Positions 1-52,710 of a stretch of 52,710 bases of DNA are shown piece by piece (within the stretch, counting starts at the first letter, position 1; each line of letters begins with the position of its first letter). Source of the DNA: Pseudomonas putida (lineage in GTDB: Bacteria > Pseudomonadota > Gammaproteobacteria > Pseudomonadales > Pseudomonadaceae); contig NZ_CP016446.1 in the NCBI RefSeq assembly GCF_002741075.1, forward strand, positions 1 through 52,710, written 5' to 3'. The notes below the pieces were generated by a model. It was not told where the DNA came from, did no database searches, and saw only the letters and a program-made list of their open reading frames with translations. The translations under genes were made by a program, and so were the position numbers.

Positions 1-20
1 GAATCTGCGAAGGAGTTTCC

Positions 21-389
21 ATGAGCGCTTATATCCTGAATCGTTTTCACATCTCCGCCATTCTCATGTTCACCTGCACCGGCAAGCCGGATGCGACCAC
101 CTACCAGATCCTTGCGGATCAAGGCCAGCAACTGCTTGACGAAAACATTCGCTCCGTGCGCACCCGCTACCCTGGCGAAACCTTCAAGGGCGAGCTGTTC
201 GGCCTGGATGAAACTGTGCGCAAACCTACCCCGCTCGAAGCCCTCAAACTCATCCAGTGCTTGGAGTATCAGTCCAACCAAAACCCCGACTATTACGCTA
301 CCCAGGCATTCCGCACCCTGCATGAAATTCGCCGCATAGCTCAGTCCAAGCTGCCGGGCTGGGACCAGACAAGTTGGGATTTTGTCTGA
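21..389 (+). CDS. Unknown plasmid protein, first gene of methyltransferase operon
   Basis: Encodes 122 residues starting MSAYILNRFHISAIL. The ATG sits just behind an AAGGAG ribosome site that belongs to the repeated leader module whose main body is at the far end of the window (52,167-52,710). I see no catalytic motif, signal peptide or membrane helix. Proteins beginning MSAYI with a similar mix of short helices are common unnamed plasmid genes, but I cannot give a function. Its TGA overlaps the ATG of the next gene (TGATG), so the two are probably translationally coupled. It is the first gene of a four-gene operon that includes a DNA methyltransferase, so a role in establishing the plasmid in a new host is possible but only inferred. 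Confidence 0.75.
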   Translation: MSAYILNRFHISAILMFTCTGKPDATTYQILADQGQQLLDENIRSVRTRYPGETFKGELFGLDETVRKPTPLEALKLIQCLEYQSNQNPDYYATQAFRTLHEIRRIAQSKLPGWDQTSWDFV

Positions 390-739
390 TGGCTGCGAAT
401 GCCCATCACGTAGCGCCGCCCATGTGGCGCTACTCCCTTCGATGGTGCCTGCCGCACCAGCCCTGCCCTGGCGACTTTGAGTTGCTGGTGATCGAGGCCC
501 CAGCGGGGACGCGGATGCCGGAAGAAATGCACCAGGCATGGCAGCGCCGCCCCGTGGGTTACGGTGTTTGCCTGGACTTCCCCCAGTCCCGCGCCGTCAA
601 GCGCTGGAGTGCCGAGGCCAAAGACCGGGTACGCAAGCAGAAGATGGCCAAGCGCATCGAGAAGGCCGCGCCGCTGTTCGCTGACGAGTTGATCGCCCGC
701 GAGCTGGAGCAGCGCCCCGACTACTTCAAGGGGGAGTGA
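389..739 (+). CDS. Unknown 116-aa basic protein
   Basis: I chose the ATG at 389, which overlaps the upstream stop (TGATG), over an in-frame TTG at 374. The 116-residue product is rich in Arg, Lys and Pro in its middle and ends in a helical, charged segment (about residues 70-116: KRWSAEAKDRVRKQKMAKR and following). No known domain is recognised. It lies between the first operon gene and the cytosine methyltransferase, ending 3 bp before the latter's start, with that gene's ribosome site (GGGGGAG) inside its last codons. This packing shows it is a real operon member. It might be a methyltransferase accessory factor, but nothing in the sequence proves this. Confidence 0.7.
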   Translation: MAANAHHVAPPMWRYSLRWCLPHQPCPGDFELLVIEAPAGTRMPEEMHQAWQRRPVGYGVCLDFPQSRAVKRWSAEAKDRVRKQKMAKRIEKAAPLFADELIARELEQRPDYFKGE

Positions 740-742
740 ACC

Positions 743-1831
743 ATGCTCAGTACGCAGATCCGCCCAGCACAGCCTGGGCTATTCACCGCCCAGGCCCTGG
801 GCGTTGACGACTTCGAGCTAAGCCAGATCACCGCCGAGTTCAGCGCCATTAGCTCGGGCGAGCTGGAGCACCACTTGTTCGACGCGCCTAGGCCGTCCGA
901 GATCGTGCGCCTGGCCGACAAGGTGGCCCGCCACACCCGGTCACACGGCTGGCTTGACCAGGCCGCCGCCCAAGCCCGCATTGCCGAATGGAAGCGCCAC
1001 GCCTTCGCCCAGGGCGAAGGGCGGGCCAATGCCGACAAGGTAGTGCTGTCGCTGTTCGACCATACCGGGCAGTGGTCGCAGCCGTGGGAGGATGCCGGCT
1101 ACCAGGTCCTGCGCTTCGACATACAGGACAACCCCGTTACCGGCGACGTAAACGAGTTCGGCGCCGGCTTCTTCGGTGACTGGTTTGGCGATTTCGACGG
1201 CCTGGATATCTACGCCATCCTCGCCGCGTGCCCGTGCACAGAATTCGCCACCAGTGGCGCCCGACACTTCGCAGCCAAAGATGCAGACGGGCGCACGGTT
1301 GCCGCCGTGCAGCTCGTTCACCAGACATTGCGCACCATTGAATATTTCCGGCCTGCCGTATGGGCCATCGAGAACCCGGTAGGTCGGATCGAAAAGCTGG
1401 GCGGCCTGCCGCCGTGGCGCCTAGCCTTCGACCCGCACCACCTGGGCGACCCGTACACGAAGAAAACCCTGCTTTGGGGCCGCTTCAATGCAAACCTGCC
1501 CATTGCCCCGGTCGAGGCCTCGGACGGCTCGAAGATGCACCGCAAGTTCGGCGGCAACCGCCTCGCCACCAAGAACGCCCGCAGCGCAACCCCGGAAGGG
1601 TTTTCCTACGGGTTCTTCATGGCCAACAACGCCCAGGACAACCCGGCGCTGGCCATAGCCTACAAATACGACCGACTCGACGCCGGCCTGCTACGCGCCG
1701 CGCTCGATGCTAATGTGAGCGCCCGCGAGATCGACGAGCTGGTGGCGGATGCTTACTACATGGACATGGACGATAGCGCTGCCGAGTCAGCGCTACGCCA
1801 AGCGATCTCTACACAGAACCCACCTACATAG
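743..1831 (+). CDS. Orphan C5-cytosine DNA methyltransferase-like protein
   Basis: 362 residues. From about residue 103 it shows a SAM-binding start (VVLSLFDHTGQWSQPWEDAG), then acidic DIQD at the end of the second strand, then AACPCTEFATSGARHF, which carries the catalytic Pro-Cys of motif IV. AIENPVGRI follows in the motif VI position (ENP rather than the usual ENV), then TKKTLLWG in the motif VIII area. These features fit the phage/plasmid branch of C5 methyltransferases rather than the classical Dcm/HhaI type. There is no partner restriction endonuclease nearby, so it is an orphan enzyme. It would methylate cytosine and could protect the incoming plasmid from host restriction. Target specificity cannot be read from the sequence. 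The residues after about 320 are helical and acidic, of unknown role. Confidence 0.75.
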   Translation: MLSTQIRPAQPGLFTAQALGVDDFELSQITAEFSAISSGELEHHLFDAPRPSEIVRLADKVARHTRSHGWLDQAAAQARIAEWKRHAFAQGEGRANADKVVLSLFDHTGQWSQPWEDAGYQVLRFDIQDNPVTGDVNEFGAGFFGDWFGDFDGLDIYAILAACPCTEFATSGARHFAAKDADGRTVAAVQLVHQTLRTIEYFRPAVWAIENPVGRIEKLGGLPPWRLAFDPHHLGDPYTKKTLLWGRFNANLPIAPVEASDGSKMHRKFGGNRLATKNARSATPEGFSYGFFMANNAQDNPALAIAYKYDRLDAGLLRAALDANVSAREIDELVADAYYMDMDDSAAESALRQAISTQNPPT

Positions 1832-1841
1832 GACTGCCGTT

Positions 1842-2102
1842 ATGCCGAAACCGAAGCGCCCAAATATGACCCTGCGCGAGCAGGAGGATGCAGCCAAGAT
1901 CCAGTGTTACGACTGGAACGCCCAGTACAAAGAAGGCGTGACAGTGACCTATGAAGAGTTGCTTGGCTCGGGCGAGTCGATCCAGACCAAAACCTGCGGT
2001 CGAGCATTCGTCATGTGCTGCGAACCGGTCATCATGGTGGAGGATGTTTCGGGCGCAGTGTCCCTGGACCACTGCACCGTTGTCGCAGAGGAAGCCGCGT
2101 AG
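1842..2102 (+). CDS. Unknown 86-aa protein, last gene of operon
   Basis: Starts at ATG 1842 (MPKPKRPNMTLREQEDAAK), 10 bp after the methyltransferase stop. The basic N-terminus is followed by a mixed alpha/beta stretch with three cysteines (CYDW, TKTCGRAFVMCCEP), which could bind metal but does not form a clear zinc finger. No family is recognised. A strong intrinsic terminator begins about 48 bp after the stop, so this closes the four-gene operon that starts at position 21. Confidence 0.65.
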   Translation: MPKPKRPNMTLREQEDAAKIQCYDWNAQYKEGVTVTYEELLGSGESIQTKTCGRAFVMCCEPVIMVEDVSGAVSLDHCTVVAEEAA

Positions 2103-2149
2103 ATCCCGGCAAATGCCTGTGCAGTAAACGGTCGTTTTCTGCACACTTC

Positions 2150-2179
2150 AAAAAAAGCGCCCAGGGGCGTTTTTTTTGG
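2150..2179. terminator. Bidirectional intrinsic terminator
   Basis: A GC hairpin (CGCC-CAGG-GGCG) is flanked by an A-run on the left and eight Ts on the right, so it can stop transcription from either side. It closes the methyltransferase operon before the replication region. Confidence 0.85.
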
Positions 2180-2241
2180 GGCATAACTGTTAACTTTCTC
2201 GTAAACTTTTCAGTGTCTACATTAGGTGTACGGAAATTGCC

Positions 2242-2448
2242 ATGATGAGCAAACCCATCCCGACCACGCTGTACGTGTACCGTTGCACCGCATGCGGCCA
2301 TGCTGGCCAGCTACACCTGGCCGAAACCGCTGCCGAGTTGACGACCGCTTGTACATGTTGCGGGGCCGAGGTCGTGGCCGAGTGGGATGGCGGCGTGGTG
2401 CTATCGACCGACAAACCAGGCCAACCACATGGAGGTGACCATGCGTAA
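2242..2448 (+). CDS. Small zinc-ribbon protein
   Basis: 68 residues. Two Cys-x-x-Cys knuckles (CTACGHAG near residue 15 and CTCCGAE near residue 37) form a probable four-cysteine zinc ribbon, a fold used by many small DNA-, RNA- or protein-binding regulators. The start is ATGATG after a weak GGAAA site; either Met is possible. The end overlaps the start of the serine recombinase by 8 bp, so the two are probably co-translated. I cannot assign a specific role. Its place at the head of the recombinase-rep operon suggests copy-number or replication control, which is inference. The 140 bp upstream is AT-rich after the terminator and probably holds the promoter, but I see no convincing -35/-10 pair. 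Confidence 0.6.
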   Translation: MMSKPIPTTLYVYRCTACGHAGQLHLAETAAELTTACTCCGAEVVAEWDGGVVLSTDKPGQPHGGDHA

Positions 2449-3058
2449 CGGCAAAGACTCTTCAACCCTGGACATATTGACCGGAGGCCTGCGCATTGGG
2501 TACGCCCGAACCAGCAAGCAGGACCAGAACCTGGACCTACAGCGAGACGCGCTTGTCGCCGCTGGTTGTACGCGGATCTATGAGGAACAGATCAGCGGGG
2601 CCAGGGCCAACCGGCCCGAGCTGGAGCAGATGCTAAAAGCACTCCGCCCAGGGGATACCGTTGTCGTGTGGCAGCTTTCCCGCTTCGGTCGCAGCCTCTC
2701 CCACCTGCTCCAGCTCATGGCGCAACTGGAAGCCATGCAGGTTCGCTTTGAATCGCTCACCGAGCACATCGACACCAGCACGGCGGGCGGACGGATGCAG
2801 TTGAACGTCTTCGCCACCCTGGCGGAGTACGAACGCGAGCTAAACCGCGAACGGACCATGGCCGGCCTGGAGGCCGCCCGCGCACGTGGGCGCAAAGGGG
2901 GTCGCAAGCCGACGCTTGGAGCGAAGGAGATCCGCGATATCAAGATCCTGCTGGCCGATCCCTTGACGACCGTCAGCGACGTGGCCGCCAGGTTCAAAGT
3001 CAGCAGAACCACCATCTACAAGTATCTGAGCAAGGAGGCCCAGCATGTCGTCCAATGA
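2441..3058 (+). CDS. Serine recombinase (resolvase/invertase family)
   Basis: 205 residues from the ATG at 2441, chosen because GGAGGTGACC stands directly before it. The N-terminal catalytic domain contains IGYARTSKQDQNLDLQRDAL with the nucleophilic serine, VVWQLSRFGRSLSHLLQL for the active-site arginines, and the long E-helix region through LAEYERELNRERTMAGL. A Hin-type helix-turn-helix lies at the C-terminus (about residues 165-200, VSDVAARFKVSRTTIYKYL). It resembles plasmid multimer-resolution enzymes more than Tn3 TnpR proteins and is not attached to any transposase. It overlaps the rep gene by 14 bp, which fits a job in resolving plasmid dimers to monomers. A cognate res site was not identified with confidence. 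Confidence 0.88.
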   Translation: MRNGKDSSTLDILTGGLRIGYARTSKQDQNLDLQRDALVAAGCTRIYEEQISGARANRPELEQMLKALRPGDTVVVWQLSRFGRSLSHLLQLMAQLEAMQVRFESLTEHIDTSTAGGRMQLNVFATLAEYERELNRERTMAGLEAARARGRKGGRKPTLGAKEIRDIKILLADPLTTVSDVAARFKVSRTTIYKYLSKEAQHVVQ

Positions 3059-4181
3059 GTTGTTTGATATCGATCCCGACCTGGCCACCTCGCCACTGCC
3101 GAAACGTCGCTCTGCGGCCAAAGCCCCCTTGGTCGGGCAGGACGCAATCAACATCGACAAGTGGCGCAAGCGCATTGAGGCCGAAGCCCGGCCAGGCGAA
3201 ACCTACCAGCAGGCGGCGGAGCGGCTGAAACGCGAAGAGGCGAAGCAGCCGAAGGACAAGACACCAGGGCGCGAGGCGGTGAAGGCCTCAGCGGGCCGCA
3301 AGCAAGTTGTGGTGCTCGAAACGCAGCTCGATTTCTGGATTGCGACCGGCCTGCCGGCGATCCCCAAGGACGAGCGGCCTACAATGGAGCACCCGATCTA
3401 CGCCGTGGAAGACGGAGACACCAGGCAGATCACCTACGAGCACAACGGGAACAAGATCGAGATCATTCCCAGCGTTGCCGGTCGGGCGACCCAGCATGAC
3501 AAGGATATCGTGCTGTTTTGCGTGTCGAAGCTGGTGGCCGCGATCAACGCCGGCATAGCCGTATCACCGACTATCGAGACGACCGCTCACGAACTGTTGA
3601 GCTTCACGCGCAGCAGTACCAGCGAGCGCGGCTATGAGCTGCTTAGCAAGGCGTTCGACAGGCTCACCGGTACTCGCATGCGGGCCACCTTTGAATCGAC
3701 GAAAGACCGTGACGGTAGCCGGCGCTGGGTGGGCCTGCTCGATGACGTGGAGATCATCACCAGGGGCGCCAAGAACCGCATGTGCGCCATTCGGATCAAG
3801 GTATCCGACACCACATTTAACGCTGCGAAAGCCATGGATGTGTTGACCATTCCGGGCGACTATTTCGGGCTACGCAGCGCCATCGCCAAACGCATCTATG
3901 AGCTTTGCCGAAAGCATTGCGGCGGCCAGGGCCAATGGAAGATCGGCCTGACTCTGCTGCAAAAGAAGGTCGGAAGCGCCCAGGCGGAAAAGAAGTTTCG
4001 CGCCAAGGTCAAGGAGCTGGCCGAGGCCGGCAGCTTGCTCGACTACTACATGACCTACCTGCCCGACGAAGACGCGGTGTTGTTCTTCAACAAGTCCGAC
4101 GCCGGCAAAGCGGCCTTGCTCAAAGCCACGCGCAACGGTATCAAGACGCCACGCAAAGCAAAGGCCGCACCCGCTGCATGA
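3045..4181 (+). CDS. repA: Replication initiator protein A (RPA-type Rep)
   Basis: 378 residues; ATG at 3045 follows AAGGAGG. The N-terminal 90 residues are charged and probably disordered. From about residue 95 the pattern TQLDFWIATGLPAIPKDERPTMEHP and the later HELLSFTRSSTSERGYELLSKAFDRLTGTR match the plasmid replication initiator protein A family, which has winged-helix DNA-binding folds. The C-terminus is Lys/Ala rich. The gene is followed by seven 19-bp iterons, an AT-rich tract and a DnaA box, the standard layout of an iteron-controlled theta origin. Its product should bind the iterons, open the origin and be copy-number limiting. I did not assign an incompatibility group. Confidence 0.85.
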   Translation: MSSNELFDIDPDLATSPLPKRRSAAKAPLVGQDAINIDKWRKRIEAEARPGETYQQAAERLKREEAKQPKDKTPGREAVKASAGRKQVVVLETQLDFWIATGLPAIPKDERPTMEHPIYAVEDGDTRQITYEHNGNKIEIIPSVAGRATQHDKDIVLFCVSKLVAAINAGIAVSPTIETTAHELLSFTRSSTSERGYELLSKAFDRLTGTRMRATFESTKDRDGSRRWVGLLDDVEIITRGAKNRMCAIRIKVSDTTFNAAKAMDVLTIPGDYFGLRSAIAKRIYELCRKHCGGQGQWKIGLTLLQKKVGSAQAEKKFRAKVKELAEAGSLLDYYMTYLPDEDAVLFFNKSDAGKAALLKATRNGIKTPRKAKAAPAA

Positions 4182-4191
4182 GTCATGGCAA

Positions 4192-4458
4192 TTCGTCACT
4201 CCAGGGACCGGAAGGGGTCAATCCACTGATGTGTAAGGGTTTTTCTCTATTGATTCATGCGTTCTTGAGCTGTACCGCAGCCCCTTCGGGGGCTTTATCT
4301 GCGCATTCGTCACTCCAGGGACCGCGCCCAATTTCGCGGCCTAGCCGGTTCGTCACTCCAGGGACCGCGATTCGTCACTCTAGGGACCGCCGATTCGTCA
4401 CTTCGGGGACTGGGGTTCGTCACTCCAGGGACCGCCTATTTCGTCACTCCGGGGACCA
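4192..4458 (+). repeat. Seven oriV iterons (19 bp, TTCGTCACTCCAGGGACCG)
   Basis: Copies start at 4192, 4306, 4349, 4371, 4394, 4416 and 4440. The last five are spaced 22-24 bp, about two helical turns, so bound Rep molecules would line up on one face of DNA. The copies at 4371, 4394 and 4440 carry one to three substitutions. The first copy is separated from the rest by a terminator. They are the expected Rep-binding sites for replication and copy control. Confidence 0.9.
4279..4294 (+). terminator. Hairpin terminator after rep
   Basis: AGCCCC-TTCG-GGGGCT followed by TTAT. It lies between the first and second iterons and probably stops rep transcription before the origin. Confidence 0.6.
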
Positions 4459-4619
4459 GAACCACCCGCCAGCCCAGGTAAATCAAGGCCTCGCAAAACG
4501 CTAACAACGCGCGCGCGTATTAACCTTTTAACTTAAACCTTTAACGGCTCTGATTTGACTGAGCTTGTGGATAACTCACGGATAGCGTTCGACACCGGCA
4601 CCGTGCACGCGCCACGGGA

Positions 4620-4661
4620 TCACTCCGGGTTGTCCTGATTGCCCCACTGGTACTCCCACAC
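4620..4661 (-). pseudogene. 3' fragment of small gene split by the composite transposon
   Basis: This is the distal end of the gene whose start is at 20,586. Removing the transposon and one CACAC copy joins ...AGLVW to EYQWGNQDNPE and a TGA at 4620-4622, giving an intact 70-residue protein. The join is exact and in frame, which proves the gene was whole before the insertion. Confidence 0.85.
4657..4661. repeat. Left 5-bp target duplication (CACAC)
   Basis: Identical to 20,411-20,415 on the other side of the composite transposon, as expected for Tn3-family insertion. Confidence 0.9.
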
Positions 4662-4699
4662 GGGGTCGTCTCAGAAAACGGAAAATAAAGCACGCTAAG
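4662..4699. repeat. Left 38-bp terminal inverted repeat, Tn21 type
   Basis: Begins GGGGTCGTCTCAGAAAACGG and ends GCACGCTAAG, the form known for Tn21. By hand alignment it matches the right end (20,373-20,410) at 27 of 38 positions. The stop codon of the tnpA remnant lies inside it. Confidence 0.92.
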
Positions 4700-7600
4700 C
4701 CGGTTGCAGCGGCCGTAGCGGCCTGAACTTGCCCGCGCCGATCTTGGCGCTGCTGCGCCAGAGGTAATCGCCGGTCAGGTTGATGTGCTCCCAGCCGAGC
4801 GGCGACAGGTACTGCAACAGGCCGTCATCGACGGCTTGACCGTGGCCACGCAAGGCGTTCGCGGCCCGCTCCAGATAGACCGTGTTCCATAGCACGATGG
4901 CCGCCGTCACCAGGTTGAGGCCGCTGGCCCGGTAGCGCTGCTGCTCGAAGCTGCGGTCGCGGATTTCCCCCAGGCGGTTGAAGAACACGGCGCGGGCCAG
5001 CGCGTTGCGCGCCTCGCCTTTGTTCAGCCCGGCATGCACGCGGCGGCGCAGCTCGACGCTTTGCAGCCAGTCCAGGATGAACAGTGTGCGCTCGATGCGT
5101 CCCAGCTCACGCAGGGCGACGGCCAGGCCGTTCTGGCGCGGGTAGCTGCCAAGCTTCCTGAGCATCAGCGAGGCCGTCGCCGTGCCCTGCTTGATCGAGG
5201 TGGCCATCCGCAGGATTTCATCCCAATGGGCGCGGACGTGCTTGATGTTGAGCGTGCCGCCGATCATCGGTTTCAACGCCTCGTAGGTGGCATCGCCCTT
5301 CGGGATGTAGAGCTTGGTGTCGCCCAGGTCACGAATGCGCGGGGCGAAGCGGAAGCCCAGCAGGTGCATCAACGCGAAGACGTGGTCCGTGAACCCTGCC
5401 GTGTCGGTGTAGTGCTCCTCGATCCGCAGGTCGGATTCGTGATACAGCAGGCCGTCGAGCACGTAGGTCGAGTCGCGCACGCCGACGTTCACGACCTTGG
5501 TGTGGAACGGCGCGTACTGGTCGGAGATATGGGTGTAGAACGTCCGCCCTGGGCTGCTGCCGTATTTCGGATTGATGTGGCCGGTGCTCTCGGCCTTGCT
5601 GCCGGTGCGGAAGTTCTGGCCGTCCGACGATGACGTGGTGCCGTCGCCCCAATGCTCGGCGAAGGGATGTCGGAACTGCGGGTTGACCAGCTCGGCCAGT
5701 GCCGCCCCGTAGGTTTCGTCGCGGATGTGCCAGGCTTGCAGCCAGGCCAGCTTGGCGTAGGTCGTGCCGGGGCACGATTCCGCCATCTTGGTCAGGCCCA
5801 GGTTGATCGCGTCGGCGAGGATCGTGGTCAGCAACAGGTTTTTGTCCTTGGCCAGGTCGCCTGACTTCAGGTGGGCGAAGTGCCGGGTGAAGCCCGTCCA
5901 TTCGTCTACCTCCAGCAGCAATTCGGTGATCTTGACGTGCGGTAGGATCATCGCCGTCTGGTCGATCAGGGCCTGTGCGGTATCGGGCACCGCCGCATCG
6001 AGCGGCGTGATCTTCAGGCCCGACTCCGTGATGATGGCGTCCGGCAGCTCGTTGGCCAGCGCCATGCGGTTGACGGTGGCGAGCTGCGTTTCCAGCAGCG
6101 TCAGCCGGTCATGCAGGTACTGGTCGCAATCGGTGGCCACGGCCAGCGGCAATTCGCTGGCCTGCTTGAGGCTGGCGAATTTCGCGGGCGGCACCAGGTA
6201 GTCCTCGAAGTCCTTGAACTGGCGCGAGCCTTGCACCCAGATGTCGCCGGAGCGCAGCGCGTTCTTCAGCTCCGACAGCGCGCACAGTTCGTAGTAGCGC
6301 CGGTCGATGCCGGTGTCGGTCATCACCAGCTTCTGCCAGCGCGGCTTGATGAACTCGGTCGGCGCGTCGGTGGGCACCTTGCGGGCGTTGTCGCTGTTCA
6401 TGCTGCGCAGCACCTCGATGGCGTCGAGTACGTCCTTGGCGGCGGGCGCGGCCCGCAACTTGAGCACGTCGAGAAATTCCGGCGCGTAGCGGCGCAGCGT
6501 GGCGTAGCTCTCGCCGATGCGGTGCAGGAAATCGAAGTCCTCGGGTTGCGCGAGCCGCTGCGCTTCGGTGACGCTCTCGGCGAAAGCATCCCAGGACATG
6601 ACGGCCTCGATGGCGGCGAACGGATCGCGGCCCGCTTGCTTGGCCTCGATCAGCGCCTGGCCGATGCGCCCGAACAGCCGCACCTTGGCATTGATCGCCT
6701 TGCCGGATGCCTGGAACTGCTGCTGATGCTTGTTCTTGGCGGCATTGAACAGCTTGCCCAGGATGCGGTCATGCAGGTCGATGATTTCGTCGGTGACGGT
6801 GGCCATGCCCTCGATGGCGAGCGCCACCAGGGTCGCGTAACGCCGCTGCGGCTCGAACTTCGCCAGGTCGGCGGGCGTCATCTGGCCGCCCTCGCGGGCG
6901 ATCTTGAGCAGCCGGTTCTGGTGAACCAGCCGCTCGATGCCGGAGGGCAGGTCGAGCGCCTGCCACGCCTTGAGGCGTTCGATGTGTTCCAGCATGTGCC
7001 GCGAGTTCGGTTTGACCGGGGATTGCCGCTGTTAGAAACACCGGTTAATGAGAACACACATAGATATTGCGAATTTGCTTCGGTAAATGAGAGCGCCGAT
7101 GCGGCCAATCGAGCACTAAGCGTTCCCGCTATGAGGTTTCTGCCGAATCCAAGACTGCTGGACGGTAGGGAATACTTCGGCACGAAGTGGATGAGTCGTA
7201 AGTGATTGATTTTGCTTGCGACCTCAAGATTAGAGCCCACACCTTTGTTACCAAGCGAGGATGCTGCACCTTCGTTCTCAAATAGCGTTGGGACAGTTCT
7301 CATTTATCGCTGATTTTCACAGCCGCAGCCAGGCCAGCCACGTCGTCTTGCCGTTGTCGCGGCGCTTGAGCAGATCGTCGAGGCGACGGCGATGCACGTC
7401 CGTCAGCGGCTCAGCCAAGGCGTCGTAGAGACGCCGGTTGGCGCGGGTAATCGCTTCGGCGCTCGCCCGCTCGACGGCGTTGAGGGCGGGCACAATGACC
7501 GACTGCCGCCGCAGGTGCTCGATCAAGGCTCTGGCCAGCACGATGCCCTTGTCGGTTTGCATGGCCAGCTCGGTCAGCAACTGGACAGCCTGCCGGTAGT

Positions 7601-7880
7601 GGCCAATCGTGAACGGCTGGAAGCCGAACACCGTTTGCAGCTCGACCAGGTGCTCGCGTCGGGTCTGCTCACGCTGCCCGTACTCGTCCCAGCTTTCGAT
7701 GCCGACCTTGAGCTGGTTGGCGACCAGTCTCAGCAATGGCGGGAACGGTGGCTCATCAGCGCCAAGGATGACGCCGGGAAAGCGCAGGTAGCAGAGCTGC
7801 ACCGCGAAGCCCAGCCGATTGGCCGGGCCGCGCCGCTGCCGGATGATGGAGAGGTCGCTTTCGCTGAACGTGTAGTGACG
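4695..7880 (-). pseudogene. tnpA: Tn21-type transposase tnpA, broken
   Basis: The C-terminal reading frame (4695-6995, ending [18 protein letters not shown]) and an N-terminal piece (7317-7880, starting RHYTFSESDLSIIRQRRG) together cover almost all of a Tn21-type DDE transposase, usually 988 residues. A 292-bp insertion at 7030-7321 with a GCCGC duplication splits the gene between WLR and [11 protein letters not shown], and IS6100 removes roughly the first 27 codons. No functional product is expected. The sequence is clearly distinct from the intact transposase at 17,411-20,377 (for instance the C-termini differ), so the two come from different parents. Confidence 0.9.
7030..7321. mobile_element. 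292-bp MITE-like element with terminal inverted repeats and 5-bp TSD
   Basis: Starts TGTTAGAAACACCGGTTAAT and its other end, read inward, is TGTGAAAATCAGCGATAAAT; the first 26 bases match at about 20 positions, with AATGAGAAC perfect in both. Flanks 7025-7029 and 7322-7326 are both GCCGC, and removing the element restores the tnpA frame exactly. A second inner copy of the motif lies at each end (GTAAATGAGAG near 7081; GTTCTCAAATAGCG near 7274), suggesting paired transposase sites. It has no transposase gene, so it must be moved in trans. Size and context recall the published ~288-bp integron mobilization unit, but I cannot confirm identity from memory. Confidence 0.8.
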
Positions 7881-8760
7881 GGCTCTGTTGCAAAGATTGG
7901 CGGCAGTCAGAGGTAGGCTGTCGCTCTGCGCCGATCAGGCGGCTGCTGCGAAATGGTGGTTGAGCATGCCCATGGCCTCCGTCAGCGCCGAGGGCCCAAT
8001 GCCAAAAGCTCTCTCCACAAGGCGCACCTCGCCCCTGATGCCGGGCTGCAGGCACCAGGGGCGAGCCTGTCCTTTGCGCAGGGCTCGCATGACTTCGAAT
8101 CCCTTGATCGTGGCATAGGCCGTGGGGATCGATTTGAAACCGCGCACCGGCTTGATCAGTATCTTGAGCTTTCCGTGATCGGCCTCGATCACGTTATTGA
8201 GATACTTCACCTGCCGGTGGGCCGTCTCCCGGTCCAGCTTTCCTTCGCGCTTCAATTCGGTGATCGCTGCACCATAGCTCGGCGCTTTGTCGGTATTGAG
8301 CGTGGCAGGCTTTTCCCAGTGCTTCAGGCCTCGCAGGGCCTTGCCCAGGAACCGCTTCGCTGCCTTGGCGCTGCGGGTCGGCGACAGGTAGAAATCGATC
8401 GTGTCGCCCCGCTTGTCGACTGCCCGGTACAGGTAGGTCCACTTGCCCCGCACCTTGACGTAGGTTTCATCCAGGCGCCAGCTCGGATCAAAGCCACGCC
8501 GCCAGAACCAGCGCAGCCGCTTCTCCATCTCCGGGGCGTAGCACTGGACCCAGCGATAGATCGTCGTATGGTCGACCGAAATGCCGCGTTCCGCCAGCAT
8601 TTCCTCAAGGTCGCGATAGCTGATCGGATAGCGACAATACCAGCGCACCGCCCACAGGATCACATCACCCTGGAAATGGCGCCACTTGAAATCCGTCATC
8701 GTTCCGTCCGTCCAATCTCCGCCAAGCATGCTCAAGCTTCACGATTTTTGCAACAGAGCC
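7881..8760. mobile_element. IS6100
   Basis: Exactly 880 bp between inverted copies of GGCTCTGTTGCAAA, the known IS6100 ends, with an intact transposase. No 8-bp direct repeat is evident, since one side is the tnpA remnant and the other the IRt fragment of the integron. This means adjacent DNA was deleted or replaced after insertion. Confidence 0.95.
7935..8699 (-). CDS. tnp6100: IS6100 transposase (IS6 family)
   Basis: 254 residues from MTDFKWRHFQGDVILWAVRW. DDE-type catalytic domain: Asp in RLDETYVKVRGKWTYLYRAVD, Asp in LNTDKAPSYGAA, Glu in LNNVIEADHGKLK. It catalyses replicative (cointegrate-forming) transposition and drives adjacent deletions. An upstream in-frame Met at 8735 exists, but the 254-residue form matches the established protein. 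It is the likely agent that fused the integron to the Tn21 remnant. Confidence 0.95.
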   Translation of the reverse strand: MTDFKWRHFQGDVILWAVRWYCRYPISYRDLEEMLAERGISVDHTTIYRWVQCYAPEMEKRLRWFWRRGFDPSWRLDETYVKVRGKWTYLYRAVDKRGDTIDFYLSPTRSAKAAKRFLGKALRGLKHWEKPATLNTDKAPSYGAAITELKREGKLDRETAHRQVKYLNNVIEADHGKLKILIKPVRGFKSIPTAYATIKGFEVMRALRKGQARPWCLQPGIRGEVRLVERAFGIGPSALTEAMGMLNHHFAAAA

Positions 8761-8883
8761 CCCTTGAGTATTGAGCATAGTCGAGATTGGTGCAGATCAC
8801 TTCTGATATTGAACTGTCAGGAGCTGGCTGCACAACAGCCATTACGCCCAATCAACTGGTGCAGTCGTCTTCTGAAAATGACA
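8761..8883. other. 123-bp Tn402 IRt fragment of In4-type integron
   Basis: Ends at 8859-8883 with the 25-bp IRt (on the minus strand TGTCATTTTCAGAAGACGAC...), whose tip points toward the 3'-conserved segment. In In4-type integrons a 123-bp IRt fragment lies between the 3'-CS and IS6100, and a longer inverted one follows IS6100. The length here is exactly 123 bp; the second, outer fragment is missing. Confidence 0.85.
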
Positions 8884-9205
8884 TTTGGTATCTCTCATAA
8901 ACGGATGTTTTTGAGAGAACTATCTTCGGCCTTCACACGCACGAAAGGCGGCGAAGCTCCGCCGTTAATCCGTCCGCCGGAGATCTCGCCCAGGCAGGCT
9001 GAAGGCCGAGCAAGCCTGACAGGCCCGAAAAGCCCGGCACGGGCGTCGGCGGCGATGACGGCGGCGGCATTATCCAGGGTTGATGATGGAAGTGGAGGAT
9101 ATCGACAACCTCTCGCGCAACCAAGACATCGCGGTCGGACTGCAAGTGATCTTGAAGCCACGGGCCCGTCCCACCCCGACATGGACCTCGATGCCCGAAC
9201 GGACG
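8884..9205. other. Distal 3'-conserved segment, no intact gene
   Basis: About 320 bp between the IRt fragment and orf5. This is the usual tail of the class 1 integron 3'-CS beyond orf5. I see no full-length gene here, only sequence continuing from the ancestral segment. Confidence 0.6.
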
Positions 9206-9706
9206 TTAGATTTCGAGTTCTAGGCGTTCTGCGATGAAGGTTGGATCCCAGCCGGGATTGAAAGTGTCGACGTGGGTGAATCCGAGCCGCTCGTATAGGC
9301 CACGCAGGTTCGGGTGGCAGTCGAGCCGCAGCTTGGCGCACCCCTGCGTTCGCGCGGCATGGCGGCAAGCCTCGATCAGCGCGGAGCTGACACCCCGGCC
9401 CGCATGTGTCCGTCGCACCGCGAGCTTGTGCAGATATGCGGCCTCCCCCTTGAGGGCGTCGGGCCAGAACTCGGGATCCTCGGCCGACAAGGTGCAACAG
9501 CCGACGATGCCGTCGCTGCAACTCGCGACTAGGAGCTCGGATCTCAGGACGAAGGTCTCCGCGAATGTCCGGTCGATCCGCGCGACGTCCCAGGCGGGCG
9601 TTCCCTTGGCGGACATCCACGCCGCAGCGTCGTGCATCAGCCGCACAACCTCGTCGATATCACCCGAGCAGGCGACCCGAACGTTCGGAGGCTCCTCGCT
9701 GTCCAT
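9206..9706 (-). CDS. orf5: GNAT-family acetyltransferase, integron orf5
   Basis: 166 residues. The GNAT core shows acetyl-CoA binding motif A around LHKLAVRRTHAGRGVSSALI (residues about 93-112) and motif B around LRGLYERLGFTHVD near the C-terminus. It is the standard orf5 of the class 1 integron 3'-conserved segment, lying downstream of sul1 in the same direction. Its substrate is not established and it is not known to give resistance. Confidence 0.92.
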   Translation of the reverse strand: MDSEEPPNVRVACSGDIDEVVRLMHDAAAWMSAKGTPAWDVARIDRTFAETFVLRSELLVASCSDGIVGCCTLSAEDPEFWPDALKGEAAYLHKLAVRRTHAGRGVSSALIEACRHAARTQGCAKLRLDCHPNLRGLYERLGFTHVDTFNPGWDPTFIAERLELEI

Positions 9707-9833
9707 TCGCTCCCCTGGCGCGGTATGAACCGCCGCCTCATAGTGCAGTTTGATCCTGACGAGCCCAGCATGTCTGCGCCCACCTTCGCGGAACCTGACC
9801 AGGGTCCGCTAGCGGGCGGCCGGAAGGTGAATG

Positions 9834-10673
9834 CTAGGCATGATCTAACCCTCGGTCTCTGGCGTCGCGACTGCGAAATTTCGCGAGGGTTTCCGAGAAG
9901 GTGATTGCGCTTCGCAGATCTCCAGGCGCGTGGGTGCGGACGTAGTCAGCGCCATTGCCGATCGCGTGAAGTTCCGCCGCAAGGCTCGCTGGACCCAGAT
10001 CCTTTACAGGAAGGCCAACGGTGGCGCCCAAGAAGGATTTCCGCGACACCGAGACCAATAGCGGAAGCCCCAACGCCGACTTCAGCTTTTGAAGGTTCGA
10101 CAGCACGTGCAGCGATGTTTCCGGTGCGGGGCTCAAGAAAAATCCCATCCCCGGATCGAGGATGAGCCGGTCGGCAGCGACCCCGCTCCGTCGCAAGGCG
10201 GAAACCCGCGCCTCGAAGAACCGCACAATCTCGTCGAGCGCGTCTTCGGGTCGAAGGTGACCGGTGCGGGTGGCGATGCCATCCCGCTGCGCTGAGTGCA
10301 TAACCACCAGCCTGCAGTCCGCCTCAGCAATATCGGGATAGAGCGCAGGGTCAGGAAATCCTTGGATATCGTTCAGGTAGCCCACGCCGCGCTTGAGCGC
10401 ATAGCGCTGGGTTTCCGGTTGGAAGCTGTCGATTGAAACACGGTGCATCTGATCGGACAGGGCGTCTAAGAGCGGCGCAATACGTCTGATCTCATCGGCC
10501 GGCGATACAGGCCTCGCGTCCGGATGGCTGGCGGCCGGTCCGACATCCACGACGTCTGATCCGACTCGCAGCATTTCGATCGCCGCGGTGACAGCGCCGG
10601 CGGGGTCTAGCCGCCGGCTCTCATCGAAGAAGGAGTCCTCGGTGAGATTCAGAATGCCGAACACCGTCACCAT
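9834..10673 (-). CDS. sul1: Sulfonamide-resistant dihydropteroate synthase Sul1
   Basis: 279 residues starting [20 protein letters not shown] at 10,673. It replaces the host folate enzyme, joining 4-aminobenzoate to pterin diphosphate while rejecting sulfonamides. The pterin-binding motifs are visible ([12 protein letters not shown], then ILDPGMGFF, then [10 protein letters not shown]). The longer frame to 10,760 reads through the qacEdelta1 overlap and is not the start. The gene overlaps qacEdelta1 by 7 bp, the signature of the class 1 integron 3'-conserved segment. Confidence 0.98.
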
Positions 10674-11014
10674 GGCGTCGGCCTCCGCAGCGACTTCCAC
10701 GATGGGGATCGGGCGAGCAAAAAGGCAGCAATTATGAGCCCCATACCTACAAAGCCCCACGCATCAAGCTTTTGCCCATGAAGCAACCAGGCAATGGCTG
10801 TAATTATGACGACGCCGAGTCCCGACCAGACTGCATAAGCAACACCGACAGGGATGGATTTCAGAACCAGAGAAAGAAAATAAAATGCGATGCCATAACC
10901 GATTATGACAACGGCGGAAGGGGCAAGCTTAGTAAAGCCCTCGCTAGATTTTAATGCGGATGTTGCGATTACTTCGCCAACTATTGCGATAACAAGAAAA
11001 AGCCAGCCTTTCAT
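10667..11014 (-). CDS. qacEdelta1: Truncated SMR quaternary ammonium exporter QacEdelta1
   Basis: 115 residues. A small multidrug resistance protein with its first three membrane helices intact ([21 protein letters not shown] with the essential Glu14); the last part is replaced by the sul1 junction ([14 protein letters not shown]). It exports cationic antiseptics weakly. Shared end with sul1 as in all 3'-conserved segments. Confidence 0.97.
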
Positions 11015-11116
11015 GATATATCTCCCAATTTGTGTAGGGCTTATTATGCACGCTTAAAAATAATAAAAGCAGACTTGACCTGATAGTTTGGCTGTGAGCA
11101 ATTATGTGCTTAGTGC

Positions 11117-11164
11117 ATCTAACACCTGAATTAAGCCGACCCGCGAAGCGGGTTCGGCTTGAAT
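11117..11164 (-). other. aadA attC site, part adjoining the 3'-CS
   Basis: Holds the core ATCTAAC (11,117-11,123, GTTAGAT on the minus strand) and the hairpin AAGCCGACCCGCGAAGCGGG/TTCGGCTT. The other end of this attC lies at 12,546-12,557, because an IS1111-group element is inserted between them. Confidence 0.85.
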
Positions 11165-12545
11165 GCTGTAATGGACTCCCCCCGCACCACCCTTCTATAC
11201 CAAGCATCGTGGTGGCTGAAATTGGGAGAGTCGGTATGAAACGCATTGCAGTTGATCTGGCCAAATCCGTTTACCAAGTTGCCGAGAGTGTCCGTTCCGG
11301 CCAGGTGGTGCAGCGCAAGCGGCTGAACCGAGAGGCGTTCCGGCGATATATACAGGAGCAGGCCGAACCGGTCGAGTGGGTGATGGAGGCCTGTGGCACG
11401 GCCCACTACTGGGGACGTGTAGCGCAAGCCCTGGGGCATCAGGTGAGGCTACTGCATCCGCGCTACGTGCGGCCCTATCGCCGCCGCAACAAGACCGACC
11501 GCAATGACTGCGACGCCATGCTCGAAGCGGCACGCTGCACCGATATTCATCCCGTGCCGGTGAAAAGCCACAGCCAGCAACAGCTGCAACAGTTGCACGG
11601 GCTGCGGGAAACCTGGAAGAAAAGCCGCACCCAGCGGATCAACCTGCTGCGCGGTCTATTGCGTGAAGCCGGTATCGAGGCCCCCGCCTCGACCGCCGCC
11701 TTCATCCGCGCCGCCAGCGAGCGGGTTGACCAGCCCGAGCTCGCGCCCCTGAGCCGTCTGCTGCATATCGTCCTGGCCGAAATCAACCTGTATGAGCAGT
11801 GCATGGCCGAGTGCGAGCAGCAGCTCAAACGCTGGCATGCCGACGATGACATCGTACGCAAGCTGGATGAGGTCAGCGGCATTGGGCTGCTGACCGCCAG
11901 CGCCCTGACAGCCGCCGTTGGCAGGCCCGAGCGCTTTGCCAGTGGTCGCCAGCTCAGTGCCTGGCTGGGCATGACCCCGCGCGAGTTCAGCAGTGGCGAG
12001 CGCCGCAAGCTCGGCCACATCAGCCGACAGGGCAACGTCTATGTGCGTACCCTGCTAATCCATGGCTCACGGGCAGCCTTGCTGGCTGCACAACGCTGTC
12101 AGGCACGTACCCCGGAAAAGCTGACGCAGCTGCAACGCTGGGCCGTGGCAACGGCGGCGCGCATCGGCCACAACAAGGCTGCGGTAGCCCTGGCCAACAA
12201 ACTGGTGCGGATCTGCTGGGCCGTGTGGTGCCATGAGCGGCGCTTCAATGGCAATTGGCAAAGCACAAAGCCCGCCTGACGGCGGGGGGTAATCAGAACG
12301 GCAAGATGGTTTTCTGGTGGTTGTGGTGAACAGCAGCACTGTCGGAACAGGCGAGTCCTGCAGCGGAATAAGGCCGATAACAATCATGATCCGCGTGATC
12401 GATTGAACGCTTGGCCCCCGCTGCGCGAACTACAGATTGGCCAGGGCAAGAAAGCCCACAACAGGCCGGATATACGAATGCAACCGCGCTGACGACAGGT
12501 GCAAAAGCAATGCTTTGCTCACCACTTGTGGGGAGAGTCCATATA
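11165..12545 (+). mobile_element. IS1111-attC group insertion sequence (IS110 family)
   Basis: About 1.38 kb. Subterminal inverted repeats are visible: GGACTCCCC near the left (11,173) and GGGGAGAGTCC near the right (12,530-12,540), each several bases inside the ends. It has no target duplication and sits inside an attC site, the known target of this subgroup. The exact ends may be off by one or two bases, since the target and IS share T at the junction. Confidence 0.88.
11236..12279 (+). CDS. tnp: IS110-family (IS1111 group) DEDD transposase
   Basis: 347 residues from ATG 11,236, after GGGAG. The N-terminal RuvC-like DEDD domain begins MKRIAVDLAKSVYQVAES and includes VEWVMEACGTAHYWG and the conserved NKTDRNDCDAMLEA; the C-terminal transposase_20 domain contains GIGLLTASALTAAVG and the serine-region ISRQGNVYVRTLLIHGSR. 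It would catalyse site-specific insertion into attC sites. About 260 bp of non-coding IS sequence follows, where IS110-family elements are now known to encode a guide (bridge) RNA in one of their non-coding ends; I cannot identify the RNA boundaries here. Confidence 0.93.
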   Translation: MKRIAVDLAKSVYQVAESVRSGQVVQRKRLNREAFRRYIQEQAEPVEWVMEACGTAHYWGRVAQALGHQVRLLHPRYVRPYRRRNKTDRNDCDAMLEAARCTDIHPVPVKSHSQQQLQQLHGLRETWKKSRTQRINLLRGLLREAGIEAPASTAAFIRAASERVDQPELAPLSRLLHIVLAEINLYEQCMAECEQQLKRWHADDDIVRKLDEVSGIGLLTASALTAAVGRPERFASGRQLSAWLGMTPREFSSGERRKLGHISRQGNVYVRTLLIHGSRAALLAAQRCQARTPEKLTQLQRWAVATAARIGHNKAAVALANKLVRICWAVWCHERRFNGNWQSTKPA

Positions 12546-13358
12546 TGAATTGTTAGACATCACTGGCATGGCACCAAGCAATTTAGTGGCTTCATGTTTC
12601 ACGAAGTGAACGAACGCCGCCAACTGATCCGCGCGTGAGGCCAAGCAATCTTCTCCTTGTCCAAGATAAGCCTGCCGGGCTTCAAGCAGTACGGGCTTAT
12701 GTTGATCTGGCAGACGCTCAATTGCCCAGTTGGCAACGATATCCTTCGGTGCGATCTTGCCGGTTGCTGCGCTGTACCAAATGCGAGACAAGGTAAGCAC
12801 TACATTCCGCTCATCGCCTTCCCAATCCGGCTGCGAATTCCATAGTTTCAGAGTGTCGCTCAATGCCTTGAATAGATCGCCTTCCGGAACTGGGTTAAAG
12901 AAATCCTCTGCGGCCGAACCTGCCAATGCAAGGCTATGCTGCCTTACTTTAGTTAGCAGAATAGCCAGATCAACATCGGTTGTGGCGGGCTCGAAGATGC
13001 CCGCAAGAATGTCCTTACGCTGCCACTCCCCGAATTGCAGTTCCCGTCTGGCCGGATAACGCCAAGGGACAACATCACCATGCACGACGATGGTAACTTC
13101 CAAGGCGCGGAGAGCCTCACTTTGGCCAGGGGAGGCAGAAATTTCCAAGAGATCTACGACCAGGGCTTGTCGGACAGTCTCATCGAGCTGTGCAGCCACA
13201 GTAACCAGCAAATCAATATCACTGTATGGCTTCAGGCCACCGTCCAGTGCAGAGCCGTACAAATGCACGGCCAGCAACGTTGATTCCAGATGACGCTCGA
13301 TGGCGTTGAGAGCCAGTGATAGCTGTACCGAAATCTCGGCGGGTACTGCGTTACTCAT
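12519..13358 (-). CDS. aadA6: Aminoglycoside (3'') adenylyltransferase, aadA6-like
   Basis: 279 residues. The nucleotidyltransferase core LYGSALDGGLKPYSDIDLLV (residues about 34-53) carries the Gly-Ser and Asp-x-Asp motif. Adenylylates streptomycin at 3'' and spectinomycin at 9. Overall text matches the AadA6/AadA10 branch seen in Pseudomonas integrons; the exact allele needs a database match. The natural gene ends within its attC; here the IS1111-group insertion changes the last residues to ...NNSYMDSPHKW before a new stop. The catalytic part is unaffected, so activity is expected. It is the third cassette from Pc. Confidence 0.92.
   Translation of the reverse strand: MSNAVPAEISVQLSLALNAIERHLESTLLAVHLYGSALDGGLKPYSDIDLLVTVAAQLDETVRQALVVDLLEISASPGQSEALRALEVTIVVHGDVVPWRYPARRELQFGEWQRKDILAGIFEPATTDVDLAILLTKVRQHSLALAGSAAEDFFNPVPEGDLFKALSDTLKLWNSQPDWEGDERNVVLTLSRIWYSAATGKIAPKDIVANWAIERLPDQHKPVLLEARQAYLGQGEDCLASRADQLAAFVHFVKHEATKLLGAMPVMSNNSYMDSPHKW
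12546..12557 (-). other. aadA attC site, cassette-proximal fragment
   Basis: Contains TGTTAGA (12,551-12,557, TCTAACA on the minus strand), the second core of the attC that was separated from 11,117-11,164 by the IS. Confidence 0.8.
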
Positions 13359-13361
13359 GAT

Positions 13362-13487
13362 GTCTAACGCCCGCTTAAGTGGTGAGCAACGCTACCACAA
13401 CACTCAATTATTACACCGTAAATACAAAAGCCAATTCAAACTAAAACCGCCAAACGTTGCGAATCCGTCTTAAAGCGTTTGTTATGT
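13362..13487 (-). other. attC of the qnrVC cassette, VCR-like
   Basis: 126 bp between the cores GTCTAAC (13,362-13,368) and GTTATGT (13,481-13,487). Length and core sequences (AACAAACGC..., GGGCGTTAG) resemble Vibrio cholerae repeats, which fits the Vibrio origin of qnrVC cassettes. Confidence 0.85.
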
Positions 13488-13506
13488 GCGTAGCCGAATC
13501 TTGCGC

Positions 13507-14163
13507 TTAGTCAGGAACAATGATTACCCCTAATTGCTCCAGTAACTGTTCCTGTTGCCACGAGCATATTTTTACACCCGTAAGATCAATCTTTCGAGGA
13601 TCTAAACCATAAAGCTCTGAATGGCTTAAATCACAGCCTTGTACTCTAAACTGTTCCCAGCAGTCTTCCGAAAAAACACCACGGCTTAAATCTGATTCTT
13701 TAAATGAAGCGCCTCGAAGATTTGCACCAATCCATCTATTTTCGAACAGGTCACATTTTTCAATAAGCTGCTGCTCAAAATTGGCATAGGATAAGTTACA
13801 ACCTGTTATGTATGCAGAACAAAAGTACATTTTATTCGAAACCTGATTTACAAAACTAACTTGACTAAAATTTGCTCCTTTAAGATCACAATCTCTCAGT
13901 TCAATACCAAAGCAATTTGCCCCCTTAAAATGGGACATTGAAAGCTGACAGTTTTTAAATGAAGCATCTCGAAGATCAGCATAAGAAAAATCGCACCCTT
14001 CCAATGCCCCCTGCTCTATGAAAGTACAGTTAATGAACTGTGTATCTCGGAGGTTTGAGCGCTTAAAATTACAATGTATAAAAGTACAATTGCTAAAGAT
14101 ATGTTCTTGCAAGTCCTGATGTGAGAAGTTCACTTGATTATATAATTGCTTTGATTTTTCCAT
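13507..14163 (-). CDS. qnrVC: Pentapeptide-repeat quinolone resistance protein QnrVC
   Basis: 218 residues from MEKSKQLYNQVNFSHQDLQE. Built of pentapeptide repeats (A/C-D/N-L-x-x type, e.g. CDFSYADLRDASFKNC) that fold into a right-handed beta helix mimicking B-DNA. It binds DNA gyrase and topoisomerase IV and protects them from fluoroquinolones. The C-terminus SWQQEQLLEQLGVIIVPD is the usual Qnr dimerisation end. An upstream in-frame Met (14,202) is disfavoured because the promoter described for this cassette overlaps it. Second cassette of the array. Text matches the QnrVC1/VC3 branch; allele not resolved. Confidence 0.95.
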   Translation of the reverse strand: MEKSKQLYNQVNFSHQDLQEHIFSNCTFIHCNFKRSNLRDTQFINCTFIEQGALEGCDFSYADLRDASFKNCQLSMSHFKGANCFGIELRDCDLKGANFSQVSFVNQVSNKMYFCSAYITGCNLSYANFEQQLIEKCDLFENRWIGANLRGASFKESDLSRGVFSEDCWEQFRVQGCDLSHSELYGLDPRKIDLTGVKICSWQQEQLLEQLGVIIVPD

Positions 14164-14192
14164 GCTGTGGCTCCAAAAAACATTTGATTTGA

Positions 14193-14220
14193 AGACTATC
14201 ATTTACCTGAAAGTTCTCAA
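14193..14220 (-). promoter_or_regulatory. qnrVC cassette-borne promoter
   Basis: On the minus strand TTGAGA (14,215-14,220), 16-bp spacer, TAGTCT (14,193-14,198), about 30 bp upstream of the ATG. It corresponds to the internal promoter reported for qnrVC cassettes and would make expression independent of Pc. Confidence 0.65.
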
Positions 14221-14373
14221 CAAAAACAAAACCAATAAAAACAGAAACTTAAAACACCCCGTTTTAGCCAAAATAAGGCATCAAAACGGCATTTTAAAGG
14301 TGGCTAATTCGAAACGACCGATGCGGCCAGCCAGAAGAAAGTTTCAGTGAATCTGGCTTGTTTTAGAGAAAGC

Positions 14374-14505
14374 ACATAACGCCGAGCTAAGCGGCAGTTT
14401 TTAAGTTGTGGTTTTGTGGAATACTTTTGCGCAGCAAAACCACAAAACTGCGACTTAAAAACTGTCCAAGGAGCGTAGCGACTGGTGCTTGAGCGACTTG
14501 TTAGA
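14374..14505 (-). other. attC of the metallo-beta-lactamase cassette
   Basis: About 132 bp between cores ACATAAC (14,374-14,380) and TGTTAGA (14,499-14,505). The long arms AGTTTTTAAGT...ACTTAAAAACT and GTGGTTTTGTGG...CCACAAAAC pair into the folded recombination hairpin. The 210 bp between it and qnrVC holds the leader of that cassette and no further gene. Confidence 0.85.
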
Positions 14506-14508
14506 AAT

Positions 14509-15323
<815 letters not shown>

Positions 15324-15398
15324 CGACCCACGGCGTAACGCGCTTGCTGCTTGGATGCCCGAGGCATAGACTGTACAAAAAAACAGTCATAACAAGCC

Positions 15399-16412
15399 AT
15401 GAAAACCGCCACTGCGCCGTTACCACCGCTGCGTTCGGTCAAGGTTCTGGACCAGTTGCGTGAGCGCATACGCTACTTGCATTACAGCTTACGAACCGAA
15501 CAGGCTTATGTCCACTGGGTTCGTGCCTTCATCCGTTTCCACGGTGTGCGTCACCCGGCAACCTTGGGCAGCAGCGAAGTCGAGGCATTTCTGTCCTGGC
15601 TGGCGAACGAGCGCAAGGTTTCGGTCTCCACGCATCGTCAGGCATTGGCGGCCTTGCTGTTCTTCTACGGCAAGGTGCTGTGCACGGATCTGCCCTGGCT
15701 TCAGGAGATCGGAAGACCTCGGCCGTCGCGGCGCTTGCCGGTGGTGCTGACCCCGGATGAAGTGGTTCGCATCCTCGGTTTTCTGGAAGGCGAGCATCGT
15801 TTGTTCGCCCAGCTTCTGTATGGAACGGGCATGCGGATCAGTGAGGGTTTGCAACTGCGGGTCAAGGATCTGGATTTCGATCACGGCACGATCATCGTGC
15901 GGGAGGGCAAGGGCTCCAAGGATCGGGCCTTGATGTTACCCGAGAGCTTGGCACCCAGCCTGCGCGAGCAGCTGTCGCGTGCACGGGCATGGTGGCTGAA
16001 GGACCAGGCCGAGGGCCGCAGCGGCGTTGCGCTTCCCGACGCCCTTGAGCGGAAGTATCCGCGCGCCGGGCATTCCTGGCCGTGGTTCTGGGTTTTTGCG
16101 CAGCACACGCATTCGACCGATCCACGGAGCGGTGTCGTGCGTCGCCATCACATGTATGACCAGACCTTTCAGCGCGCCTTCAAACGTGCCGTAGAACAAG
16201 CAGGCATCACGAAGCCCGCCACACCGCACACCCTCCGCCACTCGTTCGCGACGGCCTTGCTCCGCAGCGGTTACGACATTCGAACCGTGCAGGATCTGCT
16301 CGGCCATTCCGACGTCTCTACGACGATGATTTACACGCATGTGCTGAAAGTTGGCGGTGCCGGAGTGCGCTCACCGCTTGATGCGCTGCCGCCCCTCACT
16401 AGTGAGAGGTAG
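15399..16412 (+). CDS. intI1: Class 1 integron integrase IntI1
   Basis: 337 residues. Tyrosine recombinase with the catalytic set Arg in [12 protein letters not shown], His and Arg in [12 protein letters not shown], His in LGHSD and nucleophile Tyr in TTMIYTHVL, plus the integron-specific extra helix region. It catalyses attI x attC cassette insertion and attC x attC excision. Residues 32 and 39 are Arg and His, the version linked with PcW and with the more active integrase. Full length, so the integron can still exchange cassettes. Confidence 0.98.
15486..15514 (-). promoter_or_regulatory. Integron promoter Pc, weak (PcW) variant
   Basis: Inside intI1 on the minus strand: TGGACA (15,509-15,514), 17-bp spacer, TAAGCT (15,486-15,491). 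This is the PcW form. The second promoter P2 lacks the GGG insertion: the space between TTGTTA and TACAGT near 15,371-15,396 is only 14 bp, so P2 is inactive. Confidence 0.92.
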
Positions 16413-16614
16413 GGCAGCGCAAGTCAATCCTGGCGGATTCACTACCCCTGCGCGAAGGCCATCGGTGCCGCATCGAACGGCCGGTTGCGGAAAGTCCTCC
16501 CTGCGTCCGCTGATGGCCGGCAGCAGCCCGTCGTTGCCTGATGGATCCAACCCCTCCGCTGCTATAGTGCAGTCGGCTTCTGACGTTCAGTGCAGCCGTC
16601 TTCTGAAAACGACA
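16413..16614. other. End of 5'-CS with Tn402 IRi
   Basis: No gene between intI1 and the 25-bp IRi at 16,590-16,614 (on the minus strand TGTCGTTTTCAGAAGACGGC...). IRi marks the original insertion edge of the Tn402-type integron, directly abutting the transposon res region. Confidence 0.92.
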
Positions 16615-16792
16615 ACGGCCCTATCCAGACGCACGGGAGCCGGTTTTCAGGGTGTACGGATAGGGTATACCCTAACTGGATGTCAGGAAAGGCCGCGCCG
16701 CACCGTCAGAATAGAGTCTACTTTCATATTCTTTGACACCTGCTTGCCAAGGTCACAGATTTCAGCCTGACAAATTCAAGGCTTAGGGCGCA
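16615..16792. promoter_or_regulatory. res: Transposon res site and tnpR promoter region
   Basis: About 180 bp between IRi and tnpR, including the partly palindromic TAGGGTATACCCTA at about 16,665. This is where TnpR would resolve cointegrates and where Tn21-subfamily tnpR/tnpA promoters lie. The integron inserted at its edge, the known res-hunting habit of Tn402-type elements; part of res may have been lost. Confidence 0.7.
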
Positions 16793-17407
16793 ATGGAACC
16801 AAAAACCAACGTAAGCCCTGCCGCCCATCCAGCCCATGGAGGCATCTTGCAGGGACAACGCATCGGTTACGTCCGGGTCAGCAGTTACGACCAGAACCCG
16901 GAACGCCAACTTGAGCAGGTCGAGATCGGCAAGCTGTTCACCGACAAAGCCTCGGGCAAGGACACCCAGCGTCCACAGCTGGAGGCCATGCTCGGTTTCG
17001 TCCGCGAAGGCGATACCGTGGTGGTGCACAGCATGGATCGCCTGGCACGAAACCTCGATGATTTGCGCCGCCTGGTGCAGAAGCTGACCAAGCGCGGTGT
17101 GCGCATCGAGTTCTTGAAGGAAGGCCTGGTGTTCACCGGCGAGGACTCGCCGATGGCCAACCTCATGTTGTCGGTCATGGGGGCCTTCGCCGAGTTCGAG
17201 CGCGCCCTGATCCGTGAGCGGCAGCGCGAAGGCATCGCCCTGGCCAAGCAGCGCGGCGCGTACCGGGGCCGCAAGAAGGCCCTGTCCGACGAGCAGGCTG
17301 CTACCCTGCGGCAGCGGGCGGCTGCCGGCGAGCCCAAGGCGCAGCTTGCCCGCGAGTTCAACATCAGCCGGGAAACCCTCTACCAGTACCTCCGCACGGA
17401 CGACTGA
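16793..17407 (+). CDS. tnpR: Resolvase TnpR (Tn501/Tn1721 type)
   Basis: 204 residues. Serine resolvase: catalytic Ser in GYVRVSSYDQNPERQ, active-site arginines in VVHSMDRLARNLDDL, E helix FERALIRERQREGI, C-terminal helix-turn-helix AKAQLAREFNISRETLYQYL-like end. It resolves the cointegrate made during replicative transposition at res. The N-terminus is about 18 residues longer than the 186-residue Tn21/Tn501 form, starting MEPKTNVSPAAHP; a start nearer LQGQRIGYVRV would give the standard length. It precedes tnpA by 3 bp. Confidence 0.93.
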   Translation: MEPKTNVSPAAHPAHGGILQGQRIGYVRVSSYDQNPERQLEQVEIGKLFTDKASGKDTQRPQLEAMLGFVREGDTVVVHSMDRLARNLDDLRRLVQKLTKRGVRIEFLKEGLVFTGEDSPMANLMLSVMGAFAEFERALIRERQREGIALAKQRGAYRGRKKALSDEQAATLRQRAAAGEPKAQLAREFNISRETLYQYLRTDD

Positions 17408-17410
17408 TAC

Positions 17411-20377
17411 ATGCCGCGTCGCTTGATCCTCTCGGCCACGGAGCGGGACACCCTGCTTGCGTTGCCGGAAAGCCAGGATGACCTGATCCGCTACTACACC
17501 TTCAACGATTCCGACCTGTCGCTGATCCGTCAGCGGCGCGGCGACGCCAACCGCCTGGGCTTCGCGGTGCAGCTCTGCCTGCTGCGCTACCCCGGCTATG
17601 CGCTGGGCACCGACAGCGAGCTGCCCGAGCCGGTCATCCTGTGGGTGGCCAAGCAGGTTCAGGCCGAGCCGGCGAGCTGGGCGAAGTACGGCGAGCGGGA
17701 CGTGACTCGCCGCGAGCACGCCCAGGAACTGCGCACCTACCTGCAACTGGCTCCATTCGGCCTGTCGGACTTCCGCGTCCTGGTGCGCGAATTGACCGAG
17801 CTGGCCCAGCAAACCGACAAGAGCTTGCTGCTGGCCGGTCAGGCGCTGGAGAGCCTGCGGCAGAAGCGGCGCATCCTGCCGGCGCTGAGCGTGATCGACC
17901 GGGCCTGCTCGGAGGCCATTGCGCGGGCCAATCGGCGGGTCTACCGCGCCCTGGTCGAACCACTCACGGACTCGCATCGGGCCAAGCTGGACGAGCTGTT
18001 GAAGCTCAAGGCCGGCAGCAGCATCACCTGGTTGACCTGGCTGCGACAGGCACCGCTGAAACCCAACTCCCGGCACATGCTTGAACACATCGAGCGGCTG
18101 AAGACATTTCAGCTGGTGGACTTGCCCGAAGGCCTGGGCCGGCACATCCACCAGAACCGCCTGCTCAAGCTGGCCCGCGAGGGTGGGCAGATGACGCCCA
18201 AAGACCTCGGCAAGTTCGAGCCGCAGCGACGTTACGCGACCCTGGCCGCCGTGGTGCTGGAGAGCACCGCGACCGTGATTGATGAACTGGTCGATTTGCA
18301 TGACCGTATCCTGGTCAAGCTGTTCAGCAGCGCGAAGCACAAGCATCAGCAGCAGTTCCAGAAGCAGGGCAAGGCGATCAACGACAAGGTGCGCCTGTAC
18401 TCAAAAATCGGCCAGGCTCTGCTGGAAGCCAAGGAAAGCGGCAGCGATCCCTACGCGGCCATCGAGGCGGTGATTCCCTGGGATGAGTTCACCGAGAGCG
18501 TCAGCGAGGCCGAGCTGCTGGCCCGGCCGGAGGGCTTCGATCATCTGCACCTGGTCGGCGAGAACTTCGCCACCCTGCGCCGCTACACGCCGGCCCTGCT
18601 GGAGGTACTGGAACTGCGCGCCGCACCGGCCGCGCAAGGCGTGCTGGCAGCCGTGCAGACCCTGCGCGAGATGAACGCCGACAACTTGCGCAAGGTGCCG
18701 GCCGATGCGCTCACAGACTTCATCAAGCCGCGCTGGAAGCCGCTGGTGATCACCCCGGAAGGCCTCGACCGGCGCTTCTACGAAATCTGCGCCCTGTCCG
18801 AACTGAAAAATGCCCTGCGCTCCGGCGACATCTGGGTCAAAGGCTCGCGGCAGTTCCGCGACTTCGACGACTATCTGCTGCCGGCAGAGAAGTTCGCCGC
18901 GCTCAAGCACGAGCAGGCCCTGCCCCTGGCGATCAACCCGAACAGCGACCAGTACCTGGAAGAGCGTTTACAGCTGCTGGACGAGCAGTTGGCCATCGTC
19001 ACCCGCCTGGCCAAGGACAACGAGTTGCCCGATGCCATCCTCACCGAGTCCGGGCTGAAGATCACCCCACTGGATTCTGCGGTGCCGGATCGGGCGCAGG
19101 CGCTGATCGACCAGACCAGCCAGTTGCTGCCGCGCATCAAGATCACCGAACTGCTGATGGACGTGGACGACTGGACGGGCTTCAGCCGCCACTTCACCCA
19201 CCTGAAGGACGGTGCCGAGACCAAAGACCGGACGTTGCTGCTGTCCGCAATCCTCGGTGATGCGATCAACCTCGGGCTGACCAAGATGGCCGAGTCGAGC
19301 CCCGGCCTGACCTACGCCAAGCTGTCCTGGCTGCAAGCCTGGCACATCCGCGACGAAACCTACTCGGCGGCCCTGGCCGAGCTGGTCAACCACCAGTACC
19401 ACCATGCCTTCGCCGCCCACTGGGGCGACGGCACCACCTCATCCTCCGATGGCCAGCGCTTCCGCGCAGGCGGCCGGGGCGAAAGCACCGGGCACGTCAA
19501 CCCGAAGTACGGCAGCGAGCCGGGACGGCTGTTCTACACCCACATCTCCGACCAGTACGCGCCGTTCAGCACCCGCGTGGTGAATGTCGGCGTGCGCGAT
19601 TCCACCTATGTGCTCGACGGCTTGCTGTACCACGAGTCCGATCTACGGATCGAGGAGCACTACACCGACACGGCCGGCTTCACCGATCACGTCTTTGCCC
19701 TGATGCACCTGCTGGGCTTCCGCTTCGCGCCACGCATCCGCGACCTCGGCGAAACCAAACTGTACGTGCCGCAGGTCGTGCAGGCCTACCCGACGCTGCG
19801 CCCGCTGATCGGCGGCACCCTGAACATCAAGCACGTCCGCGCCCATTGGGACGACATCCTGCGCCTGGCCAGCTCGATCAAGCAGGGCACGGTCACCGCC
19901 TCGCTGATGCTGCGCAAGCTCGGCAGCTATCCGCGCCAGAACGGCCTGGCCGTGGCCCTGCGCGAGCTGGGCCGGATCGAGCGCACGCTGTTCATCCTCG
20001 ACTGGTTGCAGAGCGTCGAGCTGCGCCGCCGCGTGCATGCCGGATTGAACAAGGGGGAAGCGCGCAACTCCCTGGCCAGGGCGGTGTTCTTCAACCGCCT
20101 CGGTGAGATCAGGGATCGGAGCTTCGAGCAGCAGCGCTATCGGGCCAGCGGCCTCAACCTGGTGACGGCGGCCATCGTGCTGTGGAACACGGTGTACCTG
20201 GAGCGCGCCACCCAGGCGATGGGCGACACGGGCAAGCCGGTAGACGGCGAGCTGCTGCAATACCTGTCGCCGCTGGGCTGGGAGCACATCAACCTGACTG
20301 GCGATTACGTCTGGCGGCAGAGCCGCAGGCTGGAAGACGGTAAGTTCCGCCCGCTACGAATGCCCGGAAAACCTTAG
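17411..20377 (+). CDS. tnpA: Tn3-family transposase TnpA (Tn501/Tn1721 type), intact
   Basis: 988 residues, the full length for the Tn21 subfamily. The N-terminal part binds the 38-bp terminal repeats; the C-terminal DDE catalytic domain includes [24 protein letters not shown] and the conserved [20 protein letters not shown] and [15 protein letters not shown] blocks. It ends [16 protein letters not shown] inside the right terminal repeat. As the only intact transposase of its family here, it must have moved the whole 15.7-kb unit, including its unlike left end. Confidence 0.95.
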
Positions 20378-20410
20378 CGTACGATTTTTTCCGAATTCTG
20401 CGGGCTCCCC
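20373..20410. repeat. Right 38-bp terminal inverted repeat, Tn501/Tn1721 type
   Basis: Read inward it starts GGGGAGCCCGCAGAATTCGG and ends CGTACGCTAAG. Followed directly by CACAC (20,411-20,415), the right copy of the target duplication. Confidence 0.92.
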
Positions 20411-20586
20411 CACACCAGTCCAGCGCGGCGTTGCTCATAGTCAAACGGCTTGATGATCCCCGAAACGAACAGGGCCGACAGCAAGCCCTGCGCCATGCCG
20501 TAGTAGACCGTGCGGTCGTGGCTCATGCCGTCCGGGCAGTCATTCTTAGGAGGCAACGGTGCGAAGGGTGGCTGGTCGTCATACAT
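20411..20586 (-). pseudogene. 5' part of small gene split by the composite transposon
   Basis: Encodes MYDDQPPFAPLPPKNDC... with a hydrophobic middle (MAQGLLSALFVSGIIKPF) up to GLVW, after a TAGGAG ribosome site. It now runs into the transposon end and stops there. Its natural end is at 4620-4661, giving a 70-residue protein. Short Pro-rich N-terminus plus one hydrophobic segment; function unknown. It points toward oriV, away from kfrA. Confidence 0.85.
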
Positions 20587-20720
20587 GGCAGCAACTCCTA
20601 TGGAGGCGGGGCATTGAAGTATAGGAGGGTGGAATCGAACGGCTGCTGCGCTCTGGTGCGGTGGCTCGCCCGCCGCGCTGGAGCGGAGCCAACAAGGCCA
20701 ACTGGCCGCGTTAGGCTGTA
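20587..20720. other. Intergenic spacer
   Basis: Between the split gene and the kfrA promoter. I see no gene; its left edge holds the split gene's ribosome site and presumably its promoter. Confidence 0.5.
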
Positions 20721-20729
20721 TTGTATTTT

Positions 20730-20765
20730 GTAGTATGTTGTATAATACTACACGCTACAACATAC
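20730..20765. promoter_or_regulatory. kfrA promoter with overlapping palindromic operators
   Basis: A consensus -10 TATAAT (20,741-20,746) is buried in the palindrome GTAGTAT-8 bp-ATACTAC (20,730-20,751). A second inverted pair, GTATGTTGTA (20,733-20,742) and TACAACATAC (20,756-20,765), interlocks with it. This is a typical autorepression layout for KfrA. Confidence 0.75.
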
Positions 20766-20780
20766 AAAGGAGCACGCCCC

Positions 20781-21431
20781 ATGGCACTCACCAAGGAAAT
20801 GATCTGGAAGGCCGCCGACGAACTGGACGCTGACGGCACTAAGCCCACCCTGGCCAACGTGCGCAAGCGCCTGGGTGGCGTCGGCAGCTTTACGACCATT
20901 CAGGAGGCCATGAGCGAGTGGAAGAACCGCAAGCAGCAAGAGGCCCAGCCACTCATCGACCCACCACCACCTGCCCTGGCCCAGTTGCTGGAGAACTTCG
21001 GCGCCGATATCTGGAACCTGGCCCGTGTTGCTGCCGACCAGGCCCTGGACGGAAAGCGCCGAGTGATCGAAGAGAATGCCGCGCAGATCCGCGAGCAGGC
21101 CGAGGAAGCGATTGCCCTAGCTGATAGCATGGATGCAGAGCTGCACGACCTGCGCGCCAAGATCGCGGGCCTGGAGGAAACCGCAGCGCTGTACCGCGAG
21201 CTACAGGCCAACTATCACGCCCTGGAAGAACGTGCCGAGCTGGAGTTGAAGCACCAGAAGGACCACAGCGCCCAGGAGATCCACCGGGCTGTCACCAGGG
21301 CCAACGAAAAGGACTCCGAAGCTATCGAGGCACGCAAGAGCGAACGCCAGGCCCTGGACCGCGCAGCACGCGCCGAAGGTCAGGTAGAGGCTCTGGAAAA
21401 ACAGCTTGGCCTGGCTAAGAAGGGCAAGTAA
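20781..21431 (+). CDS. kfrA: KfrA-family plasmid DNA-binding protein
   Basis: 216 residues from MALTKEMIWKAADELDADG, behind AAGGAG. The N-terminal KfrA domain (about 1-75) has the helix-turn-helix segment KPTLANVRKRLGGVGSFTTIQEAMSEW. From about 85 to the end it is a long coiled coil rich in Ala, Glu, Arg and Lys (ALADSMDAELHDLRAKIAGL and on). KfrA proteins repress their own promoters and help plasmid stability, perhaps by forming fibre-like assemblies. The interlocked palindromes over its promoter support autoregulation. An upstream in-frame Met at 20,721 lies within the promoter and is rejected. Confidence 0.93.
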   Translation: MALTKEMIWKAADELDADGTKPTLANVRKRLGGVGSFTTIQEAMSEWKNRKQQEAQPLIDPPPPALAQLLENFGADIWNLARVAADQALDGKRRVIEENAAQIREQAEEAIALADSMDAELHDLRAKIAGLEETAALYRELQANYHALEERAELELKHQKDHSAQEIHRAVTRANEKDSEAIEARKSERQALDRAARAEGQVEALEKQLGLAKKGK

Positions 21432-21726
21432 CCCACAAACGAAAGGGAGATCAATCACATGGATAGCACTAATCTGGATTGGCTTTGCCGCGTGGCTGGC
21501 TTATCACGGCCCCATGCAAGAGACGGGCTTCGATTGGCTACTGTTCGCCTTTGTCGTAGTCATTCCCAAAGGCTTTCGGGGCGCTCTGTACGCCTCGACG
21601 GCGCCTCAAAACAGATTCAGCGAGGGTTACAGCGCCAAGGATAAGCGCCTGCCATTGTACTGGGTTTTAACCCTGCTCTTGTTCGCTATCAACCTGGGCC
21701 GAACCATCACCGACTTAATGAGTTGA
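21406..21726 (+). CDS. Small membrane protein, start codon uncertain
   Basis: The frame encodes two or three membrane segments (ITWIALIWIGFAAWLAYHG; FDWLLFAFVVVIPKGF; LPLYWVLTLLLFAINLG), a convincing protein. A good ribosome site GGGAG (21,446-21,450) precedes an ATG at 21,459, but that ATG is out of frame. The first usual in-frame start is a TTG at 21,406 inside kfrA. Near the ribosome site only ATC (21,454) and ATA (21,463) are in frame. Either TTG is used, or a rare start, or there is a one-base error. Function unknown. Confidence 0.55.
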   Translation: MAWLRRASNPQTKGRSITWIALIWIGFAAWLAYHGPMQETGFDWLLFAFVVVIPKGFRGALYASTAPQNRFSEGYSAKDKRLPLYWVLTLLLFAINLGRTITDLMS

Positions 21727-21745
21727 TCGGTATCAGCACTTCCCC

Positions 21746-21770
21746 AAGCCCGCGATGCGGGCTTTTTCTT
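21746..21770 (+). terminator. Intrinsic terminator, target of the group II intron
   Basis: AAGCCCGC-GAT-GCGGGCTTTTTCTT closes the kfrA operon. The intron begins three bases after its T-run. Confidence 0.9.
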
Positions 21771-21772
21771 GC

Positions 21773-23691
21773 GTGCGCCAGGCATGGCGCGTTGCGCGTT
21801 AGCGCAACTCGTTTGGCTGTGGTGGCCAAGCGGGTGACTTGGAGGTGAAAGTCCTCTACACACCCGGCAAGGGGAAGTGTTAGCCAGAGGCAAGGGTGTC
21901 GCGGGCGACTGCGAATCTGAAGGAAGCCCGAGGCAAAATGCTGGCCTGACGAACAGGAAGCGGATCAGGCGGCGTAGCGGGGTAAGACGGCGCAAATCGT
22001 CAAAGCCCAATACTTGCACGGAACGCTACGACGTAGATCCGACAGGCATAAGCAGGAAGGTCGCGCGAATTACCCTGGGAGATCTGCACGTTTGCCACGG
22101 TGCTACCGCGCGTCGAGAGGCGACGGGATGAGCGTGCAGAAGTCAGCCGAAGCCGTAATAAGTGGCGGTTAACCAAGCCACCAAGGGCCGAACAGGTTAT
22201 GCCGCCAGTAGGCGTCACTGTCTCGTGGGTAGCCGTAATGCAGAAATTTCCCGTCCAGGAAACTGTCACCCCGAGTCCCGGCCAGAAGCCGAGGATGATG
22301 CCTGACAGTGCAAAGGTGCCGACGACGTCATCGACGTGGACGAACGCGGAGCCGGACACGCTAATGGAGCGGGTGCTTGCACCGGCCAACCTCAGGCGTG
22401 CGTATAAACGTGTAGTCAGCAATAAGGGAGCGCCGGGTGCCGATGGCATGACGGTCGCCGACTTGGCGGGCTATGTGAACCAGTATTGGCCGATCCTCAA
22501 AGCCCGGCTGCATGCCGGTGAATACCATCCCCAAGCCGTGCGGGCGGTCGAAATCCCCAAACCGCAAGGCGGTAGCCGGCAACTGGGTATTCCCAGTGTC
22601 GTGGATCGCCTGATCCAGCAGGCTTTGCTACAACAACTTACGCCCCTCTTCGATCCGCTGTTCTCGGACTACAGCTACGGCTTTCGTCCGGGCAGAAGTG
22701 CTCACCAAGCCGTCGAGATGGCCCGTGCCCATGTGGCTTCGGGGCACCGGTGGTGCGTGGAAATCGATCTGGAGAAGTTCTTCGATCGGGTCAATCACGA
22801 CATCCTGATGGCGTGTATCGAACGCCGTATCGAAGACAAGAGTGTGCTCAGACTGATCCGTCGCTACCTTGAGGCCGGGGTCATGTTGGGCGGGATCGTC
22901 AGCCAACGGCAAGAGGGGACGCCGCAAGGCGGGCCACTTTCGCCGTTGTTATCGAATATCCTGCTCGATGAACTTGACCGCGAACTGGAGCGGCGGGGCC
23001 ATCGCTTCGTGCGCTATGCCGATGACGCGAACATGTATGTGCGCAGTTCTCGGGCTGGCGAACGGGTACTGGCCAGTGTCGAGCGCTTCCTGAAACAACG
23101 TTTGAAACTGACGGTGAATCAGAAGAAGAGTCGAGTCGCGAGAGCCTGGAAGTGTGACTACTTGGGCTATGGGATGAGCTGGCATCAGCAGCCAAGGCTG
23201 CGGGTGGCAACGATGAGCCTGGGTCGCCTGCGCGACCGGCTCGCAGGGCTGCTACGCGGTGCACGGGGTCGCAAGGTGATGAATACCATCGAGCGGATAA
23301 ACCCTGTACTACGAGGCTGGGCGGGTTACTTCAAGCTCAGCCAGAGCAAACGGCCACTTGAGGAGCTGGATGGCTGGATCAGGCACAAACTCCGCTGTGC
23401 CATCTGGCGCCAATGGAAGCAGCCCTCTACGAGGGCGCGCAACCTGATGCGTCTGGGCTTAAGCGAAGAGCGTGCCTGTAAATCGGCCTATAACGGCCGA
23501 GGCCCGTGGTGGAACTCGGGGGCGCCACATATGAATCAGGCGCTGCCGAAGAAGCTATGGGATCGACTCGGACTGGTCTCGATACTGGATACGATCAACC
23601 GGCTTAGCCGCATAGCTTGAACCGCCGTGTACGGAACCGTACGCACGGTGGTGTGAGAGGACGGCGGGTGTGAATCCGCCTCCTACTCGAT
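21773..23691 (+). mobile_element. Group II intron, probably class C
   Basis: Begins GTGCGCCAGGCATGG, the usual 5' end motif, and ends about CTCCTACTCGAT. Between them lies structured RNA sequence, a reverse transcriptase/maturase gene in domain IV, and a domain V-like hairpin straight after the stop codon (GCCGTGTACGG-AACC-GTACGCACGGT, about 23,619-23,653). It sits directly after an intrinsic terminator and in the same orientation, the known target of class C introns. Ends are assigned by motif and could shift by a few bases. Confidence 0.85.
22238..23620 (+). CDS. ltrA: Group II intron reverse transcriptase/maturase
   Basis: About 460 residues from Met 22,238; Met 22,298 is another possible start. 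Reverse transcriptase blocks are clear: KPQGGSRQLGIPSVVDRLIQQALL, YSYGFRPGRSAHQAV, CVEIDLEKFFDRVNHDIL, GTPQGGPLSPLLSNILLDELD, and the active site FVRYADDANMYV. A maturase (X/GIIM) domain follows with INPVLRGWAGYFKLS. There is no HNH endonuclease domain at the C-terminus, in line with class C. It promotes splicing and retrohoming to terminator-like targets. Confidence 0.93.
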   Translation: MQKFPVQETVTPSPGQKPRMMPDSAKVPTTSSTWTNAEPDTLMERVLAPANLRRAYKRVVSNKGAPGADGMTVADLAGYVNQYWPILKARLHAGEYHPQAVRAVEIPKPQGGSRQLGIPSVVDRLIQQALLQQLTPLFDPLFSDYSYGFRPGRSAHQAVEMARAHVASGHRWCVEIDLEKFFDRVNHDILMACIERRIEDKSVLRLIRRYLEAGVMLGGIVSQRQEGTPQGGPLSPLLSNILLDELDRELERRGHRFVRYADDANMYVRSSRAGERVLASVERFLKQRLKLTVNQKKSRVARAWKCDYLGYGMSWHQQPRLRVATMSLGRLRDRLAGLLRGARGRKVMNTIERINPVLRGWAGYFKLSQSKRPLEELDGWIRHKLRCAIWRQWKQPSTRARNLMRLGLSEERACKSAYNGRGPWWNSGAPHMNQALPKKLWDRLGLVSILDTINRLSRIA

Positions 23692-23918
23692 CTGCCGGCA
23701 GCCGCCCGCCACTCGCACCGGACAGACTCGGGCAAGCCTCGCTAGTCAGCCACACGCACCAGGCTCTACGAAGATTCAGGGATTCTTGGGGAGGGATTAC
23801 AGGAGGGCCAGAAATGGCGAAGCCCGCTGCACAGCAATGCAAAACGGGCTTCTAGTGCTCTGCGAAGGAGCGCATGCCCGCAGTATAACGACGCACCCCA
23901 GCGCGCTCAATTGCTCAA
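23692..23918. other. Intergenic region after the intron
   Basis: No convincing gene. It contains the intron's 3' exon and a loose hairpin (AAGCCCG ... CGGGCTT, about 23,820-23,852), perhaps an old terminator, then short direct repeats (TCAATTG twice) leading into the promoter. Confidence 0.5.
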
Positions 23919-23946
23919 TTGACATATGCTTGCCATATGCTAGGAT
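23919..23946 (+). promoter_or_regulatory. Promoter for DUF192-vapBC operon
   Basis: TTGACA (23,919-23,924), 16-bp spacer, TAGGAT (23,941-23,946). The spacer holds a direct repeat CATATGC-TTGC-CATATGC, a possible operator for the antitoxin. Confidence 0.7.
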
Positions 23947-23972
23947 TCTCTTGGAGATTGAAGGAGGTTCCG

Positions 23973-24398
23973 ATGCTCAACCGCTGCTTACCTGCGTTGC
24001 TTTTGGGGGCCGTGCTCACCACACCGGCTTATAGCGATGATTGCCGGTTGTCGTTCCAGAATGGCGCGACACTCGACCTACCCGTGGCCACCACCGAAGC
24101 CGCACAGGCGCAGGGCCTCGCCGGGCGGCCAGATCCAGGGCGAGGCATGCTGTTTCTCTGGACTACGCCGGCAGTGCGATTTGTGTGGATGAAGAACACC
24201 CCTGCCCCATTAGACGCGGCTTGGATCGGAGCAGATGGGGTTATCCAGAGCGTACAAGAGCTGGAGCCACACACAACCGCCAAGCATTCATCATTGCGGC
24301 CCGCCCTCGGCATTATCGAGGTGCCACGCGGCCAGCTTGCAAACCTGGGCATCGAGCGCGGCAGCACCATCACCGCCTCAACGTGTTTCAACTTGTAG
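23973..24398 (+). CDS. Exported DUF192 protein
   Basis: 141 residues from ATG 23,973 behind AAGGAGG. Signal peptide MLNRCLPALLLGAVLTTPAYS, then the DUF192 fold with its typical blocks: QAQGLAGRPDPGRGMLFLW, FVWMKNTPAPLDAAWIGADG, and LGIIEVPRGQLANLGIERG. The family is periplasmic or exported and of unknown activity. It lies 9 bp before the antitoxin gene, an uncommon partner for a toxin-antitoxin pair. Confidence 0.85.
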   Translation: MLNRCLPALLLGAVLTTPAYSDDCRLSFQNGATLDLPVATTEAAQAQGLAGRPDPGRGMLFLWTTPAVRFVWMKNTPAPLDAAWIGADGVIQSVQELEPHTTAKHSSLRPALGIIEVPRGQLANLGIERGSTITASTCFNL

Positions 24399-24407
24399 GA
24401 GGTTCCC

Positions 24408-24644
24408 ATGCGTACCGTTTCCATTTTCATGAACAGCCGAAACCAGGCGATCCGCATCCCTCGGGATATGGAGTACCAGGGCGTTTCCGAGCTGGAGATT
24501 ATCCGCGACGGCGAAACGCTGATCCTGCGCCCTGTGCGCCCCTCCTGGGCATCGTTGCGCGACGTGGCGGCCGCAGATCCTGACTTTCTGACCGAGCGAA
24601 AGGATGTGATCGAGGAAGACCGTTTCCTGGGTGACTTCACATGA
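24408..24644 (+). CDS. vapB: VapB-type antitoxin
   Basis: 78 residues. The N-terminal AbrB/MazE-like swapped-hairpin domain (SIFMNSRNQAIRIPRDMEYQG) binds DNA, and the acidic C-terminus (EEDRFLGDFT) would wrap and inhibit the toxin. Good ribosome site AGGAGG; its stop overlaps the toxin start (ATGA). It should neutralise the PIN toxin and repress the operon. Confidence 0.9.
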   Translation: MRTVSIFMNSRNQAIRIPRDMEYQGVSELEIIRDGETLILRPVRPSWASLRDVAAADPDFLTERKDVIEEDRFLGDFT

Positions 24645-25078
24645 GCAAAAAGACGTACATGCTCGATACGAACATCTGTTCGTTCATCATGCGCGAGCGC
24701 CCCGACGCGGTGCTGGCCAAGCTGGAACAGGCAGTCACTAATCAGCACCGGATTGTCGTTTCGGCCATCACCTACTCCGAAATGCGTTTCGGGGCCGCCA
24801 ACCCCAAGGCATCGCCCAAGGTTGCAGCGATGGTCGATGCCTTCATCCAGCGCCTGGACGCCATCCTGTCCTGGGACGCCGCCGCCGTAGATCAAACAAC
24901 GCAGATCCGCACCGCCCTCGCCCGCCTGGGTACGCCCATTGGCAACAACGATGCAGCGATAGCCGGCCATGCCCTGGCCGCTGGGTGTGTTCTGGTCACG
25001 AACAACACTCGCGAATTTGCTCGCGTTCCTGGCCTAGTCCTTGAGGACTGGACCCAACCCGCCATTACCAAGAGTTGA
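24641..25078 (+). CDS. vapC: VapC-type PIN-domain ribonuclease toxin
   Basis: 145 residues. PIN domain with its acidic active site: Asp in MLDTNICSFIM, Glu in TYSEMRFGA, Asp in GNNDAAIAGHAL and the late NNTREFARVPGL. VapC toxins cut initiator tRNA or rRNA and so stop translation. With VapB it forms a post-segregational killing module that stabilises the plasmid. Overlaps vapB by 4 bp. Confidence 0.93.
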   Translation: MSKKTYMLDTNICSFIMRERPDAVLAKLEQAVTNQHRIVVSAITYSEMRFGAANPKASPKVAAMVDAFIQRLDAILSWDAAAVDQTTQIRTALARLGTPIGNNDAAIAGHALAAGCVLVTNNTREFARVPGLVLEDWTQPAITKS

Positions 25079-25084
25079 TACGCC

Positions 25085-25246
25085 ATGACCGAACTGGAAC
25101 AAGCCATCATTGATTGCGCCCAACTGCACCTCACTCAGTTGAAAGGTGCGCTTACCCTGCCCAATGGCCCCGAACGTAGCGACGGCTTTACCTCAGCCTG
25201 GTGGCAGCTCACCGGCCTGGCCCAGCTTGCCGACCCGAGCACATGA
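25085..25246 (+). CDS. Unknown 53-aa protein
   Basis: ATG 25,085, product MTELEQAIIDCAQLHLTQLK followed by a short Trp-containing tail, 53 residues. It starts 6 bp after the vapC stop and its stop overlaps the next start (ATGA), so it looks like a true operon member. Probably one helix; no function known. Confidence 0.5.
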   Translation: MTELEQAIIDCAQLHLTQLKGALTLPNGPERSDGFTSAWWQLTGLAQLADPST

Positions 25247-25362
25247 ACCGCACTTACACCAAGCAACAGCACGCCTTGGCAGCGGTCGGCGCGATGTTTG
25301 ATGCGGTGGACGAGTGGAACAAGGTTATGGCCGAAGTGCGCCAGGTCGTCGGCGAAAACTGA
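25243..25362 (+). CDS. Unknown 39-aa protein
   Basis: ATG 25,243 overlaps the preceding TGA. The product MNRTYTKQQHALAAVGAMFD... is 39 residues and largely helical. It is supported only by the tight packing with its neighbours. Confidence 0.4.
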   Translation: MNRTYTKQQHALAAVGAMFDAVDEWNKVMAEVRQVVGEN

Positions 25363-25373
25363 GGGAGGCCGGT

Positions 25374-25634
25374 ATGCGAAACGAACAGGAGTTGATGCCT
25401 GGCCTGATCCTGCCGCCGAGCTATCAGGTTGTATTGCGCAGGCGCCTGGCCGAAGTGAACACCGCCACCAGCGCGGCGAATTGCTTGATTTCCCAGGCCC
25501 GCGCCGAGGGCATGGTGGAGGCCCTGGAATTGTTGAAAGCGCTGGAACAACAGCAGGTTGAGCGCCTGTATTTGTTGATCGAGCAGGCTGCCACAGCGCG
25601 CTTGCTGGAGCTGGAGCAGGGTGCCGGCGAGTGA
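25374..25634 (+). CDS. Unknown 86-aa helical protein
   Basis: Starts at ATG 25,374 behind GAGGGAGG, product MRNEQELMPGLILPPSYQVV... From residue 20 on it is almost entirely helical and Ala/Leu/Glu rich, probably a helical hairpin or coiled coil. Last gene before leader module 1; function unknown. Confidence 0.6.
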   Translation: MRNEQELMPGLILPPSYQVVLRRRLAEVNTATSAANCLISQARAEGMVEALELLKALEQQQVERLYLLIEQAATARLLELEQGAGE

Positions 25635-25661
25635 TCGCCCTGCCGTCATCCGAGGCATAGC

Positions 25662-26307
25662 GCGAGGCCTGCGGCCCGGGCTTTCGTGCTACGCATCGAG
25701 CCACAGCTACGCCGCGTCTCGCCCCTTCGGGCTTCAATCCCTCTCGCCTGCGCACCTGGCCCGCCAGGCGCTGCGCGCTCCGCTTGCCCTCCGGCCTGCC
25801 GGCCTGCGCGGCGGCCTGCTGGCCACCTTGCCGCCCCTGCGCGTCCTGGGTGTGCTCATCACCCTCCGGCTGGCCGCTATCAGCCCTAATCGCCTACCCT
25901 CCGCTGGGCCTATGCCGTCAAGGGGCTTTCGCGGCATATGCTCACTCCCTTCGGTCGCTCCGCTATTCCACGGTCCCCATGACGGCGGCCCAGCTCCGGG
26001 TAGTCGGGGCTTACCGCGACCAACCGAAGGCTGACGAGCAGATCCACCGGGGGAGATTCACGCTCCAGGGCAAAAGCGGGGCTGCACCCGCTTCGCGGGC
26101 GCGCTTTATGTTTACCTCCCGCTCCCACCTCGGCATCTAAGCAGCTCCGAAAAGCGCGCCGCGTCAAGTCAATTATTAGTCAAAGATTGTTTGACCAACA
26201 GTTGACGACAGCGCCCCGATTTGAGATACTAACCACGTCGAAGCAATACCGCCTCGACACCCCGGACACCAGCGGCAGCAACCGCTCCGGGGAATCTGCG
26301 AAGGAGA
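25662..26307 (+). repeat. Leader/promoter module, copy 1
   Basis: About 645 bp, near-identical to 28,828-29,477 and to 52,167-52,710 plus 1-17; I count roughly a dozen differences from copy 2. It has three parts: a GC-rich block with many Gly/Pro-like triplets, a segment rich in GTCAA/TTGAC motifs with a promoter, and a structured leader (hairpin CCGGA...AGCGG...CCGCT-CCGG) ending in a ribosome site. No copy carries a recognisable gene. It drives the DUF932 gene. Confidence 0.9.
26179..26230 (+). promoter_or_regulatory. Module 1 promoter and operator
   Basis: TTGACG (26,202-26,207), 17-bp spacer, GATACT (26,225-26,230). The palindrome GTCAAA-GATTG-TTTGAC (26,179-26,195) stands just upstream of the -35 and is a good repressor-site candidate. 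Confidence 0.75.
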
Positions 26308-26314
26308 TACAAAA

Positions 26315-27151
26315 ATGCGTCTTTCCAGCAACTTCCGTAATCCGTGCATGATCCGCAGCGATGCCCCTCTGACCAATGACGAGATTGCCCGCGTGGCGCC
26401 CTCGATCTTTGCCGAGGAAGCGCACGACAGCCGTTCGGAACGTTACCTGTACATTCCAACCGTCAAGGTGCTCGATGCGCTGCGCACAGAAGGTTTTCAG
26501 CCGTTCATGGCGTGCCAGACCCGCGTCCGCAACACCGACAAACGCGAGCACACCAAGCACATGATTCGCCTGCGCCATGCCAGCAACATCATGAGCAAGG
26601 AAGCGAACGAAATCATTCTGCTGAACAGCCACGACGGCAGCAGCAGCTACCAGATGATGGCCGGCAAGTTCCGTTTCGTGTGCGCTAACGGGCTGGTCCT
26701 GGGCGACATGGCGATGGATCAGAAAGTGCGCCACAGCGGCCGCATTGACGTTGTTAACGACGTTATCGAAGGTGCCTATGAGGTGCTGGGCCAGTTCGAG
26801 CAGATCGACGCCAACCTTGACGACATGCAGCACTACCACTTGCGCCAGGAAGAGCAAGAAGCGTTCGCCATGGCGGCCCTGGCCTACCGCTACGACCCAT
26901 CCGAAGGCCCTGCCCCGGTCACGCCGTCGCAACTGCTGATGCCGCGCCGTGCCGAAGACCGCGCAAGCGATCTCTGGACCACGTTCAACCGCGTGCAGGA
27001 AAACACCATCAAGGGCGGCTTGCGTGGCCGCAACAAGCAAGGACGCCGGACAACTACCCGCGCCGTTAACGGCATTGACCAAGACGTGAAACTCAATCGC
27101 GCCTTGTGGGTACTGGCCCAGGCCCTGCGCAGCGGTCAAGCCGCCGCGTAA
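26315..27151 (+). CDS. DUF932-family plasmid protein
   Basis: 278 residues, ATG 26,315 after GGAG. Features typical of the family are RYLYIPTVKVLDALRTEGFQP, RLRHASN, EIILLNSHDGSSSYQMMAGKFRFVCANGLVLGD and the C-terminal NRVQENTIKGGLRGRN, with a basic tail. DUF932 proteins are frequent on plasmids and phages, often in the leading region that enters a recipient first; their function is unknown. It is directly controlled by leader module 1 and followed by a strong terminator. Confidence 0.85.
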   Translation: MRLSSNFRNPCMIRSDAPLTNDEIARVAPSIFAEEAHDSRSERYLYIPTVKVLDALRTEGFQPFMACQTRVRNTDKREHTKHMIRLRHASNIMSKEANEIILLNSHDGSSSYQMMAGKFRFVCANGLVLGDMAMDQKVRHSGRIDVVNDVIEGAYEVLGQFEQIDANLDDMQHYHLRQEEQEAFAMAALAYRYDPSEGPAPVTPSQLLMPRRAEDRASDLWTTFNRVQENTIKGGLRGRNKQGRRTTTRAVNGIDQDVKLNRALWVLAQALRSGQAAA

Positions 27152-27157
27152 CTGGCG

Positions 27158-27180
27158 AGCCGGGCGTTAAACGCCCGGCT
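27158..27180 (+). terminator. Terminator after DUF932 gene
   Basis: AGCCGGGCGT-TAA-ACGCCCGGCT followed by TTCCC; strong stem with a short T-run, so it may act partly as an attenuator before the next genes. Confidence 0.7.
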
Positions 27181-27206
27181 TTCCCCCGCCCTTGGAGGAT
27201 CGAACC

Positions 27207-27635
27207 ATGTGCAAAGTCTTCTATGTCCCTGGCCATACCGCGATCATCGACTATGCCCGCCAGATCGGGCCAAACATGTGGATGGCCCAGCATTCCGGGC
27301 TGATGCTGCCCGAGCTGCGCGTGCGTTACCCCGGCGCCATCCTGGGCGACGAAGAGGCGTTTTTGATCGATCAAGAACGCGCCTATGGCACGCCACCGGC
27401 ACGCACGACCGCCGCCCGTTTCGAGTTCAACCTTTCGCAGCGCCCCGTCATCGACTACCACGCCGACGAGCTGGGCGCGTCGTTCAAGCTGGCCGACCTG
27501 GACCACGGCAACATGACGACCATTTTTGCCCAGTGGGGCGGGCGCTACTGGACCTTGACGGGCCTGGCCACCCTGCCCCACCTGCTCATCATGCGCCGCA
27601 TCGCTACCCACTCCCTGGCCGTGGCCAAGGCCTAA
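27207..27635 (+). CDS. Unknown 142-aa protein
   Basis: ATG 27,207 behind GGAGG. Product MCKVFYVPGHTAIIDYARQI... is mixed alpha/beta with no catalytic motif I recognise. It is followed 16 bp later by another unknown gene with its own ribosome site. Both are probably co-transcribed with the DUF932 gene or from a promoter near 27,180. Function unknown. Confidence 0.65.
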   Translation: MCKVFYVPGHTAIIDYARQIGPNMWMAQHSGLMLPELRVRYPGAILGDEEAFLIDQERAYGTPPARTTAARFEFNLSQRPVIDYHADELGASFKLADLDHGNMTTIFAQWGGRYWTLTGLATLPHLLIMRRIATHSLAVAKA

Positions 27636-27651
27636 GATCGAGGAACCGACC

Positions 27652-28155
27652 ATGACTTACGAACGCACGTTGGAAGCCTACCGATCGTTACTCAAGGCCA
27701 ACCCTGGGCATGGCCTGCTCATCCCTGGGGATTGCGTGGCGTTTCTGCTCGACTCTGACCAGCTTTACGCCTGCCAGGTGCAGGACGGTCGGCCACTTCT
27801 GGCGTGGATGTTTCCGATCACCGCCGAAGCCTGGGACGATGACGACGAAGCGTGGTTGTGCGATGCGGGCGGCCTGGAGACAGCCGACGCGATCAACGAC
27901 CCGCAGTTTGTGCCCCTGCTGATATGGGACCGCCAGACACTGGAAAGCGAAACCGTGGCGGCAGTCGCCGCCAAGGTTGGTACCAGTGACCAGGGCGTTG
28001 CCATTAGTATCGAGCGCAACAACGAGGGGACGTTTTACGTCATCTGGAAAGCCACCGCCCAGGGCGTCAAACGGCACCGGCTCCATGCCGGTTCCACAGA
28101 TGCCCGCCGCCTGGAAGCGCATGCGCGGGGCTTCATCGAGCAAATGAACCAGTAG
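27652..28155 (+). CDS. Unknown 167-aa acidic protein
   Basis: Product MTYERTLEAYRSLLKANPGH... has a strongly acidic middle (WDDDDEAW at about 60-67) and a basic C-terminal third (KRHRLHAGSTDARRLEAHAR). Acidic small plasmid proteins sometimes mimic DNA to block restriction enzymes, but I see no match to a known ArdA or Ocr, so this remains a guess. No membrane segment. Confidence 0.65.
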   Translation: MTYERTLEAYRSLLKANPGHGLLIPGDCVAFLLDSDQLYACQVQDGRPLLAWMFPITAEAWDDDDEAWLCDAGGLETADAINDPQFVPLLIWDRQTLESETVAAVAAKVGTSDQGVAISIERNNEGTFYVIWKATAQGVKRHRLHAGSTDARRLEAHARGFIEQMNQ

Positions 28156-28215
28156 CACGCTTGACCCGTAGCCCTGCCGGTAGCAGGGCATTCAGCCAAC
28201 AGTAAGGAACCGCGA

Positions 28216-28566
28216 ATGCAGCCCACCCAGCCGAAATACACCGCCGAACAATGGACCGCTTCCCTGCCTGCGCTCCGGGGCATGTCCACCAAGACCCTGG
28301 ACATTGCCAGGGCGGTGCTGGTGGAGGGCAAGGAACCTATCGAGGTGGCCAACAACATCGGCCAGTCGCGGCAGCTTGTACACGCTGCAATCAAGCGCGT
28401 AACCGCCGTGCTGGAACGCCAGACCGTCGGCCTTGTGCCCGTCATGGTCTGGCTCACCCCCGAGGAAGCCGAGCAGGTCAAGCAGATGGCCGCCAAACAT
28501 GAGCAGCCAAAGGAGGCCCAACCAGGGACCACAAAGAAGACACCTAACCGACAGAAAAAGGCCTAG
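28216..28566 (+). CDS. korA: TrfB/KorA-family transcriptional repressor
   Basis: 116 residues. Residues about 8-62 line up with KorA of IncP plasmid RK2: YTAEQWTASLPALRG, then LDIARAVLVEGKEPIEVANNIGQSRQLVHAAIKRVTAVLE against RK2 KorA IARGVLVDGKPQATFATSLGLTRGAVSQAVHRVWAAFE. The helix-turn-helix is ANNIGQSRQLVHAAIKRV. KorA binds palindromes in plasmid promoters to coordinate replication, stability and transfer genes. The canonical RK2 site GTTTAGCTAAAC is not seen; the GTCAAA-N5-TTTGAC palindromes of the three leader modules are candidates. The C-terminus is Lys/Pro rich. Confidence 0.85.
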   Translation: MQPTQPKYTAEQWTASLPALRGMSTKTLDIARAVLVEGKEPIEVANNIGQSRQLVHAAIKRVTAVLERQTVGLVPVMVWLTPEEAEQVKQMAAKHEQPKEAQPGTTKKTPNRQKKA

Positions 28567-28577
28567 ATGGCGCCTTT
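28557..28577 (+). terminator. Weak hairpin after korA
   Basis: AAAGGC ... GCCTTT with a 9-base loop, followed by CTG; a modest terminator at best. Confidence 0.35.
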
Positions 28578-28613
28578 CTGTCACGGACAGTTTGACTGCT
28601 GAGGGATTTGCAG

Positions 28614-28826
28614 ATGCTTACACCAACAGAGGAAAAGGGCGTGCTCGATTACCTGCCCTGCCTTGAATGGGTCGCCAGCGCCGAGGTTGCAGAGATCCGC
28701 CAGCGCCTGGAAACAGCGACCGGCCAAGTCCGCGAGGATCTGGTGACTGCGATCAAGCAACAAATGGGCGGGGGCCGTCCCGAATTGGCCTGGTACTTCC
28801 ACCACCTGGCCAGCGAGAAAATCTAG
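28614..28826 (+). CDS. Unknown 70-aa protein
   Basis: ATG 28,614 with GAGGG eight bases upstream. Product MLTPTEEKGVLDYLPCLEWV... is helical and ends WYFHHLASEKI, just before leader module 2. No family recognised. Confidence 0.55.
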   Translation: MLTPTEEKGVLDYLPCLEWVASAEVAEIRQRLETATGQVREDLVTAIKQQMGGGRPELAWYFHHLASEKI

Positions 28827-28827
28827 T

Positions 28828-29477
28828 GCGAGGCCTGCGGCCCGGGCTTTCGTGCTACGCATCGAGCCACAGCTGCGCCGTGTCTCGCCCCTTCGGGCTT
28901 CAATCCCTCTCGCCTGCGCACCTGGCCCGCCAGGCGCTGCGCGCTCCGCTTGCCCTCCGGCCTGTCGGCCTGCGCGGCGGCCTGCTGGCCACCTTGCCGC
29001 CCCTGCGCGTCCTGGGTGTGCTCATCACCCTTCGGCTGGCCGCTATCAGCCCTATTCGCCTACCCTCCGCTGGGCCTATGCCGTCAAGGGGCTTTCGCGG
29101 CATATGCTCACTCCCTCCGGTCGCTCCGCTATTCCACGGTCCCCATGACGGCGGCCCAGCTCCGGGTAGTCGGGGCTTACCGCGACCAACCGAAGGCTGA
29201 CGAGCAGATCCACCGGGGGAGACTTACGCTCCAGGGCAAAAGCGGGGCTGCACCCGCTTCGCGGGCGCGCTTTATGTTTACCTCCCGCTCCCACCTCGGC
29301 ATCTAAGCAGCTCCGAAAAGCGCGCCGCGTCAAGTCAATTATTCGTCAAAGATTGTTTGACCAACAGTTGACGACAGGGCCGCGATTTGAGATACTAACC
29401 ACGTCGAAGCAATACCGCCTCGACACCCCGGACACCAGCGGCGGCAACCGCTCCGGGGCAATCTGCGAAAGGAGATT
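28828..29477 (+). repeat. Leader/promoter module, copy 2
   Basis: Second full copy of the module at 25,662-26,307. It carries the palindrome GTCAAA-GATTG-TTTGAC (29,345-29,361), promoter TTGACG (29,368-29,373) with 17-bp spacer and GATACT (29,391-29,396), and the structured leader ending in AAAGGAG before the gene at 29,484. Confidence 0.9.
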
Positions 29478-29483
29478 CAACCC

Positions 29484-29738
29484 ATGACTATCGAAACCCA
29501 CATCCTGTATTTCAGCGAAGCCGAGGCCCTGCGCGAGTTCAGCGGCTTCACCGTTGAAGTGTCCCATCAGGCTCGCCCGAACCAGACCCCATCCAACGTC
29601 ACCATGTACATGATCGTTGCCCAGCGTGGCGGCATCGGTCGCCGCGAGGTGATCGCGGAGTTCCCGCTGGAAATGCACGCCACGATCTTCCGTGACATGT
29701 GCGAAGGCTTTGTGCGCAGCGAGCGCCTGACCAAGTAA
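29484..29738 (+). CDS. Unknown 84-aa protein
   Basis: Directly behind leader module 2. Product MTIETHILYFSEAEALREFS... is a small alpha/beta protein with no known motif. A second hairpin leader follows it. Being under the repeated strong leader suggests an early or abundant product; function unknown. Confidence 0.6.
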   Translation: MTIETHILYFSEAEALREFSGFTVEVSHQARPNQTPSNVTMYMIVAQRGGIGRREVIAEFPLEMHATIFRDMCEGFVRSERLTK

Positions 29739-29748
29739 ACCAACCCCG

Positions 29749-29804
29749 GCCCGGATACCAGCGGCGGCAACCGCTCCGGGCCTTCCTCTGCGAAAAAAGG
29801 AGTT
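29749..29804 (+). promoter_or_regulatory. Extra copy of the structured leader only
   Basis: CCGGATACCAGCGGCGGCAA then CCGCTCCGGG and CTCTGCGAAAAAAGGAG repeats the hairpin and ribosome site of the leader modules without their promoter. It stands between two genes of one operon, so the hairpin acts at RNA level, for instance in stability or translation. Confidence 0.75.
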
Positions 29805-29808
29805 ACCT

Positions 29809-29985
29809 ATGGCTACTCAAGCCCTTCCCTCGTTCCGTGTCTTCCTGGCCCGCCTGGCCGCTTCTGCGCGCCGCGCAGCGGCCCCAGCTCGCCCGGTGCC
29901 GTCCATGCAGCAACTGGCCGAGCGCGGCCAGTTAATGGAGGCCGCCGACCTTCTGACCCTCGCACGGGCTGTTAAACGGGCCTAA
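29809..29985 (+). CDS. Unknown 58-aa basic protein
   Basis: ATG 29,809 behind the leader AAAAAAGGAG. Product MATQALPSFRVFLARLAASA... is rich in Ala and Arg with an amphipathic helix and no acidic stretch in the first half. It could bind nucleic acid or membrane. The leader copy in front shows it is a real gene. Confidence 0.55.
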   Translation: MATQALPSFRVFLARLAASARRAAAPARPVPSMQQLAERGQLMEAADLLTLARAVKRA

Positions 29986-30045
29986 CCCCACTACCCAACC
30001 GAGCGCCGCGGCTTCGCCCCGGCGCTCCCCGCTGGAGAACAGGAT

Positions 30046-30291
30046 ATGTACGGACACCAGACCACGCCGACCAAGGCCGCCAGGACGTGCCAGGCGCTTG
30101 CCGCCGCTGCGCGCAAGGCCGAGCTGCAACACGATTGGGAAGTGGCCGCAGAGTTCTACGAGGCCGCCGCAACGTTCATCACCAAACCGGGCGAACTGGC
30201 GCACCGCGATAGCGCCGGCTTGCTGCGCAAGGCCGCCGCCTGCTGGGAAGCTGGGGATCGAGGCCAAGGCGCAGGACCTGGCCACCGTTGA
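30046..30291 (+). CDS. Unknown 81-aa protein, possibly frameshifted at its end
   Basis: ATG 30,046 with GGAGAACAGGAT upstream. Product MYGHQTTPTKAARTCQALAA... is helical up to about residue 68. After that the composition changes to DRGQGAGPGHR. In another frame the same DNA reads EAGIEAKAQDLATVE, which continues the helical style, so a one-base change in GGGGAT may have altered the C-terminus. Confidence 0.5.
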   Translation: MYGHQTTPTKAARTCQALAAAARKAELQHDWEVAAEFYEAAATFITKPGELAHRDSAGLLRKAAACWEAGDRGQGAGPGHR

Positions 30292-30296
30292 AAATG

Positions 30297-30312
30297 TGGA
30301 TTGCGCAATCCA
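30297..30312. promoter_or_regulatory. 16-bp palindrome TGGATTGCGCAATCCA, copy 1
   Basis: Perfect palindrome. Further copies at 31,136-31,151 (one change, GTG in the centre), 31,164-31,179 and 32,629-32,644. All four are within 2.4 kb next to the stb genes. Likely a protein-binding site. Confidence 0.75.
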
Positions 30313-30336
30313 AAAGGCCCGCTTACGCGGGCCTTT
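30313..30336. terminator. Bidirectional terminator between converging genes
   Basis: AAAGGCCCGC-TTAC-GCGGGCCTTT between the plus-strand gene ending 30,291 and the minus-strand sprT-like gene ending 30,338. Confidence 0.8.
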
Positions 30337-30337
30337 G

Positions 30338-31117
30338 TCATCGTGCGACCGGCTGGAATGGCGACCCGCCGCAGTGTTCACCACCGCAGAGAATCGCCAG
30401 CTCAGGCTTGCCCCATACCTGCGTTGCGCACTTCGGGCACCGGTACTTGACCCGGTTTGACCGGTTCGGCGGCACCTCGGGCGGCAGCTCGACCAACTCA
30501 CCCAGCGGCCCCAGGTCATCGCCGCCCTGATCCACGCTTTGCCCCTGGCCTTCGTCCTCACCGTCTACGTCATCGACAAACCCGCGCCCATTCGAGCCGG
30601 TCGGCGGGTCAATTTGCGGTCGTTCCGGGGGAAATCGGTCGTACCACGACAGGGAGAAGTCCCGCGTCAGCAGCTCCGCACAGCTCACGTCAAAGCGCCC
30701 GCCTGGGATGATGTAGTGATCCATCTGTTCGCCCAGGCGCTTGCCACCAGGTGCGCCGGTATTGCTGGGCATCAGGCCCAGGGCTTCCATGCGTGCGGCC
30801 CATTCCTTGTTGTGGTAGCCACGCCGGCCAGGCGCGCCAAAGTGGAACTGCCACAGGTGCACCATTTCATGGGCCAGCACCGACAGCGTTTTGCGCAATG
30901 AGCGAATCGCGAAGTAGCCGGGGTTCATGGCGATTTCATCGGTCATTTCACCGCTACGACGGGCGAAACGCTTGCGCGAGAAGTAGCCGTAGGTTCGGCG
31001 TTCACGCTGGAGGGTGATAAGGCAGTCCGGTAGCTGGCCGTCGAACAGCTGGACGTTGAAGTGTTCATACGCCAGTTGCAGCTCGGCATAGACCTCATGA
31101 GTCGGCAGTAGCGACAT
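30338..31117 (-). CDS. SprT-like zinc metallopeptidase
   Basis: 259 residues from MSLLPTHEVYAELQLAYEHF (ATG 31,117). The SprT domain has the zinc-binding helix LSVLAHEMVHLWQFHFG (HEMVH, about residue 83) and the substrate helix YEHFNVQLFDGQLPDC. A C-terminal zinc ribbon is visible (YRCPKCATQVWGKPELAILCGG). The family includes SPRTN-like DNA-protein crosslink proteases, so it might remove blocks from plasmid DNA, but the plasmid members are uncharacterised. A palindrome copy (31,136) overlaps the alternative upstream start, so that palindrome may control it. Confidence 0.85.
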   Translation of the reverse strand: MSLLPTHEVYAELQLAYEHFNVQLFDGQLPDCLITLQRERRTYGYFSRKRFARRSGEMTDEIAMNPGYFAIRSLRKTLSVLAHEMVHLWQFHFGAPGRRGYHNKEWAARMEALGLMPSNTGAPGGKRLGEQMDHYIIPGGRFDVSCAELLTRDFSLSWYDRFPPERPQIDPPTGSNGRGFVDDVDGEDEGQGQSVDQGGDDLGPLGELVELPPEVPPNRSNRVKYRCPKCATQVWGKPELAILCGGEHCGGSPFQPVAR

Positions 31118-31135
31118 GGTGACGATCCTGTCTTG

Positions 31136-31179
31136 TGGATTGTGCAATCCAGTTTAATAGAAGTGGATTGCGCAATCCA
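31136..31179. promoter_or_regulatory. Palindrome copies 2 and 3
   Basis: TGGATTGTGCAATCCA (31,136-31,151) and TGGATTGCGCAATCCA (31,164-31,179), centres 28 bp apart. They lie directly upstream of the sprT-like gene, where an operator would be. Confidence 0.7.
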
Positions 31180-31181
31180 GG

Positions 31182-31307
31182 GCGAGGCCTTCGGCGCGGG
31201 CTGTCGTGCTGCGCATCGAGCCACGGCTGCGCCGCGTCTCGCCCCTTCGGGCTTCCATCCCTCTCGCCTCCGCGCCCGGTTCCCAGGCGCTGCGCGCTCC
31301 GCTTGCC
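31182..31307 (+). repeat. Degenerate fragment of the leader module
   Basis: Matches the first ~125 bp of modules 1 and 2 (GCGAGGCCT ... CGTGCTGCGCATCGAGCC ... CGCTCCGCTTGCC) with many differences, and lacks the promoter and leader. It is probably an older, decayed copy. Confidence 0.8.
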
Positions 31308-31340
31308 GCACGGGAGCGCCTGCGGCGACTCCCACAAACG

Positions 31341-31362
31341 GCGAGGCCGCCTTGCGGCGGCC
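31341..31362. terminator. GC hairpin at end of stb operon
   Basis: GAGGCCGC-CTTG-CGGCGGCCTC without a clear T-run, 24 bp past the end of the stbC-position gene; a possible weak terminator. Confidence 0.4.
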
Positions 31363-31385
31363 TCAGTGTGTGTCACAACCCGGCG

Positions 31386-31769
31386 CTAGCCGGCAACCAG
31401 ACGGTAGAAGAGCAGGGCACCGCCCAGGCCTCCGGCCAGGCCGGCAATGCCGGCGCAGACCGCCGCCACCCACACCGTCCGGCGCTGGGTCGCTGCCAAC
31501 AGGCTTTTGGCCTGGCGGTCCAGCTTCTCCAGGGCCTTGTCCTGCCGCGCCTCGGTTTCTCGAATCGCGGCGGTCAGCTCCCGGTGAGCCGTCACCAGCT
31601 CGGCACGCGCATCCTCGACCGTGGAGGCCAGGCTTGCGCCGGCCTCCTGCATCGACTGGTGGACCTCGCGGGCCGCCGCAACCGCGCTTTGGAGATCGAC
31701 CACAATCTCTCTAGAGTCGCCCAGGAACCACTCAATTAATACTTCTTCTCTCGGTTTCCTAGAATCCAT
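31386..31769 (-). CDS. Coiled-coil protein with C-terminal membrane anchor, stbC position
   Basis: 127 residues. Residues about 20-95 form a long amphipathic coiled coil (VVDLQSAVAAAREVHQSMQE and on), followed by a single membrane helix near the C-terminus (WVAAVCAGIAGLAGGLGGALLFY). It is the third gene of the stb operon, the place of stbC in plasmid R388, whose role is unclear. I found no sequence match to StbC from memory, so the name is positional. Confidence 0.65.
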   Translation of the reverse strand: MDSRKPREEVLIEWFLGDSREIVVDLQSAVAAAREVHQSMQEAGASLASTVEDARAELVTAHRELTAAIRETEARQDKALEKLDRQAKSLLAATQRRTVWVAAVCAGIAGLAGGLGGALLFYRLVAG

Positions 31770-31787
31770 TACTGGTACTCCGGTCGC

Positions 31788-32492
31788 TTATGCCGTCAGA
31801 GCGGCGTAGCATTCGTCCAAGTTTTGACGAATAGGCTTTGCATAACTTGTCCAGCGATAGAGGCTTACATACTTGCTGCGCTGGACCTCATCCGCTTCGG
31901 CCCGTGCCAGCGCCTTGTAGTCGGTGTCATCGCCAATCAACTGATCGAATGACATTTTATTAGCAGCGAGATAGCCATATACATCACTATCGAACAGGAA
32001 CGCGCCTGGCTTGATAGTGGCCTTTTTGGTTTTCTTCACATAGTTGTAGATCGACGGGATCTCAGTTTCGGGATTATCTTGAATGCGGTTCGGCAGCAGA
32101 ATAATGCGATCAGCCGTAACGCCCATCGTCGCCAGCGCTTCTACAGTTTTCAAACTCTCTTGCCACGCTTTTTGCTCTGGCGTTACCGGAACAATGAATT
32201 GTTCGATTTCATCTATGAAACCATGGTAGCGCGAACCGGCTTCAAAGAAGGACTCGATATTCGACGCGCCAATGTCAATAATCGCCACGTCCTCAAGTAC
32301 CAGCTCTTCGATCAGGTCGCCAACTTCGCGACCACGCATGGTCTTGACCTCAGCAATGCCCAGGTCCAAAGCAGACTGGTTAATCGACTCGATGGCAAAG
32401 AATACCGAACTTGGCATGCGAGGGTAGAGCAGGTGCGCTGCGATAGTGGTTTTGCCGATGCTACCGCTGTAGTTCAAGATCGCTCGTTTCAT
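31788..32492 (-). CDS. stbB: StbB-like ATPase
   Basis: 234 residues. A P-loop near the N-terminus (NYSGSIGKTTIAAHLL) and a later VAIIDIGASNIESFF fit the deviant Walker A/ParA-like fold of StbB proteins. In R388 StbB is needed for conjugation and opposes the StbA effect on plasmid location. Starts 3 bp after stbA ends. The codons here are more AT-rich than those of the genes to its left. Confidence 0.82.
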   Translation of the reverse strand: MKRAILNYSGSIGKTTIAAHLLYPRMPSSVFFAIESINQSALDLGIAEVKTMRGREVGDLIEELVLEDVAIIDIGASNIESFFEAGSRYHGFIDEIEQFIVPVTPEQKAWQESLKTVEALATMGVTADRIILLPNRIQDNPETEIPSIYNYVKKTKKATIKPGAFLFDSDVYGYLAANKMSFDQLIGDDTDYKALARAEADEVQRSKYVSLYRWTSYAKPIRQNLDECYAALTA

Positions 32493-32495
32493 ACG

Positions 32496-32909
32496 CTATT
32501 TCCTTTTGCCCGTATATTTATCATCAAGATCCGAGAAGTCCATGGTATGGACTTTCTCAAAATCGCTACTGGTGACGATGCGGCCCTTTAAGGGTGCGCC
32601 CGCCTCGGGTGGCGTGGATTCTGCTTTCTGGATTGCGCAATCCACGTCATTCCCCTGGCCACCGCTTTCCAGACGGGGGAGTGGTGGAGTGGTCGCCGCT
32701 GGTGGTCCAGCTCGCTCCTGCCTGGCGGCCCTCGCTCGCATCAGCGCCTTGCAAAACCCGTTAAACCCGATGGTCATCCCGTGCTCATTTTTGAGCGTTT
32801 CCCATACATCCTCCCGTGAGGCTCCGGCTGTTAGTGCGGCCTCGATCTCGCCGAGCATGTTCCGCACCAGGGCCGAATCGCTCCGTGGTTTTAGTCGCGA
32901 CAGTGGCAT
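32496..32909 (-). CDS. stbA: StbA-like DNA-binding protein
   Basis: 137 residues. The N-terminal 60 residues resemble the StbA/TraK-type helix-turn-helix (RNMLGEIEAALTAGASREDV then TIGFNGFCKALMRAR); the rest is a flexible Pro/Gly linker and a short conserved tail. In R388, StbA binds two sets of five direct repeats upstream of its own gene, represses the operon and secures plasmid segregation. The same 2 x 5 repeat layout is present at 32,942-33,060. Its linker codons contain one TGGATTGCGCAATCCA palindrome (32,629). Confidence 0.85.
   Translation of the reverse strand: MPLSRLKPRSDSALVRNMLGEIEAALTAGASREDVWETLKNEHGMTIGFNGFCKALMRARAARQERAGPPAATTPPLPRLESGGQGNDVDCAIQKAESTPPEAGAPLKGRIVTSSDFEKVHTMDFSDLDDKYTGKRK
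32629..32644. promoter_or_regulatory. Palindrome copy 4, inside stbA
   Basis: A perfect TGGATTGCGCAATCCA lies within the linker-coding part of stbA. The linker is variable in this family, so the site may be kept for DNA binding rather than for its codons. Confidence 0.65.
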
Positions 32910-32941
32910 CGCTTACCCCTCGTTATCGACCTCGGGCACTT

Positions 32942-33060
32942 TTGTCCCCTCTTTGTCTCTGATCCGTACTCTAGCCGTCCCTTTTTGGTCTGGCAAGTAC
33001 CTTTTTTGTCTCTTCGTTGTCTTCACGTCGTCTCTCGGTTGTCTTCAAAGCGTACTCAGT
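32942..33060. repeat. Two sets of five 11-bp direct repeats (stbDR-like)
   Basis: Set 1 (32,942-32,996): TTGTCCCCTCT, TTGTCTCTGAT, CCGTACTCTAG, CCGTCCCTTTT, TGGTCTGGCAA. Set 2 (33,006-33,060): TTGTCTCTTCG, TTGTCTTCACG, TCGTCTCTCGG, TTGTCTTCAAA, GCGTACTCAGT. Consensus about YYGTCTCT plus a variable spacer. The sets are 9 bp apart. R388 has the same number and period of StbA sites, but a different sequence. Expected StbA-binding centromere-like site. Confidence 0.85.
32968..32996 (-). promoter_or_regulatory. stbA promoter inside repeat set 1
   Basis: On the minus strand TTGCCA (32,991-32,996), 17-bp spacer, TAGAGT (32,968-32,973). It is covered by the repeats, so bound StbA would block it. Confidence 0.65.
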
Positions 33061-33199
33061 GGCACCCCTGGGCGGCGAAAGCCCTCACGCTGCGCGTGAG
33101 GGATCAGGAGGACGCTTTTTTGCGGCCTCCGAGGGGTGCAGACGACTATTTTTTCCCTTAAAAGCAGAGCGGTATTTTCCCTTAACGAGCTATACACCA

Positions 33200-33345
33200 T
33201 ACGCAACGCTTCGCGTAGCTAAGTCGTTGAAAAATAAAGCATTTTCAACGACTTGCGGAAAAGCGTAATACCTGCGTAAGACAAAAGTACGCGCAGGCCC
33301 TGATTTTGCTGTATTTTGTGTCTTACACACGTCAGACAAGGAGGC
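33200..33345. other. oriT: Probable oriT
   Basis: AT-rich, gene-free DNA between the stb repeats and trwA. It contains a 13-bp perfect inverted repeat, AAGTCGTTGAAAA/TTTTCAACGACTT (33,221-33,254), then CTGCGTA ... TACGCGCAG (33,272-33,297) enclosing AGACAAAAG. On the minus strand this reads TTTTGTCT-TACGCAGG, like the TrwC nic motif TTGTCT-ATAG, so I propose nicking between 33,278 and 33,279. A second, inverted TGTCTTAC lies at about 33,320. Transfer would then lead with the stb side, leaving trwABC for last, as in R388. Confidence 0.65.
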
Positions 33346-33350
33346 CATCC

Positions 33351-33680
33351 GTGCCCACAGTGAGCTTTCGATGCACCGAAACACAGAAAATCGAGCTGGA
33401 AGAGCGGTCGCAAGGCGACATTTCGGAGTATGTTCGCCGGCAGCTTTTCCGGCAGATGGAGCAGGAGGACACGCTAGAAATGATCCTCCAGCGCCTCGAA
33501 CAACGACCTGGCGGCGACGGTCAGCCAGGTGCAGGAATCGACCGGCAGTCGATGGCCATCTTGATCGAGCTGCTGTTGCTTCTGCGCACCGCGTCCAAAC
33601 CGGATGCTAAGAGGGAAGCCCAGGCCGAGGTCGAACGCCTGGGCTTCGACGTATGGGATTCATCTAAGAGGGATAGCTGA
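33351..33680 (+). CDS. trwA: TrwA-like ribbon-helix-helix relaxosome protein
   Basis: 109 residues from GTG 33,351, chosen for the AAGGAGG site upstream. The ribbon-helix-helix domain VPTVSFRCTETQKIELEERS...YVRRQLF binds oriT and represses the trw promoter; the C-terminal part is helical and would tetramerise and stimulate the coupling protein ATPase. Its stop overlaps the trwB start (TGATG). Confidence 0.85.
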   Translation: MPTVSFRCTETQKIELEERSQGDISEYVRRQLFRQMEQEDTLEMILQRLEQRPGGDGQPGAGIDRQSMAILIELLLLLRTASKPDAKREAQAEVERLGFDVWDSSKRDS

Positions 33681-35218
33681 TGAACGAGCGCCAACGATCT
33701 CAAATCTGCCTTGCCGTCATGGTACTGGTGCCCCTGTTCGCGTGGTTCTTTACCGCCAAACTGATGTATGGAATTGAAAAACAAGGCGCCCGCGACAGGG
33801 TATTTTACCTGGCGAAAAATACGTTCACCTTGTGGCCGCTTGCGGTTGCGTTAGTTGGTGGATTGATACTGGCGATTGCGCTGTGCGTGCTTATTGTGAA
33901 GTTGAGCAAGACCACTTTTGCCGGCGCCCACTTCGACAAGTATTTTCGTGGTAGCCAACTTGTATCCCAGCGTGAACTTAAACGACTAACCAAGGAAAAA
34001 GAGGAACAAATAACTATTGCCGGAGTGCCTGTTCCTATTGCTGCCGAAGCAACACACTTTTCAGTTGGCGGCGCAACGGGTACAGGTAAGAGTACGATTT
34101 TCCGCGAAATGATGTATGGCTGTATGCAGCGGAAAGACCGCATGGTGATCCTCGATCCCGATGGAGAGTTCCTATCTACCTTCTACCGCAAGGGCGATAA
34201 AATCCTAAATCCCTACGATGCCAGGACGGAAGGCTGGAACTTCTATAACGAAATCCGTAGTCACTACGATTTCGAGCGCTACGCAAAATCCATTATTCAG
34301 GTGTCGGACAGTAACGACTCGGAAGAATGGAACCAGTATGGACGCCTGTTGTTCGCGGAAGTTGCCAAAAAGCTGTACAACACCACGCGAAATCCTGGCA
34401 TGAGGAATGTGTTTAAATGGACTAACGAGTGCAGTTCGGAAGCGCTACAAGGTTTTGTAAAAGGCACTCGCGCCGTCTCCCTGTTCACTGAAAACGAACG
34501 CGCTACCGGCAGCGTCCGTTTTGTCCTCAGTAATAAACTGCCTGCACATTTTGACATGCCGCCAGGCAACTTTTCGTTGCGTCAGTGGTGCGAAGATCCT
34601 AACGGTGGCAACTTGTTTATCACCTGGGACGAGAACATGCGCGAAGCGCTGCGCCCACTGATTAGTTGCTGGGTTGATACCATTTTCACCAGCATCCTTG
34701 GGATGAAATCCAACCCCAAGCGCCGAATCTGGACGTACCTCGACGAGCTGGAGTCGCTGCAACGGTTGCCCACCCTGGGCGACATGCTGACGCGGGGCCG
34801 GAAGAAGGGCGGTTGCGTGGTATCGGGCTACCAGTCCTACACTCAGCTCGAATCCGTGTATGGCGAGAAGCTGGCCGAAACCATGCTGGCCAACCACCGG
34901 ACGATGGTCGCTTTGGCCGTTGGCCGCATGGGTACAGCCACCGCCGAACGCATGTCCAAAGCCTTGAGCGAGCATGAAGTGCTGCGCACAAAAGAAGGCC
35001 GCAGCTCGCGCTGGGGTGACTGGGGCACTCGCAGCGAGAACGAGGATGTGAAGCCCGAGCGCATCGTTATGTCGTCGGAAATCATGGCCTTGAACAACCT
35101 CGAAGGCTTCCTGTCGTTCCCCGGCAGCATCCCGATTGCACGGGTGGCCATTGAGCCGATCAACTTCACCCGCACGAACCCGGTACCGGGCATCGTTCCA
35201 AACCTTGAGATCATCTAA
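33680..35218 (+). CDS. trwB: Type IV coupling protein TrwB-like
   Basis: 512 residues against 507 for R388 TrwB. Two N-terminal membrane helices (QICLAVMVLVPLFAWFFTAK; LWPLAVALVGGLILAIALCV), then a hexameric motor domain with Walker A GGATGTGKSTIF and Walker B RIWTYLDELESL. It docks the relaxosome to the secretion channel and pumps DNA. The inter-motif region holds the all-alpha domain that recognises TrwA/TrwC. Immediately followed by trwC. Confidence 0.95.
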   Translation: MNERQRSQICLAVMVLVPLFAWFFTAKLMYGIEKQGARDRVFYLAKNTFTLWPLAVALVGGLILAIALCVLIVKLSKTTFAGAHFDKYFRGSQLVSQRELKRLTKEKEEQITIAGVPVPIAAEATHFSVGGATGTGKSTIFREMMYGCMQRKDRMVILDPDGEFLSTFYRKGDKILNPYDARTEGWNFYNEIRSHYDFERYAKSIIQVSDSNDSEEWNQYGRLLFAEVAKKLYNTTRNPGMRNVFKWTNECSSEALQGFVKGTRAVSLFTENERATGSVRFVLSNKLPAHFDMPPGNFSLRQWCEDPNGGNLFITWDENMREALRPLISCWVDTIFTSILGMKSNPKRRIWTYLDELESLQRLPTLGDMLTRGRKKGGCVVSGYQSYTQLESVYGEKLAETMLANHRTMVALAVGRMGTATAERMSKALSEHEVLRTKEGRSSRWGDWGTRSENEDVKPERIVMSSEIMALNNLEGFLSFPGSIPIARVAIEPINFTRTNPVPGIVPNLEII

Positions 35219-38173
35219 ATGCTCGATATCACGACCATTTCTCGGCAATCACTGGGCAAAGTCGTGTCGTACTACGCGGATGGTGCGGATGACTACTACG
35301 CAAAAGACGGCGGCGCCATGCAATGGCAAGGTGCCGGCGCCGAGGCATTGGGCCTGTCCGGGGAGGTAGAGCAGGCCCGATTCCGCGAGCTGCTGGATGG
35401 CCGGATTAGCGACAACACGAAGCTCATGCGGACCGTCAAAGAGGCGGACGGCAAAGTGGTCAGCAAGGAACGGCTGGGGTACGACCTCACATTCTCGGCA
35501 CCCAAGGGCGTGTCGCTCCAGGCCTTGGTCCACGGTGACGCCAGTATCATCGAAGCCCACGACAAGGCCGTGGCGGCGGCGATCCGCGAAGCTGAACGGC
35601 TGTCCCAGGCGCGAATCACGGTCAACAAGAAGACCGGCACCGAGAACACCAACAACTTGGTGGTGGCCAAGTTCCGACACGAAACGTCACGCGCCCTGGA
35701 CCCCGACCTGCATACCCATGCGTTCGTGCTGAACATGACCCAGCGTAGCGACGGCGAATGGCGGGCACTGAAAAATGACGGCGTGTTCAATTCGTCCATG
35801 TTCTTGGGCAACGTCTACAAGGCGGAACTGGCCCGCGAGCTGGAAAAGGCCGGCTTCCAGTTGCGCTATGAGCGCAACGGCACATTCGACCTGGCGCACT
35901 TCTCCGATGAGCAGATCCGCGAATTCAGTTCGCGCAGCCAGCAGATCGAGGCAGCGCTAGCGGCGAAAGGCCTGGACCGCAGCACAGCGTCATATGCCGA
36001 AAAAAACCAGGCCGCGCTGGCCACCCGCGACAAAAAGCAGGGTGGCATCGACCGCGAGGAACTGCGCCAGGTTTGGCTGGAGCGGTCGAGGGCCTTGGGT
36101 ATCGACTACCACAGTCGCGAGTGGGCCGGCGTCGGCGCCGATGCCCAGGGCGGCAACGAGCGAAGCAGCGCGGCCACTCCGCAGATCGAGAAGCCCCTGG
36201 AGTACCGTGCAGACCAGGTAATCGAATTCGCGATCAAGAGTCTGACCGAACGCCAGGCCGTGATCGGACAGAAGGAGCTGATGGATACCGCGCTGCGCCA
36301 CGGGTACGGCGCACTCACCATCGACGACGTGCGCGCCGGCATCGAGCGGCGAGCCGCATCTGGCCACCTGATCCGCGAGGAACCGCTGTACTCATCGCAG
36401 AACCCAGCCGATGGAAAGAAGGGGAAGGCCGCCGAGAAGGCCCGCCAGGAGGCGCCACAGCTCAGCCGGAAGGAATGGGTGGCAAACCTTGTCCGTGCCG
36501 GCAAATCGCGCTCAGAGGCCGCCAGGCTCGTTGATGAGGGTATCCGCACGGGACGGCTGCGTCAGGGTGAAAGCCGTTTCACCACGCACATCGCGCAAAA
36601 GCGCGAACGCGAGGTGCTGCAAATCGAGCGAATGGGGCGCGGTACAGTTCAGCCGCGGATCTCCAAGGAAGCCGCCGAAGCCTTCCTTGCCGATCGGGGC
36701 TTGAACGCGGAACAGCAGTCCTCGGTGATGCGGATCGCCCGCACACAAAACCAGTTCATCGGCGTGCAGGGCTTTGCCGGCGTCGGCAAAAGCTACATGA
36801 CTGTAGCGGCTAAGGATCTGCTGGAAGCGAACGGATACCGTGTCACCAGCCTGGCGCCCTATGGGAGCCAGGTAAAGGCGCTCCAGGCCGAGGGCCTGGA
36901 GGCGCGCACTCTGCAATCATTCCTCAAGGCCCGCGATAAGAAGATCGACAGCAACACCGTCGTGATTATCGACGAGGCCGGCGTAATTCCTGCGCGGCAG
37001 ATGCACGAGGCCATGAAAACCATTGAGGCTGCCGGCGCTCGCGTTGTCTTCCTGGGCGACGTGGCACAGACCAAAGCTATCGAGGCCGGCAAACCCTTCG
37101 AGCAGTTGATGAAAGCCGGCATGGAAACGTCCCGGCTGACCGACATTCAGCGGCAGAAAGACCCGCAGTTGCTGGAAGCGGTGAAGCTGGCCGCCGAGGG
37201 CAAATCCAAACAATCGCTGCCGCTGGTGAACGAGATACGCGAGATCGAGGACAACGGGGCACGCTACCAGGCCATTGTCGAAGCCTACGCCTCGATGCCA
37301 AAGGCCGAACGTGACCAGGCGCTGATTATCACCGGTACTAACGCCAGTCGGATCGAGATCAACGAAGGGGTGCGCGAGGCGCTGGGCCTGAAAGGACAGG
37401 GCGCGGAATATCCATTGCTCAATCGCCTGGATACGACACAGGCCGAGCGCCGGCATAGCAAATACTACGGCAAGGGCAGCATTGTCGTACCCGAGGTGGA
37501 CTATAAGAACGGGCTGCAACGGGGCGTGCAGTACGTGGTACTCGACACTGGTCCCGGCAACAAACTCACCGTGCGGGGGCCGGAAGGCGAGAGACTGCAA
37601 TTCACCCCGGCTCGATGCACAAAGCTGTCGGTCTACAGCGTCGAGCGAACTGAGCTGGCTCCTGGCGATCAGGTGAAAATCACCCGGAACGACGCCGAAA
37701 AGGACCTGGCCAACGGCGACCGATTTGTGGTGAAGGAGATCCACAGCGACCGTGTGGTGCTCGAAGGCGACAAAGGCCGCCAGGTCGAGCTGGACACCGC
37801 ATCGGCTATGTTCGTCGGCCTGGCATACGCCTCGACCGTTCACAGCGCCCAGGGCCTCACCTGCGACAAGGTACTCATCAACCTTGAAACCCAGTCGCGC
37901 ACGACCGCCAAGGACGTGTACTACGTGGCGATCAGCCGCGCCCGTCATGCAGCGGAAATCTTCACCGATAACCGGCAGAAGCTGGGGGCTGCGATCAGTC
38001 GCTTGAATGCCAAGGCCGGCGCCCTGGATATCAAGCAGCTCCAGCGGCATGCGCTCGAGCGCAAAGGACACGACCAGGCCGGCAAACAGAAGGACGCCGC
38101 GCAGAAGCAACAGCAAGGCCAGCAGTTGCCGACCAAGCAGCCTAAAGAAAAGGGCAGGGCATTCGGCCTGTAA
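35219..38173 (+). CDS. trwC: MOBF relaxase-helicase TrwC-like
   Basis: 984 residues against 966 for TrwC. The relaxase domain (1-300) has the paired tyrosines Tyr18/Tyr19 and Tyr26/Tyr27 (VVSYYADGADDYYAKDGG) and the histidine cluster RALDPDLHTHAFVLN. The RecD-like helicase part has Walker A GFAGVGKSYMTV, Walker B VVIIDEAGVI and the late motif VHSAQGLTCDKV. It nicks oriT, stays covalently on the 5' end, is exported and unwinds DNA. The C-terminus is Gln/Lys-rich and probably the secretion signal. A terminator follows. Confidence 0.97.
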   Translation: MLDITTISRQSLGKVVSYYADGADDYYAKDGGAMQWQGAGAEALGLSGEVEQARFRELLDGRISDNTKLMRTVKEADGKVVSKERLGYDLTFSAPKGVSLQALVHGDASIIEAHDKAVAAAIREAERLSQARITVNKKTGTENTNNLVVAKFRHETSRALDPDLHTHAFVLNMTQRSDGEWRALKNDGVFNSSMFLGNVYKAELARELEKAGFQLRYERNGTFDLAHFSDEQIREFSSRSQQIEAALAAKGLDRSTASYAEKNQAALATRDKKQGGIDREELRQVWLERSRALGIDYHSREWAGVGADAQGGNERSSAATPQIEKPLEYRADQVIEFAIKSLTERQAVIGQKELMDTALRHGYGALTIDDVRAGIERRAASGHLIREEPLYSSQNPADGKKGKAAEKARQEAPQLSRKEWVANLVRAGKSRSEAARLVDEGIRTGRLRQGESRFTTHIAQKREREVLQIERMGRGTVQPRISKEAAEAFLADRGLNAEQQSSVMRIARTQNQFIGVQGFAGVGKSYMTVAAKDLLEANGYRVTSLAPYGSQVKALQAEGLEARTLQSFLKARDKKIDSNTVVIIDEAGVIPARQMHEAMKTIEAAGARVVFLGDVAQTKAIEAGKPFEQLMKAGMETSRLTDIQRQKDPQLLEAVKLAAEGKSKQSLPLVNEIREIEDNGARYQAIVEAYASMPKAERDQALIITGTNASRIEINEGVREALGLKGQGAEYPLLNRLDTTQAERRHSKYYGKGSIVVPEVDYKNGLQRGVQYVVLDTGPGNKLTVRGPEGERLQFTPARCTKLSVYSVERTELAPGDQVKITRNDAEKDLANGDRFVVKEIHSDRVVLEGDKGRQVELDTASAMFVGLAYASTVHSAQGLTCDKVLINLETQSRTTAKDVYYVAISRARHAAEIFTDNRQKLGAAISRLNAKAGALDIKQLQRHALERKGHDQAGKQKDAAQKQQQGQQLPTKQPKEKGRAFGL

Positions 38174-38177
38174 CCAG

Positions 38178-38200
38178 CAAAGGGGCTTCGGCCCCTTTTT
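38178..38200 (+). terminator. trwABC operon terminator
   Basis: AAGGGGC-TTCG-GCCCC followed by six Ts. A classic UUCG tetraloop terminator between convergent genes. Confidence 0.92.
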
Positions 38201-38208
38201 TCTGTGCG

Positions 38209-38952
38209 TTAAAGCCCCTTGGCCATGCGCATTTGAGCGATCCGCTCATGAGACACACCTGCGAGCTTGGCCAGCACGCTATTTGGCACCACGCCGAACA
38301 GGTGTACATACCGATCAGCACGCGATACGCGCTTGTACGGTGCGATGCCCAGGAACTCCCGGCGCGCCTCTACGACCGCATAGGCCACGCCTACGGTGCG
38401 ACTCAGTTTGGCGGCAGACATGGTGCCCAGGAGCGATTCGTAACCGAGTCCGGGGCCGTGGTAGTCCTCGACCGGCGCCGACTTGGCCAGGTCAGGGGAG
38501 GGCGCCACAGCAGCATCCAGGCCGAACGCCTCGCGCAGCGCCTGCACGACTTCTACGGCCACACCCGACGCCTTGGCTATGTCTTCATCGGGCACCAGGC
38601 CCAACGCGCTCTTGTACGGCCTCACGGGATGATCGAGCGGCAAGCGCTGAATACGGCGTGTGACCTTGGAACGGGGTGGGATGCCCTGGGACTTGCGGTA
38701 AGCCTGGATACTCTTCACCGACACCCCGCTTTTTGCAGAGACAGACCTGTCCGACTCCAGGCCCAGCAGGTGATGGAAAGGGGCAAGAGCTACTGCGACC
38801 GAATAGACCTCGATCCCGAACTGAACACGTCGGCGCCGTATGCTGCCCTCGGTAGTTCCGACCACCCTGGCCAGGTCCCGGTCGGAAAGCTTGCCCAACT
38901 TCCAGTCGTACCAGCGGGCCACACCAATAACCGTCCAGTTCGTTTGTTTCAA
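38209..38952 (-). CDS. Protein of five tandem HTH-like repeats
   Basis: About 247 residues. A TTG start at 38,952 is favoured because GAGGGG stands 5 bp before it; a GTG at 39,006 would add 18 residues. Five repeats of about 30 residues share the pattern LG-x-x-x-D-x-x-[LIV]-A-x-x-x-G-V-x-x-x-x-[IV]-x-x-x-R-x-x-x-G-[IL], roughly at 19-47, 62-91, 116-145, 174-203 and 218-247 (for example LGLVPDEDIAKASGVAVEVV and FGVVPNSVLAKLAGVSHERI). Each looks like a helix-turn-helix. Such an array could bind long repeated DNA such as oriT or the stb repeats. No characterised homologue is known to me. Confidence 0.7.
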   Translation of the reverse strand: MKQTNWTVIGVARWYDWKLGKLSDRDLARVVGTTEGSIRRRRVQFGIEVYSVAVALAPFHHLLGLESDRSVSAKSGVSVKSIQAYRKSQGIPPRSKVTRRIQRLPLDHPVRPYKSALGLVPDEDIAKASGVAVEVVQALREAFGLDAAVAPSPDLAKSAPVEDYHGPGLGYESLLGTMSAAKLSRTVGVAYAVVEARREFLGIAPYKRVSRADRYVHLFGVVPNSVLAKLAGVSHERIAQMRMAKGL

Positions 38953-39022
38953 AATTTCCCCTCGTAACACAACATCTTGTGTCGCTGGCCAGCTGATCGA
39001 GCACACGATATAGCGGCAAACA

Positions 39023-39045
39023 AAAGCCCCGCAATGCGGGGCTTT
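39023..39045. terminator. Bidirectional terminator after the virB operon
   Basis: AAAGCCCCGC-AAT-GCGGGGCTTT with A and T runs on both sides. Ends the secretion operon before the HTH-repeat gene. Confidence 0.88.
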
Positions 39046-39063
39046 GTTTTAGGTCCGGGCGCG

Positions 39064-39534
39064 CTATTTGCGACGTTGCAACCCAAGGCGCTCGCGCAAG
39101 CGAAGAGGCGAGGCTGGGCTGGTGAAGACCATCACACCGAACCCTGTTACGAGGAAAGCACAGTAAATCAGGGCCAGCGTCCTACCACCCTCCTTGGCCA
39201 GCGCTTCGACAGCCACCTCTTTCACCTGCCAAGCATCACACGTGGCCACAGGCTCCGGCATGGCCCCACGCGACCGGCTTTCATCGGCGCAGCGCTTGAC
39301 CAGCAGATGACCAGGCGCTTCCGCTTTTCCTAACTGCTGGGCCTCGTATTGCATATCCGTCAGCCATTTACCGGCCCCGGTAAACGACCAATCGGAGGCG
39401 AGGCCCATCAACAAGAAAAAACCAACAGCCGGATAGACAATGAGCAGCAGAAACAAACGGCGAATGATCGTCAGAGCAGCACTCAAGACTTCAAGCGCCT
39501 TGGTGGCCGTGCTGTGCGGTTGTGGTGAATCCAT
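39064..39534 (-). CDS. Unknown two-helix membrane protein
   Basis: 156 residues from ATG 39,534 (GGAGGCC upstream). Two membrane segments: LFLLLIVYPAVGFFLLMGLA near residue 32 and TLALIYCAFLVTGFGVMVFT near the C-terminus, with a soluble loop of about 75 residues containing two cysteines (KRCADES, VATCDAW). Last gene of the virB7-11 operon. It may be an accessory transfer or exclusion protein; not recognised. Confidence 0.7.
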   Translation of the reverse strand: MDSPQPHSTATKALEVLSAALTIIRRLFLLLIVYPAVGFFLLMGLASDWSFTGAGKWLTDMQYEAQQLGKAEAPGHLLVKRCADESRSRGAMPEPVATCDAWQVKEVAVEALAKEGGRTLALIYCAFLVTGFGVMVFTSPASPLRLRERLGLQRRK

Positions 39535-39545
39535 GTTGGCCTCCA

Positions 39546-40097
39546 TCACAGTTGCATCCGGCGACGCTGTTCTTCACTCACTGCGGCGCTAACCAACGTC
39601 AGCAAGCGTTCTACCGGCTTCTCTACCGATGCGCCGAGGAACAGGCGTTGGGTAGCGTGGTACACCTGGCCATTGGCAACAACGTTGACCATGAGCTGCC
39701 ATTTAGCCCGATCTTCGCCCATGGCGATTGCACGGCGGGGCTGAACCTCCTGAACCGAGGATAGGCGAATCCATCGCCAGTCATCGACACTGAAGGAAGG
39801 GAGCCTGCCTTCCACGCTTGGATAAACACGGAGCCAAATAGGCAGCTCACCGTGGACGGCAATGCCATCACCGCCCAGCAGGTCTACGACCACGGCCATG
39901 ACGCTTTCAAACTCTCGGGCGCCAAATTTGCTCACGGAGGGCACCAGCTCTTCCACGCCACTACGACCAATCAACAGCAGTTGGTCGTAGATATCACCTG
40001 TTTGTGGCGTTCCACAACCCATGGCGATAACGCTTTCACGCACCGCGTTGATGATTTCGGTAGCGGTGGCGGTCCAGATATTGGTTGCTTCGGTCAT
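39546..40097 (-). CDS. Unknown 183-aa protein of the transfer operon
   Basis: Lies after virB11 with AAGGAGAAGT before its ATG. Cytoplasmic by composition, no membrane helix; mixed alpha/beta (IAMGCGTPQTGDIYDQLLLI, IWLRVYPSVEGRLPSFSVDD). Not related to a standard VirB component, and not recognised. Its stop overlaps the start region of the next gene, so the two are coupled. Confidence 0.65.
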   Translation of the reverse strand: MTEATNIWTATATEIINAVRESVIAMGCGTPQTGDIYDQLLLIGRSGVEELVPSVSKFGAREFESVMAVVVDLLGGDGIAVHGELPIWLRVYPSVEGRLPSFSVDDWRWIRLSSVQEVQPRRAIAMGEDRAKWQLMVNVVANGQVYHATQRLFLGASVEKPVERLLTLVSAAVSEEQRRRMQL

Positions 40098-40148
40098 GCG
40101 TACTTCTCCTTGGATTTAGCCCTGCAGGGCGCTAAGCGGCTTGAGTTC

Positions 40149-41180
40149 CTACACCGCTGCCATTGCTTGTTTCTTGAACATCGGGTCGTACAGGATTTCC
40201 AGCACTTCACGTTTTTCCATGTACACGACCACATCCAACGTGGTGTTGATGGTCTTCATGATTACGTCGTAGTCGAGCGCCCGACCGATTTCCGAGGCCT
40301 TTACCAAAGTGGCGATACGCGCTGGGGTACTGGCCGCGCTGTCAGCGTGCGTCGAAAAAATGCCCCCAGGGTGCCCCGTGTTCGCGCCGGCCAGGTAGTC
40401 CCACGCCGCATCGTCGCGCAGCTCGGTTAGGAAGATCCGGTCAGGGGACAGGCGCATGCACAGCTTGAGGCATTCGCGGGCCGACATTCGGCCATCGCCT
40501 TCCCCGTACATCAGATAGCCCACTTCATCGAGGCGGTTATCGTCGATTTCGTGCGTATCTTCCATCAGCAGCACACGCTCAATCGTAGGCACCGCCCCCA
40601 TCAGCGAGCGGGTAAGCGTGGTTTTGCCGGAGCCGGTAGGACCGGCTACGGCAATGTTCCGCTTCGTCTTGACGGCCTGCGTCAAGAAGCCTTCCACATC
40701 ACCCTTTTCCAACAACTCAAGCAGTTCTTCCTCGAACGGCTCAAGCATGAATTGCTCAGACTGCTTACGATGCCGCACCTTGGCAAAGCGGCCTTCCTGG
40801 GCAAGCTGGCTCAGGCTCTTCGATACCGGCAAATGCTTACGGATCGACATGAGCATGGTCCCCTCGACAGTCGCAGGGGGCCAGCAGAACGTTCCCCGAG
40901 ATCCGTCCGGCAACTTCACGTAGCTGATTGGCGTGCGGCCGAGTCCGTTGAGGCTCAGCAGATGGTCATTCAAGGCCCACAGGTAGTCGTAGGTGATCCG
41001 TGGGTCGGCATGCAAGACACGCCCTTTGGGCGTGTCACATACCACCTGGCCAAACTTGTTCACCCGGATCTCGAACACTTCTGGATCGTCGAGGTACTGG
41101 CGAAGCGGGGCGAAGTTCGCCGCCGCCAGGGCCATGTCCATGTCTGCTAAAGCCAGGTCGATATCGGTCGCAGTATCCAT
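40149..41180 (-). CDS. virB11: VirB11-family secretion ATPase
   Basis: 343 residues from ATG 41,180 (GGGAGG upstream; a GTG at 41,195 is less likely). Hexameric traffic ATPase: Walker A VAGPTGSGKTTLTRSL, Asp box LLMEDTHEI, Walker B-type CLKLCMRLSPDRIFLTELRD and His box GHPGGIFSTHADS. It works at the inner membrane with VirB4 to power pilus assembly and switch to DNA transfer. Confidence 0.96.
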   Translation of the reverse strand: MDTATDIDLALADMDMALAAANFAPLRQYLDDPEVFEIRVNKFGQVVCDTPKGRVLHADPRITYDYLWALNDHLLSLNGLGRTPISYVKLPDGSRGTFCWPPATVEGTMLMSIRKHLPVSKSLSQLAQEGRFAKVRHRKQSEQFMLEPFEEELLELLEKGDVEGFLTQAVKTKRNIAVAGPTGSGKTTLTRSLMGAVPTIERVLLMEDTHEIDDNRLDEVGYLMYGEGDGRMSARECLKLCMRLSPDRIFLTELRDDAAWDYLAGANTGHPGGIFSTHADSAASTPARIATLVKASEIGRALDYDVIMKTINTTLDVVVYMEKREVLEILYDPMFKKQAMAAV

Positions 41181-41191
41181 ACGTGCCTCCC

Positions 41192-42349
41192 TCACTCCAC
41201 CATTTCCAGGCCATACACATCGCTGAAATCAACGTCACGCGGCACGAAGATCGATACCGCCTCGCCGTGATTCACGGTCAGGGTTGGCGGGATATTGATC
41301 GTGGCGCGCAACACTTCGCGGGCCAGCGAATCGGAGGTGTTGGACGTGTTGTCGAGGTTCACCGTTGTGTCGCTGTCGGACTTGTCGGTGGAGTTGACCA
41401 GGGCCTGCATCAGACCACGGCTCAGGTCACTGAACACGGAAATGAACATGGCACCACCGAAGCGATCCCAAAAGTGGGTATCGACCTGGCCGGGCACGCC
41501 GGCACTACCGAGGCGGTTGGTGCCAGGTGCATCGAGGTAGGCCACAGCGCCGTCACGGTTACGAACCCGCGACCAGAGCACAAAGGCCCTGGCCTGCCCC
41601 ATCAGAATGCCGCCACTGACTTCACCAGTGATCGTCGCGCCCTTGTCGATCAGCACCACCGAGCCGTCAGCCGAACGGACTTCCTTCGACACCTGGCAGG
41701 ACACGAAACCAGGGACAGTGGTATCCAGCTCGGTGATCGTGCCGCAGCGAATCATCGTGCCAGCGGCTATCGACATACCCATGTTTTTCATGAGCGTCGC
41801 CTTTGATGCAGCGTACCGGGCACTGTTCATGCGCGAAGCCAGCTCCGAGCTACTACTGCTAGTTTTTACTGGTTCAGCTTTTTCGCCACGACTTGGAGTC
41901 GCGGCCATAGCCTGTGCGCCAATCTGTTCTGTAGCGCTCGACGAACTGAGGCGGCGTTGCATGGCTTTTTGTTCAGGCGTCAGCTCGACTTTTCCCTGCT
42001 GTCCAGGCTGTGTCTGGTGTGCCTGCTGCTGGTAGGTACTTGCGGATTGCGCCTGCTCGGCGGGCTGCTCGACAGGTTCTTCATCAGCGTTACCAGGCGT
42101 GGTTGCGAAGCTAGCACGCGGCAGGTTATTGGCCCTGTTGGGTGACGCTTTTTCAGCCTGTTCCTGCTGCTGGAGTTTCGGAACAATCACGTTTTTGTAG
42201 ACGATCCAGCCGATGAGGCACAGCGCAATCAGCAACAGCACGCCGATGAATGCTCGCAGGCCTGGCACTTTCTTTTTCGGCCCACCATCGAACCCGCCCC
42301 GGTCGTCCTCGAACGTCTCCAGTTCGTCGATATTTACGTCGCGGCTCAT
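41192..42349 (-). CDS. virB10: VirB10 channel protein
   Basis: 385 residues. One inner-membrane helix (LRAFIGVLLLIALCLIGWIV), a Gln/Pro-rich periplasmic linker and a C-terminal TrbI/VirB10 beta-barrel domain from about 185 (MGMSIAAGTMIRCGTITELD, SCQVSKEVRSADGSVVLIDK, VDTHFWDRFGGAMFISVFSD). It spans both membranes as the core-complex gate. Overlaps virB9 by 4 bp (ATGA). Confidence 0.95.
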   Translation of the reverse strand: MSRDVNIDELETFEDDRGGFDGGPKKKVPGLRAFIGVLLLIALCLIGWIVYKNVIVPKLQQQEQAEKASPNRANNLPRASFATTPGNADEEPVEQPAEQAQSASTYQQQAHQTQPGQQGKVELTPEQKAMQRRLSSSSATEQIGAQAMAATPSRGEKAEPVKTSSSSSELASRMNSARYAASKATLMKNMGMSIAAGTMIRCGTITELDTTVPGFVSCQVSKEVRSADGSVVLIDKGATITGEVSGGILMGQARAFVLWSRVRNRDGAVAYLDAPGTNRLGSAGVPGQVDTHFWDRFGGAMFISVFSDLSRGLMQALVNSTDKSDSDTTVNLDNTSNTSDSLAREVLRATINIPPTLTVNHGEAVSIFVPRDVDFSDVYGLEMVE

Positions 42350-43224
42350 TCTTCACCCCCTTTCAACACACGCTTGACCTCGGGCGAGTTGGTGCCGGTC
42401 TTGCTAGCGCCCAACGCCGGGTTGTAACCGCCATTGACTACACCCACCACGCGATCACCCAGGCGAACCCGCCATTCACGCGCCGTTGTCTCGGCAACGA
42501 TGATGTTGGAATACTCGCCCTCAATATGCGTCTGAGGGATGGTTTCCTTGCCATCCGGGCCAATCATGTAGACGTTCGGCAACGCTGCATTGGCCGGAAA
42601 CTCGAAGTAGGTAAAGCGGAAATCATCCCAGGTGTGGGTCGGCCTGATCTCGGAGCTGTTTTCTTCATCGGAGCGGCTATAGGCGATGTTCACCGGCCCG
42701 TTATTACCCTTGGCCAGCGCCTCGCGGATGCGGCGTTCTTCGAGCTTCTTGTTAGCGACCTTCATGTCTTCAAACGGGTATTTGAAGATGACGCCGACCG
42801 TGGCTTTGCGCATGCTCCAGGGCGTCTTGATGAACTCTTCTTTCACCTGGCCATCAGGGCCTTTGACGACATTGCTGCCGATGTAGTGGAGTAGGAAGTA
42901 ATACGTCCGCTTGTTGGTCACTACCGTCAGGTTCGTGTCGCTCAGCTCGGCAATTGGCCGGATAAACACGTTGTTATCCTTGTTGACCAACTCCCAGGCG
43001 CTTTTCGCACCGAAGTTATGCGTCACGTAGACCTCATCCGGCGCAAACTGGATGAGCGTTTGCAAACCCACCACCCCGTCAATCTGAACAACGTCCATCG
43101 GGTTGTAGATCACCGTCTTGATCCGATAGTCGTAGGGGCTGTCTGTCTTCTCGTTGAGTGCCAGAACCGGCGCCGATGTCAGCGCCGCCGCCAACGCGGT
43201 TGCAATAGCGAATTTACGATTCAT
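42346..43224 (-). CDS. virB9: VirB9 core-complex protein
   Basis: 292 residues with signal peptide MNRKFAIATALAAALTSAPVLA. The N-terminal and C-terminal VirB9/CagX domains are visible (DYRIKTVIYNPMDVVQIDGV; FRFTYFEFPANAALPNVYMI; REWRVRLGDRVVGVVNGGYN). It lines the outer-membrane ring with VirB7 and VirB10. Confidence 0.95.
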   Translation of the reverse strand: MNRKFAIATALAAALTSAPVLALNEKTDSPYDYRIKTVIYNPMDVVQIDGVVGLQTLIQFAPDEVYVTHNFGAKSAWELVNKDNNVFIRPIAELSDTNLTVVTNKRTYYFLLHYIGSNVVKGPDGQVKEEFIKTPWSMRKATVGVIFKYPFEDMKVANKKLEERRIREALAKGNNGPVNIAYSRSDEENSSEIRPTHTWDDFRFTYFEFPANAALPNVYMIGPDGKETIPQTHIEGEYSNIIVAETTAREWRVRLGDRVVGVVNGGYNPALGASKTGTNSPEVKRVLKGGEE

Positions 43225-43226
43225 AG

Positions 43227-43946
43227 TCAGCCCCCAACTTTTGCGGCGGTTTCAGCGTTCACGTTGTACGAGTAGACGCGGAAACCCAGCGGGTTGATGT
43301 AGCGCTCGGAGGCTTTCAACAAGGTGTTGTCGTAGGTGTACGACAGAGTTGCGATCCAGTATTGAGGTTCTTCCGAGGTCGCTCGCGAACGGTATTTTTC
43401 AGTAGTCGAGAAACGAACCGTGGCGATGCCTTTTTCCCGGTCGAGAATGACCGAGGAAATCTTGACCCTGACGGATTTGCGGTCGCCAACAACCTTGTCC
43501 ATCGCCTCCTTGGTGCCCCACTTGTAGCGGTTCTGGTATTGCTCAGCCACATCAGGGCCAGACATGAGGCCAACGGCGTCATAGTCCGCCTGCACCGTGT
43601 TGAATTCGTAGGTTTCGTAATGGCGGATGAAGCCAGAAACCCAGTAGGTGTCTGACACTTCCCCGTAGGTCGATTGCGGTGTCAGCAACGACACTTGCTG
43701 GATGCTCCCATCGGGGTTCAAAACCAGCATATGGGCGGGCACTGGCTGGCTATAGCGATACATGGTCAAGCCAGCTACCGCGAACGCCACCGCCGCCAGG
43801 CCGCCCAGCCCAGTCGCCGCCCACCAGGCGGTGCGACGAGAGTTCAACACCTCACTAAGCAGATCCGTTTCCAGATCCTGCCTCTCTTGTTGGAAAACGG
43901 CCATGTCAGCCTTGGTGATCGCCTCGTTCTTATCAGCCCGACTCAT
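43227..43946 (-). CDS. virB8: VirB8 assembly factor
   Basis: 239 residues. Short cytoplasmic part, one membrane helix (WWAATGLGGLAAVAFAVAGL) and a periplasmic NTF2-like domain (YWVSGFIRHYETYEFNTVQA; VRFSTTEKYRS; YINPLGFRVYSYNV). Overlaps virB7 by 4 bp. Bridges the inner-membrane complex and periplasmic arches. Confidence 0.94.
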   Translation of the reverse strand: MSRADKNEAITKADMAVFQQERQDLETDLLSEVLNSRRTAWWAATGLGGLAAVAFAVAGLTMYRYSQPVPAHMLVLNPDGSIQQVSLLTPQSTYGEVSDTYWVSGFIRHYETYEFNTVQADYDAVGLMSGPDVAEQYQNRYKWGTKEAMDKVVGDRKSVRVKISSVILDREKGIATVRFSTTEKYRSRATSEEPQYWIATLSYTYDNTLLKASERYINPLGFRVYSYNVNAETAAKVGG

Positions 43947-44134
43947 TCTTTACGTTCTCCATTCGTGGCCTGGGGAATTACCCCGGGGCGTCCTACAAGG
44001 GCACTGGGCAACGTCTTGTTGACCGGCACCAAATTCGTCATGTCAGGCTCAGGTGCGGGCTTGGGCTTGCTTGCGCATCCAGCCAGAGCCGCAACCAGTA
44101 AGATCCCGACCAATCCCGTCGAAAACCGCACCAT
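43943..44134 (-). CDS. virB7: VirB7-type lipoprotein
   Basis: 63 residues. Signal with lipobox LAGC (VGILLVAALAGCASKPKPAP), then a short Pro-rich segment and VNKTLPSALVGRPGVIP. Standard VirB7 position between virB6 and virB8; anchors the core complex to the outer membrane. First gene behind its own promoter. Confidence 0.88.
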   Translation of the reverse strand: MVRFSTGLVGILLVAALAGCASKPKPAPEPDMTNLVPVNKTLPSALVGRPGVIPQATNGERKE

Positions 44135-44167
44135 GTGATTTACCTCAGATGAGAAAAAGACAGGGCC

Positions 44168-44196
44168 ATAATAAATCCCTGAAATTCTAATTTCAA
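44168..44196 (-). promoter_or_regulatory. virB7-virB11 promoter with palindromic operator
   Basis: On the minus strand TTGAAA (44,191-44,196), exactly 17 bp, TATTAT (44,168-44,173). The palindrome TGAAATT-CT-AATTTCA (44,180-44,195) covers the -35 and spacer. The same palindrome is at 50,706-50,721 before virB1. Confidence 0.85.
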
Positions 44197-44225
44197 GGAC
44201 TATTATGGCCCAAATGTGATTCCGT

Positions 44226-45293
44226 TTAACCTGCTCGGCGTGAACCTCTAGCCATGCCTTGCATGGCCGAACCCACAGCGCTCGCGGCTGCTCCAGCGGC
44301 TCCGGCAGCCGCGCCACCTGCTCCAGCCGCTGCGCCACCACCAGCTCCTGCCGCTCCTGCACCGGAGCCAGCGCCGGCACCGGCACCGCCTTTGCCGCCG
44401 CCACCCGCACCCTGGCCCCCGCCACCTTTGCCTGGGCGTTGACGGCCCGGTACGAACTGCACCGAGACACCACTGCCCCACGACGCGGCCAGGTCGGGGA
44501 TCTTCTTGAGAACAAACCACGTCACCACGGTCAGAAGGCCGCAAGTGATGATTGGTACCAAGATCGGCGAGTCGGCTGCCGGATCTGCCGCCGCCGCCAC
44601 CGCTTTGCCGTAAAACTTCATCAGCAGGCCGAAGGTGGCAGACAGCAGGATGGTTATCAGCCCGAAGTTGATAACCGAACCAATCCACTTCGAGAACAGT
44701 TCGCGCAGGGAGTCGAACATCAGGCACATGATAAAGATCGGCCCGAAACAGACCGCGATGGCCAGCATAAACTTGGCCATCAGGATCAACGCCGCACCAA
44801 TGCCGCAGACCAGCACCGTGGAAAGAAGCACCGCAGCAGCCAGCAAGAAGCTCGCAAGGCCTGCACCACTGGTCACGCCTGCGTTATCAAATGCGCGCTG
44901 CGCGGTTTTCAAGCCATTCTCCAGTGCCTTGTCAATGGTACTGGCGACTTCGTTCTGCACGTTGGAACCCGACTTGCCATCGACAATCAGGATCGAGGCG
45001 AACTCATCAGGCGTTTTCAGCGCTACATCAGCGAGATCGCGCTGATACCAACCGCCTGCTGACGAGATGCTCAGAATGAGTCCCCAGAAGGCGAACTTCT
45101 TGAGCATGTCGGTCAGCGGTTCGCCATCACCGCCGTAGAGTTTGAAGGTGCCTTCGACCATGAGAACAATGGTTAGGCCCAGGGCAACCAACGGCGTCAC
45201 GGCGGCAATGATGGTTGCCACGTTCGACGCCACTAACTCCTTGGACACTTCGTCCATGTAGCTGAATATCTGAGTCGTTGCGTTATAGGCCAT
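44226..45293 (-). CDS. virB6: VirB6 inner-membrane protein with Gly/Ala-rich tail
   Basis: 355 residues. TrbL/VirB6 fold with several membrane segments (NVATIIAAVTPLVALGLTIV; AFWGLILSISSAG; FLLAAAVLLSTVLVCGIGAA; ILMAKFMLAIAVCFGPIFIM; VINFGLITILLSATFGLL; ILVPIITCGLLTVVTWFV). From about residue 280 it becomes a low-complexity Gly/Ala tail of about 75 residues. VirB6 forms the inner-membrane entry of the DNA channel. Confidence 0.93.
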   Translation of the reverse strand: MAYNATTQIFSYMDEVSKELVASNVATIIAAVTPLVALGLTIVLMVEGTFKLYGGDGEPLTDMLKKFAFWGLILSISSAGGWYQRDLADVALKTPDEFASILIVDGKSGSNVQNEVASTIDKALENGLKTAQRAFDNAGVTSGAGLASFLLAAAVLLSTVLVCGIGAALILMAKFMLAIAVCFGPIFIMCLMFDSLRELFSKWIGSVINFGLITILLSATFGLLMKFYGKAVAAAADPAADSPILVPIITCGLLTVVTWFVLKKIPDLAASWGSGVSVQFVPGRQRPGKGGGGQGAGGGGKGGAGAGAGSGAGAAGAGGGAAAGAGGAAAGAAGAAASAVGSAMQGMARGSRRAG

Positions 45294-45305
45294 TGTTCAC
45301 CCCCG

Positions 45306-45560
45306 TCACTTCTTATCGAGCTTGAGGTCGATGCTGTAATCCGACTGTCCCTTGCCCATGGTCACGACTTGAGCCTCGGCGGCCAGGGCATTCTGGCAAT
45401 CAGCGCTCACCTGTTCCTTGGCATTGTTACGGCACTCGGCAACACGAACGGCCCGTTCCTTGTCATGCTGCATGTACCACTCTTTGGTGTTGGCCTCACC
45501 ACAAGCGGCCAGGGCAGCGAAGAGTGGCAGCAGGCATACGATCTTTTTCATAGCGGTCAT
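45306..45560 (-). CDS. eex: EexN-like entry-exclusion lipoprotein
   Basis: 84 residues. Lipobox LAAC ([20 protein letters not shown]), then the family pattern [17 protein letters not shown] and a later [11 protein letters not shown]. Such lipoproteins, placed between virB5 and virB6, stop a host that already carries the plasmid from receiving it again. Start overlaps the virB5 stop (ATGA); a second Met is three codons later. Confidence 0.85.
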
Positions 45561-46330
45561 TCCGTGAGGTTGGGGGCTTCAAGACTGTCGTTCTGATCGC
45601 CAATGACATAGCGGCGAACGGCAGTCTGTTGCTGTTGTTGCAGCACCTTGTCTTGCGACTGCTGGAGGATGGCCATCAGTTGCAGCTTGGCTTGCTCGCC
45701 CTGGATCGCACCTTGGGCGGTCGAGATCCGGGCTTGCAGGTCTGCAATTTCTTTTTGCGACGTGGTTGTGTCGATCTGGTTGGTCAGCGTCTGGATATCT
45801 TCCAGTTCACGCATCTGGTTGTTGTAAGCCTGCTGCGCCATCACGCGGTCATACGCCCCTTTCTCCTTGAGACGTTGGTTCACCAGGTCCAGGGCCTCGG
45901 TCCGACCCATATTCTCGACCTCGCTATCGAACTGCCCGAGCATGTCGCGCACAGAACCTGTGATGCTCGAATTGCTGTTCATCGCGTCGGAGTAGACCTT
46001 GCTCCAGTCAGCAGGCAGGTTTTTCTGCAATGCCCCAGCACTGCCTGGGAGCATCCCACCGAATCCACGTGCGCCGGTCATGGAGGCGTACATGCCCTGT
46101 TGGGTTTCCAACTGCGACTTGAGGTTGGCCAGTTGCTGAACCATGTTCTCGACCTGAAGCACTGTGTTGGCCAGCACGCCAGGATCTTCGACAACGACCT
46201 GCGCATGCGAAACGCTTGCGACCCCCAGGAAGATGGCCATCGTGCAGCTACGCACAATGGCCTTTGCCTTGAGCGTCGGAAGACGCATTACGTCCTGGGT
46301 ATCCGTAGCGGCAAAAACGTACTTTTCCAT
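45557..46330 (-). CDS. virB5: VirB5 minor pilin/adhesin
   Basis: 257 residues from ATG 46,330 (AGGAGCAATTGAC upstream). An unusually long N-terminus precedes the signal segment ([19 protein letters not shown]), then a three-helix bundle rich in Gln ([40 protein letters not shown]) as in VirB5/TraC. Pilus-tip component. Confidence 0.88.
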
Positions 46331-46331
46331 G

Positions 46332-48980
46332 TCAATTGCTCCTGTTCTGTTGCTTGGGTAAAACCGCTTCCCAATACTTCGGCAGCCACACCTCTGGCTT
46401 GGCGTTTGGATTGGCGGCAAGGATGCTTTCCAGTCGATCCGCATTGTCCGGGGTGCCCGAAAGGATGCTGATTGCCTTCTCCATCCCGCGCAGATCCATG
46501 GTGGCGATGGCCGATTGACTGCCCTGCTTGACCAAGAACTGACGGCTGAATTCAGGGATGTTAAGCAGCGCCTGGTATTCCGCTTCGGTCAGTTTCAGCC
46601 CCTTCATGTAGTCCACCGGGTCAGCTTCCGGGTTTTCCAGCAGGATCTTGGTCACGCACTGCTGCATGATCGTTTTGCCGATCCGGCTTTCCAGGGCGTC
46701 GTTTGGTTCCTGCGTGGAGAAGACGTAAATTGCGTCCTTTTTCCGGTCGGTCTTCAAACCGCGCTTCACTTCCACATCCATGTAGGGATCGTCCAGATAC
46801 TGGGCGAACTCATCGAATACCTGAATCACGCGGCAGCTACCATCGATAGCCAGGCGCACCCGATAAAACAGGTACATCAGCAACGGCGTGCGAGCTTGTG
46901 GGGCCGGCTGATCCGGGGCCACGATAAAGTCGGTCAGGTCGAAGCCAAACACCTTGTGCGTGTCGAAGGTCAAGGCGTCGGACGGGTTATCAAACAACCA
47001 CCCATGTTCTCCACCACGGCACCAGGGCTTGAGCATTTCAGCCAGGCTCAATTTCTGCTGGTTGTTGACTCGCGCCGCTGCCGGAATCTGCCGCCAGATT
47101 GCATAGAACGAACGCAGCTCCTTGGCAACCAGGCCACTGACCATCACATGGTCAACAGCTTTGCCGATGAGTTCCACATCGGTCTGTTCAATCGGGCCGC
47201 CGTTCGTGGTTTCCGCACAAATCCTGATCAGACGCTTGACCATGGCAACGTTGGCGGTAGTCGGCTCGATTTGCGCCGGCTGCCAGCCCGTCGATTCGCC
47301 CTCGCGCAGCACGGTATAGCGCCCTTCCAGGGACGTCACCAGGGGCATCATGCCCCGGTCTTTGTCGTAGCAGATAACCCGTGGCTCGAACTTGCTGGAC
47401 TGAGTAATCAACGCATTGAGCAGAGTCGTCTTACCGGCGCCGGTCTGACCCAGGATCAGGGTATGGCCTGGCGGACGCTTGCCGAACGACTGTTCTTCCA
47501 TTGGCGACACGTGCCAGTTGAAGAACAACGGCGTACCAGCCGTGGTCTTGAACAACGTGACTGCTGGTCCCCATGGGTTGTTGTTCGCCTTGCCAGTCAT
47601 GAAGCCGTGAAACGGCGAGAAGCACAGGAAGTTCCAGCTATTAACTGGGACCGGGCGGGGAACAAACGCATGGTTGGCCGGCAGCATGGCGTAGAAGGCA
47701 GCCTCGGAAGCGAGGCCAACCGAGTCAGCCTTGATACCGCAGTCGGTCATCATGCCCTTGGCCTTGCGAGCCAGTTTCTGTACGCCTTTCGAAGTATTTG
47801 CCCAAACGTGGATGGTCGCGTGATGGAAACCCATGACGAACCGCCGCGAGGTCACATCGTCCTCGGCGTCTTCCAACTGCCGAATCTGCGACTTGCCCTT
47901 GTCCTTGGTTTCCAGCATCGATTTTTGCTGATTAGACAGGAACGTCTGAGCAGCACCCAGGGACATGCAGCAATAGGATTGCGTCAGCACGTATTCAAAA
48001 TCTGCTTCCATCAGCAAATTCAGCTGGCCAGGCTCCGTCTCATCGTCGTAATCGACGATCTCAACGCCTGCCAAGTAATCCACGCCATCGAAACGGCGGC
48101 GCTGGATAATGTCGCCCCAAAGAGAGGAAACGGGCCGGCTTTCCATCAAATATGTGCGAATCTGCGAGCGGCAGACGGGAACAGGCTGCCAATAGCCGTT
48201 GATGAGGAATGAGAGCCATTCCAGGGCAGTAGAAAATGCCCGAAGGCTGCCGGCGCCTTCTTGCGCAGGTATTGCCGGCGCCGGCGCGCTCGCCACCGTA
48301 TCGGCCAACAGGTCGTCAGGATCGATATCGAAGGCATCAGCCTCAAGCCCGGTTTCATCAGCCAGCCAGGAATCATCGTCCTGATCCTGGGCAATGGTGA
48401 TTTCGCCTCGGCTGTTGCGATAGTAGACGCCCAGTCGCTCAATATCGTAAGGCTTGAGCGTGTGCATGATGCGGCTGCTGATCTCTTCCAAGGCGCTCAA
48501 CGCCTCGTTGCGCATGTCTACCAACTCCTCGCGGGTAGGGCGCTCCATCTTGGAGAAGACCTTTTGCGCCAGGTCGCCAACAGGGTTGTAAACCACAGTG
48601 AGGTAGAGATCGTTCACCATCAGCGGCTTGGTTTGGAAGCTCTTGCGGTAGCTGTCGTCAAAGTGCTGGGCGAACGCCAGGTTCCACTCCGTTTCCGGGT
48701 AGTCGCTGACCTCGCGGTGATGCTGATGGGTCCAGTATTTTACGTGTTCGGTGCTGATCTGCCTGAACATGGTGTTCAGGTCGCGGTGCCAGCGGATCAG
48801 GTCAAGATCCGAGGCGCAGTCATGCGTGCGCCCGCGCAGCTTGAACATCGTCAGCAGCTCACCGTTTTCCGTGCTGATTACGTGGTCGGTGATATGGTGC
48901 TGATAGGGTAGGAATTTTTTGAAGGCTGGTTCCTTCTTGAATTTTTTGACGCTCTTCACATCACGGGCTGTTACGGCCAT
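46332..48980 (-). CDS. virB4: VirB4 secretion ATPase
   Basis: 882 residues from ATG 48,980, which overlaps the virB3 stop (TAATG). N-terminal CagE_TrbE domain, then motor domain with Walker [21 protein letters not shown] and Walker [30 protein letters not shown] is the usual late motif. It drives pilin extraction and substrate transfer. A large open frame on the opposite strand is a codon shadow. Confidence 0.96.
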
Positions 48981-49297
48981 TAGTCTTGATCTCCGTAGTC
49001 CCTGGGCGAGTAGCTGGACCCACCCCACAAGTTCGTAAATGACGATTCAGACCTGTTCACAATCTTGGTTTTCCAAGCCAGGTAGAGAATCCGAAAAGCG
49101 CGGTCGTCATGCTTGGTGATGCACCATTCGATAACAAACAGGAACACGAACACCCCAATGGCCCACAGGTGAATGAACTGGAACAACGCGCCGCAGAACA
49201 TGAAGGTGACGAGCAACACAGTTCGAGGTACACCAGCTAAGGTCGGCAACCGAGTTGCCCCTTTGAACAAGGGGAACCGTCCTTGTGAGAAATTCAA
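48980..49297 (-). CDS. virB3: VirB3 protein
   Basis: 105 residues with two membrane segments (RTVLLVTFMFCGALFQFIHL; WAIGVFVFLFVIEWCI) and the family-typical ITKHDDRAFRILYLAWKTK. Helps pilus assembly with VirB4; gene overlaps virB4 start. Confidence 0.93.
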   Translation of the reverse strand: MNFSQGRFPLFKGATRLPTLAGVPRTVLLVTFMFCGALFQFIHLWAIGVFVFLFVIEWCITKHDDRAFRILYLAWKTKIVNRSESSFTNLWGGSSYSPRDYGDQD

Positions 49298-49345
49298 TTC
49301 GATAACCTCCCAAGGGCGGGACCCGTAGGCCCCACCCTTCTGGTA

Positions 49346-49645
49346 TCAGCCAAAGAAGAAACTGACGATGTAACTGGCAGAGCCAGCACCGATCATTGCC
49401 AGGGCGCCACGGGTAGCGAAGTCAGCGCGTACAACGTGTGCCCACCAGAGGATGCACAGCACCGCCAGTACCACGGCACAGGCCAGCGGAATCCACGTAT
49501 CGAGCCAGGTTTTCATCGAGGTCAGCGAAGAGTTTGCCGTATCAACCCCCGCTGCTTGGGCCAGGGTAGACCCAAAGATGCACAGCAGAACCATGCAGAC
49601 CATGCCCAGTTTCTTGCCGTTTACACCAACATTCAGTTTGTCCAT
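49346..49645 (-). CDS. virB2: VirB2 major pilin
   Basis: 99 residues. Long signal peptide (KLGMVCMVLLCIFGSTLAQA, cut after AQA), then two hydrophobic helices (WIPLACAVVLAVLCILWWAH; GALAMIGAGSASYIVSFFFG). It forms the conjugative pilus. Confidence 0.93.
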   Translation of the reverse strand: MDKLNVGVNGKKLGMVCMVLLCIFGSTLAQAAGVDTANSSLTSMKTWLDTWIPLACAVVLAVLCILWWAHVVRADFATRGALAMIGAGSASYIVSFFFG

Positions 49646-49648
49646 ATT

Positions 49649-49933
49649 TCACTCCGTTACTGGTAAATCAAAGTCCGTTAATAGAAGCTCACACCTTTCG
49701 ATGCTTAGCTTTTCCCTCAGCCACTCGGCTAACAGTCGAAGATCAGCCCACGTTCTAACCTCCCCTGTATCCTTTACGCGCAACGAACAACACACCGTTT
49801 GCCCGTCGTCGCTAATGACTTCAAAGAGTGGAAGCCATTTCTTTTCTTCCAACCTCTGAATCCATGTCCGTATTAATTTCTTCTTGCTGCACATTTCCTC
49901 TAATTGTTTTTGCTGGATGAGAAAGACCTTCAT
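49649..49933 (-). CDS. Small protein in korA position of the trw/virB operon
   Basis: 94 residues from ATG 49,933 (GGAG upstream). Starts MKVFLIQQKQLEEMCSKKKL with a basic helix that could bind DNA (KKLIRTWIQRLEEKKW). In R388 the repressor gene korA lies exactly between the virB1 and virB2 homologues, so this is a candidate repressor of the virB promoters through the shared palindromes. No sequence match is claimed. It overlaps the end of virB1 by about 110 bp. Confidence 0.6.
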   Translation of the reverse strand: MKVFLIQQKQLEEMCSKKKLIRTWIQRLEEKKWLPLFEVISDDGQTVCCSLRVKDTGEVRTWADLRLLAEWLREKLSIERCELLLTDFDLPVTE

Positions 49934-50693
49934 TGGGCGCTCCGTCATGTTGCCGCGCCATCACCTCGAAACCGTCTTGAGTGCTATTGGCAAACCCGTC
50001 CGGGGTTGAATCATCGAACCCATCAGACCTACCTAACCTTGCGTTTTCAGCCGGTAGCGCGTTCTCCTGCCCAACGCTACTTCCCACCTGGCCGCCTTCA
50101 CTCTCGACTCCATCGACGCGCAGCGCAGGCACTTTCATAGTGTTATTGGCTTGAGCCACGGCAAGAACCTTTCCCACATATCCATTTGTGTAACCGTCCC
50201 GCTGGTTGCCGGTGTTGTAGCAACTAAGGGCATTTCGCAAAGCAGCCTGCCCGTCCTGATTAGTCACAACAGCGGCCCGGTAGCAGTCCGACAAGATTCG
50301 GTCCAGGGCGGCCAGATTCTTACACGGCTCAAGCATGTCCACAGCAGAAACCCCTAACGCTGCCAAGTTCCCCGACCAGATTTGCCCGTAGCCGGTATCG
50401 AAACTGGCGCCTTCGCGAGCAAGCTTTTCGACTACCCCCTTCGCGTCCTCGAAGGTTTCAGTCTTCGGCTGCTTACTCCAGGGCACGCCGTTTACATGGA
50501 CTGCAAATGGGTTGTTTCTCGACTCATGGCTAACCAAATAACCGACCGTCTCAGGCGCCACGTTCGGCGCACATTGCTTTGCCAAAGCCATGACACTCAT
50601 CGACAATTTACCGTTCGCATTAGCCAGCAATGGATTTCCGGCGGCGACGAGCGCAAGAGCAATGACTGCGGTGAAGGTTTGATGGTTGGCCAT
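49821..50693 (-). CDS. virB1: VirB1-like lytic transglycosylase
   Basis: 290 residues. Signal peptide MANHQTFTAVIALALVAAGN..., then a lytic transglycosylase domain with catalytic Glu in LVSHESRNNPFAVHVNG and DTGYGQIWSGNLAALG, ending near CYNTGNQRDGYTNGYVGKVL. The last 100 residues are a flexible, Gly/Asp/Glu-rich tail with a DGF-x-x-ST-x-DGF repeat. It opens peptidoglycan for the secretion channel. Confidence 0.93.
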   Translation of the reverse strand: MANHQTFTAVIALALVAAGNPLLANANGKLSMSVMALAKQCAPNVAPETVGYLVSHESRNNPFAVHVNGVPWSKQPKTETFEDAKGVVEKLAREGASFDTGYGQIWSGNLAALGVSAVDMLEPCKNLAALDRILSDCYRAAVVTNQDGQAALRNALSCYNTGNQRDGYTNGYVGKVLAVAQANNTMKVPALRVDGVESEGGQVGSSVGQENALPAENARLGRSDGFDDSTPDGFANSTQDGFEVMARQHDGAPNEGLSHPAKTIRGNVQQEEINTDMDSEVGRKEMASTL

Positions 50694-50705
50694 TCCGTTT
50701 GTCCT

Positions 50706-50762
50706 TGAAATTGCAATTTCAGTGAGTAACCGCTATTATGAGGACAGTTGAGAACATGTCAA
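50706..50762. promoter_or_regulatory. Divergent virB1 / H-NS-like promoters with shared operator
   Basis: Plus strand: TTGCAA (50,711-50,716), 17 bp, TATTAT (50,734-50,739). Minus strand: TTGACA (50,757-50,762), 16 bp, CATAAT (50,735-50,740). The two -10 elements overlap. The palindrome TGAAATT-GC-AATTTCA (50,706-50,721) covers the plus-strand -35 and lies just downstream of the minus-strand start, so one bound protein could shut both. Confidence 0.85.
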
Positions 50763-51010
50763 GCGAATGCGATGACAAAGATGCCGACAAGAGCAAACCA
50801 GCGGGGAAACCGAAATCCGTGCCCACAACACGCGAACTGGAATTCGTACCTTTGGGAGAGAGACCGCCGCGAGGCCAGGCCAGGTATAGAGATCCAACCA
50901 ATCCGTTTCATACGTGGAGCGGCAGGGGTAAACGCCCCGCTTGGTTGAAGGAGTATCTGGACGCCGGCAGACAGCTCGCGGAATTCGAGATACAGGAAAA
51001 GGAGGACTGA
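50756..51010 (+). CDS. H-NS-like C-terminal-domain mini-protein
   Basis: 84 residues from ATG 50,756; the ATG at 50,738 lies in the -10 element and cannot be used from this promoter. The C-terminal half RYRDPTNPFHTWSGRGKRPA then WLKEYLDAGRQLAEFEI is the H-NS family DNA-binding domain, with the RGK/RGR minor-groove hook. It lacks the N-terminal coiled-coil oligomerisation domain of real H-NS. It may silence or compete with chromosomal H-NS-like proteins on AT-rich plasmid DNA. Confidence 0.82.
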   Translation: MSSECDDKDADKSKPAGKPKSVPTTRELEFVPLGERPPRGQARYRDPTNPFHTWSGRGKRPAWLKEYLDAGRQLAEFEIQEKED

Positions 51011-51013
51011 GAT

Positions 51014-51430
51014 ATGGGTGAAGTCGTTGAGCTGCCCGCAGGCAGAAAGCGGAACCGCCAGGTGCAGAAGATCCGCACTGTGGCTACGAAGGATCGAGCA
51101 GCGAACGGTAAGCAACCGTCGTTCTTGGCAAGGGCTGCCTCGGGCGCTAAACGCTTCGCCATCGATGCTTTGCGTATCACCACCGGCAACCTGTTCGGCC
51201 TCGCAGGCCGACTGCTTTGGCTTGTGCGCCGCCCCATTAGCCTAGTGCTGACGTTCGGCGCCGTGTCGATGCTGGTGGTATTCGTCATCCAGGCCGCCAA
51301 TGGCTGGCCCGATCCGAAACTGGTTGTGCTGTCCATAGTCGGTTTGATCGCCTTCCTTGCCGCCTCGGGCGGCTACGACCGCCTAGCCCGCGCATTTTTC
51401 CACATCGAGCACAGACTAAAAGGAGAGTAG
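51014..51430 (+). CDS. Membrane protein of the transfer region
   Basis: 138 residues, 3 bp after the H-NS-like gene. Basic N-terminal 50 residues (LPAGRKRNRQVQKIRTVATK) followed by membrane segments (ISLVLTFGAVSMLVVFVIQA; LVVLSIVGLIAFLAASGG). Not recognised. Likely an accessory transfer protein because it is co-transcribed with the kikA-like gene. Confidence 0.65.
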   Translation: MGEVVELPAGRKRNRQVQKIRTVATKDRAANGKQPSFLARAASGAKRFAIDALRITTGNLFGLAGRLLWLVRRPISLVLTFGAVSMLVVFVIQAANGWPDPKLVVLSIVGLIAFLAASGGYDRLARAFFHIEHRLKGE

Positions 51431-51434
51431 TCCC

Positions 51435-51746
51435 ATGAAACGATCAACGGTCGTCGTCGCCCTCTTGGCCAGCCTGGTACTGGTAGGCACCGCAGAAGCC
51501 CGTGACCCGTGCAAGACCATGATGTGCATGGCAGGCAAAGCAGGTCTCAAGGGCGGTTCGCTGGCAGACAGCGATTGCAGCGGAGCGGTATCCGACTTCT
51601 TCTCAATCGTCGTCAAGAAGAAGGGCAAATTCAAACCCGAGGCAACAGCCCGGGCCAGGGAAGAATTCTTGAATTCCTGCCCTGGCTCGGACAAAAACCA
51701 AGGCACCATCAGCCCGATCATTTCAATGTTCGGCATGACACGTTAA
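51435..51746 (+). CDS. kikA: TrbM/KikA-family conjugation protein
   Basis: 103 residues. Signal peptide MKRSTVVVALLASLVLVGTAEA, then the family signature RDPCKTMMCMAGKAGLKGG, SDCSGAVSDFFSIVV, FKPEATARAREEFLNSCPG with four conserved cysteines. TrbM/KikA proteins are periplasmic and assist mating-pair formation; the IncN version kills Klebsiella when transferred. Confidence 0.88.
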   Translation: MKRSTVVVALLASLVLVGTAEARDPCKTMMCMAGKAGLKGGSLADSDCSGAVSDFFSIVVKKKGKFKPEATARAREEFLNSCPGSDKNQGTISPIISMFGMTR

Positions 51747-51756
51747 GGAAATCTCT

Positions 51757-52098
51757 ATGGAAAACAGGACTCGCACTATCACCAAACTCCTGCCGGCATT
51801 GTTGCTGGCCACCGTTGGCCTAACTGGCTGCGCCACGTCGAAACAGGCGGATCAGACCAACGAGCAGCTACACCAAGTCAATCAAGGTCTGGTCAACATT
51901 TCGGCCCAGCTCGCCGCCCTGGAAGCGAAGGCAAACCGCCCTGCCCCAGCTCCTGCCCGTGGCTGCCTGCTGGGCGGTCAGATCTACTCACCAGGCGCAG
52001 TAGTCGCGGGTCGGATTTGCGAAGACACACGCGGTATTCGCATCAGCGATCAACCACCAGTGTACGGCTGGGGCCTGCACACCAACCCACGGCGATAA
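51757..52098 (+). CDS. Lipoprotein with DUF1496-like end
   Basis: 113 residues. Lipobox LTGC (ALLLATVGLTGCATSKQADQ), a coiled coil (about 30-60) and a C-terminal CLLGGQIYSPGAVVAGRIC motif typical of DUF1496 domains. Last gene of the rightward transfer operon; terminator follows. Probably on the outer membrane; role unknown. Confidence 0.75.
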   Translation: MENRTRTITKLLPALLLATVGLTGCATSKQADQTNEQLHQVNQGLVNISAQLAALEAKANRPAPAPARGCLLGGQIYSPGAVVAGRICEDTRGIRISDQPPVYGWGLHTNPRR

Positions 52099-52108
52099 GC
52101 CTCCACAG

Positions 52109-52130
52109 AAGCCCGCGCAAGCGGGCTTTT
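52109..52130 (+). terminator. Terminator of rightward transfer operon
   Basis: AAGCCCGC-GCAA-GCGGGCTTTTTCT, strong hairpin with T-run. Confidence 0.9.
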
Positions 52131-52166
52131 TCTTGCCCATGCGAAACCTTGGCCACGGCTTTCCTA

Positions 52167-52710
52167 CTGCGCACCTGGCCCGCCAGGCGCTGCGCGCTCC
52201 GCTTGCCCTCCGGCCTGTCGGCCTGCGCGGCGGCCTGCTGGCCACCTTGCCGCCCCTGCGCGTCCTGGGTGTGCTCATCACCCTCCGGCTGGCCGCTATC
52301 AGCCCTATTCGCCTACCCTCCGCTGGGCCTATGCCGTCAAGGGGCTTTCGCGGCATATGCTCACTCCCTCCGGTCGCTCCGCTATTCCACGGTCCCCATG
52401 ACGGCGGCCCAGCTCCGGGTAGTCGGGGCTTACCGCGACCAACCGAAGGCTGACGAGCAGATCCACCGGGGGAGACTTACGCTCCAGGGCAAAAGCGGGG
52501 CTGCACCCGCTTCGCGGGCGCGCTTTATGTTTACCTCCCGCTCCCACCTCGGCATCTAAGCAGCTCCGAAAAGCGCGCCGCGTCAAGTCAATTATTCGTC
52601 AAAGATTGTTTGACCAACAGTTGACGACAGGGCCGCGATTTGAGATACTAACCACGTCGAAGCAATACCGCTTCAACACCCCGGAAACCAGCGGCGGCAA
52701 CCGCTCCGGG
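52167..52710 (+). repeat. Leader/promoter module, copy 3 (continues at position 1)
   Basis: Lacks the first ~95 bp of copies 1 and 2 but is otherwise near-identical. Operator palindrome at 52,598-52,614, promoter TTGACG (52,621-52,626), 17 bp, GATACT (52,644-52,649). Its leader hairpin ends at the window edge and its ribosome site GAATCTGCGAAGGAG is at 1-15, before the gene at 21. Thus the window is circular and this module drives the methyltransferase operon. Confidence 0.9.

What the first reader, a model, noticed from the sequence alone, without database searches (positions are those of the whole stretch)
25662..29477. Three near-identical ~650-bp promoter/leader modules control separate operons
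Copies at 25,662, 28,828 and 52,167 (to position 17) keep a GC-rich block, a palindromic operator, a promoter and a hairpin leader, but no recognised gene. They drive a DUF932 gene, an unknown gene and a methyltransferase operon. Such long conserved non-coding repeats are costly because they invite recombination, so they must do something. One idea is single-strand promoters of the F-plasmid Frpo type: all three read in the direction for which the proposed transferred strand is the template, and the genes served are of the leading-region kind. A second idea is a long structured regulatory RNA.
Basis: partly seen in the sequence, partly recalled or inferred. Interest (0 to 1): 0.82.

Follow-up and report, generated by a model that had tools for sequence, protein, structure and literature searches.

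The report
Pan-bacterial single-strand promoter hairpin
Three near-identical control modules on a Pseudomonas plasmid each carry a hairpin, shared by mobile DNA of distant bacterial phyla, that is predicted to switch on the plasmid's first genes while it is still entering a new cell as single-stranded DNA, beside an ordinary promoter that the plasmid's own repressor likely shuts off later.

Summary
The three ~650-bp modules are real: 96-97% identical and all in one direction. Each has three separable parts: a GC-rich structured block, a ~190-nt imperfect hairpin, and a double-strand promoter with ArdK-type TTGAC repeats; an ArdK-like gene lies behind module A. The nic site puts the transferred strand on the minus strand. 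There the hairpin folds far better than on the plus strand, and 13 pairs show compensatory changes among 20 relatives. Its core (GTGGAATAnCGnAG...GAGnATATGCCGCGAAAGC) matches no Rfam family. It recurs on plasmids and phages of Proteobacteria, Actinobacteria and Firmicutes, including F and ColIb-P9 (diverged in R388), and is unrelated to F's Frpo. Of 21 copies sharing a contig with a MOBF relaxase, 20 lie on the expected transferred strand. Actinobacterial copies hold a clear sigma70-like promoter in the 3' arm, as a single-strand promoter needs; elsewhere this signal is weak. Best reading: a new class of Frpo-like single-strand promoter/primer site coupled to an ArdK-repressed promoter. Against: the window's own embedded -10 is poor, the Frpo control failed, a microvirus carries the core on the wrong strand, and some copies sit beside transposases. 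Not tested experimentally.

The parts
25658..25845 (-). module A, GC-rich block ('gc5'), structured on the minus (transferred) strand; contains the nearly invariant word AAGCGGAG near 25,780
   Evidence: consensus fold 19 pairs, 5 with compensatory change
25852..26041 (-). module A, long imperfect hairpin on the transferred strand (77 pairs in the 206-nt piece folded)
   Evidence: covariation
25925..25971 (-). module A, pan-bacterial hairpin core GTGGAATA..GCGAAAGC
25916..25921 (-). module A, -35-like TTGACG in the 3' arm of the hairpin, five of six bases paired (weak -10-like TAGGCG at 25,891-25,896)
   Evidence: position corresponds to the promoter-like signal
26191..26230 (+). module A, double-strand promoter: ArdK-type direct repeat TTGACC-N5-TTGACG (26,191-26,207), -35 26,202-26,207, -10 GATACT 26,225-26,230
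26260..26293 (+). module A, leader hairpin CCCCGG..CCGGGG before the ribosome-binding site
   Evidence: sequence; fold
26315..27151 (+). DUF932 gene served by module A
   Evidence: Pfam PF06067 E 1e-50
28216..28566 (+). ArdK-like repressor gene (KorA/TrfB family), fourth gene behind module A
   Evidence: PF16509 E 5.8e-13; PDB 7bbq E 1.1e-10; 36% identical to R388 ArdK
28824..29011 (-). module B, GC-rich block
29018..29207 (-). module B, transferred-strand hairpin (core 29,091-29,137)
29357..29396 (+). module B, ArdK-type promoter
29484..29738 (+). 84-aa gene of unknown function served by module B
   Evidence: no Pfam family
52167..52264 (-). module C, truncated GC-rich block
52271..52460 (-). 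module C, transferred-strand hairpin (core 52,344-52,390)
52610..52649 (+). module C, ArdK-type promoter; its leader runs over the origin to position 20
21..1831 (+). operon behind module C, including the 362-aa gene 743-1,831 whose counterpart in pMOS94 is annotated as DNA cytosine methyltransferase
   Evidence: no Pfam family for 743-1,828
31179..31307 (-). fourth, partial copy of the GC-rich block, without hairpin and promoter
33181..33240 (-). oriT nic region, ...TTGCGTATGGTGT^ATAGC...; nick between 33,194 and 33,193 by homology to R388
35219..38173 (+). MOBF (TrwC-type) relaxase
   Evidence: PF08751 E 4.3e-85

Best explanation
Each module is likely a two-stage switch: its hairpin is predicted to act as a single-strand promoter (and primer site) for RNA polymerase on the entering strand, and the ArdK-type promoter beside it would take over once the plasmid is double-stranded, until the plasmid's ArdK-like repressor shuts it. 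Shown: the hairpin is conserved in structure on the transferred strand; in MOBF plasmids it lies, with one exception in 21, so that this strand is opposite to the relaxase gene; and in actinobacterial copies its 3' arm carries a sigma70-like promoter at a fixed distance from the conserved core. Inferred: in the single-stranded hairpin the 3' arm serves as non-template and the 5' arm as template, so RNA polymerase runs out of the hairpin base toward the 5' end of the strand, that is into DUF932, the 84-aa gene or the methyltransferase operon. After second-strand synthesis the same promoter would point the other way and the early transcription would stop. The RNA could also prime the second strand, as reported for Frpo. 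Then TTGACG-17-GATACT would drive the operons, and ArdK, made from the module A operon, would bind the TTGAC repeats of all three modules and close the loop. The high identity of the three copies fits gene conversion between them.
For: Transferred strand from nic homology. Hairpin: z -5.4 and -6.1 (20 shuffles each); T strand better by 6.8-16 kcal/mol in 24 of 24 distinct copies; 13 of 47 pairs with compensatory change, 98.9% of cells paired, 0 of 500 shuffles as good on four of five measures and 2 of 500 on the fifth; a U.G pair on the T strand invariant in 20 of 20 and 56 of 56. Pan-phylum core: covariation score 0.270 against 0.104 shuffled and at most 0.142 slid. Orientation: 20 of 21 cores sharing a contig with a TrwC relaxase lie on the opposite strand to it (recounted in 120); in F and ColIb-P9 the core lies upstream of the methylase gene on the strand opposite to it. 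Embedded promoter: 3' arm score 4.71 against 3.86 shuffled in 81 copies (p 1e-13); TANNNT at 22-26 nt after the core in 42 of 81, 1.9 expected; no such signal for left-reading promoters in the 5' arm. With the stem kept and only the rest shuffled it holds in actinobacterial copies (30 copies, 4.53 against 3.66, p 4e-9). The -35 zone is paired with the 5' arm in 69%, the -10 zone in 34%. Beside HUH-type Rep genes the core is on the Rep strand in 10 of 10 contigs, several near-copies. ArdK part: with PMC9723621 (passages). Concerted evolution: within-plasmid identity 94-99.5%, between plasmids median 74%. PMC7736820 (passages and section 55): M.EcoGIX of an IncI1 plasmid is argued to be expressed from the entering strand.
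Against: Outside Actinobacteria the embedded promoter is not secure: with the stem kept, 4.80 against 4.66 in 35 copies (p 0.35), TANNNT in 8 of 35 (1.5 expected). The window's own is weak: TTGACG with a poor -10 (TAGGCG), and other sites on both strands score as high. The positive control failed: the same scan does not find the F Frpo promoter in the 3' arm. A microvirus carries the core on the strand opposite to its genes, which is not known to be single-stranded. In 19 of 19 loci with a motif-matched PF03432-type relaxase, mostly actinobacterial, the core is on the same strand as the relaxase; their transferred strand is unknown. Of 14 contigs with more than one core, 4 have them on both strands. 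In Firmicutes copies lie 24-71 nt behind transposase-like genes, where no single-stranded stage is obvious. In seven relatives a toxin-antitoxin pair lies between hairpin and promoter. Module C is about 33 kb (with inserted resistance DNA) from nic.
Confidence: 0.48

Rival explanations
1. The hairpin is a priming site only: primase or a primosome recognises it on single-stranded DNA to start the second strand, and gene expression is incidental. The GC-rich block, with its nearly invariant AAGCGG (recalled as the n' primosome word), could be a second such site.
For: Also present in an inovirus on the gene strand and next to HUH-type Rep genes, where priming is needed but expression of the genes 5' of it is not. 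The invariant core pairs suggest one specific binder. The promoter-like signal is secure only in Actinobacteria. The GC-rich block is structured with compensatory changes.
Against: A sigma70-like promoter at a fixed place in the 3' arm of actinobacterial copies is not needed by primase. The G4 complementary-strand origin gives only a chance-level match. The AAGCGG word comes from memory; my paper search did not confirm it.
Confidence: 0.27
2. A structured regulatory RNA with the minus-strand sequence, transcribed against the operons; structure is conserved because the RNA binds a protein.
For: Structure and G.U pairs are specific to the minus-strand sequence; some copies lie sense behind genes (transposase-like, Rep-like) and could be in their messages.
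Against: Promoters that would transcribe the hairpin score lower than shuffles (4.64 against 4.82). No Rfam family. In Leifsonia-type plasmids the start codon of the divergent gene lies about 80 nt from the core, leaving little room for a promoter outside the coding region.
Confidence: 0.1
3. A double-strand element: an ordinary promoter (3' arm, reading away from the operon) with a cruciform or operator upstream, bound by an unknown regulator.
For: The 3' arm promoter would also work on double-stranded DNA; in 19 of 19 loci with a PF03432-type relaxase it points toward the relaxase operon; the microvirus copy is on the strand that is not packaged.
Against: The strand-specific pairing (77 of 81 copies fold better on one strand) and long outer arms paired well above shuffles (15.8 against 6.8 pairs) are not needed by a duplex promoter.
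Confidence: 0.11
4. The modules are only a duplicated promoter region of the CUP kind; the GC-rich part is neutral recombination debris kept alike by gene conversion.
For: Copies within a plasmid are nearly identical; IncN CUP repeats are the known parallel.
Against: Compensatory changes and an invariant core across phyla show selection on the structure.
Confidence: 0.03

Closest known systems
Frpo / ssi single-strand promoters of F and ColIb-P9
   Same: Leading region, stem-loop on the transferred strand, operon templated by that strand, repeated copies upstream of anti-defence type genes (PMC9849209, PMC11541004, passages)
   Different: No sequence similarity to F Frpo1/2; both kinds coexist on F and ColIb-P9; a sequence-conserved core across phyla; no biochemical proof here
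ArdK regulon of IncW R388
   Same: TTGAC direct repeat at the -35 of leading-region promoters and a KorA-family ArdK-like repressor (PMC9723621, passages)
   Different: Spacer 5 bp instead of 4 (R388); mirrored extra half-sites upstream
CUP elements of IncN pKM101/R46
   Same: Conserved upstream repeats in front of several leading-region operons, ArdK-controlled (PMC6289460, PMC5371602, passages); R46 shares part of the GC-rich block on the leading-gene strand
   Different: The hairpin model finds no match in the 50 kb of R46 searched
G4-type complementary-strand origin (G site)
   Same: Hairpins on single-stranded DNA; a GGCGAAAGCC word in the G4 primer region
   Different: Only a chance-level match to the hairpin model (E 0.032)

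Membership tests
Frpo / ssi single-strand promoter | located in the leading region with the downstream genes templated by the transferred strand | tested here: met
   nic; 20 of 21; but module C lies about 33 kb from nic
Frpo / ssi single-strand promoter | stable stem-loop on the transferred strand | tested here: met
Frpo / ssi single-strand promoter | -35 and -10 reconstituted in the stem | tested here: inconclusive
   clear in actinobacterial copies, not secure elsewhere; weak in the window, and the F Frpo control was not recovered
Frpo / ssi single-strand promoter | sequence homology to known Frpo/ssi | tested here: not met
   F Frpo1/2 match only F and ColIb, not the window, R388, R46, L026 or L029; the ColIb core lies apart from its Frpo-like sites
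Frpo / ssi single-strand promoter | RNA polymerase transcribes the single strand; early transient expression in recipients | not testable with these tools
   needs in vitro transcription and mating experiments
ArdK regulon | ArdK-branch KorA-family repressor encoded on the plasmid | tested here: met
   36% to R388 ArdK, 28% to R46 ArdK, 42-56% to ArdK-like proteins of five other plasmids, 17-23% to three KorA; no tree was built
ArdK regulon | TTGACA-type direct repeat overlapping the -35 | tested here: met
   TTGACC-N5-TTGACG in all three modules
ArdK regulon | binding and repression by the repressor | not testable with these tools
   needs EMSA or reporter assays
IncN CUP element | sequence similarity to R46/pKM101 CUPs | tested here: inconclusive
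   79-80% over 40-66 nt of the GC-rich block only; hairpin model no match
known structured RNA family | match to an Rfam model | tested here: not met
G site (primase-dependent origin) | similarity to the G4 complementary-strand origin | tested here: not met
   E 0.032 in 11 kb

The most novel reading that the evidence does not exclude
The hairpin is a universal single-strand start signal of mobile DNA: one RNA-polymerase-loading hairpin, its core kept nearly letter for letter from Proteobacteria to Actinobacteria and Firmicutes, that conjugative plasmids, filamentous phages and rolling-circle elements all use to wake their first genes and prime their second strand on naked single-stranded DNA, and that has been overlooked on F and ColIb-P9 themselves.
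Probability: 0.35. Interest if true: 0.93.

Novelty: new variant of a known kind. Interest (0 to 1): 0.82.

Why it matters
How a plasmid gets its anti-defence genes expressed before its DNA is double-stranded is, in the papers I saw, worked out for Frpo/ssi of F-like and IncI1 plasmids. If this hairpin works as proposed, it gives the same step for MOBF plasmids of Pseudomonas (including carriers of carbapenemase genes), IncW and actinobacterial plasmids. It would also add a second site on F and IncI1 plasmids, in front of a methylase gene of the kind whose early expression was postulated. It is short and conserved enough to be searched for, deleted and tested.

Tried and rejected
Rejected: (a) a coding GC-rich block: 1-nt indels between relatives and stops in every frame of copy A (some relatives have an open frame). 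(b) A known RNA family: Rfam gathering and E<=1 searches; the mir-680 and Bacillus-plasmid matches lie far below their thresholds. (c) The visible promoter as the single-strand promoter: -10 unpaired in the transferred-strand fold. (d) Membership in Frpo by sequence. (e) A G4-type G site. (f) A KorA-type inverted repeat at the -10: the repeats lie at the -35.

Led nowhere: a megablast of the first 24 kb was swamped by resistance DNA. The pattern search over 299 genomes of the phylum gave two positive genomes, the window's own included. The model search over 298 genomes of the family gave 4, own included. Paper searches for a description of the core and for its letters (0 papers) found none, but the library holds only open-licence PMC papers. 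The promoter scan did not recover the F Frpo promoter.

Selections: A1 used 20 of the 24 distinct hairpins (three near-duplicates and R388 left out). A4 used 56 of 81 non-redundant copies. The relaxase search used 50 of the 80 listed genome loci; the 20-of-21 count covers only the 21 of 84 cores that share a contig with a TrwC match (recounted). The 81 copies are related by descent within lineages, so the p-values are not those of independent samples; 30 of the 65 with a title seen are actinobacterial by title.
Full report
WHAT IS THERE. The window is a circular plasmid of the pMOS94/pCT14 lineage of Pseudomonas, the replicon described in PMC6614342 (passages seen; they do not mention these repeats). 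Three modules are present: A 25,658-26,314, B 28,824-29,483 and C 52,167 over the origin to 20. They are 96-97% identical and all point the same way. A fourth, partial copy of the first block lies at 31,179-31,307.

THREE SEPARABLE PARTS. BLAST of the pieces against R388, R46, IncP-9-like and other plasmids shows that the GC-rich block, the hairpin and the operator/promoter occur separately and in different numbers. In seven relatives (L025, L026, L028, L030-L033) a toxin-antitoxin pair sits between a hairpin and the next promoter. In the window and the 11 named plasmids whose stretch includes stb and relaxase, the pieces found lie in one direction relative to them (one weak reverse hit is the hairpin matching its own other arm).

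TRANSFERRED STRAND. The minus strand near 33,200 reads TTGCGTATGGTGT/ATAGC. This is homologous to R388 GTGCGTATTGTCT/ATAGC; the same site as in the window is found in pMOS94, pGLE121P3 and p7_2.3. The position of the nick within the R388 word is recalled knowledge. The transferred strand is therefore the minus strand, which enters stb first, then module B (3.7 kb from nic), then A (6.9 kb). C lies about 33 kb on, beyond inserted resistance DNA. The genes behind all three modules use the transferred strand as template.

THE HAIRPIN. On the minus strand, 25,852-26,041 folds into one long imperfect hairpin (77 pairs in the 206-nt piece). Whole modules A and B give z -5.4 and -6.1 (20 shuffles each). 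The plus strand of the module folds about 26 kcal/mol worse. In 24 of 24 distinct copies from Pseudomonas genomes and plasmids and R388 the minus-type strand is better, by 6.8-16 kcal/mol. On 20 of these (A1), 98.9% of cells pair and 13 of 47 pairs show changes on both sides. Covariation score is 0.203 against 0.070 in shuffles (0 of 500) and at most 0.039 when slid. The covariance model built from A1 scores 154-181 bits on the minus-type strand and 35-62 on the other (most of these sequences built the model).

A PAN-BACTERIAL CORE. The model also finds R388 (two copies, E 8e-4), F (E 2.8e-4) and ColIb-P9 (E 7e-5). The F and ColIb sites match the apical core and lie in front of the 227-aa DNA methylase gene (PF01555), apart from Frpo1/2 and the Frpo-like sites of ColIb. 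The pattern GTGGAATAnCGnAG-(5-32)-GAGnATATGCCGCGAAAGC occurs in 15 IMG/VR contigs and in at least 119 stretches of one-per-species genomes, where the scan hit its limit. The 80 listed bear titles of Actinobacteria, Firmicutes, Alpha-, Beta- and Gammaproteobacteria and a Desulfovibrio. The pattern read backwards gives none in 50 genomes. It is rare per genome (2 of 299 genomes of the phylum) and absent from the rest of the window's own genome. On 56 of 81 non-redundant copies, 9 of the 10 inner pairs never vary, including a U.G pair; the tenth is C-G, G-C or U-A. The outer stem covaries: score 0.270 against 0.104 (0 of 500; at most 0.142 slid); pairs with changes on both sides, however, are only 9 against 8.1 (92 of 500). 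No Rfam family fits, and none of five core words occurs in the paper library.

STRAND AND NEIGHBOURS. In 50 genomes with the core, 21 of 84 cores (on 14 contigs) share the contig with a TrwC (PF08751) relaxase; 20 lie on the strand opposite to the nearest one, as in R388 and the window. The exception is one of two on G944:C9. Not all can be placed on the leading side. Of 14 contigs with more than one core, 10 have them all on one strand and 4 on both. In front of the core, templated by its strand, lie ParB-like genes in Leifsonia-type plasmids (about 80 nt; Pfam in two), N6 methylase genes in Arsenophonus, F and ColIb-P9 (about 105-110 nt), and, by annotation, DUF932, SSB-containing or zincin-type operons in the Pseudomonas plasmids and R388. 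In nine IMG/VR contigs and one genome contig the core lies 132-155 nt behind a gene for a HUH-type Rep-like protein. Pfam REP_ORF2-G2P was tested in one and is below cut-off, E 4e-4; HIH/HLH/HFH and Y motifs were read by eye. There it is on the Rep strand in 10 of 10, several being near-copies. In an inovirus (Zot-domain packaging protein) it is on the gene strand.

A PROMOTER IN THE 3' ARM. On 81 non-redundant copies the core-bearing strand has TANNNT at 22-26 nt after the core in 42, with 1.9 expected from downstream positions. The sigma70-like score there is 4.71 against 3.86 for shuffles (p 1e-13) and is higher than downstream. The 5' arm read leftwards shows nothing (p 0.39), nor do left-reading promoters in the whole 5' flank (p 0.30); a promoter that would transcribe the hairpin as RNA scores below shuffles. 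Split by title, the signal is strong in 30 actinobacterial copies (23 with TANNNT; 4.53 against 3.66 even with the TTGAC-bearing stem kept, p 4e-9). In 35 others it is weak: 8 with TANNNT against 1.5 expected, and 4.80 against 4.66 with the stem kept (p 0.35). The -35 zone is paired with the 5' arm in 69% and the -10 zone in 34% of copies. Outer arms pair far above shuffles (15.8 against 6.8 pairs; real higher in 49 of 81). In a folded single strand such a promoter has the 3' arm as non-template and the 5' arm as template, so RNA polymerase would move toward the 5' end of the strand, into the genes that the strand templates. In duplex DNA it would point the other way. This is inference from geometry. 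In the window itself the promoter is poor (TTGACG, then TAGGCG 19 nt on), and the same scan does not recover the known F Frpo promoter, so this part rests on relatives.

THE DOUBLE-STRAND PROMOTER. TTGACC-N5-TTGACG at the -35 and GATACT 17 bp on occur in all three modules. The pattern TTGAC-N4-7-TTGAC with a fair -10 gives 16 sites, all on the leading-gene strand, in 4 of 12 records: window 3, R388 4 (spacer 4), two IncP-9-like plasmids 9; none in the other 8, R46 included. In R388 ArdK binds such direct repeats and tolerates 3-5 bp spacers (PMC9723621, passages). The window encodes an ArdK-like KorA-family protein at 28,216-28,566, behind module A: 36% to R388 ArdK, 28% to R46 ArdK, 42-56% to ArdK-like proteins of other plasmids, 17-23% to KorA.

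GC-RICH BLOCK. It too has a consensus fold on the transferred strand: 19 pairs in 21 sequences, 5 with compensatory changes (no shuffle control was run). It occurs without the hairpin in R46 and an E. coli plasmid and matches the block part in many other plasmids. Its AAGCGG, kept in 20 of 21, resembles, from memory, the n' primosome word; one search did not confirm this.

COPIES KEPT ALIKE. Hairpins within one genome are 94-99.5% identical in ten pairs; between genomes the median is 74% in 266 pairs, the highest 99.5% between two plasmids of this lineage.

LITERATURE. F Frpo1 and Frpo2 act as single-strand promoters in vivo (PMC9849209, passages). Anti-defence genes cluster in leading regions with Frpo-like sites (PMC11541004, passages; the words DUF932, Pseudomonas and IncN do not occur in its main text). 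M.EcoGIX, a single-strand methyltransferase of an IncI1 plasmid, is argued to be expressed from the entering strand, from an upstream Frpo (PMC7736820, passages and section 55). In ColIb-P9 and F the element right in front of the methylase is the hairpin described here, not a Frpo homologue. That these methylases are M.EcoGIX homologues rests on the paper's statement about IncI1 and IncF plasmids; I did not compare the sequences. IncN CUPs and ArdK: PMC6289460 and PMC5371602 (passages); the original CUP and Frpo papers were not read.

RESULTS AGAINST. A microvirus has the core on the strand opposite to its genes. In 19 of 19 loci with a motif-matched PF03432-type relaxase (Pfam tested in one; mostly actinobacterial) the core is on the relaxase strand, 0.7-1.1 kb upstream. 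Copies lie 24-71 nt behind transposase-like genes in Firmicutes (Mutator and IS240-type by Pfam, two weakly rve-like), and one in front of an ISL3 transposase. These contexts may use the promoter on duplex DNA, or show that the single-strand reading is incomplete.

VERDICT. Single-strand promoter/primer site is the best-supported working, not proved.

Noticed in passing
31,179-31,307: Fourth copy of the GC-rich block without hairpin and promoter, between stbC and the SprT-like gene; relatives such as L025, L031 and L029 have a copy near the same place.
   Followed up: partly
L034 8,785-9,090 (F plasmid 53,784-54,089): The annotated hypothetical gene in front of the F methylase covers the hairpin and may not be a gene.
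   Followed up: no
L102, L110 (WNZI01000034, WNZI01000040): Contigs labelled Vibrio cholerae 35D carry the relaxase type and hairpin otherwise seen in Arthrobacter-like bacteria; the assembly may be contaminated.
   Followed up: no
L063, L078: The core lies 24 nt behind a 411-aa gene (Mutator/IS256-type transposase by Pfam in L063) in Geobacillus-like bacteria; L107, L113 and L122 share the sequence context. Other transposase-like genes in Lachnospiraceae have it nearby too.
   Followed up: partly
21,899-23,691: Group II intron (Rfam matches to its D1-D4 and end parts).
   Followed up: no
15,236-15,309: Rfam AAC_AAD_leader / attI match in the class 1 integron region.
   Followed up: no
L025, L026, L028, L030, L031, L032, L033 (between hairpin and promoter): A RelE/ParE-type toxin-antitoxin pair is inserted between hairpin and the next ArdK-type promoter region, in the opposite direction.
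   Followed up: partly
44,291-44,496: Another stretch whose minus strand folds 15 kcal/mol better than its plus strand, in the type IV secretion gene region.
   Followed up: no
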